Source: Bifidobacterium merycicum DSM 6492 (GTDB taxonomy: Bacteria > Actinomycetota > Actinomycetes > Actinomycetales > Bifidobacteriaceae). From it: a stretch of DNA of 64,000 nt. A program made the position numbers and the translations under genes. Of the stretch, positions 1-64,000 are shown one piece after another. The DNA is taken from NCBI RefSeq assembly GCF_900129045.1, contig NZ_FQTX01000001.1:248001-312000 (forward strand). Reading direction: 5' to 3'. Position 1 is the first letter of the stretch, and every line of letters starts with the position of its first letter. The notes under the pieces are model-generated. The model saw nothing but the letters and a program-made list of their open reading frames with translations. It made no database searches and was not told the origin of the DNA.

Positions 1-2
1 TC

Positions 3-377
3 GGCAAGGTGTATGAGGCGGCCGCGGCGGAACTGACCGTTGATCAGGTGGTGCAGATTCGTGGCATGGTCGAATTGCGTGATGAGAGCGTGAGCCTGCG
101 TGCCACCGAAATGCAGGTGCCGACGTTGGAGGCTGCGGATGAGCGGCCGGTGATCATCACGTTACCGCAGGCGGCGCTTGACCGGCAGCATATGATGCAG
201 TTGGGGCACGTGCTGACGAATCATCCGGGGTATTGCGAGGTGAAGCTTGCGATCATGGATGCCAAGGGCAATGCCGAGGTGCTGACGTTCGGTGACCGGT
301 TCCGGGTGAAGCGTGATACGAGCCTGTTCGCGGAGATCAAGATTCTGTTCGGGCCGAGCTGTCTGCCGGCTGCTTGA
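3..377 (+). CDS. dnaE: DNA polymerase III alpha subunit, C-terminal end (partial)
   Basis: The open frame enters from the left edge and ends at a TGA at 375-377, giving about 124 residues of a longer protein. The segment has the OB-fold-like C-terminal part of bacterial replicative DnaE: a VDQVVQIRGMVELRD strand pair, then a region ending in FGDRFRVKRDTSLFAEIKILFG. DnaE is the catalytic subunit of the replicative polymerase; this end binds single-stranded DNA and the clamp-loader side. The polymerase active site lies outside the window. No clear terminator follows; a short tandem run of TTGGCTTGGGCGG comes directly after the stop, then a repeat array. The assignment rests on my recognition of the C-terminal pattern, so moderate to good confidence. 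Confidence 0.72.
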   Translation, partial: GKVYEAAAAELTVDQVVQIRGMVELRDESVSLRATEMQVPTLEAADERPVIITLPQAALDRQHMMQLGHVLTNHPGYCEVKLAIMDAKGNAEVLTFGDRFRVKRDTSLFAEIKILFGPSCLPAA

Positions 378-450
378 CGGGTGTTGGCTTGGGCGGGTTG
401 GCTTGGGCGGCTTGCGGGTGGGGGCTGCTCTTGGCGGCTCTTGGTGCGTG

Positions 451-1250
451 GTCATTTGGCGGCATCATCCCTGATTGGCTACGTTGAGTGGTCCTGAGTG
501 TGGCCATTTGGTGATGCTGTCCCTGCCTGCCTTCGCTGATGGGTTCTCAGCGTAGATGTCTGGTGATGTCTTCTCCGTCTGTCTGCATTGAGATGCCCTC
601 AGTGTAGCCATTCGGTGATGTTGTCTCCGTTTGGCTACGTTGAGTGGTCCTGAGTGTGGCTATCTGGTGATGCCTTCTCCATTTGTCTGCACAGGGGAAG
701 AGAAGGCGGAGGAAAGGGTGTGAGCCGGATAAGGGTTCTGAGGATTGCTGCTTGATGATATCTTCTCCGTTTATCCACGCTGAGTTGCGCCAAGCATAGG
801 CATCTGGTGTTTTCCCTTGTTGACTACGTTGACGGATTCTTAGCGTAGTGATTTGGCGACATCATCCCTGATTGGCTACGCTGGCGGGTTCTCAGCGTAG
901 GTGGATGGCGGTTCCATCCCCGTTTTGCTACGTCGATGACCTATCAGTGTAGTGATTTGGCGGTGTCTTCTCCATCTACCTGTATTGAGATGCCCTCAGC
1001 GTAGTGATTTGGTGACATCATCCCTGATTGGCTACGCTGGCGGTTCCTCAGTGTAGCCATTCGGCGGTGTTCTCCCTGTCTGCCTACGTTGAGTGGTTCT
1101 AAACGTAGTTATCTGGTGATGCCTTCTCCATTTGTCTACGTCGGGAGAGGAAAAGGCGGAGGGAAAAGGAGTGATGTGGTAGGGGTGTGCTGAGCGTAGC
1201 CATTTGGTGATGCTGTCCCTGTCTGTCTACACTGGGATCGGCTCGGCGCT
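451..1250 (+). repeat. 52-bp palindromic tandem repeat array A
   Basis: About 14 copies of a degenerate unit. The CTACGCTGAG-like arm recurs at 479, 531, 583, 635, 687, 775, 824, 876, 928, 980, 1032, 1084, 1136 and 1227. Steps are 52 bp except 88 (687 to 775), 49 (775 to 824) and 91 (1136 to 1227). Each unit carries CTACGCTGAG...CTCAGCGTAG (palindrome 1), and the link to the next unit carries TAGCCATTTGGTGA...TCTCCGTTTGGCTA (imperfect palindrome 2). The two long steps contain purine-rich insertions inside palindrome 1. No supported gene lies in this stretch. Confidence 0.92.
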
Positions 1251-1514
1251 GTCTTTCCATGAATCATGCCGACATCATGCATCCATCCGTGTACCGACAT
1301 GATGACATGTCCGCACCCATCCGTATCCCGGCATCTCTGTATCTCCGCATCTTGGCATTCCCATATCTCGCATCCCATCACACGTCATCCAGCAAAAATG
1401 CATCAAAAAGTTATCCACATAGGTAAAACCGTTGGAACACGCGAGCTGAGGAGGTATAAACCACAACCCCCGAAAAAAGATGCCGAACGATCACCGATAG
1501 GCTAGGTTCGACGT
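1251..1514. other. Intergenic stretch with short CATCC/CGACAT iterations
   Basis: 264 bp between repeat array A and the next gene. It holds imperfect short iterations of GCATC, CATCC and CGACAT (about 1268-1380) and then an AT-richer stretch with one DnaA-box match. Small open frames here are composed of the iterations and have no ribosome binding site, so I see no gene. Confidence 0.6.
1411..1419 (+). promoter_or_regulatory. Perfect match to the DnaA box TTATCCACA
   Basis: TTATCCACA at 1411-1419 lies about 95 bp upstream of the gene at 1515. It is the only exact match I noticed in an intergenic stretch. A single box does not make an origin; it could be a DnaA-controlled promoter site or chance. 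Confidence 0.35.
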
Positions 1515-2474
1515 ATGAAGAATCATAGACAAGTAGACAGACTCATATCGGAGGCCAAAGCCGGCCGTCGATGCATACATTCAACGGTGAAATCCGAGGT
1601 TGCGGCGCTGCGCAGAAGAGCCACGGATAATGGGGAACTGGTGCGTGTGATCCCAGGATTCTACGCTCCCCGCGAGTATTGGCATGGTCTTCCTCCGCCG
1701 GAACGTACGCTGCACTTGGCTCGCGCGGTCGGCAAGGAGCATCCGCAATGGGTGTTCGCCGGCACCGTCGCGGCGGCCGCGCATGGACTCGAGCACCAGT
1801 GGGTGCTGCACGATGACATGATCACCATTGCCGACGCTCGTCGGAGGGGCTTCCGTGCGGGCAGCGGGGTGCGGCGCTTGTACGTGCCGGATCGGTGCAG
1901 GCGGTCGGTCGAAACGGTGAATGGGATTCGTGTGACCAATGTGGTGCAGACGGTGTTGGATTGCGCGAGGATGCTTGCGTTTCGGCATGCGTTGCCGATT
2001 GCCGATTCCGCGTTGGCACGTGGCGTCAAGTTGGACGAGCTGCTAGCTGGTTGTACAAAACTGGGCGGTGACATGCGGAAGGTGATGCGCGTATTGAAAC
2101 ATGCCGATGGCGCGAGCGAGAACGGTGGGGAATCGTTGTGCCGTGCGGTGATGATTGAGGGTGGATTCATGGTACCGAGTCTGCAGGTGGTATTCTATGA
2201 TCCCGAATCGAGACGGTTCTATCGGGTGGACTTCATGTGGGTGCTGCCTGATGGTTCGATTATTGTCGGCGAGTTCGATGGGGCCGAGAAATATTTCAAT
2301 CCGCAGATGACCGGTCGAAGGAGCATTCAGGCGACGGTTCAGCAGGAACGTGAACGTGAGGCTGCTTTGCGTCGTGCCGGTGTGCGCGGGATTGTGCGAT
2401 TCACCTATGACGAAGTGGCGGATGCGACGCCGTTGTGGAACAAGCTCGCGCAAGCGGGTATCCCGCGCACCTAG
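1515..2474 (+). CDS. AbiEi-like antitoxin-type protein with DUF559/Vsr-like C-terminal region
   Basis: 319 residues. The N-terminal half (about 1-110) looks like the winged-helix AbiEi-type domain common in actinobacteria: a helical start, then GELVRVIPGFYAPREYW and the AGTVAAAAHGL motif. The C-terminal part (about 205-310) looks like a very-short-patch/DUF559 nuclease fold: RVDFMW, then VGEFDGAEKY, then REREREAALRRAGV. The spaced D and E-x-D residues are compatible with a PD-(D/E)XK-type site. No AbiEii-like toxin gene is adjacent, so this is a solitary protein. No strong ribosome binding site is visible before the ATG. Both flanks are 52-bp repeat arrays, which marks it as an island between housekeeping genes. 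Proteins of this shape are often misnamed in bifidobacterial genomes; the cellular role is unknown. Confidence 0.68.
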   Translation: MKNHRQVDRLISEAKAGRRCIHSTVKSEVAALRRRATDNGELVRVIPGFYAPREYWHGLPPPERTLHLARAVGKEHPQWVFAGTVAAAAHGLEHQWVLHDDMITIADARRRGFRAGSGVRRLYVPDRCRRSVETVNGIRVTNVVQTVLDCARMLAFRHALPIADSALARGVKLDELLAGCTKLGGDMRKVMRVLKHADGASENGGESLCRAVMIEGGFMVPSLQVVFYDPESRRFYRVDFMWVLPDGSIIVGEFDGAEKYFNPQMTGRRSIQATVQQEREREAALRRAGVRGIVRFTYDEVADATPLWNKLAQAGIPRT

Positions 2475-2578
2475 TTTCCAGTTCGCTCCGTCGATTTTTC
2501 TGCCGTTCTCTCCATCCTTGGCCTCTAGGATTCCACGGCTTCACCTTGTCTCCCTCTCGGTGAAGCCGTTTCCCTTGA

Positions 2579-2950
2579 CAACGCTGGCCGTCTCTCAGCG
2601 TAGCTGTTTGGTGATGGCATCTCCGTTTGGCTGCACTGACGGGTCCTTAGCGTAGTGATTCGGTAGCGGTTTCTCCGTTTGGCTACGCTGGGGGTGGCTG
2701 AGCGTGGTTATTTGTCGGTATCGTCTCCGTTTGACTACGCTGGGTGGATTTGAGCGTAGCCATTTAGCGCTATCTTCTCCATTTTTCTATGCTGACAGAT
2801 TCTCGGCGTAGGTATTTGGCGGTGGCATCTCCGTCTGTCTACGTTGGCTGGCTCTCAGCGTGGTCATTTGGGGGAATTGTCTCCGTTTGGCTGCGCTGAG
2901 TTGCCCTCAGCGTAGCCACGTGGGAGAAGCCATCTCCGTTCGGTTGCGCA
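2579..2950 (+). repeat. 52-bp palindromic tandem repeat array B
   Basis: Arms recur at 2579, 2631, 2683, 2735, 2787, 2839, 2891 and about 2944. All steps are 52 bp except the last, which is 53. The sequence pattern is the same as in array A (CTACGCTGAG...CTCAGCGTAG alternating with GCCATTTGG...CTCCGTTTGGC) and in the same orientation. It fills the gap between the AbiEi-like gene and an ABC permease gene. Confidence 0.9.
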
Positions 2951-3098
2951 ACAAGATTTCGCTCTCAGAAAAAATCCATGAATCGTCCAGTTTCAGAGCA
3001 GTGTGTTGCTAGTCAATCGCAAACCTCCGGGAGCATGCTGAGCTGTGACGCGGCGAGCATGGGGTCTGCCGCATGACATATGCCAAGGGAACCACAGT

Positions 3099-4928
3099 AT
3101 GTTCGTGTTGAAAAATGCCTGGAGATCCGTCGTACGCAACGCCGGGCGCAACATACTCATCGTCATCATCGTCGCGGTGATCGCAGCCGCGGCCACCATA
3201 GGACTTGCTATCCGCAACGCCGCGCAGGTCGCGCGTGACACCGGACTGAGTTCAACCACCGTCACCGCAACAATCGCCGTGGATCGCGATCAGATGATGA
3301 GTGGTGCCATGCAATCATCAACCAGTGACGGCAAGCCGGACAAGAACGCCATGCGCGAGGCCCTCGACCAGAACTCGCTGTCCTTGTCCGACTACAAGAA
3401 ATACGCCAAGGCATCCAGCGTTCCGGTGACGACCTACTATACGGAAACCACGTCGGTCAACGGCACCGACGACTTCCAGCCGGTGGAGACCACCACTTCC
3501 AACAGCGAGCGCAGCGATTCGTCCGATTCCTCTTCGTCCGATTCCGTCGATTCGCGTAATGGCGGTGACGCTCCCAGCGGTCAGAACGGCCAGAACGGCC
3601 AGAACGGCCAGAACGGTCAGAGCGGCCAAGGCGGTAACGGCGGCTTCGGCGGTATGACATCCGGTGACTTCTCCCTGGTCGGCTTCTCCTCCGACACCGC
3701 GGTTTCCAACGCATCCAACGGCAGCTTCACCATGGTCAAGGGCAAGGTGTTCGGCTACGGAACGGATTCGGACGGCCAGGTCATCATCCCGCAGGCGCTC
3801 GCCACATTCAACGGTCTGAAGGTCGGCAGCACCATCACCGTCGAGGATCTGAGCGGCAGCGACACCACGTACACGCTCACCGTGGCCGGCATCTACAAGA
3901 ACGACTCGTCCACCGATACCGGTTCGCACGGGCCGATGGGCGGCATATCGTCAGATCCGGACAACGCCATCTACACGTCCGTCAGCACGTTGAAGAAGCT
4001 TGGACTGTCCGCGGAATCCGCAGCAGCGTCATCCAATTCCGCCGATTCGTCCGATTCCGATTCCGCCACCCAAACCTCCGCGTCGCGCACCCAGCTGAGC
4101 TTCTCCTACGTGCTGGGCAGCAAGGACGATTACGAGACCTTCGCCTCCGATGTGAAGAAGGCTGGCCTCGATTCGACGCACAAGGTGTCGTCCGCCGACG
4201 TGGAGAATTACGAGTCCAGCCTCGTGCCGCTCGACAATCTCGCCAAGTTCGCGTTGACCCTGCTGATCATCGTGCTGGTGGTCGGTGCCGCGGTGCTCAT
4301 CGTGATCAACCTGTTCAACATCCGTGAGCGCAAGTATGAGATCGGCGTGCTGACCGCAATCGGCATCACCAAGGCGAAGGTGGTGGCGCAGTTCGTGACC
4401 GAGCTGCTGATCGTCACGATGGCGGGTATCGCGATCGGCGTGGCGGGCGGCGCGGCCGCGTCGGTGCCCGTGTCCAACCAGCTGCTCGCACAGCAGGTTT
4501 CCAGTCAGGAATCGCAGGCGTCGAGCCGCCAGGTGCAGTTCGGGCGTAACGCCGATATGCCGGGTGCGCCGGGCCAGAGCAGCCAGGGTGGTCAGAGTGG
4601 CCAGGGCGGGCAGTCGACTGATTCGGGTCTGTCGGGTCAGTCCGGCCAGTCCAGCCAGTCGACGGACAGCCAGTCCAGCCAGTCGACGGACAGCCAGTCC
4701 AGCCAGTCGAATCAGTCCAACCAGCCGTCCGCGCCGTCCGGCAAGGGTGATGCGCGTGGCTTCGGCAAGGCGGTCGAGTATGTGAGCACGATCAACGCCA
4801 CGGTCAATTTCAAGATCATCGGCGAACTGGTGCTGATCGGTATCGCGCTCACGCTCATCTCCGCATTGGTCGGCGTGGTGGCGATCATACGCTACGAGCC
4901 GTTGCAGATTCTCGCCGACCGTTCCTGA
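3099..4928 (+). CDS. MacB/FtsX-type ABC transporter permease with low-complexity loops
   Basis: 609 residues. The start at 3099 is preferred over an upstream GTG because AAGGGA lies 8-9 bases before it and the product opens MFVLKNAWRSVVRN, typical of the family. One N-terminal membrane segment (about 18-38) is followed by a large extracytoplasmic domain and three C-terminal segments (about 381-404, 431-455, 574-598), the MacB layout. Two low-complexity inserts stand out: a QNG-repeat stretch (about 160-182, 9-bp tandem DNA) and a Ser/Gln/Gly-rich loop (about 490-545, with a 24-bp DNA repeat encoding QSSQSTDS) between the last two membrane segments. The gene precedes an ABC ATPase gene that is frameshifted. 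Substrate cannot be read from the sequence; this family exports peptides or drugs or acts on the envelope. Confidence 0.85.
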   Translation: MFVLKNAWRSVVRNAGRNILIVIIVAVIAAAATIGLAIRNAAQVARDTGLSSTTVTATIAVDRDQMMSGAMQSSTSDGKPDKNAMREALDQNSLSLSDYKKYAKASSVPVTTYYTETTSVNGTDDFQPVETTTSNSERSDSSDSSSSDSVDSRNGGDAPSGQNGQNGQNGQNGQSGQGGNGGFGGMTSGDFSLVGFSSDTAVSNASNGSFTMVKGKVFGYGTDSDGQVIIPQALATFNGLKVGSTITVEDLSGSDTTYTLTVAGIYKNDSSTDTGSHGPMGGISSDPDNAIYTSVSTLKKLGLSAESAAASSNSADSSDSDSATQTSASRTQLSFSYVLGSKDDYETFASDVKKAGLDSTHKVSSADVENYESSLVPLDNLAKFALTLLIIVLVVGAAVLIVINLFNIRERKYEIGVLTAIGITKAKVVAQFVTELLIVTMAGIAIGVAGGAAASVPVSNQLLAQQVSSQESQASSRQVQFGRNADMPGAPGQSSQGGQSGQGGQSTDSGLSGQSGQSSQSTDSQSSQSTDSQSSQSNQSNQPSAPSGKGDARGFGKAVEYVSTINATVNFKIIGELVLIGIALTLISALVGVVAIIRYEPLQILADRS

Positions 4929-5006
4929 CGGCCGTGGCGGGCGAATCTGCGCATCACATGAAGCGTGCAAGAGCAACGATTACGAACGTTTATGAAAGGA
5001 CCTGAT

Positions 5007-5869
5007 ATGACCGACAAGACCAAATCGACAGTGACGGAACCCGCTGATTCGGCCGGACTCGCGACCGAACCCATGATCGAACCCGTCGCGCGTGATCCGC
5101 GCGATCCGGGTGATTCGCGCGATCCGGGTGGTCCGCTCGATCCGAATACGGCGAACAATCCGAACAATCCGAACAACCCAAGCAATCCGAGCACCACGAA
5201 CACTGCAATCCTCGCGCTCGACCATGTCACCTATTCGTATACGAAAGGCGGCAAGAAAGTCATCAACGATCTGAGCCATGACTTCCGGCCTGGCAAACTG
5301 ATCGCCATTACCGGGCCTTCGGGCGCGGGCAAGACGACCGTGCTGTCGCTCCTGTCGGGACTGACGTTGCCCACCGAGGGGCGGGTGATGTACGACGGCA
5401 GGAATCTCGCCGAACTCAACCGGTATCGTTTCCGGACCATGACATCGGCGTGATTTTCCAGAGCTTCAACCTGCTTCCCGCGCTCACCGTGGAGGAGAAC
5501 ATCGTGCTGTCCATGGAGGCGTCCGGGGTGTCGTTCGATAGGCCGAAGCACGAGATCGTGCTGGAATTGCTGCGGAAGGTTCGACTGCCGGAGGAGTATG
5601 CCAAGGAACGTATCCTGCACCTGTCCGGCGGCGAGCAGCAGCGTGTCGCCATTGCGCGGGCGTTGAGCTATGGGCCGAGGGTTGTTCTGGCCGATGAGCC
5701 GACCGGCAATCTTGATATGGCCACGCAGGATGACAGCATGGCGATTTTCCGCGATCTGGCCCATGATGAGGGCAAGTGCGTGATCATCGTGACGCACAGC
5801 CCGGCGGTGGCGGGGCAGTCCGATGAGGTGTTCCAGCTCAAGCCGTTGCGGCGCGGCGGGCGCAGGTAG
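5007..5869 (+). pseudogene. MacB/LolD-type ABC transporter ATPase, frameshifted
   Basis: Translation begins at the ATG at 5007 (AAAGGA 7 bases before). An N-terminal Asp/Pro/Asn-rich linker (about residues 25-65, including NNPNNPNNPSNPS) leads into an ABC domain with Walker A GPSGAGKTT. After RYRFRT the frame is lost near 5438-5444 and stops at 5451-5453. The other frame continues with HDIGVIFQSFNLL, the Q-loop, then LSGGEQQR (signature), VVLADEPTGNLD (Walker B) and the H-loop TH, and ends at 5869. One missing base, for example a C in the ACC of CGGACCATGAC, explains the break. As written, Walker A and the signature are on separate frames, so the product would be non-functional without frameshifting. 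This could be a real mutation or a sequencing error. Confidence 0.85.
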
Positions 5870-5908
5870 GTTCCGTTAGGTTCCGCTGGGTTCCGCTGGG
5901 TTCCGCTG
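5869..5908 (+). repeat. 10-bp tandem repeat GGTTCCGCTG, four copies
   Basis: Starting in the last base of the ABC ATPase stop codon, GGTTCCGTTA is followed by three exact copies of GGTTCCGCTG and a decayed fifth (GATCCGGCGG). A simple-sequence tract likely to vary in copy number. Confidence 0.85.
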
Positions 5909-6018
5909 GATCCGGCGGGCTCGGGTGCGCGGGTGCGTTGGGCTGGCCGGTCGGGCGGCTCGGGGATTCCTGGATTTTCTGGGATTTCCTGGGCCGCTTT
6001 CTGCTTTCGGGGCGGTAC

Positions 6019-6660
6019 CCAGCGTAGTGATTTGGAGATGTCAGCTCCATCTGGCTATGCTGAGGGGCTCTCAGCGTAGTGTTTCGGCGGTGCTGTCTCC
6101 ATCTGGCTACGCTGAGGGGCCGTGAGCGTAGCGATTTGGTGGTGCCGTCTCCATCTATCTACATTGACGGGTCCTGAGTGTAGCTATTTGGTTACGCCGT
6201 CTCCGCTTGTCTACGCTGAGGAGTTCTGAGCGTAGTGATTTAGCGATGGTTTCTCCGTCTGGCTTCGCTGAGGGGCCGTGAGTGTAGCTGTTTGGTTACG
6301 CCGTCTCCGCTTGTCCACGCTGATGGGCCGTGAGCGTAGTGGTTCGGTGGTGCCGTCTCCGTCTGGCTACGCCGGGAGAGGAAAGCGGAGGGACAGGGGA
6401 GAGAGAAAGAGGAGGGAAATGGGCGGAGGTGTATGGAGATGAGAGGGCGGGAATTCTCGGCGTAGCCATTTGGGGATGGTTTCTCCGTCTGGCTTCGCTG
6501 AGGGGCCGTGAGTGTAGCTGTTTGGTTACGCCGTCTCCGCTTGTCCACGCTGAGGGGCCGTGAGCGTAGCTGTTTGGCGGTGTTTCCCCTGTTTGGCCAC
6601 GCTGGTGGCTTCTGAGCGTAGTGGTTTGGTGGTGCCGTCTCCATCTGGTTACGCTGCCCA
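6019..6660 (+). repeat. 52-bp palindromic tandem repeat array C
   Basis: The best-preserved array. Arms occur at 6055, 6107, 6159, 6211, 6263, 6315, 6367, 6493, 6545, 6597 and 6649. Every step is 52 bp except 6367 to 6493 (126 bp), which has a purine-rich insertion of about 74 bp (6371-6448) inside palindrome 1. Units such as CTACGCTGAGGGGC...GAGCGTAG recur nearly verbatim. The array lies between two convergent genes. Open frames that run through it have repetitive products and are not genes. Confidence 0.95.
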
Positions 6661-7067
6661 GCCGTTTCCGGGGTTTGAGGGATTCTTCCTCGGAATCGGA
6701 CAGAATCGGGCTGTTTTTTGTCTGATTTTGGGGATGGGGGATTGGGGCTGAATGGGAGTGCGGAAAACAGAGCGCTTCAACACATACGAAAACGCCCGCT
6801 GCGGTGAGGCAACGGGCATTTTCGCGGAAGAGGGATGATGATAAGGAGGGTGGAGAAGAGCGGAATATAGAGGTTCCCGGGGTCGGAACCGGCGGGGTTG
6901 GGCTCAGCCGGAACCCAGTCCACCGGAACCGGCGGGGTTGGGCTCATCAGAAACCAGTGAAACCGCCGGTTCCAGAACCTCAGCAGAGAATCCCAGCAGA
7001 GACCCCTAAAGAACCCCAGTAAGGGAACTTCTAGTGAGCCCCGGCAAGGAACTTCAGCTCCTGCCGC
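6661..7067. other. Intergenic stretch between array C and fructokinase
   Basis: No gene seen. It contains a bidirectional terminator-like hairpin (6794-6817) and a direct repeat of about 23 bp, beginning CGGAACCGGCGGGG, at 6884 and again at 6924 (40 bp apart). Confidence 0.6.
6794..6817. terminator. Bidirectional terminator-like hairpin
   Basis: GCCCGCTGC, a 6-base loop, then GCAACGGGC (one G-T pair in a 9-bp stem), flanked by GAAAAC on the left and ATTTTC on the right. It is well placed to end the minus-strand regulator/kinase pair or readthrough from the left. Confidence 0.65.
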
Positions 7068-7964
7068 TCACTTGCCGGCCGCGGCGAGGTAATCCGGGAT
7101 CTGCTCCGGGTACTCCGGCCATGCGCCGTTCTGGGTGCATACGAAGGCGGAGGTGTTCACGGCCTTGCGGTGCGCTTCGACCAGGGAATCGCCCTGCAGG
7201 ATGCGTGCGGTGAACGTGCCGGAGAAGGAGTCGCCTGCGCCCACGGTGTCGACCACTTCGACGCGGGCGGTGTCGACGGTGGAGGTTTCGCCCTTTTTGG
7301 AGATGATGGTGGAGTAGGCGGCGCCGGCGGTCAGGATCACGTAGTCGAGGTCGAACTTGTCCATGAACCAGTGGCAGGCGTCTTCACCGGAGGTGCCGCG
7401 GATGTCGAACATGTCGCGCAGGAGCAGGAGCTCTTCGTCGTTGATCTTGAACACGGTGGCGTAGCCGAGCAGTTCTTCGATGAGTTCCTTGGAGTAGTGG
7501 TCGCCGCGCAGGTTGATGTCGAAGAATTTCATTGCGCCGGGCTTGGCGTGCTTGAGCAGTTCGGTGATGGTGGCGTGGGATTCGGGGGAGCGCAGGGCCA
7601 GGGTGCCGTAGCAGATGGCGTCGGCCTGCTGCACGATGTCGATGAGCTGACGGGTGTAGAGGATGTGGTCCCAAGCGACGCCTTTGACGATGGTGTATTC
7701 CGGGATGCCGTTGCGCAGTTCGACTTCGACGGTGGAGGTGGGCCATGCGTTGCGCTGGATGACGGCGTGGATGCCTGCCTTGGCGGTTTCGGCCAGGAGT
7801 TCGTCGCCGAGCTCGTCTTCGCCGACGGCGCTGATGGAGTAGCCTTCGGCGCCGTTCTTCATGGCGTGGTAGGCGAAGTTGACGGGGGCGCCGCCTGCGC
7901 GCTTGCCGGTGGGGAGCATGTCCCAGAGCAGTTCGCCGAGGGAGAGGACGATGGGCTTGGTCAT
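7068..7964 (-). CDS. frk: Fructokinase (PfkB/ribokinase family)
   Basis: 298 residues. PfkB sugar kinases phosphorylate a sugar with ATP. The sequence opens LSLGELLWDM with GGAPVNFAYH (sugar-binding N-terminal motif) and carries the C-terminal family motif DTVGAGDSFSG with the catalytic Asp at about residue 244. Length matches bacterial fructokinases. The start at 7964 has GAAAGGAAC upstream. It lies 44 bp downstream of a ROK regulator gene in the same direction, so the two are likely co-transcribed. Fructose is the likeliest substrate and would feed fructose-6-phosphate into the bifid shunt; another hexose cannot be excluded. Confidence 0.85.
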   Translation of the reverse strand: MTKPIVLSLGELLWDMLPTGKRAGGAPVNFAYHAMKNGAEGYSISAVGEDELGDELLAETAKAGIHAVIQRNAWPTSTVEVELRNGIPEYTIVKGVAWDHILYTRQLIDIVQQADAICYGTLALRSPESHATITELLKHAKPGAMKFFDINLRGDHYSKELIEELLGYATVFKINDEELLLLRDMFDIRGTSGEDACHWFMDKFDLDYVILTAGAAYSTIISKKGETSTVDTARVEVVDTVGAGDSFSGTFTARILQGDSLVEAHRKAVNTSAFVCTQNGAWPEYPEQIPDYLAAAGK

Positions 7965-8008
7965 GATGGGGTTCCTTTCGGTTGGTTGTGGGGTTGTTGT
8001 TGGTGTGT

Positions 8009-9244
8009 CTATTTCAGGTTGAAGAATTCGGAAGGGTGGTCAAGGAAGTAGCTGATGGCCACGGCCGCCGCGCCCAGCACCGCGGCATCGGTCGGTGTGG
8101 ACGTGAGCCGTATGGTGGTGGATGCGTAGATTTCGGGTATCGCGCGTTCCTTGACGATTCGTTTGACTTCGTCGAGCAGGGGTTGCCCGGCTTCGGAGAC
8201 GATGTCGCCGATCACGATGGTTCGCGGGTTGAACGCGTTGAAGATGATGAGGCATCCGTACCCGACGTACCTGCCGATGGTGCGGATCATGCCGAGCGCC
8301 GTCTCGTTGCCCGCGTTCGCGAGGGCGAACAGCTTGCGGCATGCTTCGGTGTGGCTCATGGTGGCTGCGTCGGGGATGAGCGTGCCGTCGTCGATGATCA
8401 TCTGGTGGATGGCGGGGGTGGAGCAGTAGCGTTCCAGGCATCCGATGTTGCCGCAGTCGCAGGGGCGTCCGTTCACGTCGATGGAGACGTGGCCGATTTC
8501 GGTTGCGGTGCCGAGCGAACCGTTGATGATCCGTCCGTTGTCGATGACGCCCAGACCCACGCCTTCACCTACGAGATAGTAGGCGAGGTTGGCGTTGCCG
8601 GCTTCGGTTTCGGGGTCGAACAGGTAGTTAGCGAGCACGCCGGCGCGGGCGTCCTGTTCGATGAGGGCTGGCACGCGGAAGCTTTCCGCGAATTCGCTGA
8701 TGAAGTTGACCGCACGCCAGCCTTGCATGGAGGAGACGACCGCGGTGTGGCCGTTTTCGCGCAGGTAGGGGCCGGGGACGGCCATGCCGATGGTGAGGAT
8801 GGTGGGGTCGTCGTCGAGCAGCCGTTCGATGGTGCCGTGCACGGTGGCGATGGTTTCGTCGATGGTGTCGTTGGACACGTAGGGGAGTGTGGTGAGGCTG
8901 GACGCATGCCCGGCGAGGTCGAAGACGCCGATCTGCACGAGGGAGCGTGCGAATTTGACGCCGATGACGTGGAAGCGGGTGTTGTCGAGTGCGAGGCCGA
9001 TGGATCGGCGGTTTTTCTCGCCTTCCAGACCGCCGGTTTCTTCGATTGCGCCCGCTTCGATGAGCTGTGCGGTGATCTTGGTGATGGCGGCGGGGGTGAG
9101 TCTGAGTGCTTTGGCGATTTGCGCGCGTGAGCTGATGCCGTGATGATAAAGGTGCTGCATGATGCGTGAACGGTTGGTTTCCGCGACTCCTGCCTGCGAC
9201 AGGGCCCCTATTCGCGATGCGGCGATGGGGTTCGCTGTGTTCAT
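8009..9244 (-). CDS. ROK-family transcriptional regulator (NagC/XylR type)
   Basis: 411 residues. The N-terminal winged helix (about 25-75, SSRAQIAKALRLTPAAITKITAQL) binds DNA; the rest is a ROK sugar-binding fold with VGEGVGLGVI and the zinc motif GHVSIDV...CDCGNIGCLE at about 290-310. The ATG at 9244 is chosen because AAGGAGG sits 8 bases upstream; the GTG three codons earlier overlaps that site. ROK repressors respond to sugars or sugar phosphates. With the fructokinase next to it, a sugar-responsive local switch is likely. The divergent partner is an oligopeptide importer, so the shared upstream region could control both. Confidence 0.88.
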   Translation of the reverse strand: MNTANPIAASRIGALSQAGVAETNRSRIMQHLYHHGISSRAQIAKALRLTPAAITKITAQLIEAGAIEETGGLEGEKNRRSIGLALDNTRFHVIGVKFARSLVQIGVFDLAGHASSLTTLPYVSNDTIDETIATVHGTIERLLDDDPTILTIGMAVPGPYLRENGHTAVVSSMQGWRAVNFISEFAESFRVPALIEQDARAGVLANYLFDPETEAGNANLAYYLVGEGVGLGVIDNGRIINGSLGTATEIGHVSIDVNGRPCDCGNIGCLERYCSTPAIHQMIIDDGTLIPDAATMSHTEACRKLFALANAGNETALGMIRTIGRYVGYGCLIIFNAFNPRTIVIGDIVSEAGQPLLDEVKRIVKERAIPEIYASTTIRLTSTPTDAAVLGAAAVAISYFLDHPSEFFNLK

Positions 9245-9300
9245 GGGTGACACCTCCTTGCGTCATATTCGTTCGGCTTCGAATCAGAACTCTGAACTTC

Positions 9301-9323
9301 GTTAAGAGATTAACACCGTTAAC
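9301..9323. promoter_or_regulatory. Inverted repeats upstream of the ROK gene (candidate operator)
   Basis: GTTAA-GAGA-TTAAC at 9301-9314, then GTTAAC at 9318-9323, 57-80 bp upstream of the ROK start codon. The region also holds ATGGA...TCCAT near 9401-9416 and GTTTCC...GGAAAC arms at 9480-9508, closer to the divergent importer. The sites are visible; regulator binding is inference. Confidence 0.4.
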
Positions 9324-9576
9324 AAATGACGGCAAACGCTCGTCGCCGGCGGCGTGTCGTGATGTCGGTGCTCGCCGAAGGAAGGCTCGCGTCCCATAAT
9401 ATGGACACGTTTCCATCGTGATGATATGAGGGCGTGAACCGTTGCCCTGTCGGGGATTTTCGCCTTTTACCATCACATTGTTTCCTCCAGGTGAAATGGA
9501 GGGGAAACATACGGCAACTAGCTTGACCCAAGTCCATGCCGTATCGAGGCATGGGAGATGAGAGAGAGGAATTCCC

Positions 9577-11196
9577 ATGAATTCTAAGAAAATCCTTGCG
9601 GCGGCCGTATCGCTGGCCGCCGTTGCCTCACTCGCCGCATGCGGCGGCGTGAAGGACGAGGCCAGCACGGGCGACGCCGTCACCATCGGCACCACCGACA
9701 AGATCACCAGCCTCGATCCGGCAGGCTCCTACGACAACGGTTCCTACGCCGTGCAGATCCAGGTGTTCCCGTTCCTGTACGCGCAGGATTACAACACCTC
9801 CGAGCCCAGCCCCGACATCGCCTCGGATGACGGCACCTGGAGCTCCGACGGCACCGAGTTCACCGTCAAGCTGAAGTCCGGACTCAAGTTCGCCAACGGC
9901 CATGACCTGACCTCCTCCGATGTGAAGTTCTCCTTCGACCGCATCAAGAAGATCAACGACCCGAACGGCCCCGCCTCGCTACTCGCCAACATCACCGACG
10001 TCACCGCGAAGGACGACACCACCGTGGTGTTCAAGGACTCCGTGCCCTACGACGTCACCCTCAAGCAGGTGCTGTCTTCCCCGGCCGGCCCGATCGTCGA
10101 CGAGGACTCCTTCTCCGGCACCAAGCTGACCGACGCCGACACCATCGTCAAGGACAACGCCTTCGCCGGTCCGTACAAGCTGACCTCCTTCAAGCTGAAC
10201 GAGGCCCTGGCTTACGCCAAGAACGACTCCTACAAGGGCCTGACCCCGGCCAAGAACGACGCGGTGCAGGTCAAGTACTTCGCCGATTCCTCCAACCTGA
10301 AGATGGCCGTGCAGCAGGGACAGGTCGATGTGGCCTTCCGCTCCCTGACCCCGACCGACATCTCCGACCTGAGCAAGGACAAGAAGGTCAAGGTCGTCAC
10401 CGGCCCCGGCGGTGAGGAACGCTTCCTCGCCTTCAACTTCAAGATCCAGCCCTACGGCGAGAAGAGCAGCGAGCCCGACACCGCCAAGGCCAAGGCCGTG
10501 CGTCAGGCCGTCGCCAACCTCATCGACCGCGACGAGCTGGCCACCAAGGTCTACAAGAACACCTACACCCCGCTGTACTCCTTCATCCCGGACGGTCTGG
10601 CCGCCCACAGCGACACCCTGAAGAGCGCCTACGGTGACGGCAAGGGCAAGCCCAGCGCCGACAAGGCCAAGAAGGTCCTTTCCGACGCAGGCGTGAAGAC
10701 CCCGGTCGACCTCAAGCTGCAGTACAACAGCGACCACTACGGCTCCAGCTCCGCCGACGAATACGCCGCCATCAAGTCCCAGCTGGAATCCAGCGGTCTG
10801 TTCAAGGTCGATCTGCAGTCCACCGAATGGACACAGTTCAACAAGGAACGCGTGGTCACCGACTCCTCCGACGGCTCCTACCCGGTCTACCAGCTCGGCT
10901 GGTTCCCGGACTACTCCGATCCGGACAACTACCTGTCCCCGTTCTTCCGTGACGGCAACTTCGTCAACAACGGCTACTCCAACAAGGAGATCAACGACCT
11001 GATCATCAACCAGGCCGCCGAGAAGGACGAGTCCAAGCGTGAAAACATGCTGAAGGAGATCCAGGAGAAGGAGACTGAGGATCTGTCCACCATCCCGCTG
11101 CTGCAGGGTGCCCAGACCGCCGTCACCGGAACCAACGTGAAGGGTGTCGTGCTTGACGCGTCCTTCCGCTTCCGCTACTCCTCCATCACCAAGTGA
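9577..11196 (+). CDS. Oligopeptide ABC transporter substrate-binding lipoprotein (SBP_bac_5)
   Basis: 539 residues. An N-terminal lipoprotein signal with lipobox LAAC (Cys22) anchors it outside the membrane. The mature part has the family-5 solute-binding pattern: TSLDPAGSYDN near the start, VKLKSGLKFANGHDLTSSDV, and VRQAVANLIDRDEL. Members bind peptides, occasionally nickel or sugars. Start codon at 9577 with GAGAGGAA upstream. Two permeases and a double ATPase follow, giving a complete importer. A strong stem-loop lies between this gene and the permeases, which commonly lets the binding protein be made in excess. Confidence 0.93.
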   Translation: MNSKKILAAAVSLAAVASLAACGGVKDEASTGDAVTIGTTDKITSLDPAGSYDNGSYAVQIQVFPFLYAQDYNTSEPSPDIASDDGTWSSDGTEFTVKLKSGLKFANGHDLTSSDVKFSFDRIKKINDPNGPASLLANITDVTAKDDTTVVFKDSVPYDVTLKQVLSSPAGPIVDEDSFSGTKLTDADTIVKDNAFAGPYKLTSFKLNEALAYAKNDSYKGLTPAKNDAVQVKYFADSSNLKMAVQQGQVDVAFRSLTPTDISDLSKDKKVKVVTGPGGEERFLAFNFKIQPYGEKSSEPDTAKAKAVRQAVANLIDRDELATKVYKNTYTPLYSFIPDGLAAHSDTLKSAYGDGKGKPSADKAKKVLSDAGVKTPVDLKLQYNSDHYGSSSADEYAAIKSQLESSGLFKVDLQSTEWTQFNKERVVTDSSDGSYPVYQLGWFPDYSDPDNYLSPFFRDGNFVNNGYSNKEINDLIINQAAEKDESKRENMLKEIQEKETEDLSTIPLLQGAQTAVTGTNVKGVVLDASFRFRYSSITK

Positions 11197-11368
11197 TTCC
11201 GGTCACCAAGTGATTCCAATCGTCTGATGAGTCTCATCGGGCGATTCCCACCCCATCTGGTGTGAATGGCCCGCGGACCGGATTTCCGCGTGCCTCTCCA
11301 TACGGATGCGCGGCGCATCTTCCACAAGAAGCCAAGGCGGGCGCATCCGGATGACCATCGAAACGTGC

Positions 11369-11407
11369 ATGCTGGGGGACGGACGTACCACGCCCGTCCC
11401 CCAGCAT
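11369..11407 (+). other. Strong intra-operon stem-loop
   Basis: ATGCTGGGGGACGG and its exact complement CCGTCCCCCAGCAT form a 14-bp GC-rich stem with an 11-base loop. No T-run follows, so it looks more like an mRNA-stabilising or partly attenuating element than a full terminator. It lies between the binding-protein and permease genes. Confidence 0.75.
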
Positions 11408-11469
11408 TCGCGTAATCGAATCCATGTCGAACGTCAACCAACATTGGCCCTATATAAAGGAGCTTGAGC

Positions 11470-12564
11470 GTGTCAGCTACAGCAGCTCCGGCAGCCGCGG
11501 ATCAGGCGGACAAGCCGAAAGAAGCCAAGAAAAACCGATTGTCAGGCGGATTCTTCCGTTTCGTCCTGACCCGGTTCCTGCTTATCATCCCAACCGTTTT
11601 CATCCTCGTCACCGTCGTGTTCTTCGTGATGCGCGCGACCGGCGACCCCATCTCCGCGGCGCTCGGCGGTCGTCTGACCCCGCAGGAGCTGAAGGCGCGC
11701 GTCCACGCCGCAGGCTACGACAGACCGCTCATCGTGCAGTACATCGATTATCTGGGCGGTCTGCTGCACGGCGACCTCGGCACCACCATGACCGACAACC
11801 AGCCCGTCATCTCCATCCTCGTCCGGTACGGTTCCGCCACCTTCGAACTGGCGCTCCTCGCGCTCATCATCGCGCTCATCGTGGGCATCGGCCTGGGCCG
11901 TCTCGCCGCACGCAAGCGCGACCACGCCGCCGACGCGGGCATCCGCACCTTCGCCATCCTGTGCTACGCCACCCCGGTGTTCTTCCTCGGCCTGATCCTC
12001 AAGCTCATCTTCGCCATCTGGCTCAACGTGCTTCCCGCCTCCGGCCGTTCCTCACTGTCCACCGAAATGCAGTTCTCCCGGCTGGTGTCGCCGACCGGCT
12101 TCTACATCATCGACGCGCTGCAATTGGGTGACGTCAACGTGCTCATCGACGTGCTGCGCCACGCGGTGCTGCCGGCCCTCGCTTTGGGGCTGCTCACCGC
12201 CGGCGTGTTCATCCGACTGGTACGCACCAATGTTATCTCTACCTTCAACTCCGGCTACGTCGAAGCTGCCCGTTCCCGCGGCGTCTCCGAGAAGCGCCTG
12301 CTCGGCAAGCATGCGTGGCGTCCGGCCCTGATCCCGATCATCACCGTGATGGGTATGCAGATCGCCATGATGCTCGCCGGCGCGGTGCTCACCGAAACCA
12401 CCTTCGAATGGAAGGGATTGGGCTTCATGCTGTCCCAGTACCTGAAGGCGCGTGATTTCGCCGCGGTGCAGGGCATCGTGATCCTTATCGCCATCATCGT
12501 GGCCGTCGTCAACTTCATCGTCGACGTGATCGCCGCGCTTATCGATCCGAGAGTGAGGTACTGA
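11470..12564 (+). CDS. Oligopeptide ABC transporter permease, DppB/OppB type
   Basis: 364 residues with about six membrane segments, starting FVLTRFLLIIPTVFILVTVV at about 30. The binding-protein-dependent transport signature EAARSRGVSEKRLL (EAA loop) contacts the ATPase. I chose the GTG at 11470 because AAAGGAG ends 7 bases before it; the in-frame TTG at 11464 is too close. It forms a heterodimeric pore with the next gene and starts 1 bp before it after the stop codon spacing. Confidence 0.92.
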   Translation: MSATAAPAAADQADKPKEAKKNRLSGGFFRFVLTRFLLIIPTVFILVTVVFFVMRATGDPISAALGGRLTPQELKARVHAAGYDRPLIVQYIDYLGGLLHGDLGTTMTDNQPVISILVRYGSATFELALLALIIALIVGIGLGRLAARKRDHAADAGIRTFAILCYATPVFFLGLILKLIFAIWLNVLPASGRSSLSTEMQFSRLVSPTGFYIIDALQLGDVNVLIDVLRHAVLPALALGLLTAGVFIRLVRTNVISTFNSGYVEAARSRGVSEKRLLGKHAWRPALIPIITVMGMQIAMMLAGAVLTETTFEWKGLGFMLSQYLKARDFAAVQGIVILIAIIVAVVNFIVDVIAALIDPRVRY

Positions 12565-12565
12565 C

Positions 12566-13762
12566 ATGGCCGGATCAACAACCACCAAGCTCGCCAGCAA
12601 ACGCGATCACCGACTCGAAGGGTTCAACCTCGACAAGAAGTCGTTCTGGCGGAAACTGCCGATCGTCAAGCAGCTGCGCGTGGCCGTCGGCTGGCAGAAA
12701 GGCATGCTGATCACCGGTCTGGTGCTGTGCGCGTTCTTCCTGCTCGTCGCCCTGTTCGCGCCGGTCATCGCGCCGTATGGCCATGCCCAGATCAAGGATG
12801 CCAGCGGGTCGTTCCCTGCGCAGGAGGCTCCCTCCGCCAAACACATCTGGGGCACCACCGCAGGCGGCTTCGACGTGTTCAGCCGTGTGGTGTGGGGTAC
12901 CCGCACCGCCATCATCGCCATCATCGTGGCCGTGCTGCTCTCCATCTTCGCAGGCGTGCTGCTCGGCCTGATCTCCGGCTACTTCGGCGGCTGGCTTGAC
13001 CGCGTGCTGGTGATGATCGCCGATGCCGTCTACTCGTTCCCGTCGCTGCTGCTCGCCATCCTGATGGCCATTATGATCTCCCACGGCCAGTCCGGCCTGG
13101 TCAGCGGCATCCTCGCCTCCGGCATCTCCATCACCGTGGTCTATATTCCACAGTACTTCCGCACGATCCGCGCCGAAGTGATCCGCATCAAGGAATCCGC
13201 CTACGTGGAATCCGCCCGCGTGGTGGGCGCATCCACCTGGCGCATCCTGACCAAGCATCTGTTCAAGAACTCCACACGAACCCTGCCGGTCATCCTGACG
13301 CTGAACTCCTCCGAAGCCATCCTCACCCTCGCGGGCCTCGGCTTCCTCGGATTCGGCATCGAACCGACCGCGGCCGCCGAATGGGGCTACGACCTGAACC
13401 GTTCCGTGTCCGACGTGACCGCAGGCATCTGGTGGACCGCCGTGTTCCCCGGCCTGGCCATCGTGCTCATCGTGCTCGGCATCACGCTGGTCGGCGAATC
13501 GCTCAACGATCTCGCCGATCCGCGACTGCGTGCACGCAAGTCCGCCGGTGAGGTCGTCGGTTCGATCGAGAACACCTCCGTCGACGAGCCGACCGACATG
13601 TCGGCGCGCAACGAGGTCGTCGCCGAGCTCGACGCCGCGAAGAATCCGATCGCATCCGGAACGCCGGTGACCGTCACCGACCGCGACGCTGATTTCGTCG
13701 CCCCCGAATGGACCGGTGAAGGACAGGGCACGGGCGCCGCAGACGATAGGGGAGAGGAGTGA
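12566..13762 (+). CDS. Oligopeptide ABC transporter permease, DppC/OppC type
   Basis: 398 residues. The N-terminal cytoplasmic segment and first membrane helix (about 50-75) are followed by the permease core with the EAA-like loop ESARVVGASTWRILTKHL. Length exceeds the usual 290-310 because of a hydrophilic C-terminal tail of about 75 residues (after DPRLRARK), rich in Asp/Glu/Thr and without membrane helices. The tail's function is unknown. The stop codon overlaps the region just before the ATPase start, so translation is probably coupled. Confidence 0.9.
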   Translation: MAGSTTTKLASKRDHRLEGFNLDKKSFWRKLPIVKQLRVAVGWQKGMLITGLVLCAFFLLVALFAPVIAPYGHAQIKDASGSFPAQEAPSAKHIWGTTAGGFDVFSRVVWGTRTAIIAIIVAVLLSIFAGVLLGLISGYFGGWLDRVLVMIADAVYSFPSLLLAILMAIMISHGQSGLVSGILASGISITVVYIPQYFRTIRAEVIRIKESAYVESARVVGASTWRILTKHLFKNSTRTLPVILTLNSSEAILTLAGLGFLGFGIEPTAAAEWGYDLNRSVSDVTAGIWWTAVFPGLAIVLIVLGITLVGESLNDLADPRLRARKSAGEVVGSIENTSVDEPTDMSARNEVVAELDAAKNPIASGTPVTVTDRDADFVAPEWTGEGQGTGAADDRGEE

Positions 13763-13767
13763 TCGCC

Positions 13768-15519
13768 ATGACGGAACAGCACGATCAGAAGAACAATCAG
13801 GATCAGCGCAACCAGCAGCGGGACAATCTCGCCAGCATCAAGGATCTGTCCGTGTCGTTCATGACGGACGCCGGATCCATCAAGGCTGTCGAGAACGTGA
13901 GCTTCACCATTCCGCGCAAGACCGTGGTCGGCGTGGTCGGCGAATCCGGTTCCGGCAAATCCGTCACCGCACGCTCCATCATCAAACTGCTGCCCGAAAC
14001 GGCCGCCACGTCCGGAGCCGTCTACCTGTCCAACAGGGAAGGCTCCAACACGCTCGACGTGCTATCGCTGTCGGGTGAGCAGCTGCGCGAGATGCGCGGT
14101 GCCGAAGCGGCCATGGTGTTCCAGGAGCCGAACTCGGTGCTGAACCCGGTGTACACCATCGGCTGGCAGATCGAGGAAGGCCTGCGTGCCCACGGCATGA
14201 AGGACAAGAAGGAGCTTCGCGCCAAGGCCATCGACATTCTCAAGAAGGTCGGCATCCCGGACGCCGAAACGCGCGTGGACTATTATCCGCACCAGTTCTC
14301 CGGCGGTCAGAAGCAGCGCATCGTCATCGCCATGGCGCTGGTGCTCAACCCCGGACTCATCCTGGCCGACGAACCGACCACCGCATTGGACGTGACCGTC
14401 CAGGCCGAAATCCTCGACCTGCTGCGTCTGGCGCGTGACGAGTTCGGCGCATCCGTGCTCATCATCACGCACAATATGGGTGTGATCGCCGATATCGCCG
14501 ATGAGGTCGTGGTGATGTATCGCGGCCATGTGGTGGAGCAGGGCCCGGTGGAGCAGATCTTCTACAAGCCACAGCATGACTACACCCGCAGGTTGCTGGC
14601 CGCGGTGCCGCACATCGGCCAACAGCTCGTGGTGAAGGATCGCGAAGGCAAACCTATCGAGCGTAAGACGGATTGGCATGACCAGCCGCTCGCCGTCAAG
14701 GCGACGAATCTGAGCATCATGTATCCCGGTCACCTCATGCAGCCCGATTTCAAGGCCGTGGACGGCATCGATTTCGAAATCCACCGTTCCGAAGTGCTTG
14801 GACTGGTCGGCGAATCCGGTTCCGGCAAGTCCACCACGGGTCGTGCGATCGCGGGCCTGCAGAAGGTATCCGGCGGTTCGCTCAACGTGCTGGGCGTGGA
14901 GATGAACGGTGTGAAGGAACGCGAGTTCAAGTCCAAGCGTGCCGACATCGGATTCGTGTTCCAGGATCCGGGCTCCTCGTTCGACCCGCTGATGACCATC
15001 GCCGAGAATGTGGCCGAGCCGCTGCTCGTGCATCACAAGTTCGGTTCCGTGGCCGAAGCGAGGAATTATGTGGGCGACCTGCTGGAAATGGTCCAGCTGC
15101 CGCGCGTGTACATGAACCGTTACCCGCACGAGCTGTCCGGCGGGCAGCGCCAGCGTGCCTCCCTGGCACGAGGACTCGCGTTGAAACCGTCGCTGCTCAT
15201 CGCCGACGAGCCGACATCCGCACTGGACGTGTCCGTGCAGGCCAAGGTGCTTGAACTGTTCAAGACCCTGCAGGCCGAGATCGGGTTCGCCTGTCTGTTC
15301 ATCACGCATGATCTCGCGGTGGTGGACATGCTCGCCGACCGCATCATGGTGATGCACAAGGGCAGGATCGTGGAACATGGCGATGCGGACGATGTCATCC
15401 AGAACCCGCAGAACCCCTACACGCGCAAGCTGCTTGCCTCGTTGCCGCTGCCCGATCCGGTGGAGCAGCGCGAACATCGTGCGCACCTGCACGAGCTGCT
15501 CGCCACCGAGAAGATCTGA
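13768..15519 (+). CDS. Oligopeptide ABC transporter, fused double ATPase (DppD-DppF type)
   Basis: 583 residues. Two ABC domains in one chain: Walker A GESGSGKSV (about residue 58) and GESGSGKST (about 350); signatures FSGGQKQR and LSGGQRQR; Walker B motifs LILADEPTTALD and LLIADEPTSALD. This fusion replaces separate DppD and DppF subunits and energises the import of peptides. The ATG at 13768 is preferred over the GTG at 13759, which lies against the GAGAGGAG ribosome binding site. Confidence 0.94.
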   Translation: MTEQHDQKNNQDQRNQQRDNLASIKDLSVSFMTDAGSIKAVENVSFTIPRKTVVGVVGESGSGKSVTARSIIKLLPETAATSGAVYLSNREGSNTLDVLSLSGEQLREMRGAEAAMVFQEPNSVLNPVYTIGWQIEEGLRAHGMKDKKELRAKAIDILKKVGIPDAETRVDYYPHQFSGGQKQRIVIAMALVLNPGLILADEPTTALDVTVQAEILDLLRLARDEFGASVLIITHNMGVIADIADEVVVMYRGHVVEQGPVEQIFYKPQHDYTRRLLAAVPHIGQQLVVKDREGKPIERKTDWHDQPLAVKATNLSIMYPGHLMQPDFKAVDGIDFEIHRSEVLGLVGESGSGKSTTGRAIAGLQKVSGGSLNVLGVEMNGVKEREFKSKRADIGFVFQDPGSSFDPLMTIAENVAEPLLVHHKFGSVAEARNYVGDLLEMVQLPRVYMNRYPHELSGGQRQRASLARGLALKPSLLIADEPTSALDVSVQAKVLELFKTLQAEIGFACLFITHDLAVVDMLADRIMVMHKGRIVEHGDADDVIQNPQNPYTRKLLASLPLPDPVEQREHRAHLHELLATEKI

Positions 15520-15539
15520 GCGGCGTCGCGGATTATGAC

Positions 15540-15574
15540 GAAGCCCCCGATGGGAATCATCCCACGGGGGCTTC
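15540..15574. terminator. Terminator between peptide importer and NUDIX gene
   Basis: GAAGCCCCCG and CGGGGGCTTC arms with a 15-base loop containing a smaller TGGGA/TCCCA stem; followed by GTTCGTTTTCG on the plus strand. It sits between convergent genes. Confidence 0.8.
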
Positions 15575-15641
15575 GTTCGTTTTCGTTCGGCATGGTCCCG
15601 CCTATGGCAGGGCCGCGCCGAACGGGACCATGCCGAAACGA

Positions 15642-16163
15642 TCAGTTCAGCACACCGTCGAATTTGAACAACGTGTGTGCCTCGCCATGCGCCTTGTCGT
15701 CGAGATACCGGCGGAACAATGCGAGCCTTTCCACGCTGCTCGCCGTCATCGGCTCCGGCAGATCATCCCAGTCGAACCAGCCGACCTCCAGGCTCTCATC
15801 GTCGCCGACGAACGGTTTCGCGTTGCCGCCCGGCTTCAGCTCGCACAGGAACGAATGATCCATGTACTGCGTGTTGTCGCCGTTCATATAGGTGACGACA
15901 CGCGAATCCGAGATGACGGACACCAGGTCGGTGACGATCACGTCGACGCCCGTCTCCTCCTTGACCTCGCGTGCCACCGTGTCGGCGGGCTGTTCGCCCG
16001 GCTCGTTGATGCCGCAGATCAGCGCCCACTTGCCGTTGTCGGAACGCCTGCCCAGCAGGATACGGCCCTGATCGTCGCGCACCAGCGCGGTCACGCCTAT
16101 CAGCCAGAGGAGATCGTGGCCGATTTTCTTCCTCAGTTCCAGTACGAATTGCGGGGTTGCCAT
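15642..16163 (-). CDS. NUDIX hydrolase
   Basis: 173 residues. The NUDIX box is complete: G-x5-E-x7-REVKEETGV (about 51-73). Such enzymes cleave nucleoside diphosphates linked to another group; the substrate (for example an oxidised nucleotide or a sugar nucleotide) cannot be read here. The ATG at 16163 has GAAAGG upstream. The first 16 codons and the bases just before them are duplicated 140 bp upstream (16255-16307). It lies downstream of the aminopeptidase gene in the same direction. Confidence 0.88.
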   Translation of the reverse strand: MATPQFVLELRKKIGHDLLWLIGVTALVRDDQGRILLGRRSDNGKWALICGINEPGEQPADTVAREVKEETGVDVIVTDLVSVISDSRVVTYMNGDNTQYMDHSFLCELKPGGNAKPFVGDDESLEVGWFDWDDLPEPMTASSVERLALFRRYLDDKAHGEAHTLFKFDGVLN

Positions 16164-16307
16164 GCCATTACCTTTCCGGTGCCACGATCCTTCGCGGCAT
16201 AGCCGCTCACTTCGCCTACGTACAGCCCACTGGGCTGTACGCTTGACGGCTCAGCGTGGCCGATTTTCTTCCTCAGTTCCAGTACGAATTGCGGGGTTGC
16301 CATGCCA
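16115..16307 (-). repeat. 53-bp duplication of the NUDIX 5' end, with a palindrome between the copies
   Basis: Positions 16115-16167 and 16255-16307 are identical over 53 bp. They cover the NUDIX start codon and first 16 codons. The upstream copy has its own ribosome binding site (GGAAGG) and would encode a 56-residue peptide starting at 16303 that matches NUDIX for 16 residues, then runs out of frame and ends at 16133, inside the real gene. Between the copies lies a perfect 10-bp inverted repeat, CGTACAGCCC-ACT-GGGCTGTACG (about 16219-16241). Confidence 0.9.
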
Positions 16308-16333
16308 AACCTTCCGATAAGCGGGACGGGCAA

Positions 16334-17923
16334 TCACGCGCGGGCGCGTTCGGCCATCCAGGCCTCCACGTCGTCGATCTGCTTCGGGATGCCGGCGGAC
16401 AGCCATTCCGGGCCATGCTCGGTCATGAGCACGTCATCCTCGATGCGGATACCGATGCCACGGTATTCCGGCGGGATGAGCATATCGTCCTCACGGAAGT
16501 ACAGGCCGGGTTCGATGGTGAAGATCATGCCTGGACGGATCTTTGCGCCCTGATACGCCTCGAAGCGGGCCTGCGCGCAATCATGCACGTCAAGACCAAG
16601 ATGATGCGCCACGCCGCAGGCGAGCCAACGGCGATGCTGCTGGCCTTCGGGGGAGAGGGACTCCTCGACGCTCACCGGCAGCAAACCCCACTCGTGCAGG
16701 CGCTCGGCGATCACGCGCATGCAGGCGTGATGGATGTCGCAATACGTGGCGCCCACCTTCGCGGCTTCGAAACCGGCCTGCTGGGAGTCGAGCACCGCCT
16801 GGTACAGGCGCTTCTGCAGATCGGTGAACTTGCCGTTCGTCGGGAACGTGCGGGTGATGTCGGCGGTGTACAGCGAATCGACCTCCACACCGGCATCCAC
16901 CAGCAGCAGGTCGCCGTTGCGCACCACGCCCGTGTTACGCATCCAATGCAGGATCGGGGCGTGCGGACCGGAGGCGACGATCGAATCGTAGCCGACCGTA
17001 TTGCCCAGCTCACGGGACACGGAATTGAACGCGCCTTCCAGAATGCGTTCGCTGCGCGGCTTATCGAGCGCGGACGGCAGCGTGGAGAGCAGACGATCGA
17101 AACCGGCCTTGGTGGCGCTGATCGTCTTGCGCATCTCGCCCACCTCATAGGAGTCCTTGCACATGCGCGCCTCGGAGGTGAACTCGTGCAGCTTGTCGTC
17201 ATCGGCGGCGTTGCGATCCGGATCGGTGAACCCGTTGGCCTTGCGCACATCCTCCACCAGTGCGGTGATCTGCGGATCGGTTTCTCTCATGACGCGCACG
17301 CGCACGGCACCGGCCTCGGTGCCGACATCCTTGCCCAGCGCGTCGGCCAGCTGCGCGATGTCATGCGTTTCGATGCCGGTCATGGCCTGCATCTCGACCA
17401 AGCCGGCACGCGGGCCGACCCAGTATTCGCCGTAATGCGGGTTCATGAAGAAGTCGGCGGTGGAATTATCGGCGCGAGGGGCGACGAACAGTTCCGGCAC
17501 ATGGGTCTGACCGGCCTTCGCCTCCGGCGAATCCGGGTCGACGGGGTTGAGCACGAGCACGGCACCGGCCTCGTAATCGGTGCCGAGACCCGTGTAGTAC
17601 GCGAATGCGCTGTCCGGGCGGAACATGTAATCGCAATCATTGTTGCGCACCTTCGGCTGACCGGCGGGAATCACCAGACGTTCGCCCTCGAACGCCTTGC
17701 CCAGCGCCGCGCGACGGGCCGGAGTGAACTTGGAGGATTCCAACGGTTCGATATCCGGATTCTCATCGGCCCAACCGGACTTCATGAACTCGCGGAACGC
17801 GTCGGAATTCGGGCGCAGAGAACGGTTGTTCACGCGATCGCCCATGGCCTGGTCGTCGCCCGGCGCGGCGGCCTGCTCCGCCGCCTCATATTCCCTGTCC
17901 TTATCGGTGATCACTTCACCCAT
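16334..17923 (-). CDS. pepP: Xaa-Pro aminopeptidase (aminopeptidase P, M24)
   Basis: 529 residues. It removes N-terminal residues that precede proline and uses two metal ions. The M24 metal ligands are visible: Asp in LLVDAGVEVDS and ADITRTFP, His in HHLGLDVHD, Glu in TIEPGLYF and in IRIEDDVLMTEHGPEWLS. An aminopeptidase-P N-terminal domain (about 60-220) precedes it. The ATG at 17923 is chosen because AAGGAG lies 6 bases upstream; two earlier in-frame starts have weaker sites. Next to a peptide importer, a role in using imported Pro-containing peptides is plausible (inference). Confidence 0.9.
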   Translation of the reverse strand: MGEVITDKDREYEAAEQAAAPGDDQAMGDRVNNRSLRPNSDAFREFMKSGWADENPDIEPLESSKFTPARRAALGKAFEGERLVIPAGQPKVRNNDCDYMFRPDSAFAYYTGLGTDYEAGAVLVLNPVDPDSPEAKAGQTHVPELFVAPRADNSTADFFMNPHYGEYWVGPRAGLVEMQAMTGIETHDIAQLADALGKDVGTEAGAVRVRVMRETDPQITALVEDVRKANGFTDPDRNAADDDKLHEFTSEARMCKDSYEVGEMRKTISATKAGFDRLLSTLPSALDKPRSERILEGAFNSVSRELGNTVGYDSIVASGPHAPILHWMRNTGVVRNGDLLLVDAGVEVDSLYTADITRTFPTNGKFTDLQKRLYQAVLDSQQAGFEAAKVGATYCDIHHACMRVIAERLHEWGLLPVSVEESLSPEGQQHRRWLACGVAHHLGLDVHDCAQARFEAYQGAKIRPGMIFTIEPGLYFREDDMLIPPEYRGIGIRIEDDVLMTEHGPEWLSAGIPKQIDDVEAWMAERARA

Positions 17924-18172
17924 ATCTACTCCTTGGCTCATTGATTCCTGATCGATGGTTTCCGTGAATCCGGACGGCTCGCGTGGAACAGTCGGCCACA
18001 CCATCACACCATCGTCCCATCGTAGTCCACGTGCGCCCCGCGCACACCGTGTTTCCTATGGTGCCACATGTGCGACGCAACCTGGGAGCGGGGCGGGCGG
18101 GGCGTGCCAGGACGGGATATCCGGAACGCTGCGAACCGTACATCGGGGCGTGCAATAGAATATGAGAGGTTT

Positions 18173-18214
18173 GTACGTATCGGTTGTGCAAGTTGTACAT
18201 ATCCGTACGTATCG
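18173..18214 (+). promoter_or_regulatory. Three GTACGTATC-type iterations upstream of folC
   Basis: GTACGTATCG (18173-18182), GTACATATCC (18195-18204) and GTACGTATCG (18205-18214) end just before the folC ribosome binding site. A possible -10 (TAGAAT) lies at 18156-18161, which would place the iterations in the leader. Candidate operator; the binding protein is unknown. Confidence 0.4.
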
Positions 18215-18224
18215 AGAGGAAGTC

Positions 18225-19736
18225 ATGTCATTCGAGCATCCGAACAGAAACGGTGAATCCATCCACGACGTGGAGCGCGACATCATGAGCCGCCCGCCGG
18301 AACACAACACCACCAATCTTGACCTTGACCGCATGAATCTCATGCTGGACGTGCTGGGCCATCCGGAGGAATCGTTCCGCGTGATCCATATCACCGGCAC
18401 CAACGGTAAGGGATCCACCGCACGCATGGCAGAAGCCATCTGCCGCGCCTACGGTCTGCGCACCGGCCTGTACACGTCGCCGCACCTGGAGAAGGTGAAC
18501 GAGCGCATCGCCATTGACGGCCAGGAGCTCAGCGATGACGACTTCATCGATGCATGGGATCAGATCAAGGATTACGTCGATCTGGTGGACGCCAAAATGG
18601 AGGAGCAAGGCAAGCCGCGCATGAGCTTCTTCGAAGTGCTCACTGCCATGGCGATCTGGAAGTTCGCGGACGCGCCGGTGGACGTCGCCGTCGTCGAGGT
18701 CGGTATGGGCGGCGCATGGGACGCCACGAACGTGCTGAACGCGGACGCGGCGATTATCGGGCCAATCGACATGGACCACATGAAGTGGTTGGGCGACACC
18801 GTCGAGGACATCGCACAGGAGAAAGTCGGCATCATCAAGCCCGGCTGCACCGCGGTCATCGGCCGTCAACCCCACGAGGAGGCGGTCATGCCGATCATTG
18901 AGGAAGCCGCGGAACGCAACCACGCCAAGCTGGTACGCGACGGCTACGAGATGGAGGTCGTCGAACGCATGCCCGCGGTCGGCGGTCAGGTCGCCACCCT
19001 GTCCACGCCGCTCGGCACCTACACCGAAGTGCCCATCGCCAAGTTCGGCGAGCATCAGGCGCATAACGCACTCGCTGCGCTCGCCGCCTGTGAGGCCGTG
19101 ATCCCCACGTCCGGCGCGTTGGACGGCGATCTGGTGGCCGAGGCATTGAGCGGCGTGAAGATCCCGGGGCGCATCGAGCAGATCCGCACCTCGCCGACCA
19201 TCATCCTCGACGGCGGGCATAACATCAACGCCGCCGAATCGCTGCGTGCGGCGCTTGAGGAGAACTACAACTTCGAGCAGCTGGTCGGCGTGGTGGCCAT
19301 GATGGCCGACAAGCAGGTCGAACAGTATCTGGGCATTTTGGAGCCGGTGCTCAGCCAGATCGTGGTGACCGAGAACTCGTGGCGCGACCGCGTCATGCCC
19401 GCCGATGAACTGGAGAAAATCGCCATCGACGTGTTCGGCGCCGATCGCGTGATCAAGGAACCGAACCTGCCCGACGCCATCCAGACCGCCGTCAACCTGG
19501 TGGACGCCGACGATGAGCTGGGCGTGGGCTACGGCCACGGCGTGCTCATCTGCGGCAGCTTCGTCACCGCGGGTGATGCGCGAGCCATGCTGAAGGAGCA
19601 CGCGAGCCCGGTCATGCAGAAGGCCATGAGCATCCATCAGGCCACCGTGGAGCCGGATGATCGCGGGGATGCCGAGGCTGGAGCCGGTGATACTGAAGCC
19701 GGCGATGCCGGGAACGCCGAAACGGCCGAGGAGTGA
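18225..19736 (+). CDS. folC: Folylpolyglutamate synthase / dihydrofolate synthase
   Basis: 503 residues. A Mur-ligase-family enzyme that adds glutamate to folates (and, in bifunctional forms, makes dihydrofolate from dihydropteroate). The P-loop GTNGKGST at about residue 50, the TSPHLEKVNERI motif and the GMGGAWDATN segment are all family features. The ATG at 18225 follows GAGAGGAAG. The C-terminal tail (about 475-503) is unusually acidic and Ala/Gly-rich (EAGAGDTEAGDAGNAE) and looks like disordered extension. Convergent with the D-Asp cluster. Confidence 0.92.
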   Translation: MSFEHPNRNGESIHDVERDIMSRPPEHNTTNLDLDRMNLMLDVLGHPEESFRVIHITGTNGKGSTARMAEAICRAYGLRTGLYTSPHLEKVNERIAIDGQELSDDDFIDAWDQIKDYVDLVDAKMEEQGKPRMSFFEVLTAMAIWKFADAPVDVAVVEVGMGGAWDATNVLNADAAIIGPIDMDHMKWLGDTVEDIAQEKVGIIKPGCTAVIGRQPHEEAVMPIIEEAAERNHAKLVRDGYEMEVVERMPAVGGQVATLSTPLGTYTEVPIAKFGEHQAHNALAALAACEAVIPTSGALDGDLVAEALSGVKIPGRIEQIRTSPTIILDGGHNINAAESLRAALEENYNFEQLVGVVAMMADKQVEQYLGILEPVLSQIVVTENSWRDRVMPADELEKIAIDVFGADRVIKEPNLPDAIQTAVNLVDADDELGVGYGHGVLICGSFVTAGDARAMLKEHASPVMQKAMSIHQATVEPDDRGDAEAGAGDTEAGDAGNAETAEE

Positions 19737-19758
19737 CGTAAGTCGGCGATCCTACGAG

Positions 19759-19795
19759 AAACGGGAGCCGGGCTCAATGGCTCGACTCCCGTTTT
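19759..19795. terminator. Terminator between folC and the racemase gene
   Basis: AAACGGGAG ... CTCCCGTTTT, with an inner GGCTC/GGCTC-flanked loop of about 18 bases and a short T-run on the plus side. Convergent gene pair. Confidence 0.75.
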
Positions 19796-19843
19796 CCTGT
19801 TATGTACGCTTATCCGCTTGGAGCGCTCGGTGCGCTGGCACAT

Positions 19844-20569
19844 TCAGCCGCGCAACGCCTCCGCCCGTTCCACGGTCACATCCACCAGCACGGCCTGCGC
19901 ATCGATGACGGGCAGCTGCGGGAGTGGGAAGGCCTCGTTGAGCACACTGAGCTCGGTGCAGCCGAGGATCAGCGCATCGCACGCGCACGGACCGGCCGGG
20001 TCGAGCATGTCGCGGAGCACGGACTCGTAGCGTGCGAGATTCAGCTCGCCGGTGCCCTTCACATCGTCATAGATGAGCGACGTGATACGCTGCTGCAGCG
20101 CATCATCCGGTTCCACGAACGTGTATCCGGCCTCCTCCACGGCATGCTTGTACACGCCCGAAGCGCGCGAACCCACCGTGCCGAGGAATCCGACGCGCGT
20201 GGCGGAACCCGCCGGGTACGATTTCGACAGTCGCTTGACCGCCTCGCGCGGCATGTGCAGGATCGGCACATCGGTGAGCGCCTGGAAACGGTCATAGAAA
20301 TAATGGGCGGTGTTGCAGGTCAACACGATGAAGCTCGCGCCCATCGCCGTGGCCTTTTCGATATCGTCCGCGAGTACGGGGAACGGGTTGTCATCCGATT
20401 CCCCGATGATGAACGCGGTACGATCGGGCACGGACGCATCGTTGAACACGACGTAATCCAGATACTCCTGATCGCTGTGCGCGTGCGTGGCCGCGTCGAC
20501 CAGACGGACGTAGCTTTCCGTGGCCAACGTGCCCATGCCGCCGAGTACGGCGAAGAACGGTCGTTTCAT
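19844..20569 (-). CDS. Aspartate/glutamate racemase family protein
   Basis: 241 residues. The two catalytic cysteines of this cofactor-free family are in LTCNTAHYF (about residue 83) and LGCTELS (about 195). The N-terminal LGGMGTLATESY is closer to aspartate racemases than to the MurI glutamate racemase. The ATG at 20569 overlaps the stop codon of the upstream ATP-grasp gene (ATGA), so the two are translationally coupled. With a D-aspartate ligase-like gene directly upstream, making D-Asp for the peptidoglycan cross-bridge is the simplest reading (inference from context). Confidence 0.85.
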   Translation of the reverse strand: MKRPFFAVLGGMGTLATESYVRLVDAATHAHSDQEYLDYVVFNDASVPDRTAFIIGESDDNPFPVLADDIEKATAMGASFIVLTCNTAHYFYDRFQALTDVPILHMPREAVKRLSKSYPAGSATRVGFLGTVGSRASGVYKHAVEEAGYTFVEPDDALQQRITSLIYDDVKGTGELNLARYESVLRDMLDPAGPCACDALILGCTELSVLNEAFPLPQLPVIDAQAVLVDVTVERAEALRG

Positions 20570-21810
20570 TTCAATTCGTCCTTTTTGGTGAAGTATTTGG
20601 CGTAGCTCTTCTTGTAAATGGAGAACATGTGGCGGACCATGGCCCATCGCAAGGGGTTCATGTCCTTCTTGTATTCGAGGGTGGTGCCCCAGTTCCCGGA
20701 GGCAAGCATCGCGCGCCCCGCTTCCTTATCCGGGCCTTCGGCCACATAATCCATGAAGATGGATTTCGGGATTTCAAGCCACAGCTTCGACCCGCGGCCG
20801 AACAGCGTGTCCCCGTCGAATGGGGTGTCCTCGACCAGATCGTCGACGAAGTACTTGGCCAGATTGAATCCGTTCAACGTCACGAAATAGCTGGAACGTC
20901 CCTGACGCAGATTGATCTCGAACAGCTTGTATTCGCCGTCGCGCTCATCGTATTTCATATCGAAGTTGGCGACGCCCTCATAGCCGATATCCTCAAGGAA
21001 GGCTTTGATGATGCGGAACACCTTCTCGTTGTAGTCGGGCAGGATGGCCGCATAGTTTCCGGCCGCCACGGGGGAGGGGTCCTCGAGCAGCGGATGGCCG
21101 AGGAACATCATGCGCACGCGATGATGCTGATCCACGTAGGCGTTCAGTACGCGCATGCGCGAATCGTCGCCGGGGATGAAATCCTGAATGACCATTTCGG
21201 ACGTGTAGCCCGCCGCGTAGGCACGTTTGATGATCGTCTCAAGCTTATCCGGACTGTCGAAGATGTAGGCCTTGCGGCGTCCTTCGAAATCGATGTTCAG
21301 CCATTCCACCGAATTGGCGGGCTTCATCGCAACCGGGTATGCGAATGGTAGATCCTTGTATGCACCGGCCGCGACCTCATCGGCGGTGACCGTCTTCGTC
21401 TTCGGATGCGGCAGATCGTACTGTTCGCAGATGCGGTAGAAGGTCGACTTGTACGCCAGCCTGCGGGACAGGTTGATGTCCAACGTGTTATAGACGAAAT
21501 ACCGGCGCAGGTCGTCGCCGCATTGGCTGAGCAGATTCGCATACACGTCGCCGCAGGGGATGAGCAGCAGCACACGGTCCGGGTCCTCGGCCTTCATCCT
21601 TTTGCCCAGGTCGAGCATGAAATCACGGAACGTGACGAAATTATTGAAATCGTCGACGATATGGACATTGACGATCCGGCTGAACTTCGTCGGACTGAGC
21701 TGGAAATACGCATAGGCTTCGGAGACGATGCCATACTCCTCATGGAAAGCCCTAGCCATGCCGTAGACGTTGATGTCGCTGCCTAGCAGAATCGGTTGGA
21801 ATCTTGTCAT
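20566..21810 (-). CDS. ATP-grasp ligase, D-aspartate ligase-like
   Basis: 414 residues of ATP-grasp carboxylate-amine ligase type. Visible parts are the phosphate-gripping region (FAYPVAMKPAN at about 155-165), IQDFIPGDDSRMRVLNAYV (about 214-232), and FEINLRQGRSSYF with the metal-binding Glu-x-Asn (about 315-330). The enterococcal D-aspartate ligase that adds D-Asp to the peptidoglycan Lys side chain belongs to this superfamily. Downstream coupling with an Asp racemase and upstream MurE genes support the same role here. The direct acceptor (Lys or Orn) cannot be read. No signal peptide: cytoplasmic. Confidence 0.8.
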   Translation of the reverse strand: MTRFQPILLGSDINVYGMARAFHEEYGIVSEAYAYFQLSPTKFSRIVNVHIVDDFNNFVTFRDFMLDLGKRMKAEDPDRVLLLIPCGDVYANLLSQCGDDLRRYFVYNTLDINLSRRLAYKSTFYRICEQYDLPHPKTKTVTADEVAAGAYKDLPFAYPVAMKPANSVEWLNIDFEGRRKAYIFDSPDKLETIIKRAYAAGYTSEMVIQDFIPGDDSRMRVLNAYVDQHHRVRMMFLGHPLLEDPSPVAAGNYAAILPDYNEKVFRIIKAFLEDIGYEGVANFDMKYDERDGEYKLFEINLRQGRSSYFVTLNGFNLAKYFVDDLVEDTPFDGDTLFGRGSKLWLEIPKSIFMDYVAEGPDKEAGRAMLASGNWGTTLEYKKDMNPLRWAMVRHMFSIYKKSYAKYFTKKDELK

Positions 21811-21868
21811 AAACCCTCACCTTACCGTTGTCGTGTGGTCAAGTCGTTTATTTGCCCAGCTGTTTACC

Positions 21869-23443
21869 CTACAACCCGGCCGGACGGGCATCCAGCTCGC
21901 GGCGCACGATCGTCGCGTCGCCGGGCCAGGGGACGGCCTTGCCGTTGATGATGTTGCGCCGTTCATGGCCTTTGCCGATCACCAGAACGATGTTGAACCG
22001 GTCCGCATGTTCGCGAGCCTCGCCGATCGCGGTGGTGATGGCCTGATCGCGGTCGACGATGATTTGCGTCCGCGCATCATCCGTCACATACGAGGCCATC
22101 TGTTCGCAGATCGCCTGCGGATCCTCGAAATTCGGATCGTCTGTCGTGAAGATATACGATTCCGCTTGGCCGAGCGCACCCTTGACGATGCCCTCACGCC
22201 GGTCGATGGCCTTGCCCCCGGTGGAACCGGCGACCACGGTGATATGCGGGTCGCGCTCGCCATACACGCGCACCATCTCATCCACCAGCGCCTTGGTGGA
22301 CAGGTAATTATGCGCGAAATCCACGAATACCAGCAGATTCTCGCCGCCCGTGAACCGTTCCATATGACCGGGAACCTGCACGGATTCGATGGCCTTCATG
22401 GCATCGCTGTCGAACGGTACGCCGATATTGACAGCCAGCGCGATGGCGGCCGCGGCGTTGAGGAAGTTGAATTCGCCGAGCATATCGAGGGTGAACGCGC
22501 GCGTCTCGCCATCGCAGGAGACAGTGATGCCGGTTTTCGTCCCCTCGGTGGGGGAGACGGTGAGATCGGCGGGCGTGCGCTCGCCGGCGGCTTCGTCGTG
22601 AAGCGCGAACGAGAACACCGGCACATTGTTCGCGGCGGCGTCCTCGCGCAGCAGATCGGCGTGATCGCAGTCCGCGCCGAGCACGAACCAGCGGCTGTGG
22701 GCGATGATCTGCCGCTTGCAATGCAGATAATCCTCGAACGTCGGATGTTCGATGGGACTGATGTGATCGGGGGAGATGTTGAGGAACGCCCCGGCATCGA
22801 AGGTCAGATCGTAGACGCGGTTGACCTTGTACGCCTGCGAGCTGACTTCCATGACGAAATATTCCATGCCGTTATCCACGGCTTCGCGCATCATGTGTGC
22901 CAGATCCAACGACACCGGTGTGGTGAGCTTGGAAGGGATCCAGGTGTTGCCGTCCAGGCAGCAGGCGATGGAACTGGTGATCGCGGCACGCCCGTGCGAA
23001 TACGCGTTGAGGATCGCGTGGGTGAAATAGTTGGTGGTGGTTTTGCCCTTGGTGCCGGTGATGCCCACCATCTTCAATTGCCTGTCGGGGCGCCCGTAGA
23101 ATTCAAACGACAACAGGGCCATGGCCTTCGGCGCGTCCTCGACGATGAGCCCGACCGCCGATGTACGATCCGAAAACTCGGTTTCGGATACGTAGACGGC
23201 CAAGCCCCGCTCGTCGATCCCGTCCATGAACTCGGGTTTGAACCGGCCTTTGACGAACAGCAGCGATCCGGGCGTGACCTCACGGGTGTCGTAGGTGATC
23301 GCGGGAATCGGCGTATCCGCTCCGGGAAGACCCGCCGTGTTGACGGTCCAGCGTTCGGGCGTGATGATTTCACGGAGCAGATGATGCTGCTTGAGCAGTT
23401 CGACCGCACTGGTCAGGGTGAACGATGCGTTCGTGAATGCCAT
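21869..23443 (-). CDS. murE: MurE-type UDP-MurNAc-tripeptide ligase, copy 1 (L-Lys-type motif)
   Basis: 524 residues. MurE ligases add the third residue of the peptidoglycan stem peptide with ATP. P-loop GITGTKGKTTTNYF (about residue 118), the central EVSSQAYKV and the NISPDHISPIEH segment are diagnostic. The amino-acid-selecting site reads TTDDPNFEDP; D-(D/N)-P-(N/A) is the pattern known from L-Lys-adding enzymes, unlike the DNPR of diaminopimelate-adding ones. The ATG at 23443 is taken from alignment with the paralog; its ribosome binding site is weak. It lies 59 bp downstream of copy 2. Confidence 0.88.
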   Translation of the reverse strand: MAFTNASFTLTSAVELLKQHHLLREIITPERWTVNTAGLPGADTPIPAITYDTREVTPGSLLFVKGRFKPEFMDGIDERGLAVYVSETEFSDRTSAVGLIVEDAPKAMALLSFEFYGRPDRQLKMVGITGTKGKTTTNYFTHAILNAYSHGRAAITSSIACCLDGNTWIPSKLTTPVSLDLAHMMREAVDNGMEYFVMEVSSQAYKVNRVYDLTFDAGAFLNISPDHISPIEHPTFEDYLHCKRQIIAHSRWFVLGADCDHADLLREDAAANNVPVFSFALHDEAAGERTPADLTVSPTEGTKTGITVSCDGETRAFTLDMLGEFNFLNAAAAIALAVNIGVPFDSDAMKAIESVQVPGHMERFTGGENLLVFVDFAHNYLSTKALVDEMVRVYGERDPHITVVAGSTGGKAIDRREGIVKGALGQAESYIFTTDDPNFEDPQAICEQMASYVTDDARTQIIVDRDQAITTAIGEAREHADRFNIVLVIGKGHERRNIINGKAVPWPGDATIVRRELDARPAGL

Positions 23444-23502
23444 AGGGGGAATGCTTCGACTTTCCTTCGGGAAACAGAATCCCCACCATCGTACCCCAGT
23501 GT

Positions 23503-25071
23503 CTATCGCAGCAGACGCTCCACTACACAATCATCACCTTCGTACGGCACATGCTTGTTGAGATCCTTAATCCAACGCTCGTGCCCTTTGCCGATGATTA
23601 GTACCACGTCGAGGCGGTCGGCGTCGCTGCGCGCCTTTTCCACAGCGGATTCGATGGCTTTGGTGCGGTCGATGATCGTGCTGGACTTCACCCGGTCGTT
23701 GGTGATGCAATTCGCCATATCGCGGCAGATATCCTCATACGGTTCGGTGTCGGTGTCTTCGGCGGTGAACACGAAACGCATGATGCGGTCCTGCGCGGCC
23801 TGGACGATGCCTTCGCGGCGATCAAGTGCCTTGTTGCCAGCCGAACCGGTGACCAAGGTGATGCCCGGATTCTCCTCGCCGTACCGCACGTCGACATAGT
23901 CGAGCAGTTTGACCACGGAATCGTAGTTGTGCGCGTAATCGACGATGACGACGGTGTTCGCGCCCTCGTCGTAATACTGCATCATGCGGCCGGGCACCTT
24001 GGTGTGTTCCATGGCATGCATCGCCTCGCTGTCGACGGGCACACCCGCGGCATGCGCGATCGCGACGGCCGCCAATGCGTTCCGATAGTTGAAATCGCCG
24101 TCCAAATCAAGTGTGTACTCGCCCAGATCCACGCCGTCCACACGCATATGGTAGGCGCGGTGCGTGCAGTCGACCGCCCAGGCGCAGGTGGCGGGAAGAT
24201 CCTCCAAATGCTCCGGATCGTAATGATCCTCCAAATTGTCGAATACCGAGAACTCGCTGACCGGCACGTTATGCGCGGCGGCATCCTCGCGCAACAGGTT
24301 GATATGCTTGCAGCCGGAGCCGAGCACGAGCTTGCGGCAGTTGGCGATGAGCTGGCGTTTGCAATACAGGTAATCCTCAAGCGTTGGATGCTCGATGGGA
24401 CTGATATGGTCCGGGGTGATGTTGAGGAACGCGCCCACGTCGAACGTGAACCCGTACACGCGTTGCACCTTGTATGCCTGCGAGCTGACCTCCATCACCA
24501 GGTACGTCATGCCGTTATCCACGGCTTCGCGCATCATGCGCAGCGCGTCGAACGATTCGGGCGTGGTGAGATCCGATTCGGCGTAGGCGTGGCCGTCAAG
24601 ACAGTTGTCCACGGAGGAGAACAAGGCGCAGCGCCCGCCGCTGTAAGCGTTGAGGATGGCCTGCGTGAAATAGGCCGTGGTGGTTTTGCCCTTGGTGCCG
24701 GTGATGCCCACCAGCGTGAGCTCGCGTTCCGGATGATCGTAGAATTCGGCAGCGAGCAGGCTCAGCGCCTTGCGCGCATCGTTGACGATGAGGCCGGGGC
24801 GATCGGTGCGCTCCGACAAATCGGTTTCCGCAACATAGGCGGCGAGCCCCTTCTCCGCCGTGCCGTCAAGAAATTCCGGCTTGAATCTGCCCTTGCAGAC
24901 CAGCAGCGTGCCGGGGGCGATCTCGCGTGTGTCATACGAGAGTTTTTCAAAAGGCGTGTCCGCACCATCGATACCCGAGGCGTCGAGTTGCCAGACGTCG
25001 CCATGAACCACCTCTCTCAGAAGATTATGCTGTGAGAGAAGCGATGCGGCGGAAGCCAGTGTCAGCGTCAT
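23503..25071 (-). CDS. MurE-type ligase, copy 2 (divergent specificity motif)
   Basis: 522 residues, clearly paralogous to the next gene: P-loop GITGTKGKTTTAYF, EVSSQAYKV, NITPDHISPIEH and a C-terminal GKGHERWIKD. At the position where the paralog has TTDDPNFEDP this copy reads TAEDTDTEPYED, so the usual amino-acid-selecting residues are gone. It may use another amino acid (ornithine is possible in this genus), or act on another UDP-precursor. The start at 25071 has AAAGGA upstream. First gene of a four-gene operon. Confidence 0.85.
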   Translation of the reverse strand: MTLTLASAASLLSQHNLLREVVHGDVWQLDASGIDGADTPFEKLSYDTREIAPGTLLVCKGRFKPEFLDGTAEKGLAAYVAETDLSERTDRPGLIVNDARKALSLLAAEFYDHPERELTLVGITGTKGKTTTAYFTQAILNAYSGGRCALFSSVDNCLDGHAYAESDLTTPESFDALRMMREAVDNGMTYLVMEVSSQAYKVQRVYGFTFDVGAFLNITPDHISPIEHPTLEDYLYCKRQLIANCRKLVLGSGCKHINLLREDAAAHNVPVSEFSVFDNLEDHYDPEHLEDLPATCAWAVDCTHRAYHMRVDGVDLGEYTLDLDGDFNYRNALAAVAIAHAAGVPVDSEAMHAMEHTKVPGRMMQYYDEGANTVVIVDYAHNYDSVVKLLDYVDVRYGEENPGITLVTGSAGNKALDRREGIVQAAQDRIMRFVFTAEDTDTEPYEDICRDMANCITNDRVKSSTIIDRTKAIESAVEKARSDADRLDVVLIIGKGHERWIKDLNKHVPYEGDDCVVERLLR

Positions 25072-25145
25072 GTTGGGTCCTTTCCCAAGTTTTTCCCGAC
25101 CCCCCATTGTGCTGAGCGATCCTGACAAAAAAACTGGGGATTACA

Positions 25146-25823
25146 ATGGTGTTCGTGACGAATGATGACGGCGAAACTCTGACGCAGAAGCGGGAACGCT
25201 TCGAACGGCTCGTCATGCCCGCAGTCAACGCGCTGTATCGTCAGGCGATGAAGCTGACCAATAACCCGGATGACGCGCAGGACCTGGTGCAAGACACCTT
25301 CGAACGAGGATTCAAGGCCTTCGACTCCTTCAAGCAGGGCACGAACTTCGAAGCATGGATGACCACCATCGAACGCAACGCCTACTTCAACCAATACGCC
25401 AAAGCCAAGCGCCGTCCGCAACGCGCCAACGATTCCTCCGGCGAATACGATGATTGGGATATCTACTCCGCTTCGGAACACTCCTCGGACGGGCTCAAAT
25501 CGGCCGAAGAGGAATATCTGGACGCGTTCGCGCCCGAAGAGATCATGGCCGCGCTCGCGAAGCTGTCGCCGGAACGCCGGCAGGTGTTCATCGACGCCGC
25601 GATCGACGGCAAATCATACAGTCAGGTGGCTGAGGAACAAGGGGTGAAAATCGGTACGGTGATGAGCCGTTTGAATCGTGCCCGCACCCAGCTCAAACAT
25701 GAGCTGGCAGCCTACGCGAAGGAGCGTGGGTACCTTGACCGCAAGACCGGCGGGCCGAAGGGTTCACTATGCGCAAAGACCAGTGACAATCCGCGGTCGG
25801 ACAACGATAATACGAATAAATAG
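25146..25823 (+). CDS. ECF RNA polymerase sigma factor (SigR/SigH-like)
   Basis: 225 residues. Region 2 (about 20-90) has DAQDLVQDTFERGFKAFDSF and NFEAWMTTIERNAYFN; region 4 (about 135-190) has LSPERRQVFIDAAIDGKSYSQVAEEQGVKIGTVMSRL in two helices. This is the SigR/SigH type that controls thiol-oxidative stress in actinobacteria. A Cys-rich small protein follows 14 bp downstream and is the likely anti-sigma factor. Start at 25146 with a GGGGA about 7 bases upstream. Divergent from the MurE operon. Confidence 0.9.
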   Translation: MVFVTNDDGETLTQKRERFERLVMPAVNALYRQAMKLTNNPDDAQDLVQDTFERGFKAFDSFKQGTNFEAWMTTIERNAYFNQYAKAKRRPQRANDSSGEYDDWDIYSASEHSSDGLKSAEEEYLDAFAPEEIMAALAKLSPERRQVFIDAAIDGKSYSQVAEEQGVKIGTVMSRLNRARTQLKHELAAYAKERGYLDRKTGGPKGSLCAKTSDNPRSDNDNTNK

Positions 25824-25837
25824 GAGAGAGAACTATC

Positions 25838-26209
25838 ATGTGTTGTTGTTGCGAATCGCCCCAGCGAAGCGAAACGTCAGGCGACATGCCGAGCGACAGG
25901 CGGACAACCGTCTCCGCCGTTTCTGCTACATCTGCCGTTTCTGCTGCCTCTGCCGCCATCGAACGGCATATTTCCATCACCCGCGCCGGTGCGGATGGTG
26001 TGGTGGGACATACGGAAGTGCATATCACCACTACCACCACTACTGCCGCAACGGGTGAGTACTTCGATCCGTCATCCTGCTGCGATGTGCATGAGCGCGC
26101 GATGATCGCCACGCTGCGCAGCTATCTGCGGCCGGAGGTGGCGCCCGCCTGTCTGATGGCACGGTTGAAAGCCACGCTGGACCACTGCTGCGAGGAGGAG
26201 CGCGAATAG
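25838..26209 (+). CDS. Cys-rich small protein, probable zinc-type anti-sigma factor
   Basis: 123 residues, start at 25838 after AGGAGAGA. It follows the ECF sigma gene directly, the place where RsrA-type anti-sigma factors are found. The C-terminal half (CCDVHERAMIATLRSYLRP, then PACLMARLKATLDHCCEE) resembles the C-terminal part of RsrA proteins. The N-terminus is odd: it opens MCCCCES, then an Ala/Ser/Val-rich linker and HITTTTTTAATG, and the usual H-x3-C-x2-C zinc motif is not present in standard spacing. If it is an anti-sigma factor it is divergent. The GC/Ser codon pattern is unremarkable. Confidence 0.6.
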   Translation: MCCCCESPQRSETSGDMPSDRRTTVSAVSATSAVSAASAAIERHISITRAGADGVVGHTEVHITTTTTTAATGEYFDPSSCCDVHERAMIATLRSYLRPEVAPACLMARLKATLDHCCEEERE

Positions 26210-26431
26210 GGGTTGTTGTGAGGCTGGGGTTGACGGTTGCCGTGTTCGGAGTCGACGGTTGTCGTGTTTGATCGGACGCGATGGAACAGGTGCATCGAGT
26301 CGAAGCATTGAACCGTTGAACCGTTGAATCGCCGGGCCACCAGACCATCAAACCTCGAACCGTGCCTGACCGAACGACCGAACCAGTCAAGCTGGGCCGC
26401 TGAAATCCTCGGATAAAGCATCAGATAAAAC

Positions 26432-26467
26432 GAAACCCTCCCGAACCGGAAGATTCGGGAGGGTTTC
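26432..26467. terminator. Bidirectional terminator after the sigma/anti-sigma pair
   Basis: GAAACCCTCCCGAA and TTCGGGAGGGTTTC, 14-bp perfect stem with an 8-base loop. Between the anti-sigma gene and the convergent bL37 gene. The plus-strand tail is CTACG rather than a T-run. Confidence 0.8.
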
Positions 26468-26485
26468 TACGTCTATTCGACAGGA

Positions 26486-26560
26486 TCAGGCGTTCGGGCG
26501 CTTGCCGTGGTTGGCGGCCTTCTTACGACGATCCTTGCGCTTACGTCCACGCATGCCCAT
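26486..26560 (-). CDS. Ribosomal protein bL37-type (24 residues)
   Basis: A 24-residue, very basic protein (Arg/Lys-rich core, ending ANHGKRPNA). It matches what I know of the tiny actinobacterial large-subunit protein bL37, whose C-terminus is the same ANHGKRPNA. AAAGGAG lies 7 bases before the ATG at 26560. Too short for ordinary gene calling. A terminator hairpin lies just downstream. The identification is by recalled sequence likeness. Confidence 0.78.
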   Translation of the reverse strand: MGMRGRKRKDRRKKAANHGKRPNA

Positions 26561-26710
26561 GATTGGACTCCTTTTCAGTAATAAAAATAAGCCTTAGGCA
26601 TTATGCCATGACCGAAAGACCTTGGCAAATACCCGTTTCATTATCCAGCCATGGTACGACTGTCGATGCGGGCGCGCCACGACTGTGATACGGCTGGTGA
26701 AGCCTGCGAA

Positions 26711-27661
26711 TCAGGCCAGTTCCGCGCCGAGATAGATTGCGGTGGTGCTGGTTTCGCCCGGCTTGATGACGATAAGCCCGTTACCGGTGTTGAATGCGTT
26801 TGCGTAGGCGGTCTGCGGTTCCACGGCGGTGCCGGCTGGGTGTTTCTCGGCGGGGAAGCCGGTGCCAGTGCACACCTGGAAGGACGTGATGGTCTCGTCG
26901 CCGCCCACGGTGATGGTCAGGCCGTCCGGGCGGGTGAACGTGGCGGTGACCTTGCCGTCCGCGTCATGTTCGACATCCGTCCAGGCATCATCGAACGGCT
27001 GGTTGGTCAGCAGCGTCGGCTTGCGCAGATCGTACTTGGTGCCGTCAACCGGCTCGGTGCCGGTCGGGATGAGGTTCTCGTTCACGGTGACGTGCGTCTT
27101 CGCCGGAACCTGCAGCGTGCACTGCGCGTTATGGCCGTCGATCTCGTCGCCGTAGCCGTTGAAGCCGTTGTCCAGCCACGGGTGGAGCGCCAGAGCCCAC
27201 GGGGCGTCGATATCGCCATTGTTGGTGGCGCTGATGGTGACCTTCATGCCGTCCTCGGTGAGTTCGTGCGTTGCGGTCACCGTGACGTCGAAGGGGTAGC
27301 CCAGCAAGTACGGCACGCGCCAGGACTGGATGACGGAGGTTTCGGTGAGTGATTCGAGCTTCCAGAACGAGCGGTAGCCGTAGCCGTGGATGGCGTTGTT
27401 GCGGTCATGCTCGTCGATGGGCAGCTCGTAGGTGACGCCTTCGAAGGTGTAGGTGCCGGCTTCGATGCGGTTCGGGAATGGAACGAGCATCTGTCCTTGG
27501 CAGCAGGTGACCGGGTCGTCGGGGCCGAGCGGGACGATGATGTTGCGGCCACGGTACGTGAGCTTGCGCAGGGTTCCGCCCAGTTCGGTGACGACGGCCT
27601 TCCAATCGCCGTATGCAATCGAGTACTGCTGGCCGGTACGCGGGGAAAGATGCTGTGTCAT
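26711..27661 (-). CDS. galM: Aldose 1-epimerase (galactose mutarotase family)
   Basis: 316 residues. Interconverts alpha and beta anomers of aldoses. The substrate-contacting histidines are in RNNAIHGYGYRSFW (about 96) and LALHPWLDN (about 178). Length is that of typical GalM. Start at 27661 with GGGAG upstream. A LacI-type palindrome lies 67-80 bp before the start. Confidence 0.88.
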   Translation of the reverse strand: MTQHLSPRTGQQYSIAYGDWKAVVTELGGTLRKLTYRGRNIIVPLGPDDPVTCCQGQMLVPFPNRIEAGTYTFEGVTYELPIDEHDRNNAIHGYGYRSFWKLESLTETSVIQSWRVPYLLGYPFDVTVTATHELTEDGMKVTISATNNGDIDAPWALALHPWLDNGFNGYGDEIDGHNAQCTLQVPAKTHVTVNENLIPTGTEPVDGTKYDLRKPTLLTNQPFDDAWTDVEHDADGKVTATFTRPDGLTITVGGDETITSFQVCTGTGFPAEKHPAGTAVEPQTAYANAFNTGNGLIVIKPGETSTTAIYLGAELA

Positions 27662-27727
27662 TGTTCACACTCCCATAGTGTTCGATGTATCTGATGTTCT
27701 GATACGCAACGGTTGGAATAGTGGGCT

Positions 27728-27741
27728 TGTTACCGTTAACA
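27728..27741. promoter_or_regulatory. LacI-type palindrome TGTTACCGTTAACA upstream of galM
   Basis: TGTTA-CCGT-TAACA (on the minus strand TGTTAACGGTAACA). Arms are perfect. The form is that of LacI-family sugar regulators. The half-site TGTTAACGGT also occurs at 9315-9324 near the ROK gene. Confidence 0.5.
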
Positions 27742-27828
27742 GCCGTTGCCGTCACTATCTAGTGTAGCGCGGTGGGCCGGTGCCGATGTCGTTCTAGTAA
27801 AAACTGCGGCGGTACTGATGGTGGTTGG

Positions 27829-28136
27829 CGCTTAGCGTAGGCAGACGGTGATGGTATCTCCATTTGGATACGCTCGAGGTTCGTCAGCGTTGCCGGTCGG
27901 CGGTGTCGTCTCCGAATCGCTGCGCTGAGGGTCTGTCAGCGTTGCTGAACCGTGGTGCCGTCTCCATTTGCCTACGCTGAGGAGCTATCAGCATGGCCAG
28001 ACGGTGATACCGTCTCCGAATCGCTACGCTCGGGGTTCACTAGTGTAGACAAACGGTGGTGTCTTCTCCAAGCGCCTACGCTGGGGTCTTGCCGGCATAG
28101 CTAAACGGTGATCTCGTCACCAAATCACTACCTCAA
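27829..28136 (+). repeat. 52-bp palindromic tandem repeat array D (diverged)
   Basis: Arms at 27868, 27920, 27972, 28024, 28076 and 28128: all steps are exactly 52 bp. Sequence has drifted more than in arrays A-C (for example GCCAGACGGTGATA and CCGAATCGCTACGCT), but the arm positions hold. It sits between the divergently transcribed galM and ispH. Confidence 0.85.
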
Positions 28137-28214
28137 GTTCGCGTGGTGCTGTGCACGGCAAAGGGTTTACGGCTATGCTTGGTGGGGTTGTTTTTGAGAC
28201 GAAAGGCGGATGAT

Positions 28215-29243
28215 ATGGGCAAGCGCATTATTCTGGCCGATCCACGCGGTTTCTGCGCCGGCGTGGACAGGGCGATATTGACGGTGCAGACCATTCTGAA
28301 ATCCGTTCCGCAAGATGGCGAACATGGTGATTTGCCGCCGGTGTACGTGCGTCGTCAGATCGTGCACAATCGTCATGTGGTCGAGGAGTTGGCTTCGCAA
28401 GGCGCGGTGTTCGTCGAAGAACTTGATGAGATCCCTGATGCTGCGGCCGAGGCGAATGTGCCGGTGGTGTTTTCCGCGCACGGCGTGTCGCCACAGGTCA
28501 AAGCCGAAGCGCAGCGTCGCGGTCTGAATGTGATCGACGCGACGTGCCCGCTGGTGGGCAAGGTGCATCGTGAGGTGCTTCGTTTCGTGCGCGAAGGATA
28601 TGAAATCGTGTACATCGGTCATCTCGGCCATGACGAGGCGGTCGGAGTGGTAGGGGAAAGCCCCGAGCATGTCCATCTGATCGAACACGAAGGCGATGTG
28701 GCGGAGCTTGATTTTTCGCCGGAAACTAAACTGGTGCTGCTCACGCAGACCACGTTGAGTGTGGATGAGACGGCGGATACGATTGCCGCGTTGCGGAAGC
28801 GGTTCCCGTGGATCGAGATGCCTCCCAGCTCTGATATCTGTTATGCGACTTCCAACCGTCAGGCGGCGGTCAAGCTGGTTGCAGAGAAATCCGATTGCGT
28901 GGTGATCGTGGGGTCCGCCAATTCCTCGAATTCCGTGCGGCTCATGGAAGTGGGGCAGGAGGGGCTTGACGCTCGTTTTGCAGCGGAGGATGCGCCGGCG
29001 CGAAATGGGGCATGCGGGTTGGCGCATCGTGTGGATGATGCGAGCGAGCTTGATCCCGCGTGGTTCGATGGCGTTGAAGTGGTCGGCGTTTCCTCGGGCG
29101 CGTCGGTTCCGGAAATGTACGTGGAAGGCGTGGTCGAGGCGCTGCGTGGCATGGGGTATACGGATATGGAATCCGTGGAAACCACCAAGGAGAACATGCA
29201 TTTCGTACTGCCCGCGGAGTTGCGCCGTCAGACTGTCCGTTGA
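28215..29243 (+). CDS. ispH: 4-hydroxy-3-methylbut-2-enyl diphosphate reductase
   Basis: 342 residues. The last step of the non-mevalonate isoprenoid pathway, an iron-sulfur enzyme. The three cluster cysteines are in RGFCAGV (about 13), DATCPLVGKVH (about 107) and DICYATSNRQ (about 211). The proton-relay Glu and His residues in ANVPVVFSAHGVS and HLGHDEAVGVVGE are present. GAAAGGCGG precedes the ATG at 28215. Repeat arrays lie on both sides. Confidence 0.94.
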   Translation: MGKRIILADPRGFCAGVDRAILTVQTILKSVPQDGEHGDLPPVYVRRQIVHNRHVVEELASQGAVFVEELDEIPDAAAEANVPVVFSAHGVSPQVKAEAQRRGLNVIDATCPLVGKVHREVLRFVREGYEIVYIGHLGHDEAVGVVGESPEHVHLIEHEGDVAELDFSPETKLVLLTQTTLSVDETADTIAALRKRFPWIEMPPSSDICYATSNRQAAVKLVAEKSDCVVIVGSANSSNSVRLMEVGQEGLDARFAAEDAPARNGACGLAHRVDDASELDPAWFDGVEVVGVSSGASVPEMYVEGVVEALRGMGYTDMESVETTKENMHFVLPAELRRQTVR

Positions 29244-29298
29244 TATGTGGATATGCCCCGTGCTTGGTTGCTGCGGACTGCGATAAGCCGTGATGAGT

Positions 29299-29575
29299 GG
29301 TTCTCGGTATGGCTTCCCAGCGTAGTCATCTGGCGAAGCTATCCCCGTATCTGCGCTTTCAGCCCCTCAGCGCAGTGATTCGGGTAGGTCGTTCCCGTTT
29401 GGCTACGTTGACGGGTTCTCAGCGTAGGTATCTGGAGAAGACGCCACCGTCTGTCTACGCTGACACGACCTCAGCGTAGACAAGTGGAGGTGGCGACCCG
29501 GTTTAGCTACGCTGGGAGTGGCTCAGCGTAGCCAAACAGGGAAAGCACCTCCGTTTGTCCACACTGGACGGATGA
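29299..29575 (+). repeat. 52-bp palindromic tandem repeat array E
   Basis: Arms at 29351, 29403, 29455, 29507 and 29559, all steps 52 bp. In the last unit the normally mismatched inner part of palindrome 2 has become complementary (GCCAAAC...GTTTGTCC). It lies between ispH and the convergent ybaK. Confidence 0.88.
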
Positions 29576-29579
29576 TCTA

Positions 29580-30086
29580 TCACCAAGTACCAATCGGTGC
29601 GGTAATACCATCCAACACTTTCAACAGGTCGTATGGGTTCAATCCCACGGAGAACCCGCGCTTGCCGCCGGACAGCAGAATCTCGTCGAATTGCAACGCG
29701 CTCTCATCCAACACGGTCTTATGCTTCGTGCGCTGCCCCAACGGTGAAATGCCTCCAACCACATATCCCGATTCACGCATGGCGACCTTCGGATCGGCCA
29801 TCGCCGCCTTCTTCGCGCCGACCGCCGCCGCCAAGGCCTTCAGATCCATATGACCGCTTACGGGCACGACGCCCACCACGCGTTCCGAACCGGTGTCGGC
29901 CATCAGCGTCTTGAAGACCTGATGCTCGTCGAAACCGAGTTTCTTCGCGGCTTCAATGCCATACCCGTCATCCATGTGATCGTTCGAATGCTCGTACTCG
30001 TAGGTCTTGAACTCCACGCCTGCCTGTTCCAGTTGCACGGTCGCGGGAGTGGAGCCTGCGCCCTTCTCACGTTTTTTCTTGCTCAT
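29580..30086 (-). CDS. ybaK: Cys-tRNA(Pro) deacylase, YbaK/EbsC family
   Basis: 168 residues. Members hydrolyse mischarged Cys-tRNA(Pro). The conserved Lys is in HQVFKTLMAD (about 60); the GYVVGGISPLGQR loop and LLSGGKRGFSVGL are family features. Start at 30086 after GATGAGG. The basic N-terminus (KKKREKG) is a small extension. Array E comes within a few bases of its 3' end. Confidence 0.88.
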   Translation of the reverse strand: MSKKKREKGAGSTPATVQLEQAGVEFKTYEYEHSNDHMDDGYGIEAAKKLGFDEHQVFKTLMADTGSERVVGVVPVSGHMDLKALAAAVGAKKAAMADPKVAMRESGYVVGGISPLGQRTKHKTVLDESALQFDEILLSGGKRGFSVGLNPYDLLKVLDGITAPIGTW

Positions 30087-30129
30087 GGTGCCTCATCATA
30101 GAACCCCGCGTGACCGATTCGGGAATCGA

Positions 30130-30366
30130 GCACGAAAGAAGCCGGGAAAAGGAAAAGAAACAAAGAAGCGGAAGGGGATGAAGAACGGCGGGAAAAAGAA
30201 TAAAGGAAGCGGGAGGGGATGAAGAACGGGGAGGAGAAGGAAAAGAATCAAGGAAACGGAAGGGGATGAAGAACGGGGAGGAGAAGGAAAGGAAGAGGTG
30301 AGAAGAGACAGGAAGGAAGAAGAAAGAGAAGAAATGGGGAGAGAAAGAGCGGAAGAGCGGGAAGCA
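30130..30366 (+). repeat. Polypurine tract with three tandem-like 20-bp copies
   Basis: About 235 bp in which the plus strand is almost wholly A and G. A 20-bp motif ending GGGATGAAGAACGG occurs at 30169, 30210 and 30257 (steps 41 and 47). The last two copies continue together for another 16 bases or so. Confidence 0.85.
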
Positions 30367-30471
30367 CAGGGACACGCCGCAGTTAGGTCTTCCAACCATG
30401 TCTCCGTAACAACCATGTCTCCGTACACAGTCGAGTTTCCGTAACAACCACAACCATGCCCCGTAATACGA

Positions 30472-30501
30472 AAAGCCCCCGCCGAAGTGGGCGGGGGCTT
30501 T
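30472..30501 (-). terminator. Terminator of gap
   Basis: AAAGCCCCCGCC and GGCGGGGGCTTT, 12-bp stem, 6-base loop, followed on the minus strand by TTTTCG. Ends the gap transcript. Confidence 0.85.
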
Positions 30502-30571
30502 CCATCGAGACCGTCAGAGTCGTATATCAGACGGTCTCCTTATGACTCGTTGCGGATCACTCCGCGTCGGT

Positions 30572-31630
30572 TCACTCGGAGATCTCGGCGAAGTACAGCA
30601 GGGTACGGATCATGTTGGAGGTGAAGCCGTACTCGTTGTCGTAGAAGGAGACGGTGCGAGCCAGGGTCACGCCGTCAACGGTGTTAACGTCGGTCTGGGT
30701 CGGATCGAACACGCCACCGTGGGTGTCGCCCAGGATGTCGGAGGACACGATGCCCTCGTCGTTGTAGCCGTAGTACTCGCAGTCAGCGAAGGCTTCCTTG
30801 AAGGCCTCGTTGATCTCGTCGGCGGTGGTCTCCTTGTTCAGGACAGTGGTCAGCTCGGTGACGGAGCCGTCCGGGACCTGGATACGCTGGGCGTGCCCCT
30901 GCAGCTTGCCGTTCACGGACGGAACGACCTTGCCGATGGCCTTGGCAGCGCCGGTGGAGTGGGCGATGGTGTTGATGGCGGCAGCGCGCAGGTTGCGGCC
31001 GGTCTTGGTGCCACGCGGGCCGTCCAGCAGCATCTGGGTGCCGGTGTAGGCGTGGATGGTGGTCATGAAGCCAGCCTTGATGCCGAACTTCTCGTCCAGC
31101 AGCTTGACCATGGCGGCCATGGAGTTGGTGGTGCAGGAGCCGGCGGAGACGATCACGTCGGAAGCCTTCAGGATGTCGTGGTTCACGCCGAACACGACAG
31201 TCGGGGTGGTGTCATCCTTGGCCGGGGCGGAGATCAGGACCTTCTTGGCACCAGCGTTGATGTGAGCCTGGGACTTCTCAGCGGAGGTGTAGAAACCGGT
31301 GCACTCGAGCACGTACTCGACACTGTCGTTCTTGACCCACGGGATGTTGTTGGCGTCCTTCTCGGCGTAGACCTTGTATTCCTTGCCGTCGACGATGATG
31401 GAATCCTCGGTGGCCTTGACGTCGACCGGGGTGCCGTCGTCGTGGCGGAAGGTGCCGTGGGTGCTGTCGTACTTCAGCAGGTAGGCGAGAGTTGCCGGGG
31501 TGGTCAGATCGTTGATGGCGGCAACTTCGATGTCGCCGGCCTGGCCGCCACGAGCCTGCAGCTCGAAGATGCGGCGGAAGGCGAGACGACCGATACGACC
31601 GAAGCCGTTGATACCAATCTTAACTGTCAT
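30572..31630 (-). CDS. gap: Glyceraldehyde-3-phosphate dehydrogenase, type I
   Basis: 352 residues. Oxidises glyceraldehyde-3-phosphate with NAD and phosphate in the lower part of the bifid shunt. Opens [20 protein letters not shown] (NAD-binding) and has the catalytic Cys in [13 protein letters not shown] (about 160). Start at 31630 with AGGGAG upstream; the in-frame codons before it are leader. Codon usage is strongly biased toward C-ending codons, as in highly expressed genes. Confidence 0.96.
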
Positions 31631-31700
31631 GTAATTCTCCCTTTGGGAAGGCGTGACATGCCGTTGCGCATGCCGCGCCATGGTTTTACCAACGTCTCCA

Positions 31701-31729
31701 CTCTAATGCCTTACCTGTACTTCAGGCAA
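31701..31729 (-). promoter_or_regulatory. Candidate gap promoter
   Basis: On the minus strand TTGCCT (31724-31729) and TTAGAG (31701-31706) are 17 bp apart, about 70 bp upstream of the gap start. A small CCTG/CAGG inverted repeat overlaps it. Confidence 0.35.
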
Positions 31730-31849
31730 TGAAAACGTGCGCATTTTCGTTTCGCGGCGCGTGTTGTCTCGATGGCGTTCCGCCGACGTTCCCTAGCCGT
31801 CCGCGCATGTTCACACGATGTCGGCACGGTGCGTCGGCATCATGCGTCT

Positions 31850-32596
31850 TCATCGCGTTCCGTCGTGCAACGCCGACGACACCGAAGTGTCGAGCGCACC
31901 CAGATCGCCGGTGAAGCTGTGCCGTCTCGTCACGACGGGAATCGGCGCCTCGACGGGGAAAGTGACGATGAGCGTACCGTGGGCGACGGCGATTCGAGCC
32001 GGATTGCCGTGCAGGAATTCGTTGCTGACGCCGTTGACGTGGATGCTGCTCATGGTGGCGTCGGTCAGTTCGTATTTGAGTCCGGTCTCATTCACGCCGG
32101 TGGAAATGTCGGAATGGGAGAACACGGACACCATGCGTCCGGGGCGCACGCGGTTTTCGGGGAATGCGAGTTCGCCGTCGCAGATGGCGGTGATGATCGT
32201 GCCATCGCCATGCAGGAAACCGGTGCCGCCACGCTGGGCGAGCAGTGCGGTGAGCTGGATGTTCGAGATCGTGTGGTCGACGCGTCCGCCGAGCGCACCA
32301 TATATATGGAATGTGCTTGCGCCGTGCGACCAGCCGATTTTCAGCGCGGACAGCATGTCGGGGTCGTCTTTTTCCGGGGGGAGCGCGATCGTACGGTCGC
32401 CGGTGCGCGGCATCCGTCCGTTCAGCGAGTCGAAATCGCCTACGATCACGTCGGCGTCGATGCCGAGTGCGCGTGTATGGTCGAGTCCGCCGTCGGCTGC
32501 CACCACGAACGCTCCGTTCGGCACGATCGGCGTTTCGTCGTAGTATTCTCCGGCTCCGAAAATCACGCATGTCGTTGCGTCAGTCATGCTCATCAT
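31850..32596 (-). CDS. thiN: Thiamine diphosphokinase
   Basis: 248 residues. Transfers diphosphate from ATP to thiamine. Motifs: VAADGGLDH (about 35), VIVGDFDSL (about 52), PPEKDDPDM (about 73) and GGRVDHTISN (about 105). The start is uncertain: GTG 32602, ATG 32596 and ATG 32587 are all in frame, with no strong ribosome binding site. TAGACT about 8 bases before 32596 suggests a leaderless transcript, so I used 32596. Confidence 0.85.
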   Translation of the reverse strand: MMSMTDATTCVIFGAGEYYDETPIVPNGAFVVAADGGLDHTRALGIDADVIVGDFDSLNGRMPRTGDRTIALPPEKDDPDMLSALKIGWSHGASTFHIYGALGGRVDHTISNIQLTALLAQRGGTGFLHGDGTIITAICDGELAFPENRVRPGRMVSVFSHSDISTGVNETGLKYELTDATMSSIHVNGVSNEFLHGNPARIAVAHGTLIVTFPVEAPIPVVTRRHSFTGDLGALDTSVSSALHDGTR

Positions 32597-32776
32597 GCTC
32601 ACATAGTCTAATCAGCCGGTGTGTCGAGGTGATGGTGTGGTCTGGGCCGACGGCGGCGTATCAGGAGGAATGGGGGGGTAAACGGGAGTAAGCGTGTCGT
32701 TTCGGCACAGGTTTGATACAAAAGCTTTGCTAGTGTGGGGTCTGAATTTTCAGGATGAAAGGTTGAGGCAGCATCT

Positions 32777-34663
32777 ATGTGTGGAATCGCCGGATTCGTC
32801 AACGACATGCCCATTGACACCAAGTGCCCGATACTGCGGAAAATGACCGATATCATCGCACATCGCGGACCAGATAGTGAAGGGCATTATATTGACGAGC
32901 ATGTAGCCTTGGGACACCGTCGACTGAGCATCATCGATCTGGGTGGAGGCCAGCAGCCGATCTATAACGAGGATGGCAACCTCATCATCACCTTCAACGG
33001 CGAGATCTACAACTATCAGCCGCTGCGCGAACAGCTGATCGAAGCCGGTCACACCTTCACCACCCGAAGCGACACCGAGGTGCTGCTGCACGGGTACGAA
33101 CAGTGGGGCGTCGACCTGCTGCAGAAGATCCGCGGCATGTTCACCTTCGTGATTTGGGATAAGACCAAGCGCGAGCTGTTTGGCGCACGCGACCATTTCG
33201 GCATCAAGCCGTTCTACTACGCCAAGATGAACGGCACGTTCATGTACGCCTCGGAGATCAAGAGCCTGCTGCAGCACCCCGATTTCGTCAAGGAGCTCAA
33301 CAAGGAGGCTCTTAAGCCGTATATGACCTTCCAGTACCCGGCCATCGGCGAAACCTTCTTCAAGGGAGTGTTCAAGCTGCCGGAAGGACATTACTTCACC
33401 TACCGCGACGGCGAGATGAGCATCCACCGGTATTACGATGAGAACTTCCGCGAATCGAACACCAAGCTGGAGCCTCTGGTCGATGCCATCGACCGGACCG
33501 TCTGCGATTCCGTCAAAGCCCATCAGATCGCGGACGTCGAGGTCGGATCGTTCCTGTCCAGCGGCGTGGATTCCAGCTACGTGGCGGCGGTCGCGCGTCC
33601 GCAGCACACGTATTCCATCGGCTTCGGCAAGGGGACGTACAACGAATCCCAGCAGGCTGGTGAACTTGCCAAACTCATCGATCTGAACAACACCGCCGAG
33701 GCGTTGACCGACGAGGAGGCGTTCTCCGCATTCCCGCGCATCCAGTGGCATTTGGACGAGCCGGATTCCAACCCGAGCTGCGTGCCGCTGTATTTCCTGT
33801 CGGCATTGGCGGCGAAGGACGTCAAGGTCGTGCTCAGCGGCGAGGGCGCCGACGAATTGTTCGCCGGATACATCGATTACGGCGTGCACACCAAGTTCAA
33901 GCCGATCAAGGTGCTGACGCGTTGGCTCAGCCATCTGCCCGCAGGCGCCCGCCATACCATCGCGAAGTGGTGCAAGGGCAAGACGTTCCATGGCGCATGG
34001 CATATGTATGCGAATCTTTCGCCCGCCGAGGAGAACTTCATCGGCCAGGCCAGGGTGTTCGACGAGTCCGAATCCGACAAGCTGCTTAAGCCTGAATACC
34101 GCAAGGCTCCCAGCGTGCGGAGCATCGTCGGCAAGACCTATGCCCGTGTGGAGGGCAAGGGGCTGAGCGAGCTTAAGAAGAAGCAGTACCTCGACATGCA
34201 TCAGTGGATGCCCGGCGACATTCTGCTCAAGGCCGACAAGATGACCATGGCCCATTCCCTGGAGTTGCGCGTGCCGCTGCTCGACAAGGAGCTTATGGCC
34301 GTGGCCGAGCAGGTGCCGACCAAGTATCTGATCACCGACGAGAACACGAAGTACGCCTTCCGTCAGGCCGCGGGCCGTCATCTTCCGAAGGAATGGTACG
34401 ACCGTGAGAAGCTCGGCTTCCCGGTGCCCATCAAGAAGTGGCTGCGCGAGGAGAAGTTCTACAAGTACGTGCGTTCCGTATTCGAACGTGATTACGTGTC
34501 CGAGTTCTTCGATCAGGATGCCCTGCTTCGGATGATCGACGACAATTATGCCGGCAAGACCGACGACCGCCGCAAGATCTGGACCGTGTACTCGTTCCTC
34601 ACGTGGTACGACGTGTACTTCGTGCACGATGGTTCCAAGCCGGACATCATCACCATCGCATGA
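32777..34663 (+). CDS. asnB: Asparagine synthetase, glutamine-hydrolysing
   Basis: 628 residues. The N-terminal glutaminase domain (about 2-200) begins with the catalytic Cys2 (MCGIAGF) and has IIAHRGPDSEGHY. The synthetase domain (about 220-600) has the ATP-binding PP-loop FLSSGVDSSYVAA and LSGEGADELFAGY. Makes Asn from Asp and glutamine. Length is typical. Its stop codon overlaps the start of a lipoprotein gene. Confidence 0.94.
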   Translation: MCGIAGFVNDMPIDTKCPILRKMTDIIAHRGPDSEGHYIDEHVALGHRRLSIIDLGGGQQPIYNEDGNLIITFNGEIYNYQPLREQLIEAGHTFTTRSDTEVLLHGYEQWGVDLLQKIRGMFTFVIWDKTKRELFGARDHFGIKPFYYAKMNGTFMYASEIKSLLQHPDFVKELNKEALKPYMTFQYPAIGETFFKGVFKLPEGHYFTYRDGEMSIHRYYDENFRESNTKLEPLVDAIDRTVCDSVKAHQIADVEVGSFLSSGVDSSYVAAVARPQHTYSIGFGKGTYNESQQAGELAKLIDLNNTAEALTDEEAFSAFPRIQWHLDEPDSNPSCVPLYFLSALAAKDVKVVLSGEGADELFAGYIDYGVHTKFKPIKVLTRWLSHLPAGARHTIAKWCKGKTFHGAWHMYANLSPAEENFIGQARVFDESESDKLLKPEYRKAPSVRSIVGKTYARVEGKGLSELKKKQYLDMHQWMPGDILLKADKMTMAHSLELRVPLLDKELMAVAEQVPTKYLITDENTKYAFRQAAGRHLPKEWYDREKLGFPVPIKKWLREEKFYKYVRSVFERDYVSEFFDQDALLRMIDDNYAGKTDDRRKIWTVYSFLTWYDVYFVHDGSKPDIITIA

Positions 34664-34986
34664 AAAGCATGGCGAGAGCCCGTGCCGCGAAGCGTGCGGC
34701 GGCAGTAGTGTTAGCGATGGCGACCTGTGTGCCGGTGGGCGGCTGCACCATCGAGATCAAAGGCGGCAAGCGTGCGTCGCTTAACGGCAAGGCGCTCGAT
34801 CTTACGGACGGCAAATGGCATACCGGCAGCAACGGGTATGGCGGCAGTGACAGTTCCAGCTACCGGTATGTGACATTGAAGACTCCGGACGGGGAGAAGC
34901 ATTGCGTCGTGTTCCGTGACAGCGGTGGCGCAGGCGGCATGAACTGCTGGGATAAGCAGCCCGAGAGCAAAGGCGACACGAAATAG
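34660..34986 (+). CDS. Small predicted lipoprotein coupled to asnB
   Basis: 108 residues. The ATG at 34660 overlaps the asnB stop (ATGA), so translation is probably coupled. A basic N-terminus, a hydrophobic stretch (AAAVVLAMATCVPV) and the lipobox VGGC (Cys29) mark it as a lipoprotein. The mature part of about 80 residues has two Cys (KHCVVFRD and MNCWDK) that could form a disulfide, and a Gly/Ser-rich middle. I do not recognise a family. Confidence 0.68.
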   Translation: MKSMARARAAKRAAAVVLAMATCVPVGGCTIEIKGGKRASLNGKALDLTDGKWHTGSNGYGGSDSSSYRYVTLKTPDGEKHCVVFRDSGGAGGMNCWDKQPESKGDTK

Positions 34987-35293
34987 CGCCCTGTCAGGGT
35001 GCCATACGGGCCGCTCGTGAGTGCCGGAAGCCCGCCTGACACGCGGGGAGCCGTTTGTCAAGACCGGTGGTACACTAAACGATTGGCTTGAGAAATCAAG
35101 AAAGCGGGGCGACCCCACCTGGGAACCTTTCAGGGTTTCGGGTTCAAGGCAGTTTCCTCATGCGTTGCGCATGGAAGAGAAACATGAGGCCGATGATTCG
35201 TTCGTGTGATTATGAACGGGTGTTCGGCGTGCCGTGAAACCGATGCTGTGATTCCAAGGTGAGCCTCGTGAAGGAATACAGAGGATTGGAGTC
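34987..35293 (+). other. infC leader region with possible promoter
   Basis: 307 bp without a gene. TGGTACACT at 35068-35076 fits an extended -10 promoter. The transcribed leader of about 210 bases holds inverted segments such as AAGCGGGGCGACCCC and TCATGCGTTGCGCATGGA that could fold. infC leaders are often autoregulated; that is inference here. Confidence 0.45.
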
Positions 35294-36004
35294 ATCATCA
35301 GCGACGAACCACGCATTAACGACGAGATTCGCGTCTCGCAGGTGCGCCTGATCGGCCCTAAGGGCGAGCAGGTGGGCGTTATCGCGACCTCGGTCGCACT
35401 GAACCTTGCGAAGGAAGCGAACCTCGATCTCGTCGAGGTGGCGCCCAATGCAAAGCCTCCGGTTGCCAAGCTCATCGATTACGGCAAGTACAAGTACAAC
35501 GAGAAGATCAAGGCTCGTGAAGCTCGCCGCAATCAGAACACCGCAGAAGTCAAGGAAATCCGCTTCCGTTTGAAGATCGATGACCATGACTTCGATGTGA
35601 AGAAGGGTCATGTCACCCGCTTCCTCAACGGCGGCGACAAGGTCAAGGTCACCATCATGCTGCGTGGCCGCGAACAGTCCCGTCCGATCGGCGGCGTCGA
35701 GCTGCTGCAGCGTCTCGCCGCGGAAGTGGAGGAGAGCGGCACCATCGAGTCCCAGCCGAAGCAGGAAGGCCGCAACATCATCATGGTGCTTGCGCCTAAG
35801 GGCAAGAAGGTGCACACCCAGTCCGAGCAGCGCCGTCGCGGTGCGGAATCCCGCGCCGAACGTCAGGCTCGCCAGGCCGCTCGTCTCGCCGCGAAGCAGG
35901 AGGCACAGGCCCAGGCGGCAGCTGAGGCGCAGGCCTCGATTTCTAAGACTTCCAGCAAGAAGCACACCAACAAGGAGGGCAGCAATGCCGAAGATGAAAA
36001 GTAA
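35294..36004 (+). CDS. infC: Translation initiation factor IF-3
   Basis: About 236 residues. The product [13 protein letters not shown]...[13 protein letters not shown] is the IF-3 N-terminal domain; the C-terminal domain includes [16 protein letters not shown] and the [10 protein letters not shown] strand. No ATG, GTG or TTG is in frame at the proper place; ATC at 35294 or 35297 follows GAGGATTGGAG. Non-standard AUU/AUC starts are the known mark of autoregulated infC. The C-terminal tail beyond about 180 is a long Ala/Gln/Arg extension ([25 protein letters not shown]), longer than in E. coli. Confidence 0.92.
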
Positions 36005-36179
36005 TTCCGCCGCTTCCAAGCGTGTCCGTCGTACCGGTACGGGCAAGCTGATGCAGGCCGGCAGCGCCATGCGCCACAACCTTGAGCACAAGTCCGCTCG
36101 CAAGCGCCGTGCGCTGAAGGCCGATCAGGTTCTCGCGGGTCCGCAGACCAAGAAGCTCAACCGCATGCTGAGCAAGTGA
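35985..36179 (+). CDS. rpmI: Large-subunit ribosomal protein bL35
   Basis: 64 residues: [20 protein letters not shown] and a basic C-terminus. It overlaps the end of infC by 20 bp and uses the AAGGAGG inside the infC coding region. Order infC-rpmI-rplT is the standard one. Confidence 0.95.
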
Positions 36180-36221
36180 GACAACTCTTTTAGGATTTTA
36201 TAAGAAAGCGAAGGAATAAAT

Positions 36222-36605
36222 ATGGCACGTGTGAAGCGCGCAGTCAATGCCCACAAGAAGCGTCGCGTCGTTCTCGAAAGGGCCTCCGGCTACCGTGGCC
36301 AGCGTTCCCGCCTGTACCGCAAGGCCAAGGAACAGCTGCTCCACTCCTTTAACTACAACTTCCGCGACCGTAAGGCTCGCAAGGGCGACTTCCGCAAGCT
36401 GTGGATCCAGCGCATCAACGCCGCCGTCCGCGCTGAAGGCATCACCTACAACCGCTTCATCCAGGGCCTCAAGCTGGCTGGCATCGAACTGGATCGCCGC
36501 GCCCTCGCCGAGCTCGCCGTGAGCGACCCGGAGACCTTCAAGGCCATCGTCGCCGAAGCCAAGAAGGCTCTGCCGGCCGACGTGAACGCTCCGGTCAACG
36601 CCTGA
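36222..36605 (+). CDS. rplT: Large-subunit ribosomal protein bL20
   Basis: 127 residues: [20 protein letters not shown] at the N-terminus, then [21 protein letters not shown]. In many bacteria bL20 also represses its own operon. Ribosome binding site GCGAAGGAAT. A terminator follows. Confidence 0.97.
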
Positions 36606-36676
36606 GATTCATTGGAATCGCACTTCCGATTGCGAGAGGCGATCGGATGAGGAGCGAAGCCGCATAGGCTGCATCG

Positions 36677-36698
36677 AACCCCGCCATATGGCGGGGTT
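36677..36698 (+). terminator. Terminator of the infC operon
   Basis: AACCCCGCCAT and ATGGCGGGGTT, a perfect palindrome, then TTGTTTTC. Confidence 0.9.
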
Positions 36699-36819
36699 TT
36701 GTTTTCTTCGCGTGATTCATGCGGTCCTGTGCAATTGCGTATGATGCCGTGCGCATTTTGCTCATCATGCCGCGCGTCCTCCCGGAATCCCCGCCCGGCA
36801 CGCGCATACAATGGTCGGC

Positions 36820-37770
36820 ATGGATAGGACCGACGCCATCGCACGCTTGCAAACGCAATTCATCGCACACATCGATGTGGAACGTGGACTTTCGAAGGCG
36901 ACGGTCGCGGCATACACTTCCGATCTCGACCGGTACCGCGCATGGCTGAACAAGCGCGGCATCACCGATCCGAACGCCATCACCAAACAGCATGTCGAGG
37001 ATTACGTCGCGTATCTGGATGCCAATGGCGCGAGTGCCCGTTCCAAGGCCCGCAACCTCGCCTCCATCCACGAATTCCACCGCTTCGCGCTCAGTGCGCA
37101 TGCCGTGACCGATGACGTATCGGCCACGGTCAAGGCACCGAAGGGTGCGAGCACGCTGCCTGACGTGTTGACTGTCGATGAGGTGGCGAAATTACTGGAT
37201 TGCATGCTCGTGCCGGCTCCCGGATGCGTGATGGATGCGCCGGACGCCGTGCTGTTGCGCGACAAGGCGTTACTGGAGTTCATGTATGCCACCGGATGCC
37301 GCGTTTCGGAGGCGGTCGGTGTCGACTTGAACGATATCGACTTGGACGAGCGCGTGGCCAGGGTGACGGGTAAGGGGGCGAAGCAGCGCTTGGTGCCGGT
37401 GGGTGATTGTGCTTGCGCGGCGATAGCACGATACCTGCGTGAGGGGCGGCCGATACTGGAAGGTTGCGTGAAAAGCGGGGAGCCCGAGCGCAGGGCGGTG
37501 TTCCTGAACAAGCGCGGGCGGCGCATGTCACGCCAGTCGGTATGGGAAGTGGTGAACCAGGCCGGGCAGCGGGCGCATATCGGCAAGCCGTTGCACCCGC
37601 ATACGTTGCGCCACTCCTTCGCCACGCATCTCATCCAGGGCGGTGCCGATGTGCGTACCGTGCAGGAGCTGCTCGGGCATGCGAGCGTCACCACCACGCA
37701 GATTTACACGCATGTGAGCCCGGAGAATCTCATCGAAACCTATCTCACTGCGCATCCGCGTGCACGGTGA
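36820..37770 (+). CDS. Tyrosine recombinase, XerD type
   Basis: 316 residues. The SAM-like N-terminal domain (about 5-90) precedes the catalytic domain with Arg in GCRVSEAVG (about 170), Lys in GKGAKQR, HPHTLRHSFATHL, His in LLGHASV and Tyr in TTQIYTHV (about 295). Resolves chromosome dimers. TACAAT at 36807-36812 lies 7 bases before ATG 36820 and no ribosome binding site is seen, so a leaderless start at 36820 is likely; ATG 36811 is the alternative. Position before parA is typical for actinobacterial xerD. Confidence 0.88.
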   Translation: MDRTDAIARLQTQFIAHIDVERGLSKATVAAYTSDLDRYRAWLNKRGITDPNAITKQHVEDYVAYLDANGASARSKARNLASIHEFHRFALSAHAVTDDVSATVKAPKGASTLPDVLTVDEVAKLLDCMLVPAPGCVMDAPDAVLLRDKALLEFMYATGCRVSEAVGVDLNDIDLDERVARVTGKGAKQRLVPVGDCACAAIARYLREGRPILEGCVKSGEPERRAVFLNKRGRRMSRQSVWEVVNQAGQRAHIGKPLHPHTLRHSFATHLIQGGADVRTVQELLGHASVTTTQIYTHVSPENLIETYLTAHPRAR

Positions 37771-37956
37771 CGTGTTCCGGTGCATCGGCGTATGGCGACG
37801 TAATGTAGACGGTGAGTGTGATCGGTATGTGGCAGGTGTTGCGTGCATCACGCGAACCGCCGATGAACACGCCGGGAAGTCATGCGTGAAGCGGCGTTGT
37901 TCCAAGGGGTGCCCGATTTCCCCGACGAATGTCGCGGGTTTGGTAGAGTGGAGGCT

Positions 37957-38796
37957 ATGCCTACGGATTTGCTTGGACGCGACTATGAGACCTTCCCCGC
38001 TCCCGAGCCGCTGGAACACCACGGCCCGGCACGGGTCATCGCTATGTGCAATCAGAAGGGTGGCGTCGGCAAAACCACCAGTTCCATCAACATCGCCGGT
38101 GCGCTGAGCCAATTCGGCCGCCGTTGCCTGATCGTCGATTTCGATCCCCAAGGCGCCGCGACCGTCGGCCTTGGCATCAACGCCAACACCGTGGAGAACA
38201 CGATCTACACCGCGCTGTTCACCCCGGACATCGACCCGCATGAGGTCGTGCAGCATACGAAATTCGAGAATCTTGACGTCATCCCCGCCAATATCGACCT
38301 GTCCGCTGCGGAAGTGCAGCTGGTCACCGAGGTCGGACGCGAGCAGATGCTCGCCAGCGTGCTGCGTCCGCTGAAGGACGAATACGATGTCATCATCATC
38401 GACTGTCAGCCGTCCCTCGGCCTGCTCACGGTGAACGCATTGACCGCCGCCGACGGCGTCATCATTCCCGTGGCCGCCGAATTCTTCGCCCTGCGTGGCG
38501 TGGCATTGCTCATGCAGTCCATCAAGAAGGTGCAGAGCCGTATCAACCCGAGCCTTGAGGTGTACGGCGTGCTGGTGACCATGTTCACCAAGACCCTGCA
38601 TTGCGAGGAGGTCATGCAGCGCATCTACGAGGCGTTCCAGGAGAAGGTATTCCACACCGTGATCTCCCGTTCCATCAAACTGCCGGATTCCACCGTGGCC
38701 GCCGCGCCGATCACGTTCTACGCCCCCGGGCACAAGACCAGCAAGGAATACCGTGAAGTGGCACGCGAGCTTGTGGCGGAGGGCATCGTCGCCTGA
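37957..38796 (+). CDS. parA: ParA-family partition ATPase
   Basis: 279 residues. Deviant Walker A KGGVGKTTSS (about 34), the Walker A' DFDPQGAA and Walker B-like VIIIDCQPSLGLLTVNAL. The ATG at 37957 is chosen because GTGGAGG sits 5 bases before it. No parB follows, and neither do scpA/scpB, which often come next to the xerD-linked parA in actinobacteria; here an MFS transporter follows. It could be the accessory ParA of that locus rather than the oriC one. Confidence 0.87.
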   Translation: MPTDLLGRDYETFPAPEPLEHHGPARVIAMCNQKGGVGKTTSSINIAGALSQFGRRCLIVDFDPQGAATVGLGINANTVENTIYTALFTPDIDPHEVVQHTKFENLDVIPANIDLSAAEVQLVTEVGREQMLASVLRPLKDEYDVIIIDCQPSLGLLTVNALTAADGVIIPVAAEFFALRGVALLMQSIKKVQSRINPSLEVYGVLVTMFTKTLHCEEVMQRIYEAFQEKVFHTVISRSIKLPDSTVAAAPITFYAPGHKTSKEYREVARELVAEGIVA

Positions 38797-39093
38797 TCGC
38801 CGATTGCTGGTTGCTGATCGTTAGCTGCTGATTGTCCGGCCGCTGCCCGCGCAGGTGGGGTGGCGGCCGATTGTTATGCAAGTCTCGGTTATGCGAGTCT
38901 CGGAGGACACCAGGTATTGGCTGCAGGGGCTTGCTATTGATGCGCGTCTTTCGGGTGCTTTCTCGGGCGGGTGCATACGGCGGAGATGCTTGGATGATGC
39001 CTATGCGGTCGTTTCTTGAAGAGCCGTGTGTTGGGGTAGCGGAGGACTAATCTGTTCGCTGGCTATGTACGACGATTGACGGAAGGGTGTGCC
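38797..39093. other. Intergenic stretch
   Basis: 297 bp with short GCTGATT and GTTATGC-type iterations near 38805-38890 and no convincing gene or terminator. A 72-residue open frame here lacks a ribosome binding site. Confidence 0.5.
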
Positions 39094-40371
39094 GTGAACG
39101 TAGCGCAGGATGGGCAGGCGTCGCAGGTCTCGAAGGCTCCCGAGGATTCGGGTGTTTCGGCTGATACAGGAGGTTTCTTCAACCTTCCCGTCGTCACGTT
39201 GATCGCATTGAGCTTTGCTCTGGGCATGAGCGAATTCATCATGGTCGGCATCCTGCCGGATATCGCGGCGGGATTGAAGGTCTCGGAGGTGACGGTCGGC
39301 AACCTGGTATCGCTGTTCGCGCTCGTCTATGCGCCCGTCACGCCGCTCGGCTCGGCATTATCCGCCAGATTCCCGCGTTTTGCCACGCATCTGACACTCG
39401 TCGCCGTGTTCCTCGTGGGCAACGTGATGTGCGCGTTCGCCCCGAACTATACGGTGCTGCTCATCGCCCGCATCGTCATCGCACTCGTATCCGGCACGCT
39501 GGTCGCCATCGCCATGACCTATGCGCCGGACGTCACTGTCGAACGGTACCGCACGAAGTTCATCGCCTGGGTGTTCTCCGGCTTCTCCATCGCATCCGTG
39601 GCCGGCGTGCCGGTGGGCACGTGGGTGGCCGGCGTGTTCGGCTGGCGTTGGGCGTTCCTGCTGGTGTGCGCCATCACCATCGTGCTCATGGTGCTGATGG
39701 TCACCGTACTGCCGCGTAATAGCCATATCGTCAGGATCGGGTTCCTGCCGCAGTTCAGGCTGTTCCTCGACCGGCGCATCCAACTCGGTGTGGCGGATGT
39801 GATGTTCGGTGCCGCCGCAAGCTACGTGTTCTACACGTATCTGACGCCGATCATGCGCGATGAAATGCATGTGCCGGAACGGTTCCTGAGCATCGGCCTG
39901 GTGGTGTTCGGTGCGGCGTGCCTGTGGAGCAACCTGTATGGTGGCAAGCTTGCCGACCGCGGTAGGGGAGTGGAACCGCTGACGCATATCCGACCCATCT
40001 ACTGCGTGCATACGCTGCTGCTCGCCTCGCTGATCCTCGTGCATTGGGTGCCGGCGTACGGCGTGCCGTTGCTTGTGGTGCTCGGCATGTTCATGTACCT
40101 GCAGAATTCCGCGTCGCAGGTGCTGTACATGGACGTCGCCGCGCAATCGCACCCTGGGTCGCTTAATCTGGCGGCATCGTTGAATTCCATGTCGTTCAAC
40201 ATCGGTATCGCGCTCGGCTCGGCGGTCGGCGGTCTGGTCAACGATCATCTCGGACTGATGTGGCTTGGCCCGGTCGGCGCGGTGTTCACATTGCTCGCCG
40301 TCGGCACGACCACGCTGCTGCGTCCGTTCGTGGCGAAGGACCGCGGATTCTACGAAAGATCGGGGAAGTGA
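39094..40371 (+). CDS. MFS transporter, predicted drug/metabolite exporter
   Basis: 425 residues with about 12 membrane segments. After a 30-residue hydrophilic start come NLPVVTLIALSFALGMSEF and IMVGILPDIAAGL, the first helix pair of the DHA1-type exporters, and RFPRFATHLTLVAVF. The GTG at 39094 has GGAAGGG about 8 bases before. Substrate unknown. Convergent with the lipoprotein gene; only 22 bp separate them. Confidence 0.82.
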   Translation: MNVAQDGQASQVSKAPEDSGVSADTGGFFNLPVVTLIALSFALGMSEFIMVGILPDIAAGLKVSEVTVGNLVSLFALVYAPVTPLGSALSARFPRFATHLTLVAVFLVGNVMCAFAPNYTVLLIARIVIALVSGTLVAIAMTYAPDVTVERYRTKFIAWVFSGFSIASVAGVPVGTWVAGVFGWRWAFLLVCAITIVLMVLMVTVLPRNSHIVRIGFLPQFRLFLDRRIQLGVADVMFGAAASYVFYTYLTPIMRDEMHVPERFLSIGLVVFGAACLWSNLYGGKLADRGRGVEPLTHIRPIYCVHTLLLASLILVHWVPAYGVPLLVVLGMFMYLQNSASQVLYMDVAAQSHPGSLNLAASLNSMSFNIGIALGSAVGGLVNDHLGLMWLGPVGAVFTLLAVGTTTLLRPFVAKDRGFYERSGK

Positions 40372-40393
40372 CTTCGAGTGCCCGGCGTGCCGC

Positions 40394-41110
40394 TCACTGG
40401 AACGGCTGCCATGGCGTCTCGTCGGCCGGTGTCACGTTCACGCCGGAGGTGACCAGGCAATCCAACGCCTTGGCATTGTTCGTCAGACCATTGTGATCGG
40501 ATACGAGGTCCTTCTCCAACTGTTCGACGGTGTAGCTTTTCGGCTTGACGTTCTCCCGGCGCAAACAGTCGACGGCGACGGCGCTGCTGTTCGTTGAAAG
40601 GGTCGGATTGCCGATCTGCAGTTTGTACACCGTGTCGATGTTCGTGATATGCAGCTGGTCGCATGTCACAAGATCCTCGCTGAGCTTGCTGGTCTGCTCC
40701 CGGGTGGCCTTGGAGGTGTCGTATGAGGGGAGCGCGTATACGCCGCTGGAATACCGTTGCAATTCCGGCACCGAATAGCCTTTGTCGACGATGCACTGCC
40801 TGTAATCCGACCATGCGCGTTCATAATCCGACCGGGAGACCTTGCCATCGTTCTGCACGGCCCGTTCCAAAGCGGAACGTTGCTGGTCGGACATGGTGCC
40901 CTTGTCGGCATCAAGCAGGCTTTGGATGTAATCCTTTAGGGTCGGCGCGATCTTTGCACCGTTGTTCTGCGTGCTCGCCGAAGATGATGAGGAAGCCGAG
41001 GAATCGGATTGGGAGGCGCCGCCCGGAGCGCCGCACCCCGCGCAGCCTGTGAGGGCCACGCTGATGCAGAGCGCGAAGGCTGCCGTGCGATGCATATGTC
41101 TGATGCTCAT
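40394..41110 (-). CDS. Predicted Ser-rich secreted lipoprotein
   Basis: 238 residues. Lipoprotein signal with lipobox LTGC (Cys23), then a Ser-rich linker (SDSSASSSSSAST) and an alpha-helical domain with about three Cys. GGGAGG precedes the ATG at 41110. I do not recognise a family. It is divergent from a response regulator gene and shares its upstream region, so it could be the sensed or exported partner of the signalling cluster (inference). Confidence 0.78.
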   Translation of the reverse strand: MSIRHMHRTAAFALCISVALTGCAGCGAPGGASQSDSSASSSSSASTQNNGAKIAPTLKDYIQSLLDADKGTMSDQQRSALERAVQNDGKVSRSDYERAWSDYRQCIVDKGYSVPELQRYSSGVYALPSYDTSKATREQTSKLSEDLVTCDQLHITNIDTVYKLQIGNPTLSTNSSAVAVDCLRRENVKPKSYTVEQLEKDLVSDHNGLTNNAKALDCLVTSGVNVTPADETPWQPFQ

Positions 41111-41248
41111 GATGATTCCTCCCTGAATCCGGTTCCGATCGCCTTGCAAACGGTCGGCTGCATGATCGATTGACAAGTCGTTCCCCTGAAACGAACCTAT
41201 CCTTCCATTATCGCCGGGATGATGCGATGAAGGCAACCGAAGGTTCCG

Positions 41249-41283
41249 CATTTGTGTAGAAAGCGAAGTACACATTTGTGTAG
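41249..41283. promoter_or_regulatory. Repeated TTTGTGTA sites between lipoprotein and response regulator
   Basis: CATTTGTGTAG at 41249-41259 and again at 41273-41283 (24 bp apart). The second is part of the perfect palindrome TACACA-TT-TGTGTA (41269-41282). A third copy in inverse orientation (TACACAAATG) occurs at 43223-43232. Likely binding sites of the local LuxR-type regulator (inference). Confidence 0.6.
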
Positions 41284-41346
41284 GTGATAAGGCATTCCGC
41301 CGAGAACAACCTATCCTTTCCTACAGGAAACCGAGAGGGAGGGATT

Positions 41347-42009
41347 ATGCCGAACGGACGCCGTAATGTGCCGAAGCGTATCGCGTTGGTCGATAATGAC
41401 GAATTGGCGTTGCGAGTGTTGGATTCGCTTGTTTCCGACCATTTACCGGGGTTGTACGTTGCCTGGCAGTCCACGTCAGGTCTTGAAGCGGTATCCGAAT
41501 GTTCCGGGCAGAATGGGCACTACGATCTGCTGATGCTCGATATGTCGATGGAGGATATGCAGGGCGCATCGGTATGCAGAAGAATCCGTTGCAAGAACAG
41601 GTATCTGCCGATATTGGGCATGACGAGTTTCTCCCTGAACAGGTATAGGAACGCCATGATCGAAGCCGGAGCGCAAGGATTGATCGGCAAAGAGGACCTT
41701 AACCGGATGGCCGGCGCCATGGCGCATGCGCTCAATGGCGTGGTGATGGAAGGTTTCGAGACACCACAGGGGGCATACTATCGCATCCGGAACAGTGCGG
41801 AAGGGGCGCGGTTGACCCCGACTGAGGAGACGGTGATCGAATTGGCATCGAACGTGGGATTGCGGGATGATGAAATCGCTGAACGGCTCCACGTCGCCCC
41901 CGCGACGGTGCGTAAGCATATGCAGAACCTCACCAGAAAACTTGGATGCAGGACTTCACGTCAGGCCGTATCACTGTGGCTGCGTAACCATGAACACGAT
42001 GGACAGTGA
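41347..42009 (+). CDS. LuxR-family response regulator (NarL/FixJ type)
   Basis: 220 residues. Receiver domain (about 8-125) with acidic residues VDNDE and the phospho-acceptor Asp in YDLLMLDMSMED (about 63). LuxR HTH (about 150-215): LTPTEETVIELASNVGLRDDEIAERLHVAPATVRKHMQNL is the expected three-helix pattern. GGGAGGG precedes the ATG at 41347. A histidine kinase gene follows 9 bp after the stop. Confidence 0.9.
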   Translation: MPNGRRNVPKRIALVDNDELALRVLDSLVSDHLPGLYVAWQSTSGLEAVSECSGQNGHYDLLMLDMSMEDMQGASVCRRIRCKNRYLPILGMTSFSLNRYRNAMIEAGAQGLIGKEDLNRMAGAMAHALNGVVMEGFETPQGAYYRIRNSAEGARLTPTEETVIELASNVGLRDDEIAERLHVAPATVRKHMQNLTRKLGCRTSRQAVSLWLRNHEHDGQ

Positions 42010-42018
42010 GGTGCATGC

Positions 42019-43167
42019 GTGATAAACATTCGACAACGGCTAAGCCATCCTTTCCGTTTGCTGTTACTGTTGATCCCCATCGTCAGTCTGTGCTCGTACC
42101 TGGTGATGGGTGATTTCTTACGTTGGTGGGTTCTGTTGCCCGCTTTGGTGCAGATCGTGTTGCTTGTGTTTGCATATTGGCATCCCAAGGTCGCGTTGTC
42201 CACGTTTCTTGTGGTGTCCGTTCTGGCTGATGCCCTGGTCGTGGATTTTCGCATGTATTCCCTCTACGGCATCGTTTTCGCGGCGGGGCTGCTCGCCTAT
42301 GAAACTTCCAATGCCGTTGCCGTGGTGCTCGTCATTGCGTTGACTTCGGTACAGCTCATCGACACCCTGATTCCGGGATATGATCTTCGGCTGCGTAACG
42401 TGCCATCGTTCACGCTCATCTATGTGGTGGCCGTATTGATAGGACGCGGGCTGCGCTGGCGTGAACGTCGTTTCGAACGCGATTGGCAGGCGGAAAGGGA
42501 CCGGGCACAAGCCGAACAGATGCGCCGCAATGCCGAGATCGCGGATCGTATCCACGATGCCGTCACCGGTGACTTGGCCCTGGCCGCGGTCATGAAACAG
42601 CAGGAAATGGAACGGGATGATTGCCCCAACCGTGACTTGTTGGTGCAGATCAACGAACGCGTCCAGATGGCCTTGGCCAACGTGCATAGGGTCATCGGAC
42701 CAGCTTGATTCGGTCGATGGGGAGCATGACGCCGTTACCGTAGTCCAGCGTCAGTTGGTGGAGGGTTTGCGGGAATCCCTGCATGACGGGGATGAAAAGA
42801 TGAAGTCGGCCGGTTTCCAAGGTGGGGGGGGGGAACGCTCAGCGTCATCGAATGTCCAAACGAACTCCCTCAGAAAACGCTTCAGCTTGTGCAGGGGCTG
42901 ATACGCGAGATGTACGCGAACCTTGTCAAGCATGCGTCGCCTGATTCTCCGTATGAAGTGTTCGTCCTGTTGCATGAATCCTCCATCGAGATCACGCAGA
43001 TCAATCGCATACGCTGCGATGGCCAAGCTCCTGTGCGGTCGGATGGCGGGCATGGGGTCGCGTTCTACGCCGATAGGATTTCGGATTTGGGTGGTGTCCT
43101 GACATCGGAGAACTTGGATGATGACTGGAACATGTATGCCCGCATTCCCGTGAAGGCAACGAAATAA
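42019..43167 (+). pseudogene. Sensor histidine kinase (NarL-type partner), two frameshifts
   Basis: The GTG start at 42019 gives an N-terminal membrane part (about five helices, residues 12-145) and a HisKA_3-type dimerisation helix with H-box RIHDAVTGDL. The frame stops at 42708. The next frame continues with QLDSVDGEHDAVTVVQRQLVEGLRESLH and MKSAGF, a typical kinase segment. After the G10 tract at 42825-42834 the first frame resumes with TLSVIECPNELPQKTL and the N-box-like REMYANLVKHAS, then a HATPase end (HGVAFYADRI). One extra base near 42699 (ATCGGACC for ATCGACC) and one lost or two gained at the G-tract would repair it. As given it is disrupted; phase variation or sequence error are alternatives. 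Confidence 0.85.
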
Positions 43168-43222
43168 TGGCCGTGCCTTCTCAATTCAAAGGCGCGGCAT
43201 ATTCCGATATGTCTGGCGCATA

Positions 43223-43232
43223 TACACAAATG
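43223..43232 (-). promoter_or_regulatory. Third TTTGTGTA-type site, before the adaptor gene
   Basis: TACACAAATG, the reverse complement of the 41249 and 41273 sites. It lies about 115 bp upstream of the adaptor gene's start, which fits joint control of the exporter with the response regulator. Confidence 0.5.
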
Positions 43233-43347
43233 AGGTAGGGGAAGATTGCGTTTTTAGGCAGTGGAGCGTGATACTGGCTGAAAACAGACAAGGGATCGTG
43301 CGGCATGGATGACGCAGGTTTCGCATGAACATCATCGGGGGACGAGC

Positions 43348-44430
43348 ATGGGCAAACAGGGGAGCGATTCGAAAAATGGCGGTAGATCGCGGAGAAGCGG
43401 TCTTACTTGGACGTTGCTGGCCGTTGTCTTGTCCGTATGTCTCGCAGTCGGAGCGTGTGCGCTATGGCTTCCCGACCGTTCTCCGCAGCTATTGTCCGCA
43501 GCACGGGAGGTCACTTCAGCTCCAGCATCGGTTCAGGACTACAGCGGATCGCAGCAGGTGACGCTTGTGCCGACGGTTTCCGCCGACCGTGAACTCATCG
43601 GTAATGCGACGGGCACTGTAACTGATGACTGGTCCGCAGATGGACTTGCTTCCGGCAGAAGAGCCTACCGCGTCGACGATCGCTCCATAGTGGCCTTGAA
43701 CACGGCGACACCCCTGTATCGAGATTTGCAGACAGGCGATAAAGGCGATGATGTACTTGCATTGAACAACGAGTTGAATCGGCTCGGTTATAACAGCGTC
43801 CCGGACTCGAATACATACTGGTGGGCCACTTCCGACGGGTGGCGTCAACTCATGGCGGACAACGGGAACGCATCGGATGGCTCGCTGAAACTCGCGGACA
43901 CGATTTGGATTCCCGGCGATTCGGTGAATGTGGATTCGTGGAGCGCCGTCAAGGGAAGTGTGGTCGCATCGGATGCCGCGGTGGGCAAGGTTCCCGGAAA
44001 TCTGACGAGACTAACCATCAAGAACGGTACCGCATCGTCCGAGGATCGCATCATCGTGGCATCCGGTGTCACGGGCACGTTGCCGGCGAATTCGACGGAG
44101 ATGACGGATGATACGTTCCTGCAGCAAGTATCGGAAACGGAAGCGTATCGTTCGCTTTCGCAGGACGGGAAGAGCGCCGGCTTGGACGCCACGCTGACAT
44201 TGTCCAAACCGCTGCGTGCATTGAGGGTTCCCGCCGGGGCGGTGTTCGGCATCAGCGGTTCCGACGGGTGCATCGTGCCGGAATCCGGGAAAACCAAGGG
44301 GAAGCCGATGTCGGTATCGATAGTGGGCAGTGAGCTTGGCGTGAGTATGATCACTTCGGATAGTGCGGATATCTCCGCGATTTCGACGATACGTATCGGC
44401 AGCGGCTTGGACGCGCTGCGATGCGGGTGA
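43348..44430 (+). CDS. Membrane-anchored adaptor with peptidoglycan-binding domain
   Basis: 360 residues. An N-terminal membrane anchor (about 19-40), then a PG_binding_1-like segment (DLQTGDKGDDVLALNNELNRLGYN; about 130-155), and a C-terminal beta-rich part of the adaptor/HlyD kind (LRALRVPAGAVFGISG). Such proteins sit between an ABC exporter and the cell wall in Gram-positives. The ATG at 43348 has GGGGGA upstream. ATPase and permease genes follow. Confidence 0.78.
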   Translation: MGKQGSDSKNGGRSRRSGLTWTLLAVVLSVCLAVGACALWLPDRSPQLLSAAREVTSAPASVQDYSGSQQVTLVPTVSADRELIGNATGTVTDDWSADGLASGRRAYRVDDRSIVALNTATPLYRDLQTGDKGDDVLALNNELNRLGYNSVPDSNTYWWATSDGWRQLMADNGNASDGSLKLADTIWIPGDSVNVDSWSAVKGSVVASDAAVGKVPGNLTRLTIKNGTASSEDRIIVASGVTGTLPANSTEMTDDTFLQQVSETEAYRSLSQDGKSAGLDATLTLSKPLRALRVPAGAVFGISGSDGCIVPESGKTKGKPMSVSIVGSELGVSMITSDSADISAISTIRIGSGLDALRCG

Positions 44431-44443
44431 TGGGCGGCGCCGT

Positions 44444-45088
44444 ATGCGTGTCGAGATGAAGGGGTTAGCACATCGCTTCCCGGGAACGGATGTGCTGTTC
44501 GAAAACCTTGATTACACGGTCGAACCCGGTGTCACGGTGGCGGTGTGCGGTCCTTCCGGATGCGGCAAATCCACTCTGCTGTCGATTCTGGCCGGTTGGG
44601 AGAACCCATATAAGGGCGCGGTGGTTCGCGAAGGTGCGGAACGCATCGGTTGGGTGTTCCAGAATCCGTATGGAGTGGCGGAACGGACCGCGTTGGATCA
44701 TGTGGTGTTTCCTTTGCTGGCGAAAGGGCTGCGTCGAAAAGAAGCCGAACCCGAGGCTCTGGCCGCCATGGACCTGTTCGATCTGGCTTATGCGGCGGGT
44801 CGTCGTTTCTCGGATCTCTCCGGTGGTGAGGCGCAACGTCTGATGCTGGCCCGTGCGGTGTGCTCAAGGCCGGATATGTTGCTTGTCGACGAGCCAACGG
44901 CGCAGTTGGATACACGTACGGCGCATTCCGTAAGCCATGTGCTGGGCAATCTTGCCGGGCAGGGGATGATCGTATTGGTGGCCACCCATGACCCGGATAC
45001 GCGCGATGCGTGTGATCGTGTGCTCGATCTGGCGGATTATGCGCCGGGCGGCAAACGGTCCGGTGAAACGGAAGGTGAACGCGCATGA
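44444..45088 (+). CDS. ABC transporter ATPase (MacB/LolD type)
   Basis: 214 residues. Walker A GPSGCGKST (about 39), Q-loop VFQNPYG, signature LSGGEAQR, Walker B MLLVDEPTAQLD and H-loop THD. Start taken at 44444; the ribosome binding site (GGGCGG) is weak, and 44363 is an open alternative that would overlap the adaptor. ATGA overlap with the permease gene. Confidence 0.88.
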   Translation: MRVEMKGLAHRFPGTDVLFENLDYTVEPGVTVAVCGPSGCGKSTLLSILAGWENPYKGAVVREGAERIGWVFQNPYGVAERTALDHVVFPLLAKGLRRKEAEPEALAAMDLFDLAYAAGRRFSDLSGGEAQRLMLARAVCSRPDMLLVDEPTAQLDTRTAHSVSHVLGNLAGQGMIVLVATHDPDTRDACDRVLDLADYAPGGKRSGETEGERA

Positions 45089-46167
45089 GAATACGGTCGG
45101 TGGTTTCCGAAGCGATGCGCAATATCGGCAGTGGTGTCAGTCGTGCATTCACGATGTTCCTCGTGATGCTGATAGCCGGCACGTTATTGGGTGGCTATGA
45201 GGCGATGAACGTGATCGGGTTGGAAACCGAAGCGAGCGAGCGTATCCGCTCCGATGCCGATGTGAAGTCCATCGTTGGCGGCGATGTCGATGGTGGTGCC
45301 TGCGATAGGCTTGCCGGCGTGCTCGGTGATAGCGCCTCGGCCGGGGCGATGCGTGCCGGTTCCCGCATTGTCATGCAGGCCACGCCGGGTAAGGATATTG
45401 CATCATATGAAGTGACTTCAGACATGCTGCGACTGATCGTTTCGGGGATGAGCGGCATGAGGGCCGATGCTTCCGGTGTGTGGATCTCATCCGATGTGGC
45501 TGGGGATTTCGGTTTGGCTTGCGGAAGCCTGATGCGCACCGATACCGGCACGGTACGTGTGGCGGGTGTATTCGATTGGCCCAATGATGGACGTGACACG
45601 CGGTTCGCCTATGCGGTGATTGTTCCCGTTTCCTCCGATGCGAGCATGTTCAACGAATGTTGGGTCAAGCAATGGCCGCAAAGCGAACAGTCGGAGAGCT
45701 TGCTGTACTCCACGTTGGTGGTGTCGGGCCGCGGCGGTGGCGGTGCCGGTGTGACGCAGGTGAACAGGGGATTCGATGCCCGTTACGATGCATGGGCTTC
45801 GTATATGAATCGGCAGACCAGATGGATGCCATGGGTTGGGTTTGCCGTCGGTGTGCTCGTCGGTGTGGTTGCGGTGAGACGTCGTCGCTTGGAATATGCC
45901 GGGGCGTTGCATTCAGGCCAAGGCAAAGGCTCGCAACTGTTGGGCATCATGATCGAAACGAGTATCTGGTCGGGACTGGCGACGTTGTGCTCATGCGTGC
46001 TGCTTGTCGCATACTGTGCGCGTATGGGTGGCTCCGACCCAAGCGGTGTGTTGCTGGGGGCGGTGCGTGCGCCGGTGGCGATGTTCGCGGGCTCGGTGAC
46101 GGCTGCCGTGGCGGCGGGCGCGTTCGTTCGGCAAAGCCAGTTGTTCAGGTATTTCAAGAAGCGTTGA
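45085..46167 (+). CDS. FtsX-like ABC permease
   Basis: 360 residues. One N-terminal helix (about 20-40: FTMFLVMLIAGTLLGGY), an extracytoplasmic domain, then three C-terminal helices (about 250-270, 292-312, 330-350). Small MacB-like topology without a strong match to a named exporter. ATGA overlap with the ATPase gene. Confidence 0.82.
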   Translation: MRIRSVVSEAMRNIGSGVSRAFTMFLVMLIAGTLLGGYEAMNVIGLETEASERIRSDADVKSIVGGDVDGGACDRLAGVLGDSASAGAMRAGSRIVMQATPGKDIASYEVTSDMLRLIVSGMSGMRADASGVWISSDVAGDFGLACGSLMRTDTGTVRVAGVFDWPNDGRDTRFAYAVIVPVSSDASMFNECWVKQWPQSEQSESLLYSTLVVSGRGGGGAGVTQVNRGFDARYDAWASYMNRQTRWMPWVGFAVGVLVGVVAVRRRRLEYAGALHSGQGKGSQLLGIMIETSIWSGLATLCSCVLLVAYCARMGGSDPSGVLLGAVRAPVAMFAGSVTAAVAAGAFVRQSQLFRYFKKR

Positions 46168-46210
46168 CGCCCGGTGAACCGGCTGTAGGAAGCCGATGAT
46201 TCCATGATGA

Positions 46211-46243
46211 CACCATTTATGGTCAGCTTGACTATAAATGGTG
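46211..46243. promoter_or_regulatory. 33-bp palindrome upstream of nrtR (NrtR-type operator)
   Basis: CACCATTTAT-G-GTCA-GCT-TGAC-T-ATAAATGGTG: arms of 10 and 4 bp are exact, with one mismatched pair. It overlaps a TATAAA -10-like box. NrtR binds palindromes upstream of NAD genes, and this one sits 49 bp before the nrtR start, so autoregulation of nrtR-nadABC is likely. Confidence 0.75.
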
Positions 46244-46291
46244 TTACGCTGTTCCGCAGCAGGGAAAGACCCTGCCGTGAAAGGAACGGCC

Positions 46292-47071
46292 ATGGGCATC
46301 GGCAATGTCTCGGAAAGGCGCTTGGCGCAACCGGGAATCGGCGTCTCCGTGGTGATTCTCGCGCTCGGCCCGCATGGCGACAGCGCGGCCAACGGAAGCA
46401 GCCGTCTGTGGCTGCCGCTGGTCCGCCGCGTCAGACAACCCTTCATGGGTTCCTGGGCGCTGCCGGGCGGCGACCTGCGCGTAGGGCATTCCCTGGAGGA
46501 ATCAGCGTTCAAGGCCTTGGAATCCACCACCGAACTGCATCCGAAATATCTCGAACAGCTGTACACGTTCGGCGACCCCTCACGGTCGAGCGGCGGGCTT
46601 CCCATGGTCTCCATCGTGTATTGGGCGCTCGTCGGCGAAGCCGAAACCAAGGATTTCGCCGAAAAGGACAACGTCAAATGGTTCCCCGTCGACGATCTGC
46701 CGGATCTCGCCTTCGACCATCGACGCATCATCGACTACGCCCTGTGGCGCTCGCGCAGCAAACTCGAATACCCCGACATCGCCACCAAACTCGTCGGCGA
46801 GGAATTCACCCTCAGCCAGCTGCATGACGTGTACGAGGCTGTCACCGGCCAGCCGCTCGATTTGGCGAACTTCCGCAGGAAAATGCTTGCATCCGGGCAT
46901 CTGGAAGACACCGGCAGGAAACTCCACGTGGGGCGCAGCCGCCCCGCGGCCATATACCGGTACCGGCATGACGGCGAGCCGCGCATGGAATTCACGTTCC
47001 CCACAACGGTGGAACACGGCAAACCGGAAACCCGCGCCGACGACGCGCTATCCGCGCTCATGCCGTCGTGA
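46292..47071 (+). CDS. nrtR: NUDIX-related transcriptional regulator of NAD synthesis (NrtR)
   Basis: 259 residues. A NUDIX-like N-terminal domain (about 12-150; GSWALPGGDLRVGHSLEESA) without full catalytic residues, and a C-terminal winged helix (about 170-240: FTLSQLHDVYEAVTG and NFRRKMLASG). NrtR binds ADP-ribose and represses NAD genes. It is upstream of nadABC. Start at 46292, with GAAAGGAAC upstream. Operator at 46211-46243. Confidence 0.88.
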   Translation: MGIGNVSERRLAQPGIGVSVVILALGPHGDSAANGSSRLWLPLVRRVRQPFMGSWALPGGDLRVGHSLEESAFKALESTTELHPKYLEQLYTFGDPSRSSGGLPMVSIVYWALVGEAETKDFAEKDNVKWFPVDDLPDLAFDHRRIIDYALWRSRSKLEYPDIATKLVGEEFTLSQLHDVYEAVTGQPLDLANFRRKMLASGHLEDTGRKLHVGRSRPAAIYRYRHDGEPRMEFTFPTTVEHGKPETRADDALSALMPS

Positions 47072-47168
47072 CAGGGCACGGCGAGCTACATCGGAAATTT
47101 TTCGGCATCGACGCACCACAGCGCCATGCCGGCATCATCGTGAACACACCATATGAAAGGAACGCAGC

Positions 47169-48449
47169 ATGACTGCAACACTCTCCTCGCCGTCCGTCGA
47201 CGAAATCATCGCCAAGCTCGGCGCACAAAGCACCTGCGACGCCGGACTCACCCAGGATCCATGGCATTTCGACACCACCAAGCCGAGCTACGGACCCGGC
47301 GCATCCATGTTCGACCCGCTGCCAAGCAACGCCCCCAGACAGCAAGTGCTCCCGGAGGAATACCGCAACGCCTCCGACGAGGAACTGCAGGAACGCATCC
47401 GCGCGGCCAAATCCCGCCTCGGCAAGAAACTGCTGATCCTCGGCCACTTCTACCAGCGCGATGAGATCATCTGTCACGCCGACTTCGTGGGCGACTCCTT
47501 CCAGCTCGCCAAGAACGCCACCGAACGCCCCGACGCCGACCATATCGTCTTCTGCGGCGTGCATTTCATGGCCGAAACCGCCGACATCCTCTCCACGCCC
47601 GGACAGACCGTGACCCTGCCGAATCTCTCCGCCGGCTGTTCCATGGCCGACATGGCCAACATCGACCAGGTCGAGGAATGCTGGCAGCAGCTCGGCGAAA
47701 TCTGCGGCACCAAGCCCGGTTCCGATGGTCGCCAGCAGATCGTGCCCGTCACCTACATGAACTCGTCCGCCGCACTGAAGGCGTTCTGCGGGCGCAACGG
47801 CGGCATCGTATGCACCTCCTCCAACGCGCACGCCGTACTCGAATGGGCGTTCGCCCGCGGCAAGCGCGTCCTGTTCTTCCCCGACCAGCATCTGGGCCGC
47901 AACACCGCCCGCGCCATGGGCATTCCGCTGGAGGAAATGCCGCTGTGGGATCCGTTCAAGCCCGCCGGCGGCGCCGAAGACCCGTCCGTGTATGCCAACG
48001 CCAAGATGATCCTGTGGAAGGGTTTCTGCTCCGTGCATCAGCGCTTCACCGTCGAACAGATCGAACGGGCCCGTAAGGCATACCCCGGCGTGAAGGTCAT
48101 CGTGCACCCAGAATGCGCGATGGACGTGGTCGACGCGGCGGACGGCACCGGTTCCACCGCCTACATCGTCAAGGAGATCGCCAACGCCCCGGCCGGATCC
48201 GCCGTGGCGGTCGGCACCGAAATCAACCTCGTGAACCGTCTCGCCGCGCAATACCCCGACAAGACCGTGTTCTGCCTCGACCCCGTGGTCTGCCCGTGCT
48301 CCACCATGTACCGCATCCACCCGGCCTACCTCGCATGGGCGTTGGAAAACATCGAACAGGGTAACATCGTCAACCGCATCACCGTGGACGACACCACTGC
48401 CCGTGACGCCAAGATCGCCCTGCAGCGCATGCTGGAGGTGCACCCGTGA
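47169..48449 (+). CDS. nadA: Quinolinate synthase
   Basis: 426 residues. An iron-sulfur enzyme that joins iminoaspartate and DHAP to make quinolinate. Visible motifs: LGHFYQRDEI, HADFVGDSFQLA, FCGVHFMAETA, the Cys in HPECAMDVV and CPCSTMYRI. It starts after GAAAGGAAC and overlaps nadB (GTGA). Confidence 0.93.
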   Translation: MTATLSSPSVDEIIAKLGAQSTCDAGLTQDPWHFDTTKPSYGPGASMFDPLPSNAPRQQVLPEEYRNASDEELQERIRAAKSRLGKKLLILGHFYQRDEIICHADFVGDSFQLAKNATERPDADHIVFCGVHFMAETADILSTPGQTVTLPNLSAGCSMADMANIDQVEECWQQLGEICGTKPGSDGRQQIVPVTYMNSSAALKAFCGRNGGIVCTSSNAHAVLEWAFARGKRVLFFPDQHLGRNTARAMGIPLEEMPLWDPFKPAGGAEDPSVYANAKMILWKGFCSVHQRFTVEQIERARKAYPGVKVIVHPECAMDVVDAADGTGSTAYIVKEIANAPAGSAVAVGTEINLVNRLAAQYPDKTVFCLDPVVCPCSTMYRIHPAYLAWALENIEQGNIVNRITVDDTTARDAKIALQRMLEVHP

Positions 48450-50200
48450 TCGTCGTGATCGGCGCCGGCATCGCCGGACTGTCCGCGGCGCTTGCGGCCG
48501 CGGGGGATAAACGCGTGGGGGCGGAAGGCCTCACCGCATACGGGAACGCGAACATCGCCGGGGGCGACGCCTCAGATGACGTGCTGCTCGTCTGCAAGGA
48601 CGAATTCGTGGAATCCAACACCTACCATGCCCAAGGCGGCGTGGCATGCGCCATCTTCAGCGATGACGATCCGCGGCTGCACGCCGAGGACACCATGGCC
48701 GCCGGTCACGGATTGTGCGACCGTACCGCGGTGGACGTGCTCACCGACGAGGGGGCGCGCCACGTGCGCGAACTTATCGCCGCCGGATGGCATGTGGATC
48801 GCGGCGAGGACGGTTCGGTGCTGCGCGGGCTAGAAGCCGCGCACTGCCGTTCCCGCGTGGTGCACGCCGGAGGGGATGCCACCGGCAAGGTGCTCGAACT
48901 CGATGTGAGCGCCATGGTCCGTGAGAATCCGCGCATCCACGTGCTCGAACATGCGTTCCTGAACGATCTGATCATGCGCGACGGGCACGTTTCCGGCGTG
49001 CGGCTTACCGTGCGGGGCGCGGACGGCGAAGCCGAATCCCGCACAATCGACGCGACGCGCGTGATTCTCGCCACGGGCGGTGCGGGCCGACTCTACCCGT
49101 ACACCACCAACCCCGCAGTGGCCACCGGCGACGGACTGGCCGCCGCACTGCGTGCCGGAGCACAGGTCACCGACCTTGAGTTCTACCAGTTCCACCCCAC
49201 GGCCATGGCCATCGGCGAACACTTCCTCGTCTCCGAAGCCGTCCGCGGCGAAGGCGCGGTACTGCTCGACGAGCATGGGCACCGGTTCATGACCGACGTG
49301 GACCCCAGGGCCGAACTTGCGCCGCGCGACGTGGTGGCATGCGCCAACTTCCGCACCATGCAGGCGCAGGGCGGCAAGCCGGTCATGCTTGACGTTTCGC
49401 CCATGGCCAAGGAGAACCCCGATCTGGCGGCGTTCCTACGCCACCGATTCCCGACCATCGACGCATACACGCGTTCCCTCGGCTTCGACTGGAGCAAGGA
49501 GCCGATTCCGGTCGCCCCCGCCGCGCACTACTGGATGGGCGGCATCCGCACCGACCTGTTCGGACGGTCCAGCATCCCCGGCCTGTATGCCGCGGGCGAA
49601 TGCGCGCGAACCGGCGTGCAAGGCGCGAACCGTCTCGCCTCCAACTCGCTGCTTGAAGGACTCGTCTACGGGTACCGCGCGGGACTCGCCACGGTGCGTG
49701 ATGCGGACGATGCCGTATGGCAGCCGCAAACCCTTGACAACAGTGCGATTACGGGCCTGCCGGTCGCCCAGGAGCCGATGGTGTTGGATATGCCCGGCCA
49801 TGACGGCGGCAACGCCGATGGCGACGGTGCGGGCGCGAGCGTATGGGACCGCGGGCGCATCGAGAACGAGATGTGGAAGCATGTCGGCGTGCTGCGCGAC
49901 CATGACGGGCTTGCCGCAGCGGTGACGGATCTTGCCGGTGCGCTCGCCGAAGCGAACGCCGCGGTGCCCGCCGCAGTGCCCGCCGCAGTGCATGGGTCCG
50001 GTGTTTCGGGCGCCGCCTCGTATGCCGATCGCATCGCCATGCTCGAGAACCGTAATCTGCTCACCGTCGGATACGTCGAGGCCGTCGCCGCGCTGAACCG
50101 TTGCGAATCGCGCGGTGCGCACACCCGCACCGACTATGCGACGGTCAATCCGACCATCGCGCATTCCATCGCCTACCGTCTGAAAGGAACGTCATGCTGA
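48446..50200 (+). CDS. nadB: L-aspartate oxidase
   Basis: 584 residues. FAD enzyme, first step of NAD synthesis, making iminoaspartate for NadA. FAD-binding VVIGAGIAGLSAAL at the start, NTYHAQGGVA (about 55), FYQFHPTAM (about 247). GTG start overlaps the nadA stop. The C-terminal helical domain includes a small internal repeat encoding AAVPAAVPAAV. Confidence 0.92.
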   Translation: MIVVIGAGIAGLSAALAAAGDKRVGAEGLTAYGNANIAGGDASDDVLLVCKDEFVESNTYHAQGGVACAIFSDDDPRLHAEDTMAAGHGLCDRTAVDVLTDEGARHVRELIAAGWHVDRGEDGSVLRGLEAAHCRSRVVHAGGDATGKVLELDVSAMVRENPRIHVLEHAFLNDLIMRDGHVSGVRLTVRGADGEAESRTIDATRVILATGGAGRLYPYTTNPAVATGDGLAAALRAGAQVTDLEFYQFHPTAMAIGEHFLVSEAVRGEGAVLLDEHGHRFMTDVDPRAELAPRDVVACANFRTMQAQGGKPVMLDVSPMAKENPDLAAFLRHRFPTIDAYTRSLGFDWSKEPIPVAPAAHYWMGGIRTDLFGRSSIPGLYAAGECARTGVQGANRLASNSLLEGLVYGYRAGLATVRDADDAVWQPQTLDNSAITGLPVAQEPMVLDMPGHDGGNADGDGAGASVWDRGRIENEMWKHVGVLRDHDGLAAAVTDLAGALAEANAAVPAAVPAAVHGSGVSGAASYADRIAMLENRNLLTVGYVEAVAALNRCESRGAHTRTDYATVNPTIAHSIAYRLKGTSC

Positions 50201-51081
50201 CCCGTCAGGTCATCCGTAAGGCCGTGGAGGCCGCTCTCGAGGAGGACGCGCCCAACGGTGACATCACCTGCGCCACGACGATTCCGCCGCAGGCACGGGG
50301 CGAAGTGCGTCTCGTCGCCCGCGAGCGTGGCGTGATGAGCGGCATCGACGTGTTCGTCGCGGCATTCAAGGCGCAGAATCCCGAAACCGTGGTCATGCAG
50401 GCGATCGCCGATGGTGACCGTTTCGAACCGGGGCGGACGCTCGCCACCGTGAGTGGCCCGGTGCACGACCTGCTCACCGCGGAACGCGTGGCGTTGAACT
50501 TCACCCAACGCATGTGCGGCATCGCCACCATGACCGACACGTTCGTGGCCGCGGCCGACCAGGCGAGAACCCTGCCCGGGTATCGCGCCCCGCGCACCTA
50601 CGCCGCCCCGCGCATCGTCGACACGCGCAAAACCACGCCCGGACTGCGCCCGTTCGAGAAATACGCGGTCGTTTGCGGCGGTGGGCACAACCACCGGTAT
50701 GGGCTGTCCGACGCGGTGATGGTCAAGGACAACCACTTGGCCGCGCTCGCCGAGCAAGGCATCGACATGGCCGGCGCGATCAGGCATATCCGCGAACAGG
50801 TGGGGCATACCACGCATATCGAAGTGGAAGTCGACCGGCTCGAACAGATTCCGGCGGCGCTTGACGGCGGTGCGGACACCATCATGCTCGACAATTTCAC
50901 GCTTGAGGATACGTGTGCCGGCGTGGATATGATCGACGGTCACGCGATTGTGGAGGCCAGCGGCACCATGACGGTGGAACGCGTGCCCGAAGTGGCGGCC
51001 ACGGGCGTGGACGTGATCTCCGTGGGCGCGTTGACGCATAGCGTACGCAGCATCGACTTGGGATTGGATTGGGTGCGATGA
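50194..51081 (+). CDS. nadC: Nicotinate-nucleotide pyrophosphorylase (quinolinate phosphoribosyltransferase)
   Basis: 295 residues. Converts quinolinate and PRPP to nicotinate mononucleotide. Motifs RIVDTRKTTPGLR, GGGHNHRYGL and IMLDNF. The ATG overlaps the end of nadB. Confidence 0.93.
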   Translation: MLTRQVIRKAVEAALEEDAPNGDITCATTIPPQARGEVRLVARERGVMSGIDVFVAAFKAQNPETVVMQAIADGDRFEPGRTLATVSGPVHDLLTAERVALNFTQRMCGIATMTDTFVAAADQARTLPGYRAPRTYAAPRIVDTRKTTPGLRPFEKYAVVCGGGHNHRYGLSDAVMVKDNHLAALAEQGIDMAGAIRHIREQVGHTTHIEVEVDRLEQIPAALDGGADTIMLDNFTLEDTCAGVDMIDGHAIVEASGTMTVERVPEVAATGVDVISVGALTHSVRSIDLGLDWVR

Positions 51082-52373
51082 GTGGAAACGAGGCAGCGGA
51101 CGAACTGTATTTGGACGCGGCATCCACGGAACCGGTGTCACGCGATGTGATCGAAGCCATGATGCCGTTCCTCACCGAGGCGTACGCGAATCCGCTGAGC
51201 GTGCACCAGCCGGGCAAAACCGCGGCGCGTGCGCTCAGTGCGGCCCGCGCCTCGCTGGCCGCCGATCTGGGGGCGCGCCCGGATGATGTGATCTTCACTT
51301 CGGGCGGCACCGAATCCGACAATCTCGCCGTCAAAGGCATCGCCATGGCTAGGATGCGCATGCTGCGCGACCGGTACGGTGAATCGGTGAAACCGCGCAT
51401 CCTCATCTCCGCGATCGAACATCCCGCCGTGGCGCAGTCGGCGGACTGGATGGAACGCTGGTTCGGCGTGGAAGTCGTGCGCATCCCCGTCGACGAACAA
51501 GCCCATATCGATATGGCGGCGTTGGAACGTGAACTCGCACAAGGCGATATGACCGACATCGGCAACGGCGAACACGAAACGGCCGGGCAGGGGAGCGGAA
51601 GCACACTCGCCCTGACCAACCGCACGCTGCTGGTATCCGTCATGCTCGCCAACAACGAGGTCGGCACCATCGAACCCGTCGACGAGATCGCCCGCATCAC
51701 GCACACCCACGGCGTACCCGTGCACGTCGACGCGGTGCAGGCGGCCGGGCAGATCCCGATCCGCATGCGCGACTGGGATGTGGACGCGCTGAGCATATCC
51801 GGGCATAAGTTCGGTACCCCGAAAGGGCTCGGCGCCTTGCTGCTGCGCGGCCGCACGCCGGTCGAACCGGTGCTGTCCGGCGGCGGGCAGGAGCGGGGAT
51901 TGCGATCCGGCACGCAGAACGTGGCCGGTGCCGTGGCGCTCGCCATCGCGTTGCATGAATCGAATGAGCGTATGGCCGGGCGATACCGGGCGTTGGCGGA
52001 GTCGCGCGACAGGCTGATGGATGCCGTGCTGCGCGTCGAGCCGAGGGCGCAGGTGACCGGTGACCCGAAACGCAGGCTTCCCGGTCACGCGTCGTTCGTG
52101 TTCCCCGGCCTGTCGGGTGAGGCTCTGCTGGTCGACTTGGATGCTCGGGGCATCGCCTGCTCATCCGGTTCGGCGTGTGCGCTCGGCCGCCATGAGGCGC
52201 CCGCCACGCTGTTGGCCATGGGATTCACCGCGCCGGTCGCGAAATCGGCGTTGCGCATGACCTTCCGCACGCCGCTTACACCCGAGCAGGTCAACCGCGT
52301 CGCCGCGGCCATCGAGGAATCCTGCCATTCGCTCACCCACGCGCACCCCTCCGCGCCTGCGGGCGCACGGTGA
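51078..52373 (+). CDS. Cysteine desulfurase (NifS/IscS-like)
   Basis: 431 residues. PLP enzyme: Lys in SISGHKFGTPKG (about 245), the catalytic Cys in ACSSGSACALG (about 365). Coupled to nadC (ATGA at 51078). Desulfurases in nad operons (NadS type) supply sulfur for the iron-sulfur cluster of NadA. Confidence 0.9.
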   Translation: MSGNEAADELYLDAASTEPVSRDVIEAMMPFLTEAYANPLSVHQPGKTAARALSAARASLAADLGARPDDVIFTSGGTESDNLAVKGIAMARMRMLRDRYGESVKPRILISAIEHPAVAQSADWMERWFGVEVVRIPVDEQAHIDMAALERELAQGDMTDIGNGEHETAGQGSGSTLALTNRTLLVSVMLANNEVGTIEPVDEIARITHTHGVPVHVDAVQAAGQIPIRMRDWDVDALSISGHKFGTPKGLGALLLRGRTPVEPVLSGGGQERGLRSGTQNVAGAVALAIALHESNERMAGRYRALAESRDRLMDAVLRVEPRAQVTGDPKRRLPGHASFVFPGLSGEALLVDLDARGIACSSGSACALGRHEAPATLLAMGFTAPVAKSALRMTFRTPLTPEQVNRVAAAIEESCHSLTHAHPSAPAGAR

Positions 52374-52384
52374 TCCCGTGATGC

Positions 52385-52431
52385 CATGTCGCCCGCCGAA
52401 ACGATCATCGGTCGATTCGGCGGGCGACATG
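52385..52431. terminator. Hairpin between desulfurase and hydrolase genes
   Basis: CATGTCGCCCGCCGAA and TTCGGCGGGCGACATG, a perfect 16-bp stem with a 15-base loop. No T-run, convergent genes on both sides. Confidence 0.7.
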
Positions 52432-52459
52432 CGTTCCAGTATTCCGTTATTGCGCCGTT

Positions 52460-53134
52460 TTACGCCCGATCGGCATCGAACAGCTTGGCGTCGAACAGCC
52501 ACGAACGCAACGCCGCGATCTCCCCATCGTCGATGCCATGACCCAGGCCGGGGCACACATGGTGGAACAGTCTGCCGGTCCGCGCGAGCACCTCATGCGC
52601 ATTGCGCTGGTCATCGGCGGGAATCGTATGATCCCCATCCCCGTAACACAACGCGAACCGGGTGGAGCCATCTATGGTCTTCGCATCCTCCTCGCCCTTG
52701 AACGATGGGCTCATCAGCACCGCCGCATCGAACATGTCGGGATGTTCCAACACCATGCGATACGACAGATACCCACCTTGGGAGAAACCGATGAGCACCT
52801 TGCGGAAGCGGTCATAGACGGGGGAGTGCAGCAGTTCCACCCCCGCCTCGCCCACGTGGGTGCATTCACGCCGGCGCTCCGCCACCCCGCAGCCATCCGG
52901 ATACCAGTAGCTGCCGCCGGTGAACGGCCTGTCATACGTGCCGTGGAACGACAAATAGTTCGGTTCACGGCCCGTGCCCGCATACAACGCGTCGATGACG
53001 CGGATCATCTCATGCTCGTCGTTGCCGAACCCATGGAAGCCGAGCAGCAGCACATCGTCATCGTGTTCGACATCGACGCTCGCCATCATCCTGAGCCGTA
53101 CGCCGTGACGGCCATTTCCAGCATGATCGGTCAA
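52460..53134 (-). CDS. Alpha/beta hydrolase, phospholipase/carboxylesterase type
   Basis: 224 residues. Nucleophile motif GFSQGGYLS (Ser at about 125), LLLGFHGFGNDEHEM as the oxyanion-hole strand, and a C-terminal GLGHGI for His. The start is not an ATG: TTG at 53134 is preceded by GGGAGG 6 bases upstream, whereas the ATG pair at 53086-53089 lies against AGG. Substrate unknown. Confidence 0.78.
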   Translation of the reverse strand: MTDHAGNGRHGVRLRMMASVDVEHDDDVLLLGFHGFGNDEHEMIRVIDALYAGTGREPNYLSFHGTYDRPFTGGSYWYPDGCGVAERRRECTHVGEAGVELLHSPVYDRFRKVLIGFSQGGYLSYRMVLEHPDMFDAAVLMSPSFKGEEDAKTIDGSTRFALCYGDGDHTIPADDQRNAHEVLARTGRLFHHVCPGLGHGIDDGEIAALRSWLFDAKLFDADRA

Positions 53135-53312
53135 TCGGAACCTCCCTCGAACATGCGGGACGCGAACGGCGCGCAAAGCCCGGAACCAAGCGGCCCGCAC
53201 GGGCGCTGTCGCATTACCTCGCTAGTATTGGCTCGGTTTATGTGTAAGTGCAGATAATCAATCACGTACCGAACATTACGCAACAAGAACAGTAATACTA
53301 AGAGAGGTTTCG

Positions 53313-55241
53313 ATGGCGGTTCGCGGCGATATTCGAAATGTAGCGATTGTGGCACACGTCGATCACGGCAAGACCACGCTGGTCAATGCCATGCTTCAGC
53401 AGTCCCACGTGTTCAACGAGCGTGAGGAAGTGCCGGATCGTGTGATGGATTCCAACGATCTGGAACGCGAGAAGGGCATCACCATCCTCGCCAAGAACAC
53501 CGCCGTGGAATACAACGGCCCGATGGCCGCCAAGTACGGCTGCCCCGACGGCATCACCCTCAACATCATCGACACCCCCGGCCACGCCGATTTCGGCGGC
53601 GAGGTCGAGCGCGGCATCTCCATGGTCGACGGCGTGGTCCTGCTCGTTGACGCCTCCGAAGGCCCGCTGCCGCAGACCCGTTTCGTGCTGCGCAAGGCCC
53701 TCGAAGCCAAGCTGCCGGTCATCCTGTGCGTGAACAAGGTCGACCGTCCCGACGCCCGTATCGAGGAAGTCGTCGGCGAAACCTCCGATCTGCTGCTCGG
53801 TCTGGCCGATGATGTGCAACACGAAGGCATCGACCTCGACCTCGACCAGCTGCTCGAAATGCCGGTCATCTACTGCGCAGCCAAGGCCGGTTACGCCTCC
53901 ACCAACCAGCCCACCGACGGTGGTCTGCCGGACAACGACAACCTCGAACCGCTGTTCGAAGCCATCATCTCCACCATCCCCGCCCCGGAATACGAGGAAG
54001 GCGCACCGCTGCAGGCCCACGTCGCCAACATCGACTCCTCCGACTTCCTCGGCCGACTCGGCCTGGTCCGCATCTACAACGGCACCCTGGAGAAGGGCAA
54101 GACCTACGGTCTGAGCCGTGTGGACGGATCCATCGAAAACTTCCGCGTGTCCGAACTGCTGCGCACGCAGGGTCTGGACCGCCTCCCGGTCGAATCCGCG
54201 GGCCCCGGCGACATCGTCGCCGTCGCCGGCGTGAACGACATCATGATCGGTGAAACCATCGTCGACCCCAACGATCCGAAGCCGCTGCCGCTCATCCACG
54301 TCGACGACCCAGCCATCTCCATGACCTTCGGCATCAACGACTCCCCGCTGGCCGGCACCGAAGGCAAGGACCACAAGCTCACCGCCCGCATGATCAAGGA
54401 TCGTCTGGACCGCGAGCTCATCGGCAACGTGTCCATCAAGGTGCTGCCGACCGACAGACCGGACGCTTGGGAAGTCCAGGGCCGTGGCGAACTCGCCCTG
54501 GCCGTGCTCGCCGAGCAGATGCGCCGCGAAGGCTACGAGCTGACCGTCGGTCGCCCGCAGGTGGTCACCAAGACCATCGACGGTGTGATCAATGAGCCGA
54601 TGGAAAACACCACCATCGACGTGCCGGAAGAGTACATGGGCACCGTCACCCAGCTCATGGCCGACCGTAAGGGCCGCATGGACAACATGACCAACCACGG
54701 TTCCGGCTGGGTGCGTCTGCAGTTCACCGTGCCGTCCCGTGGCCTGATCGGCTTCCGTACCGCGCTGCTGTCCGCCACCCGCGGCACCGGCATTTCCTCC
54801 TCGCTTTCCGCAGGCTACGCCCCGTGGGCCGGCGCCATCACCATCCGCCAGAACGGCTCCATGGTGAGCGACCGTCAGGGCGTCGCCACCCCGTACGCCA
54901 TGCAGCGCCTGCAGGCTCGCGGCAACTTCTTCGTCGAACCGCAGTCCCCGGTGTATGAAGGCCAGGTCGTGGGCGTGAACAACAAGCCCGACGAGCTCGA
55001 CGTGAACATCACGCTGGCCAAGCACATGACCAACATGCGTTCCGCCACCGCCGACGTGCTGGAAACCCTGACCCCGCCGATCAAGATGAGCCTCGAAGAG
55101 TCCTTGGACTTCGCCAACGAGGACGAGTGCGTGGAAGTGACCCCGGAGTCCATCCGCGTGCGCAAGATCATCCTCAACCGCGAGGACTGGTACAAGTGGC
55201 GCGCCAAGCAGCGTCGGCAGAACGCTCAGAACAATAAGTGA
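53313..55241 (+). CDS. typA: Ribosome-associated GTPase TypA/BipA
   Basis: 642 residues. Translation-factor GTPase involved in ribosome assembly and stress. G-domain [11 protein letters not shown] (G1), DTPGHADF (G3), [10 protein letters not shown] (G4); EF-G-like domains follow and the C-terminal [18 protein letters not shown] is specific for TypA. Start at 53313, AGAGG upstream. The long opposite-strand frame here is a shadow. Confidence 0.95.
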
Positions 55242-55264
55242 TCTGAGCATTCTGAGTGAGGCGT

Positions 55265-55294
55265 AAGGCCTCTTCCCGTATGGGAAGAGGCCTT
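55265..55294 (+). terminator. Terminator of typA
   Basis: AAGGCCTCTTCCC and GGGAAGAGGCCTT, 13-bp stem with a 4-base loop, followed by TTGTTG. Confidence 0.92.
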
Positions 55295-55361
55295 TTGTTG
55301 TTCATGGTCCGTTGTTCCCGGAACGCGAACGTTCTCGCCCACCGGCGGTAGAGTCAGGGGT

Positions 55362-55832
55362 ATGAGTCGCAGGAACAACGAATCCCTGATGCCCTGGTCG
55401 CATCGCCAAAGCCCGTTCATGCAGATGTTCATCACCATGCTCGCCGGGGCCGCCAGCGCGTTCATCGGCACCATCGCGCACCGCATGGGTGCGTTCATGA
55501 ACATTCCCTACGGGCTGGTGATCGCGCTGCTCATCCTCGGCATATCCACCTGGTGCGCACGGGCCCGCATGGGCTCCACCGGCATCGGCGTGCATCTGAT
55601 CGCATCCTCCATCACCGCATGGGGCGTGGCCATCTGCGGTGTGAACGGCAGCGCCCTCACCCCGGTCGGCTTCTCCGGCAGCGTGCCGTTCTTCAGCCAG
55701 AACGTGGGATACCTATGGCTGTACGGGCTGGTCGTGCTTCAGGTCATCATGCTGTTCCTGCCGCGCAAGTGGTTCATGATCCCGCCGCGCAAGGAATACA
55801 CGACGGCCGCGAAACGCACGTCACGACCGTGA
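55362..55832 (+). CDS. Four-helix membrane protein of unknown function
   Basis: 156 residues. About four membrane segments (25-45, 50-66, 75-98, 118-138) and a basic C-terminus (PRKWFMIPPRKEYTT). Family not recognised with certainty; small proteins of this kind are conserved in actinobacteria. Gene 82 bp upstream of pheA in the same direction. Confidence 0.75.
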   Translation: MSRRNNESLMPWSHRQSPFMQMFITMLAGAASAFIGTIAHRMGAFMNIPYGLVIALLILGISTWCARARMGSTGIGVHLIASSITAWGVAICGVNGSALTPVGFSGSVPFFSQNVGYLWLYGLVVLQVIMLFLPRKWFMIPPRKEYTTAAKRTSRP

Positions 55833-55913
55833 CGTTCCGCCCCGCATCGCGGTTCGACGCCGCGCAACGGAACAATACCGGCGCGCGCACGCGACGCGCG
55901 GTACGGTGATGAT

Positions 55914-56891
55914 ATGACCCATAAGCAACTGACCTATCTTGGGCCGGAAGGCACCTTCACCCATCAGGCCGCCATCGAGGCGGGCAACCTCCTGACGGAA
56001 CAGTACGGCATCGACACGCCGGAACTGGTGGCCGCACCCGATGCGCCCGCCATCATGACCTCGGTGCAATCCGGCGAATCCTGGGGCGTGATCGCTTGGG
56101 AGAACAACGTCGAAGGGTATGTGATGCCCAATCTCGACGCCCTGATCGACGCCCATGACGCCGCCGGACTCGCACGCGTCGGCGTCGACATCTCCTTCAA
56201 CGCCTTCGTCACGCGCGGCGCTTCGCGCGATATCGACGGCCTGACCGTCAGCGCCCACTCGCATGGGCTCGCGCAATGCAAACGGTTCATCGCCGACCAT
56301 CATCTGAAACCCACGCCAGCATCGTCGAACGCTGCCGCATGCCGTGACCTGCAACCCGGTGGTGTGGCCCTCGGCCCGCGCATCTGCGGCGACCTGTACG
56401 GCCTCGACCTGGTGGAGGAGCGCGTGGACGATTTCGACGGCGCGCACACCGATTTCCTCGTCATCGCCCCGCGCGACGACGTCATGGCATACTCTTCGCG
56501 GGCGCGGGAACGCGAATTCGAAACCGTGATCACCTTCATCCCCCTGGCCACAGGCCCGGGCGTCGTCGCCAACTTGTTGGACGTGCTGCGCGACTGCGGG
56601 CTGAACATGACCAGTCTCATCTCACGCCCGATCAAAGGCCATGACGGTACCTACAGCTTCATCATCACACTTGACGCCGCGCCTTGGGAACCACGGTTCC
56701 GCGACATGCTCGTCGAAGTCGCGGAACACGGCGATTGGGCGAAAACCATCGCCGTATACCCGCGTAGGGAACGGCCGAATCCGCCGGTCGACTCGTGGAT
56801 GCTGCCCGAAGGCGGCATCAGGCTCGACTCCTCGAAACTGGAATCGGATTGGCAGTCGGAACAACGCGCAAGAAGGGAATTGCTGTGGTAG
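55914..56891 (+). CDS. pheA: Prephenate dehydratase
   Basis: 325 residues. Phenylalanine synthesis: prephenate to phenylpyruvate. PDT domain opening YLGPEGTFTHQAA, and an ACT domain (about 205-275: GPGVVANLLDVLRDCGLNM, LISRPIKGHDGTY). At the place of the usual T-R-F motif the sequence reads HTDFLVIAP; the catalytic Thr is kept. Overlaps tyrA by 7 bp. Confidence 0.9.
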   Translation: MTHKQLTYLGPEGTFTHQAAIEAGNLLTEQYGIDTPELVAAPDAPAIMTSVQSGESWGVIAWENNVEGYVMPNLDALIDAHDAAGLARVGVDISFNAFVTRGASRDIDGLTVSAHSHGLAQCKRFIADHHLKPTPASSNAAACRDLQPGGVALGPRICGDLYGLDLVEERVDDFDGAHTDFLVIAPRDDVMAYSSRAREREFETVITFIPLATGPGVVANLLDVLRDCGLNMTSLISRPIKGHDGTYSFIITLDAAPWEPRFRDMLVEVAEHGDWAKTIAVYPRRERPNPPVDSWMLPEGGIRLDSSKLESDWQSEQRARRELLW

Positions 56892-57871
56892 AGCAGGTAG
56901 GCATCATAGGACTCGGACTGATCGGCGGTTCACTGGCGCGCAGATTGAACGAGCGCGGCATCGACGTGACCGCATGGAACCATCGTCCGCACCCGTATGC
57001 GGCGGCGTGTGCTGAAGGCATCCGCTGCGTCGACACGTTGCGTGAACTCGTCGCCGCGGGCCCGCAGGTGCTGGTGCTGTGCAATCCGTTGAAAGCCATG
57101 CCGGCGATCCTGGACGAACTTCAACCGCTACTGGCCGCACACCCCGAGATCACGCTCACCGACGTCGGCAGCGTCAAAGGCATGGTGCGCGAACAGGTCG
57201 AACAGGCCGGACTGGGGGAGTGGTACGTCGGCGCACACCCCATGGCGGGCAACGAACTGTCCGGCTGGACCGCCGCCGACCCCAGCCTGTACGACGGGGC
57301 ATTATGGGCGATCACCGTCGACGCGAACACGGCTTACGAACGTTTCCTCGCCGTCGCCGAACTCATCGTCGAGGATTGCGGCAACCGTCTCATTGTATTG
57401 GACGACGCCACGCATGACCGCGCGGCCGGACTCATCAGCCATATGCCGCACGTGGTGGCCACCTCGCTCATCAACGAGCTGGTCGGCAACCGTGACCGCA
57501 ACATCGCCGCGGCGCTCGCCGCCGGATCATGGCGTGACATGACGCGTGTGGCGCTCACTGATCCGAACCGCACCCGCGCCATGGTGGAGGAGGATCGGGT
57601 CAACGTCGAACACCTGTTGCGCAGCATGGCCGAGCGACTGACTGCGGTGGCCGACGAACTGCGTGACGGCGACGCCGACGCGTTGGGGGATTTCTTCACC
57701 GAAGGCCAGCCGTTCCGCGACTACAAGGCGGCGAAAGGACAGGACGGCGGCGAACTGGCCATTCCCGAACACGGGTGGCGGCAGGCGCTGCTGGAATCCG
57801 CACGTCGCGGCGAAGCCATCATCGGTTTCATCGACGAACATACCGTGCGGCTGCGCGTCCACGCGATGTGA
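56885..57871 (+). CDS. tyrA: Prephenate dehydrogenase
   Basis: 328 residues. Tyrosine synthesis: prephenate to 4-hydroxyphenylpyruvate with NAD. VGIIGLGLIGGSLARRL nucleotide site; GAHPMAGNELSGWTAA has the His. GTG start at 56885 within pheA, AGAAGGGA 8 bases upstream, giving a tight pheA-tyrA pair. Confidence 0.92.
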   Translation: MVEQVGIIGLGLIGGSLARRLNERGIDVTAWNHRPHPYAAACAEGIRCVDTLRELVAAGPQVLVLCNPLKAMPAILDELQPLLAAHPEITLTDVGSVKGMVREQVEQAGLGEWYVGAHPMAGNELSGWTAADPSLYDGALWAITVDANTAYERFLAVAELIVEDCGNRLIVLDDATHDRAAGLISHMPHVVATSLINELVGNRDRNIAAALAAGSWRDMTRVALTDPNRTRAMVEEDRVNVEHLLRSMAERLTAVADELRDGDADALGDFFTEGQPFRDYKAAKGQDGGELAIPEHGWRQALLESARRGEAIIGFIDEHTVRLRVHAM

Positions 57872-57897
57872 CGCGGCGTTCATACGGAATATGGATT

Positions 57898-57935
57898 GGG
57901 GGCTGGCCTCCCGGCGATGCCGGGGACCAGCCCCC
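57898..57935. terminator. GC-rich hairpin after tyrA
   Basis: GGGGGCTGG and CCAGCCCCC around an inner CCCGGC/GCCGGG stem. No T-run on the plus side. Convergent genes. Confidence 0.65.
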
Positions 57936-57955
57936 ATCGAAGTGCGGGCGATCGG

Positions 57956-58216
57956 CTACTTTTTCTCCCGCACCACGTGTGGACGTTCCGGAATCGGTTT
58001 CAACCGGGCGATGGTGTCCGCCTCGATCCGTACGCGCTGCGCCGGGCGCGAGCCATTGGCGGCGGCATCGCGCATCAGTTCGAGCGTATAGCCGTTCCAT
58101 GATTCCACGTGCCCCACGTAATCACGGAACTTGGTGCGCCCGTCCTGCGGGTCCACCCCTTCGATCACACGCACCACGATGCGTGCGCCGGTCGGAATCT
58201 CACGAGGTAAAGCCAT
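57956..58216 (-). CDS. Small conserved protein of unknown function
   Basis: 86 residues, basic with a beta-rich pattern (ARIVVRVIEGVDPQDGRTKFRD, RDYVGHVESW, VRIEADTIARLKPIP). No membrane helices or known motif. AAGGAGG upstream of 58216. Only 11 bp after the permease stop, so it is the last gene of that operon. A role linked to the exporter cannot be shown. Confidence 0.7.
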   Translation of the reverse strand: MALPREIPTGARIVVRVIEGVDPQDGRTKFRDYVGHVESWNGYTLELMRDAAANGSRPAQRVRIEADTIARLKPIPERPHVVREKK

Positions 58217-58227
58217 GAGGAGCCTCC

Positions 58228-61089
58228 TTACTCCGAAGCGACGGCGTCAAGCACCGGTGCCTTCAACGCACGGCGTGCGGGAGGCAGCGAAGCGAGAACG
58301 CCTATACCTATCGACAGTAGCAGGAACACGCCGAGTTGTCCCCACGGAATCGCCAAATGCTCCATGCCGCTGGACCTGTAGGTCTGTTGGATCACCACGC
58401 CGGCCGCGGTTCCCGTCACCAGTCCGAGTACCGTGCCGAGCACCGAGATAAGTGCCGCTTCGATGGCCAACATGCCACGGATCGTCGCCTTGGACGTGCC
58501 GATGGCGCGTAGCAGGCCGATCTCGCGTGTACGTTCCGACACGCTCAGCGACAGCGTGTTCACGATGCCGAAGATCGCGATGACGATGGACAAGGCCAGC
58601 AGCGCGTACAGCACGATCAGCATCTGATCGACGAGCGAACTCACCGTGGACTTGTATTCGTCATGGTTCTTCACGCTCAGCACGTAATACGGTTTCGTCT
58701 GCTTGAGAATCTTCGCGCGCAGTCCGTCCACGTCGGAACCCTTGCGTGCGGTGACGAACAGCATGATGGTGAACATGGCCTCCTTGTTGGTCAGCTTCTC
58801 CGCCTGTTCGTCGTTCATGAGCACCATGGTGCGGTAGATCGAATTGGAGATGACCGCGCCGATGCGTTTGACGGCCTTGGTCGGTTCCTCGCGTGTTGTG
58901 ATCAGCGTGGACGGGTCGACGTTTCGGGCGTCGTCGACGACCTTCTGCGCTTCGTCGCCTTTGGCCTTCGCTCCGGCGACATCGCCCTGCGCGAGCAACG
59001 CCTGCGCCTCGGCCTGCAACGCCTGGGCATTGGACTGCACCTTCGCCTGGTAATCGGCTTGCGCCTTCGCCGTGGCATCCTTGTCGACCACCACGCGCTT
59101 GCCGGTGATCGTGACCTTGTCGCCGAGCTTCCAGCCGCGATCCTCCATGAGCTTCTCGCCCACGACGAGCTCGCCCGCGCGAAGCGCCTTGTCGGCATCG
59201 CCCTGGGTGGACGTGGGGTCCATCACATCGGAGAACACGGTGGGCTGTTCGGCGAACGCCATGGCCGACTTGCCGTCGAATTTCACGCTCGGCATCATGC
59301 GGCTGACGGATACGGATTTCACATCCTTGATGCTTGTGATGCCTGCGACGGCCTTGTCCGGAATCCGTCCGTTGTTCGAATAGACGATGTAATCGGTCCG
59401 CAGTTCGTTGTCGATGAGGCCCGCCACGGAGGCGTTCACCGAGGATGCCACCACGCCGAGGCAGCTGACGATCGCCACGCCTACGAACAGTGCCGCCGCG
59501 GTGTTCGAGGTGCGGCGCTTCTGTCGTGAAAGATTACGCATCGCCAAACGTCCGGCGACGGGGAACAGCAGGGAGGGAAGCCAGCCGAGCAACACGCTTG
59601 CCGCATTCACCAGGGCCGGGCCGATCATGATCACGCCGATCACCACGCAGGCGGCGCCAATGCCCAGCGTCCAACCGGTGCCGAGCATTTTCGCCAGCGC
59701 ATTCACCGGGGCGAACGGTGTCGGATCGCCGCTGCCGGATGCGCCGATACGCCAGCACAACACCCACGACGCCGCGCCGATCAGCGTGACGACGGTGCCG
59801 GCCACGGCACGCGGCACCACGGACGGCTCCGGATTCACGGTTTCGTTCATCGCCTGGATCGGCGGGGCCATCGCGGCCCTGCGTGCGGGAAGCGCCGCGC
59901 CGATCACTGCCACCGCGACGCCGACCAGCAATCCGACGAGCATATCGTTCGGCGTCGGCGCGACCGAACCGGTCAACGGCATGCCGATGCGGGCCAGCAG
60001 TGTGGCGATGGCCTTGACCATACCCCAGCCGAGCGCGATGCCCGCCACGGATCCGGCCAATCCCAAGAGCAATGCCTGGATGATTACGGTGAGGAACACC
60101 TGCCCGCCGGACGCGCCGATCGAACGGAGCAGCGCATACCCGCGCATGGATTCGCGCACGATCATGGAGAAGGTGTTCGCGATGATGAACGAGCCGACGA
60201 ACAGGGCGATCACCGCGAAGATGAGGATCAACGGCTGGATGAAGCCCAGCATCTCCTTATTGCTTTTGGAACTTTCGTCGCGCATCTGGTCGCCGGTGAT
60301 CGCATGCGCCTTCGCCGAGGCGGGAAGCGCCTTGTCGATGCGGTCGGCGAGCTCGCGTTGCTGGTCGGCGTCGAGCGGTGAACCACCGTTGGCGGAGCCA
60401 TACACGTTGATGGTCTGCGTGCGGCCGCTTTGCCCGCTGCTCTGCTCGCATAGATCCTTGACCACGCTGCCGGGAAGCCCGATAAGCAACGCGCCGGCCT
60501 GCGAGGATTCGGTGGAGAACACACCCACGACCTTCACATCCTCGGGGCCGGACGGGTAGACGAGTTTGGTGGTGTCGCCGACATGCAGACCGGACTGTTC
60601 GACGGCGAAGGAATGCAGGGCGACCTCATGGCGGTTCTTCGGCCATCGGCCCTCATCGAGCCGCGCGGAACGCCATGCTTTGCCGTCGACCCCGGTGGTG
60701 CTGCCGGACATGCCGCCCGAAACGGCGTTGCCGTCCTTGCCGACCAACGTCAGCCTGCCGCTGATCGAAATGTCGGTGCTGACGGAATCCACGCCCTTCA
60801 CCTTGCCGATGACGGATACGAGCGAGGTGTCGATGTCGTTGTATGCCGTGGTGCCGGAGGAGGAACCGGAATCGGATGAATCCTGATCCCCGTCCTGCTG
60901 TTTCTCGGTGCCGCGCACGTACACGTCATGGTCGGCGTTGGTGGCCATCATCTCGTCGACCTGATTGTTGAGCATCTCGCGGAAGCAGAACGAGCCGACC
61001 ACGAACGAGACGCCGAGCGCGATGGCGACGATGGATAGGAGAAAACGTGAGAAATGGGCGCGTGCGTCGCGCAGGCCTACTCGAATCAT
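58228..61089 (-). CDS. Large ABC permease with two FtsX domains
   Basis: 953 residues. N-terminal helix (about 14-35), extracellular domain, FtsX core 1 (about 280-410), two helices (about 435-505), helix near 545, second extracellular domain, and FtsX core 2 (about 820-945), the ten-helix layout of LolE/MacB double permeases. The second extracellular domain has an Ala/Gln/Lys-rich heptad segment of about 50 residues (ADYQAKVQSNAQALQAEAQA and on) that would form a coiled coil. Start overlaps the ATPase stop (ATGA). Substrate unknown; envelope lipid or peptide. Confidence 0.88.
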   Translation of the reverse strand: MIRVGLRDARAHFSRFLLSIVAIALGVSFVVGSFCFREMLNNQVDEMMATNADHDVYVRGTEKQQDGDQDSSDSGSSSGTTAYNDIDTSLVSVIGKVKGVDSVSTDISISGRLTLVGKDGNAVSGGMSGSTTGVDGKAWRSARLDEGRWPKNRHEVALHSFAVEQSGLHVGDTTKLVYPSGPEDVKVVGVFSTESSQAGALLIGLPGSVVKDLCEQSSGQSGRTQTINVYGSANGGSPLDADQQRELADRIDKALPASAKAHAITGDQMRDESSKSNKEMLGFIQPLILIFAVIALFVGSFIIANTFSMIVRESMRGYALLRSIGASGGQVFLTVIIQALLLGLAGSVAGIALGWGMVKAIATLLARIGMPLTGSVAPTPNDMLVGLLVGVAVAVIGAALPARRAAMAPPIQAMNETVNPEPSVVPRAVAGTVVTLIGAASWVLCWRIGASGSGDPTPFAPVNALAKMLGTGWTLGIGAACVVIGVIMIGPALVNAASVLLGWLPSLLFPVAGRLAMRNLSRQKRRTSNTAAALFVGVAIVSCLGVVASSVNASVAGLIDNELRTDYIVYSNNGRIPDKAVAGITSIKDVKSVSVSRMMPSVKFDGKSAMAFAEQPTVFSDVMDPTSTQGDADKALRAGELVVGEKLMEDRGWKLGDKVTITGKRVVVDKDATAKAQADYQAKVQSNAQALQAEAQALLAQGDVAGAKAKGDEAQKVVDDARNVDPSTLITTREEPTKAVKRIGAVISNSIYRTMVLMNDEQAEKLTNKEAMFTIMLFVTARKGSDVDGLRAKILKQTKPYYVLSVKNHDEYKSTVSSLVDQMLIVLYALLALSIVIAIFGIVNTLSLSVSERTREIGLLRAIGTSKATIRGMLAIEAALISVLGTVLGLVTGTAAGVVIQQTYRSSGMEHLAIPWGQLGVFLLLSIGIGVLASLPPARRALKAPVLDAVASE

Positions 61090-61922
61090 GCGGCGGCACC
61101 GTCCCCGGATTCGGCGGGCACGGCGGCGTTCGCGTCGTCGCCCATATCATCCTCATCATCCGCGGCGAACACCTGCAGGATTTCCTGATACGTCGGATGA
61201 TGCAGGTCGCGCGTGATCGCGCCGTCCGCAAGCACCAGCACACGGTCGGCATACGATGCGGCACGCGGATCATGCGTCACCATCACGATGGTCTGCCCGT
61301 ATTCGCTGACGGAATGCTTCAGGAATCCCAACACCTCACGGCTGGTACGCGAATCGAGATTGCCGGTCGGTTCGTCCGCGAAGATCACACTCGGACGCGC
61401 CATGATCGCGCGGGCGCACGCCACGCGCTGCTGCTGGCCACCCGACAGCTGGCTCGGCCGATGGGACAGGCGCTCGCCCAGTCTGACCACATCCACGACC
61501 CTGTCGAACCATGCGCGGTCGATGGGTTTCTTCGCGATCTGCAACGGCAGCAGGATGTTCTCCTCCGCGGACAGTGTGGGAACCAGATTGAACGACTGGA
61601 AGATGAAGCCGATCTGCTCGCGGCGGAAGCGCGTCAGCTGGCGTTGGTTCATCGAGGAGACTTCAAGGCCCTCGACCTCGACCCTGCCGGAAGTGGGCTT
61701 GTCAAGCCCGGCCATGCAATGCATGAGCGTGGATTTACCCGATCCGGACGGTCCCATGATCGCGGTCATTTCACCACGGGCGAAATCGACGCTGAGATGA
61801 TCGAGCGCCTTCACCTGGGCGTCGCCCACACCGTACGTCTTGACCAGGTCGATGGCCCTCGCCACTACGGAATCGTCGCCGGAAGCGCGCTGATCGATGT
61901 GATGTGTGCCGTATCTTGCCAT
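61086..61922 (-). CDS. ABC transporter ATPase (MacB/LolD type)
   Basis: 278 residues. Walker A GPSGSGKST (about 57), Q-loop FIFQSFNLV, signature LSGGQQQR, Walker B VIFADEPTGNLD, H-loop THD. A C-terminal acidic extension (DDEDDMGDDAN) follows the usual end. GAGGGAGAC precedes the ATG at 61922. Confidence 0.92.
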   Translation of the reverse strand: MARYGTHHIDQRASGDDSVVARAIDLVKTYGVGDAQVKALDHLSVDFARGEMTAIMGPSGSGKSTLMHCMAGLDKPTSGRVEVEGLEVSSMNQRQLTRFRREQIGFIFQSFNLVPTLSAEENILLPLQIAKKPIDRAWFDRVVDVVRLGERLSHRPSQLSGGQQQRVACARAIMARPSVIFADEPTGNLDSRTSREVLGFLKHSVSEYGQTIVMVTHDPRAASYADRVLVLADGAITRDLHHPTYQEILQVFAADDEDDMGDDANAAVPAESGDGAAA

Positions 61923-62017
61923 GTCTCCCTCGATTGCATGATGGCGAAACGCCCTACGGATATGTCATTGCCGAGTTTATATGCAGGTGTGCTGGATGTG
62001 CGGGTAAGGTGGCCGCT

Positions 62018-62959
62018 ATGGGCGATTGCATATTCGAAGGGCTGGTCGACGGGTTCGAGGCCTATCTCAAGGCGAATCTGGGATTGAGTGAGCACACGTT
62101 GAAGGCGTATCGCACTGACGTGCTCGATTGCCTCGTGTACTTGCAGGAGCACGGCATACGCGCCCTCGACGAGATCACCACCGATGATCTGCGTGCCTGG
62201 ATGGGGAAGCGCTCGCCGTCCCACGCACGTAGCAGCATGGCTCGTGGCGTCGTCGCCGTGCGCCGGTTCTTCGCCTGGGCGTATGAGCATGGCGCGACGC
62301 GCTCCGACCCCGCATCAGCGTTGATGACGCCGAAGATTCCGGGCGTCCTTCCCGTGGTGCTGTCCGAGGATCAGGCAGGACAACTCATGGATCGCGAGGA
62401 ATGCGACGTTGCTGCGGATCCGGCCGACCCGAAAGCGCTGCGTGACGCGGCGATCCTCGAACTGTTGTATGCCACGGGTATTCGCGTGGCCGAACTCGTG
62501 GGACTTGACACGGGTGACATTGACTTCTCCAGCCGTACGGTCAAGGTGACCGGCAAGGGCGACAAGCAGCGCGTGGTGCCGTTCGGCCTTCCCGCCGCGA
62601 AGGCGCTGGAGACGTGGCTGGAACATGGCAGGCCCCGCGTGCTGGCGTCCCGTTCGGGCAAGGGCGGCGTGCCGGACGATGCTCGTGACGCGCTGTTCCT
62701 CGGCACGCGCGGCGGCAGGTTGGATCAGCGGATCGCACGTCGTGTGGTGCACGACGCCGCGCGGGAGGCCGGTGTGCCGGACATTGGCCCGCATGCTCTG
62801 CGGCATTCGGCGGCCACGCATCTGCTGGATGGGGGAGCGGATTTGCGTGAAGTGCAGGAGATGCTGGGGCATTCCTCGCTTAAGACGACCCAACGGTATA
62901 CGCATGTCTCCATTGAACAGCTGAAGTCGCGCTATCGTCAGGCGTTTCCGCGGGCCTGA
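62018..62959 (+). CDS. xerC: Tyrosine recombinase, XerC type
   Basis: 313 residues. N-terminal SAM-like domain, catalytic Arg in GIRVAELVG (about 170), GKGDKQR, HALRHSAATHL, LGHSSLKTTQRYTHV (Tyr at about 298). With the other Xer at 36820 this makes the XerC/XerD pair needed for chromosome-dimer resolution; which is C and which is D is judged by resemblance. AAGGTGG before 62018. Confidence 0.86.
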   Translation: MGDCIFEGLVDGFEAYLKANLGLSEHTLKAYRTDVLDCLVYLQEHGIRALDEITTDDLRAWMGKRSPSHARSSMARGVVAVRRFFAWAYEHGATRSDPASALMTPKIPGVLPVVLSEDQAGQLMDREECDVAADPADPKALRDAAILELLYATGIRVAELVGLDTGDIDFSSRTVKVTGKGDKQRVVPFGLPAAKALETWLEHGRPRVLASRSGKGGVPDDARDALFLGTRGGRLDQRIARRVVHDAAREAGVPDIGPHALRHSAATHLLDGGADLREVQEMLGHSSLKTTQRYTHVSIEQLKSRYRQAFPRA

Positions 62960-63222
62960 ATCGCGGCCTCGGCGTTGTCGATGGTTTCGGCGTTGTCGTG
63001 TGCTTCAGCGATGTACCGATTGGAACGGAAGGCCTTGTTCGTTTACAGCGAAGTTATGGGGACTTCGAAAAGGGTGTGCCGTACCACTACCCGTCTGTCT
63101 TCGTCGTGGGACACAATGGAGACAGTGTCAAAGGGGCTGGATGCTCGGCAATGGAACGTCGTGCACCCGCCCCTTCGCATTCAGGGCGTCGACCATGCGC
63201 CCGCATCGAATAGGAGAAACAT
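62960..63222. other. Upstream region of the binding-protein gene
   Basis: 263 bp, no gene supported. It has a short direct repeat (CTCGGCGTTGTCG and TTCGGCGTTGTCG, about 62968-62997). Confidence 0.5.
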
Positions 63223-64000
63223 ATGAAGAACAAGGCATTCGCCGTAGCGGCCGCTGTGTGCGCCGCCGCGATGATGCTCGGTGGTTGTGGCGCCGGCAAC
63301 GGCTCCAGCTCTGCCAGCGACAACATCATCACCGCGTATAATTCCGAACCCCAGAAGAACCTGATTCCGGGCAACATCAACGAGACTGGTGGCGGCAAGC
63401 CCGCCGACCTGCTGTTCGCCCGTCTGGTGTCCTTTGACGCCAAGGGCAACGCGTCCAACGAAATCGCTGAATCCATCACCCCGAACGCTGACGCCACCCA
63501 GTACACCATCAAGCTGAAGGACTGGAAGTTCGCCAACGGCCAGACCGTGAAGGCCGAGAACTTCACCAAGGCCTGGAGCTACGTCGCCAACGCCAAGAAC
63601 GCCATGCTGTGCTCCTCCTTCTTCAACACCATCGCCGGCTACGACGATCTGCAGAAGACCAGCGGCCTCAAGGGTAACGAGCAGCTGAGCGGTCTGAAGG
63701 TCGTCGACGACAAGACCTTCACCGTCACCCTGAACCAGCCTGATTCCGTGTTCCCGCTGAAGGTCGGCTACACCGGTTTCGCCCCGCTGCCCGACTCCTT
63801 CTTCAAGGATGCCGCCTCCGCCAAGGCCTTCGGCCAGAATCCGAAGGACGGCTGCACCGGTCCGTACGTGTTCGACCACTGGGATCACAACAAGGAGATC
63901 GCCATGCTGAAGAACACGGATTACAACGGTAACCGCAAGGCTCAGAACGATGGCGTGACCTTCAAGGTCTACACCTCCGACACCGCCGCCTACGCCGACG
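63223..64000 (+). CDS. Oligopeptide-binding lipoprotein, OppA type (partial)
   Basis: 259 codons, running off the right edge. Lipoprotein signal with lipobox LGGC (Cys22), then TAYNSEPQKNLIPG and IKLKDWKFANGQTVKAENF, the SBP_bac_5 pattern. AGGAGAAAC precedes the ATG. This family binds peptides. It is a different protein from the one at 9577. Confidence 0.9.
   Translation, partial: MKNKAFAVAAAVCAAAMMLGGCGAGNGSSSASDNIITAYNSEPQKNLIPGNINETGGGKPADLLFARLVSFDAKGNASNEIAESITPNADATQYTIKLKDWKFANGQTVKAENFTKAWSYVANAKNAMLCSSFFNTIAGYDDLQKTSGLKGNEQLSGLKVVDDKTFTVTLNQPDSVFPLKVGYTGFAPLPDSFFKDAASAKAFGQNPKDGCTGPYVFDHWDHNKEIAMLKNTDYNGNRKAQNDGVTFKVYTSDTAAYAD

Follow-up and report, generated by a model that had tools for sequence, protein, structure and literature searches.

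A murE, ATP-grasp ligase and aspartate racemase operon of Bifidobacterium merycicum, a probable D-Asp cross-bridge locus

Cross-bridge type is a long-standing taxonomic character in bifidobacteria and other actinobacteria. One way to build the bridge is through the FemABX/FemX enzymes, which are aminoacyl-tRNA-dependent and add the first bridge residue. The ligase proposed here would perform the same step, and FemX-like genes sit in the same chromosomal slot in relatives, but the two kinds of enzyme are unrelated and the ligase would work without aminoacyl-tRNA. A closer system is that of Lactococcus lactis, where racD and aslA belong to one operon (PMC4155827). There, as with Aslfm of Enterococcus faecium, D-Asp made by a racemase is joined to residue 3 by an ATP-grasp ligase (PMC4155827). 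Because a racemase-ligase operon is already known in Lactococcus, the Bifidobacterium version is a variant of a known arrangement. In arrangement it differs in being found in an actinobacterium, in an operon with the genome's only close murE genes, and in a slot which holds other bridge genes in relatives. The initial annotation regarded the grouping of all four steps as unusually compact, a view qualified by the racemase-ligase pair of Lactococcus. Among the open-licence papers listed, neither one naming genes for bifidobacterial D-Asp, D-Glu or D-Ser bridges nor a table of bifidobacterial cross-bridge types was found; PMC4319941 concerns 45 type strains.

The analysed window was a stretch of 64,000 nucleotides from Bifidobacterium merycicum DSM 6492, and its features are listed in Table 1. 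Four co-directional genes, murE1, murE2, an ATP-grasp ligase and an aspartate racemase, were located on the minus strand (25071-19844), with gaps of 59 bp between murE1 and murE2 and 58 bp between murE2 and the ligase, while the ligase stop and racemase start overlapped by ATGA, so the layout first described for the operon was confirmed. Across Bifidobacteriaceae the order murE, ligase, racemase is found repeatedly, bordered by folC and a divergent sigma-like gene (72 loci processed for synteny), and for this reason it is not due to chance. Names of sigma, folC, smc, galM and ispH were assigned by eye, those of sigma and folC without a family search. Spacing and conservation suggest that the four genes are carried on one transcript; a promoter scan found a single site where 2.3 were expected. 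Nine terminator-like sites were counted, compared with 3.9 +/- 2.0 in shuffles, and 8 of the 9 lay within the four genes.

Table 1. Features of the murE-ligase-racemase locus and its borders (positions in the window)
Feature	Position	Strand	Basis
Divergent sigma-factor-like gene, locus border in relatives	25146..25823	+	synteny; named by eye
murE1, UDP-MurNAc-tripeptide synthetase, first gene	23503..25071	-	NF001129, TIGR01085, intact motifs
MurE1 substrate-motif codons, Glu-Asp-Thr-Asp (EDTD)	23749..23760	-	sequence, alignment
murE2, second MurE	21869..23443	-	NF001129, TIGR01085, MurE2 clade
MurE2 substrate-motif codons, Asp-Asp-Pro-Asn (DDPN)	22130..22141	-	sequence, alignment
ATP-grasp ligase, proposed D-aspartate ligase on residue-3 side amine	20566..21810	-	fold search; distribution
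Aspartate racemase, proposed D-Asp source	19844..20569	-	TIGR00035; 1jfl
Racemase first conserved Cys (TCNTAH)	20315..20317	-	sequence, aligned with 1jfl
Racemase second conserved Cys (GCTEL)	19958..19960	-	sequence, aligned with 1jfl
folC-like gene, convergent, opposite locus border in relatives	18162..19736	+	synteny; named by eye

The racemase scored 215.8 bits with TIGR00035 (cut-off 93.1), and its nearest solved relative was the aspartate racemase 1jfl (E 1.1e-32). Aspartate racemases possess two active-site cysteines, and the two conserved cysteines are given in Table 1. The operon racemase was also considered as the source of wall D-Glu, which was ruled out because a separate MurI, for D-Glu, was found in the genome.

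The ligase fell below every curated Pfam and NCBIfam cut-off, the only hit being PF15632, whose 20.5 bits fell short of the required 29.1, and a sequence search of solved structures gave no match. Since the PF15632 score was under the cut-off, the protein was placed by fold and not as a Pfam family member. An AlphaFold2 model built from 6 rows had a mean pLDDT of 77.2, with residues 304-331 and 377-384 below 50. Foldseek returned 413 matches for it at E 0.001 or better; the best structural match was 2pn1 (Z 17.5, rmsd 3.8, 272 aligned), and 4wd3 was aligned over 305 residues (Z 16.3, rmsd 5.7), by which predicted fold the ligase is placed in the ATP-grasp ligase superfamily. The fold relatives include the L-amino-acid (dipeptide) ligases 4wd3 and 3vot.

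Both MurE proteins passed the cut-offs of NF001129 (MurE1 855.1 and MurE2 763.6 bits, cut-off 762) and TIGR01085 (264.8 and 268.7 bits, cut-off 257.3). They shared 54-55% identity, and the ATP loop and other catalytic motifs were intact in both according to the alignment. These were the only two close MurE matches in the whole genome, the other three being at E 4e-4 or weaker. DNPR, the motif of the DAP-adding MurE, was absent from both, though the NCBIfam name is diaminopimelate ligase. MurE2 DDPN fits D(D/N)P(N/A), the consensus of L-Lys-adding MurE, while MurE1 EDTD does not match it, and the side-by-side pair is a further difference from the MurE of L-Lys-type walls. The motif difference perhaps marks an ornithine/lysine pair. 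It could not be taken as settled that EDTD means ornithine and DDPN lysine, and the assignment is kept tentative because two species do not fit: B. breve is of lysine type but has EDTV, and B. angulatum, also of lysine type, carries both motifs.

Counts of MurE copies refer to this locus, where MurE (matches >350 aa) was read in 95 genomes, or 96 with the window. Two MurE were present in 17 of the 62 ligase genomes read, and one in 79 of the 96 genomes read, window genome included. MurE matches were seen in 175 of 189 genomes; G152, G159 and G160 had 3 or 4 each. It had been suggested that all four steps were grouped in one operon; the four genes do stand together, but the scheme does not need two MurE. 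There is in fact close to an even chance that one member of the pair is redundant, decaying or regulatory instead of having a second specificity, as the prevalence of a single MurE and the case of G076, which kept MurE2 while MurE1 suffered a large internal deletion, would indicate. On the other side, the catalytic motifs are intact in both copies, both were retained in 17 genomes, the substrate motifs differ, and the copies fall in separate clades: in a quick tree (SH-aLRT only, with a long-branch warning) all 17 MurE2 grouped together in a clade of 23 rows (SH-aLRT 99) and 14 of the 17 MurE1 in another clade, of 14 rows.

The distribution of the genes was compared in 189 Bifidobacteriaceae genomes, then in the 161 with at least 90% completeness and at most 5% contamination (E thresholds: 1e-3 for ligase and FemAB, 1e-20 for the racemase, 1e-30 for FemX-like and DegT-like). 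A close ligase (>=63% identity) occurred in 63 of the 189 genomes. Every one of the 63 had the racemase, so the aspartate racemase partner gene, a trait of the AslA type, was present throughout and overlaps the ligase in the window; none had a FemAB or FemX-like match, which was found in all 66 good-quality ligase-free genomes. Likewise, all 79 racemase genomes had a ligase match. Ligase matches with an internal stop were seen in G007, G024, G063 and G078, and in G024 and G063 a normal-length open frame nevertheless spans the ligase gene. In G131 and G147, relatives of B. indicum, ligase and racemase were deleted together, leaving a scar; both carry FemAB, which is lacking in G134. The genes have been gained or lost repeatedly: on a quick folC tree (SH-aLRT only) built from the 80 genomes whose folC match was long, nine independent pairs gave 6.9 going the same way, 0.0 opposite and 2.1 without difference (median p 0.016 in a sign test). 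Pooling of all ligase subtypes left 4 pairs (p 0.25), and for group D against no racemase there were also 4 pairs (p 0.125).

Comparative genomics thus supported the D-Asp cross-bridge proposed in the initial annotation, and the specificity of the putative ligase for D-Asp over L-Asp or D-Glu would follow from its context, not from the ligase sequence itself. A ligase that attaches D-Glu or some acid other than D-Asp, with the racemase serving elsewhere, is improbable. Same-family ligases without racemase do exist, in all 18 group D genomes (28-31% identity), among them that of B. thermophilum, a D-Glu bridge species; against this stand the racemase in all genomes of the window ligase's own group, the membership of the partner in the aspartate racemase family and the separate MurI. 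Group C ligases (33-39%) were accompanied by the racemase in 9 of 14 genomes, and four others, G025, G081, G084 and G101, had neither racemase nor Fem-type match and are unaccounted for by the simple scheme. Still less probable is a product other than the bridge, either an unrelated small molecule containing D-Asp or a different wall polymer, with the murE adjacency historical, for although dipeptide ligases are among the fold relatives, the exclusion of Fem-type enzymes, the linkage to the genome's only close MurE genes and the joint ligase-racemase loss in two FemAB-carrying genomes speak against it.

It is therefore the cross-bridge reading that we prefer: the four-gene set very probably makes D-Asp and ties it into the wall as an interchain link, and a bridge of the L-Lys(L-Orn)-D-Asp type is highly likely. 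We infer substrate, acceptor and the division of work between MurE1 and MurE2 as follows. Residue 3 of the stem peptide, a diamino acid, would be attached by MurE1 and/or MurE2, and the racemase would convert L-Asp into D-Asp. The latter would be activated with ATP and joined to the residue-3 side-chain amine by the ligase, then linked to D-Ala4 of the neighbouring stem by later transpeptidation.

The slot itself, sigma-murE-[cassette]-folC, looks modular. The close ligase with racemase appears to correspond to D-Asp, the distant ligase alone to D-Glu, a FemX-like gene alone to L-residues or Gly, and a FemX-like gene with ligase and PLP enzyme to D-Ser-D-Asp or D-Ser-D-Glu. When the operon was compared with cross-bridge type across species, as initially suggested, 16 of 16 species fitted this map, given the bridge type assigned to each. 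The DegT-like protein was found in 25 genomes, including the low-quality, ligase-free G001, G002 and G012; its AlphaFold2 model from two rows had a pLDDT of 36 and was not used. It is possible, though we lean somewhat to the doubtful side, that the swappable sigma-folC slot spells all these chemotypes, with the DegT-family PLP enzyme inverting serine and the MurE pair divided between one enzyme that accepts ornithine, its motif beginning with Glu, and one that takes lysine only, its motif beginning with Asp.

Alignment of folC to genome contigs gave at least 80 loci, comprising at least 11 from Bifidobacterium, at least 1 from Aeriscardovia and at least 68 from other actinobacteria. A ligase profile was run on 25 of the other-actinobacteria genomes among the loci listed, sorted into Orn/Lys and DAP types as assigned by genus. 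All 13 Orn/Lys-type genomes matched at E 6e-47 or better, whereas none of the 12 DAP-type genomes was better than 6e-24 and 4 of the 12 gave a weaker match (E 1e-8 or better). In Cellulomonas edaphi the ligase again adjoins a racemase.

If the map is true, wall type would be readable from the genome, uncultured species included. The DegT-family PLP enzyme is a candidate for the unexplained D-Ser. Cross-bridge bonds are encountered by host muropeptide sensing, phage lysins and cell-wall antibiotics. The locus suggests that gene swaps are how wall chemistry shifts from one close species to another, for which the natural deletion is evidence.

The four genes that the initial annotation placed in one minus-strand operon were identified as such in the window; 59 and 58 bp separate the first three, and ligase and racemase overlap by ATGA. 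Both murE1 and murE2 exceeded the NCBIfam MurE cut-offs, and the aspartate racemase exceeded that of TIGR00035; a separate glutamate racemase was also present in the genome. For the ligase, proposed to add D-Asp to the side amine of the third residue, no Pfam cut-off was reached and no relative was found by sequence among solved structures. Its predicted model (pLDDT 77) had an ATP-grasp fold, and the closest structures were carbamoyl-phosphate synthase-like, biotin carboxylase and L-amino-acid ligase. Searches of the window genome revealed no other close match to MurE, and no match to FemAB or the FemX-like protein (c1), the enzymes of the rival, Fem-type route to the cross-bridge.

Features of the murE and ligase loci and cassettes between murE and folC
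Feature	Location or species	Strand	Remark
murE1, murE2, ATP-grasp ligase, aspartate racemase	window 25071-19844	minus	
DegT-family PLP enzyme gene	L042:8553-9764	+	adjoins FemX-like and ligase genes
DegT-like gene of Rarobacter	L239:7730-8851		adjoins ligase
Scar of joint ligase-racemase deletion	L198:7389-7580 and L200:10591-10768		G134 keeps both genes
murE of G131, G147	L198:7696-9216, L200:8958-10478
murE1 with large internal deletion	L141:6279-7044		G076
Ligase and racemase pair	L217:6897-8834		G185
Cassette ligase, racemase	window, adolescentis, angulatum, dentium, indicum, coryneforme
Cassette ligase D alone	thermophilum
Cassette c1 without ligase	longum, breve, catenulatum, pseudolongum		FemAB often elsewhere
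Cassette c1, DegT-like, ligase B, racemase	bifidum
Cassette c1, DegT-like, ligase D	avesanii, catulorum, probably boum
Cassette c1, ligase C, racemase	moraviense, G072

Among 189 Bifidobacteriaceae genomes, matches were found for the ligase in 102, MurE in 175, racemase in 79, FemAB in 110, c1 in 87 and the DegT-like protein in 25. Ligase-positive genomes were grouped by identity to the window's ligase. In group A (at least 63%), all 63 genomes had the racemase, and none had FemAB, c1 or the DegT-like protein. All five genomes of group B (52-55%) possessed racemase, FemAB/c1 and DegT-like protein together, while in group C (33-39%, 14 genomes) these were found in nine, ten and two, respectively. 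Group D (28-31%, 18 genomes) had no racemase, and c1 existed in 15, with the DegT-like protein in the same 15. Two further genomes had partial ligase matches below 28% identity, each with a distant racemase match. FemAB or c1 was found in 83 of the 87 ligase-negative genomes, the other four being low-quality assemblies, and all 161 good-quality genomes had a ligase or Fem-type match. The racemase was always accompanied by a ligase match (79/79). Four genomes (G025, G081, G084 and G101) carried a group C ligase with neither racemase nor any Fem-type match.

Relatedness was allowed for by independent pairs and a sign test in a folC tree built from 80 genomes, on which at least 15 state changes were required for group A ligase. 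Group A ligase against no Fem gave nine independent pairs, on average 6.9 in the same direction and 0.0 in the opposite (median p 0.016). The racemase went with group A ligase (6.3 vs 0.0, p 0.031), and the DegT-like protein with ligase plus Fem/c1 (5.7 vs 0.0, p 0.031). Pooling all ligases against no Fem left just 4 pairs (p 0.25), and group D against no racemase gave 4 vs 0 (p 0.125).

In most loci read, murE and its cassette were flanked by a sigma-like gene and folC, which an smc-like gene often adjoined. The Pfam Acetyltransf_6 and FemAB cut-offs were exceeded by c1 (two proteins tested), and one c1 matched the NCBIfam FemX alanyltransferase model weakly (31.3 bits, cut-off 500). Most bridge types used for comparison are those of Bergey's Manual and of Schleifer and Kandler. 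The cassette agreed with the bridge type in 16 of 16 species, most of them putatively named, with pseudolongum, pseudocatenulatum and animalis among them, which supports the proposed link between operon and cross-bridge type. The bridge of B. breve is Lys-Gly (PMC11209152), and PMC8660834 gives A3 types for B. animalis subsp. lactis and for B. longum. The B. lactis bridge in PMC11209152, Orn-Ser-Ala-Thr-Ala, differs from the animalis type used for comparison, and both would be Fem-type.

Two comparisons of close relatives served as natural experiments. G131 and G147, which cluster with indicum and coryneforme in the folC tree, shared 92-93% DNA identity with G134 on either side of the locus and lacked the 1.8 kb of ligase and racemase. 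Weakly matching pieces of 17 and 26 residues survived from the start of the ligase, along with 52 and 37 residues from the end of the racemase. FemAB was matched in both and not in G134, and their murE shared just 80-81% DNA identity with the G134 copy. From these comparisons, murE may have changed in step with loss of the D-Asp module. In G072, whose contamination estimate is 8%, proteins were close to those of the window genome (folC 96%, sigma 99%, murE1 93%, murE2 92%, racemase 97%), whereas the ligase was only 38% identical and c1 was present. In G185, probably Parascardovia denticolens, the ligase and racemase lay far from the murE match, so their linkage to murE can be broken.

Two MurE copies existed at the locus in 17 of 96 genomes read, 14 with group A and three with group C ligases, and in none of the 34 ligase-free genomes checked. 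A MurE2 clade of 23 rows took in all 17 MurE2, and a MurE1 clade of 14 rows took in 14 of the 17 MurE1 (SH-aLRT 99 each). The single MurE of B. adolescentis clustered with the catenulatum group while its ligase was 93% identical to the window's, so ligase and racemase seem to have been transferred independently of murE. In G076, probably B. pullorum, murE1 was internally deleted and murE2 intact. The Asp-first substrate motif (DDxx) was found in 40 genomes, 36 with ligase, and the Glu-first motif alone in 56, 26 with ligase (Fisher p 9e-6, kinship ignored). By chemotype, the species whose MurE is solely Asp-first (indicum, coryneforme and, probably, boum, pullorum and subtile) were Lys-only in 5/5, and those with a Glu-first MurE had Orn in 9/11, breve and angulatum being the exceptions. 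This suggests, as a hypothesis, that the two MurE are an Orn/Lys pair.

The DegT-like protein exceeded the PF01041 cut-off; in NCBIfam only sugar aminotransferase models were matched, each far below cut-off. The SFG-EK lysine was kept in 17/17 aligned sequences. D-Ser occurs in the bridges of bifidum and boum, which coincides with the DegT-like gene, so the enzyme is proposed to invert serine and is a candidate maker of cross-bridge D-Ser.

Beyond the family, the ligase profile was searched in 25 named genomes drawn from among the folC matches listed. It reached E 6e-47 or better in all 13 genomes of genera which we take to be of Orn/Lys type (five Cellulomonas, two Actinomyces, and one each of Actinotalea, Rarobacter, Demequina, Actinotignum, Arcanobacterium and Neoactinobaculum). 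Among 12 genomes of genera taken to be of DAP type, none was better than 6e-24 and four were at 1e-8 or better. Near the ligase match, a racemase was found in Cellulomonas edaphi, while Arcanobacterium and each of the two Actinomyces had c1-like genes there; the DegT-like protein of Rarobacter was 47% identical. No murE match was found in 12 ligase loci outside the family (14-15 kb each).

The principle is not new, since a D-Asp racemase-ligase operon is established in L. lactis (PMC4155827). In the portions of the literature searched, this review alone combined the terms Bifidobacterium, peptidoglycan and D-aspartate ligase. Within the scope of these searches, what is new is the pairing of two MurE of differing motif with the module, a slot that looks swappable, and a proposed enzyme for D-Ser. 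The A5alpha Lys-Lys-D-Glu bridge of Varibaculum and Actinomyces neuii and the Lys-Gly-Ser-D-Asp bridge of Dermacoccaceae (PMC6113628) would require both enzyme types.
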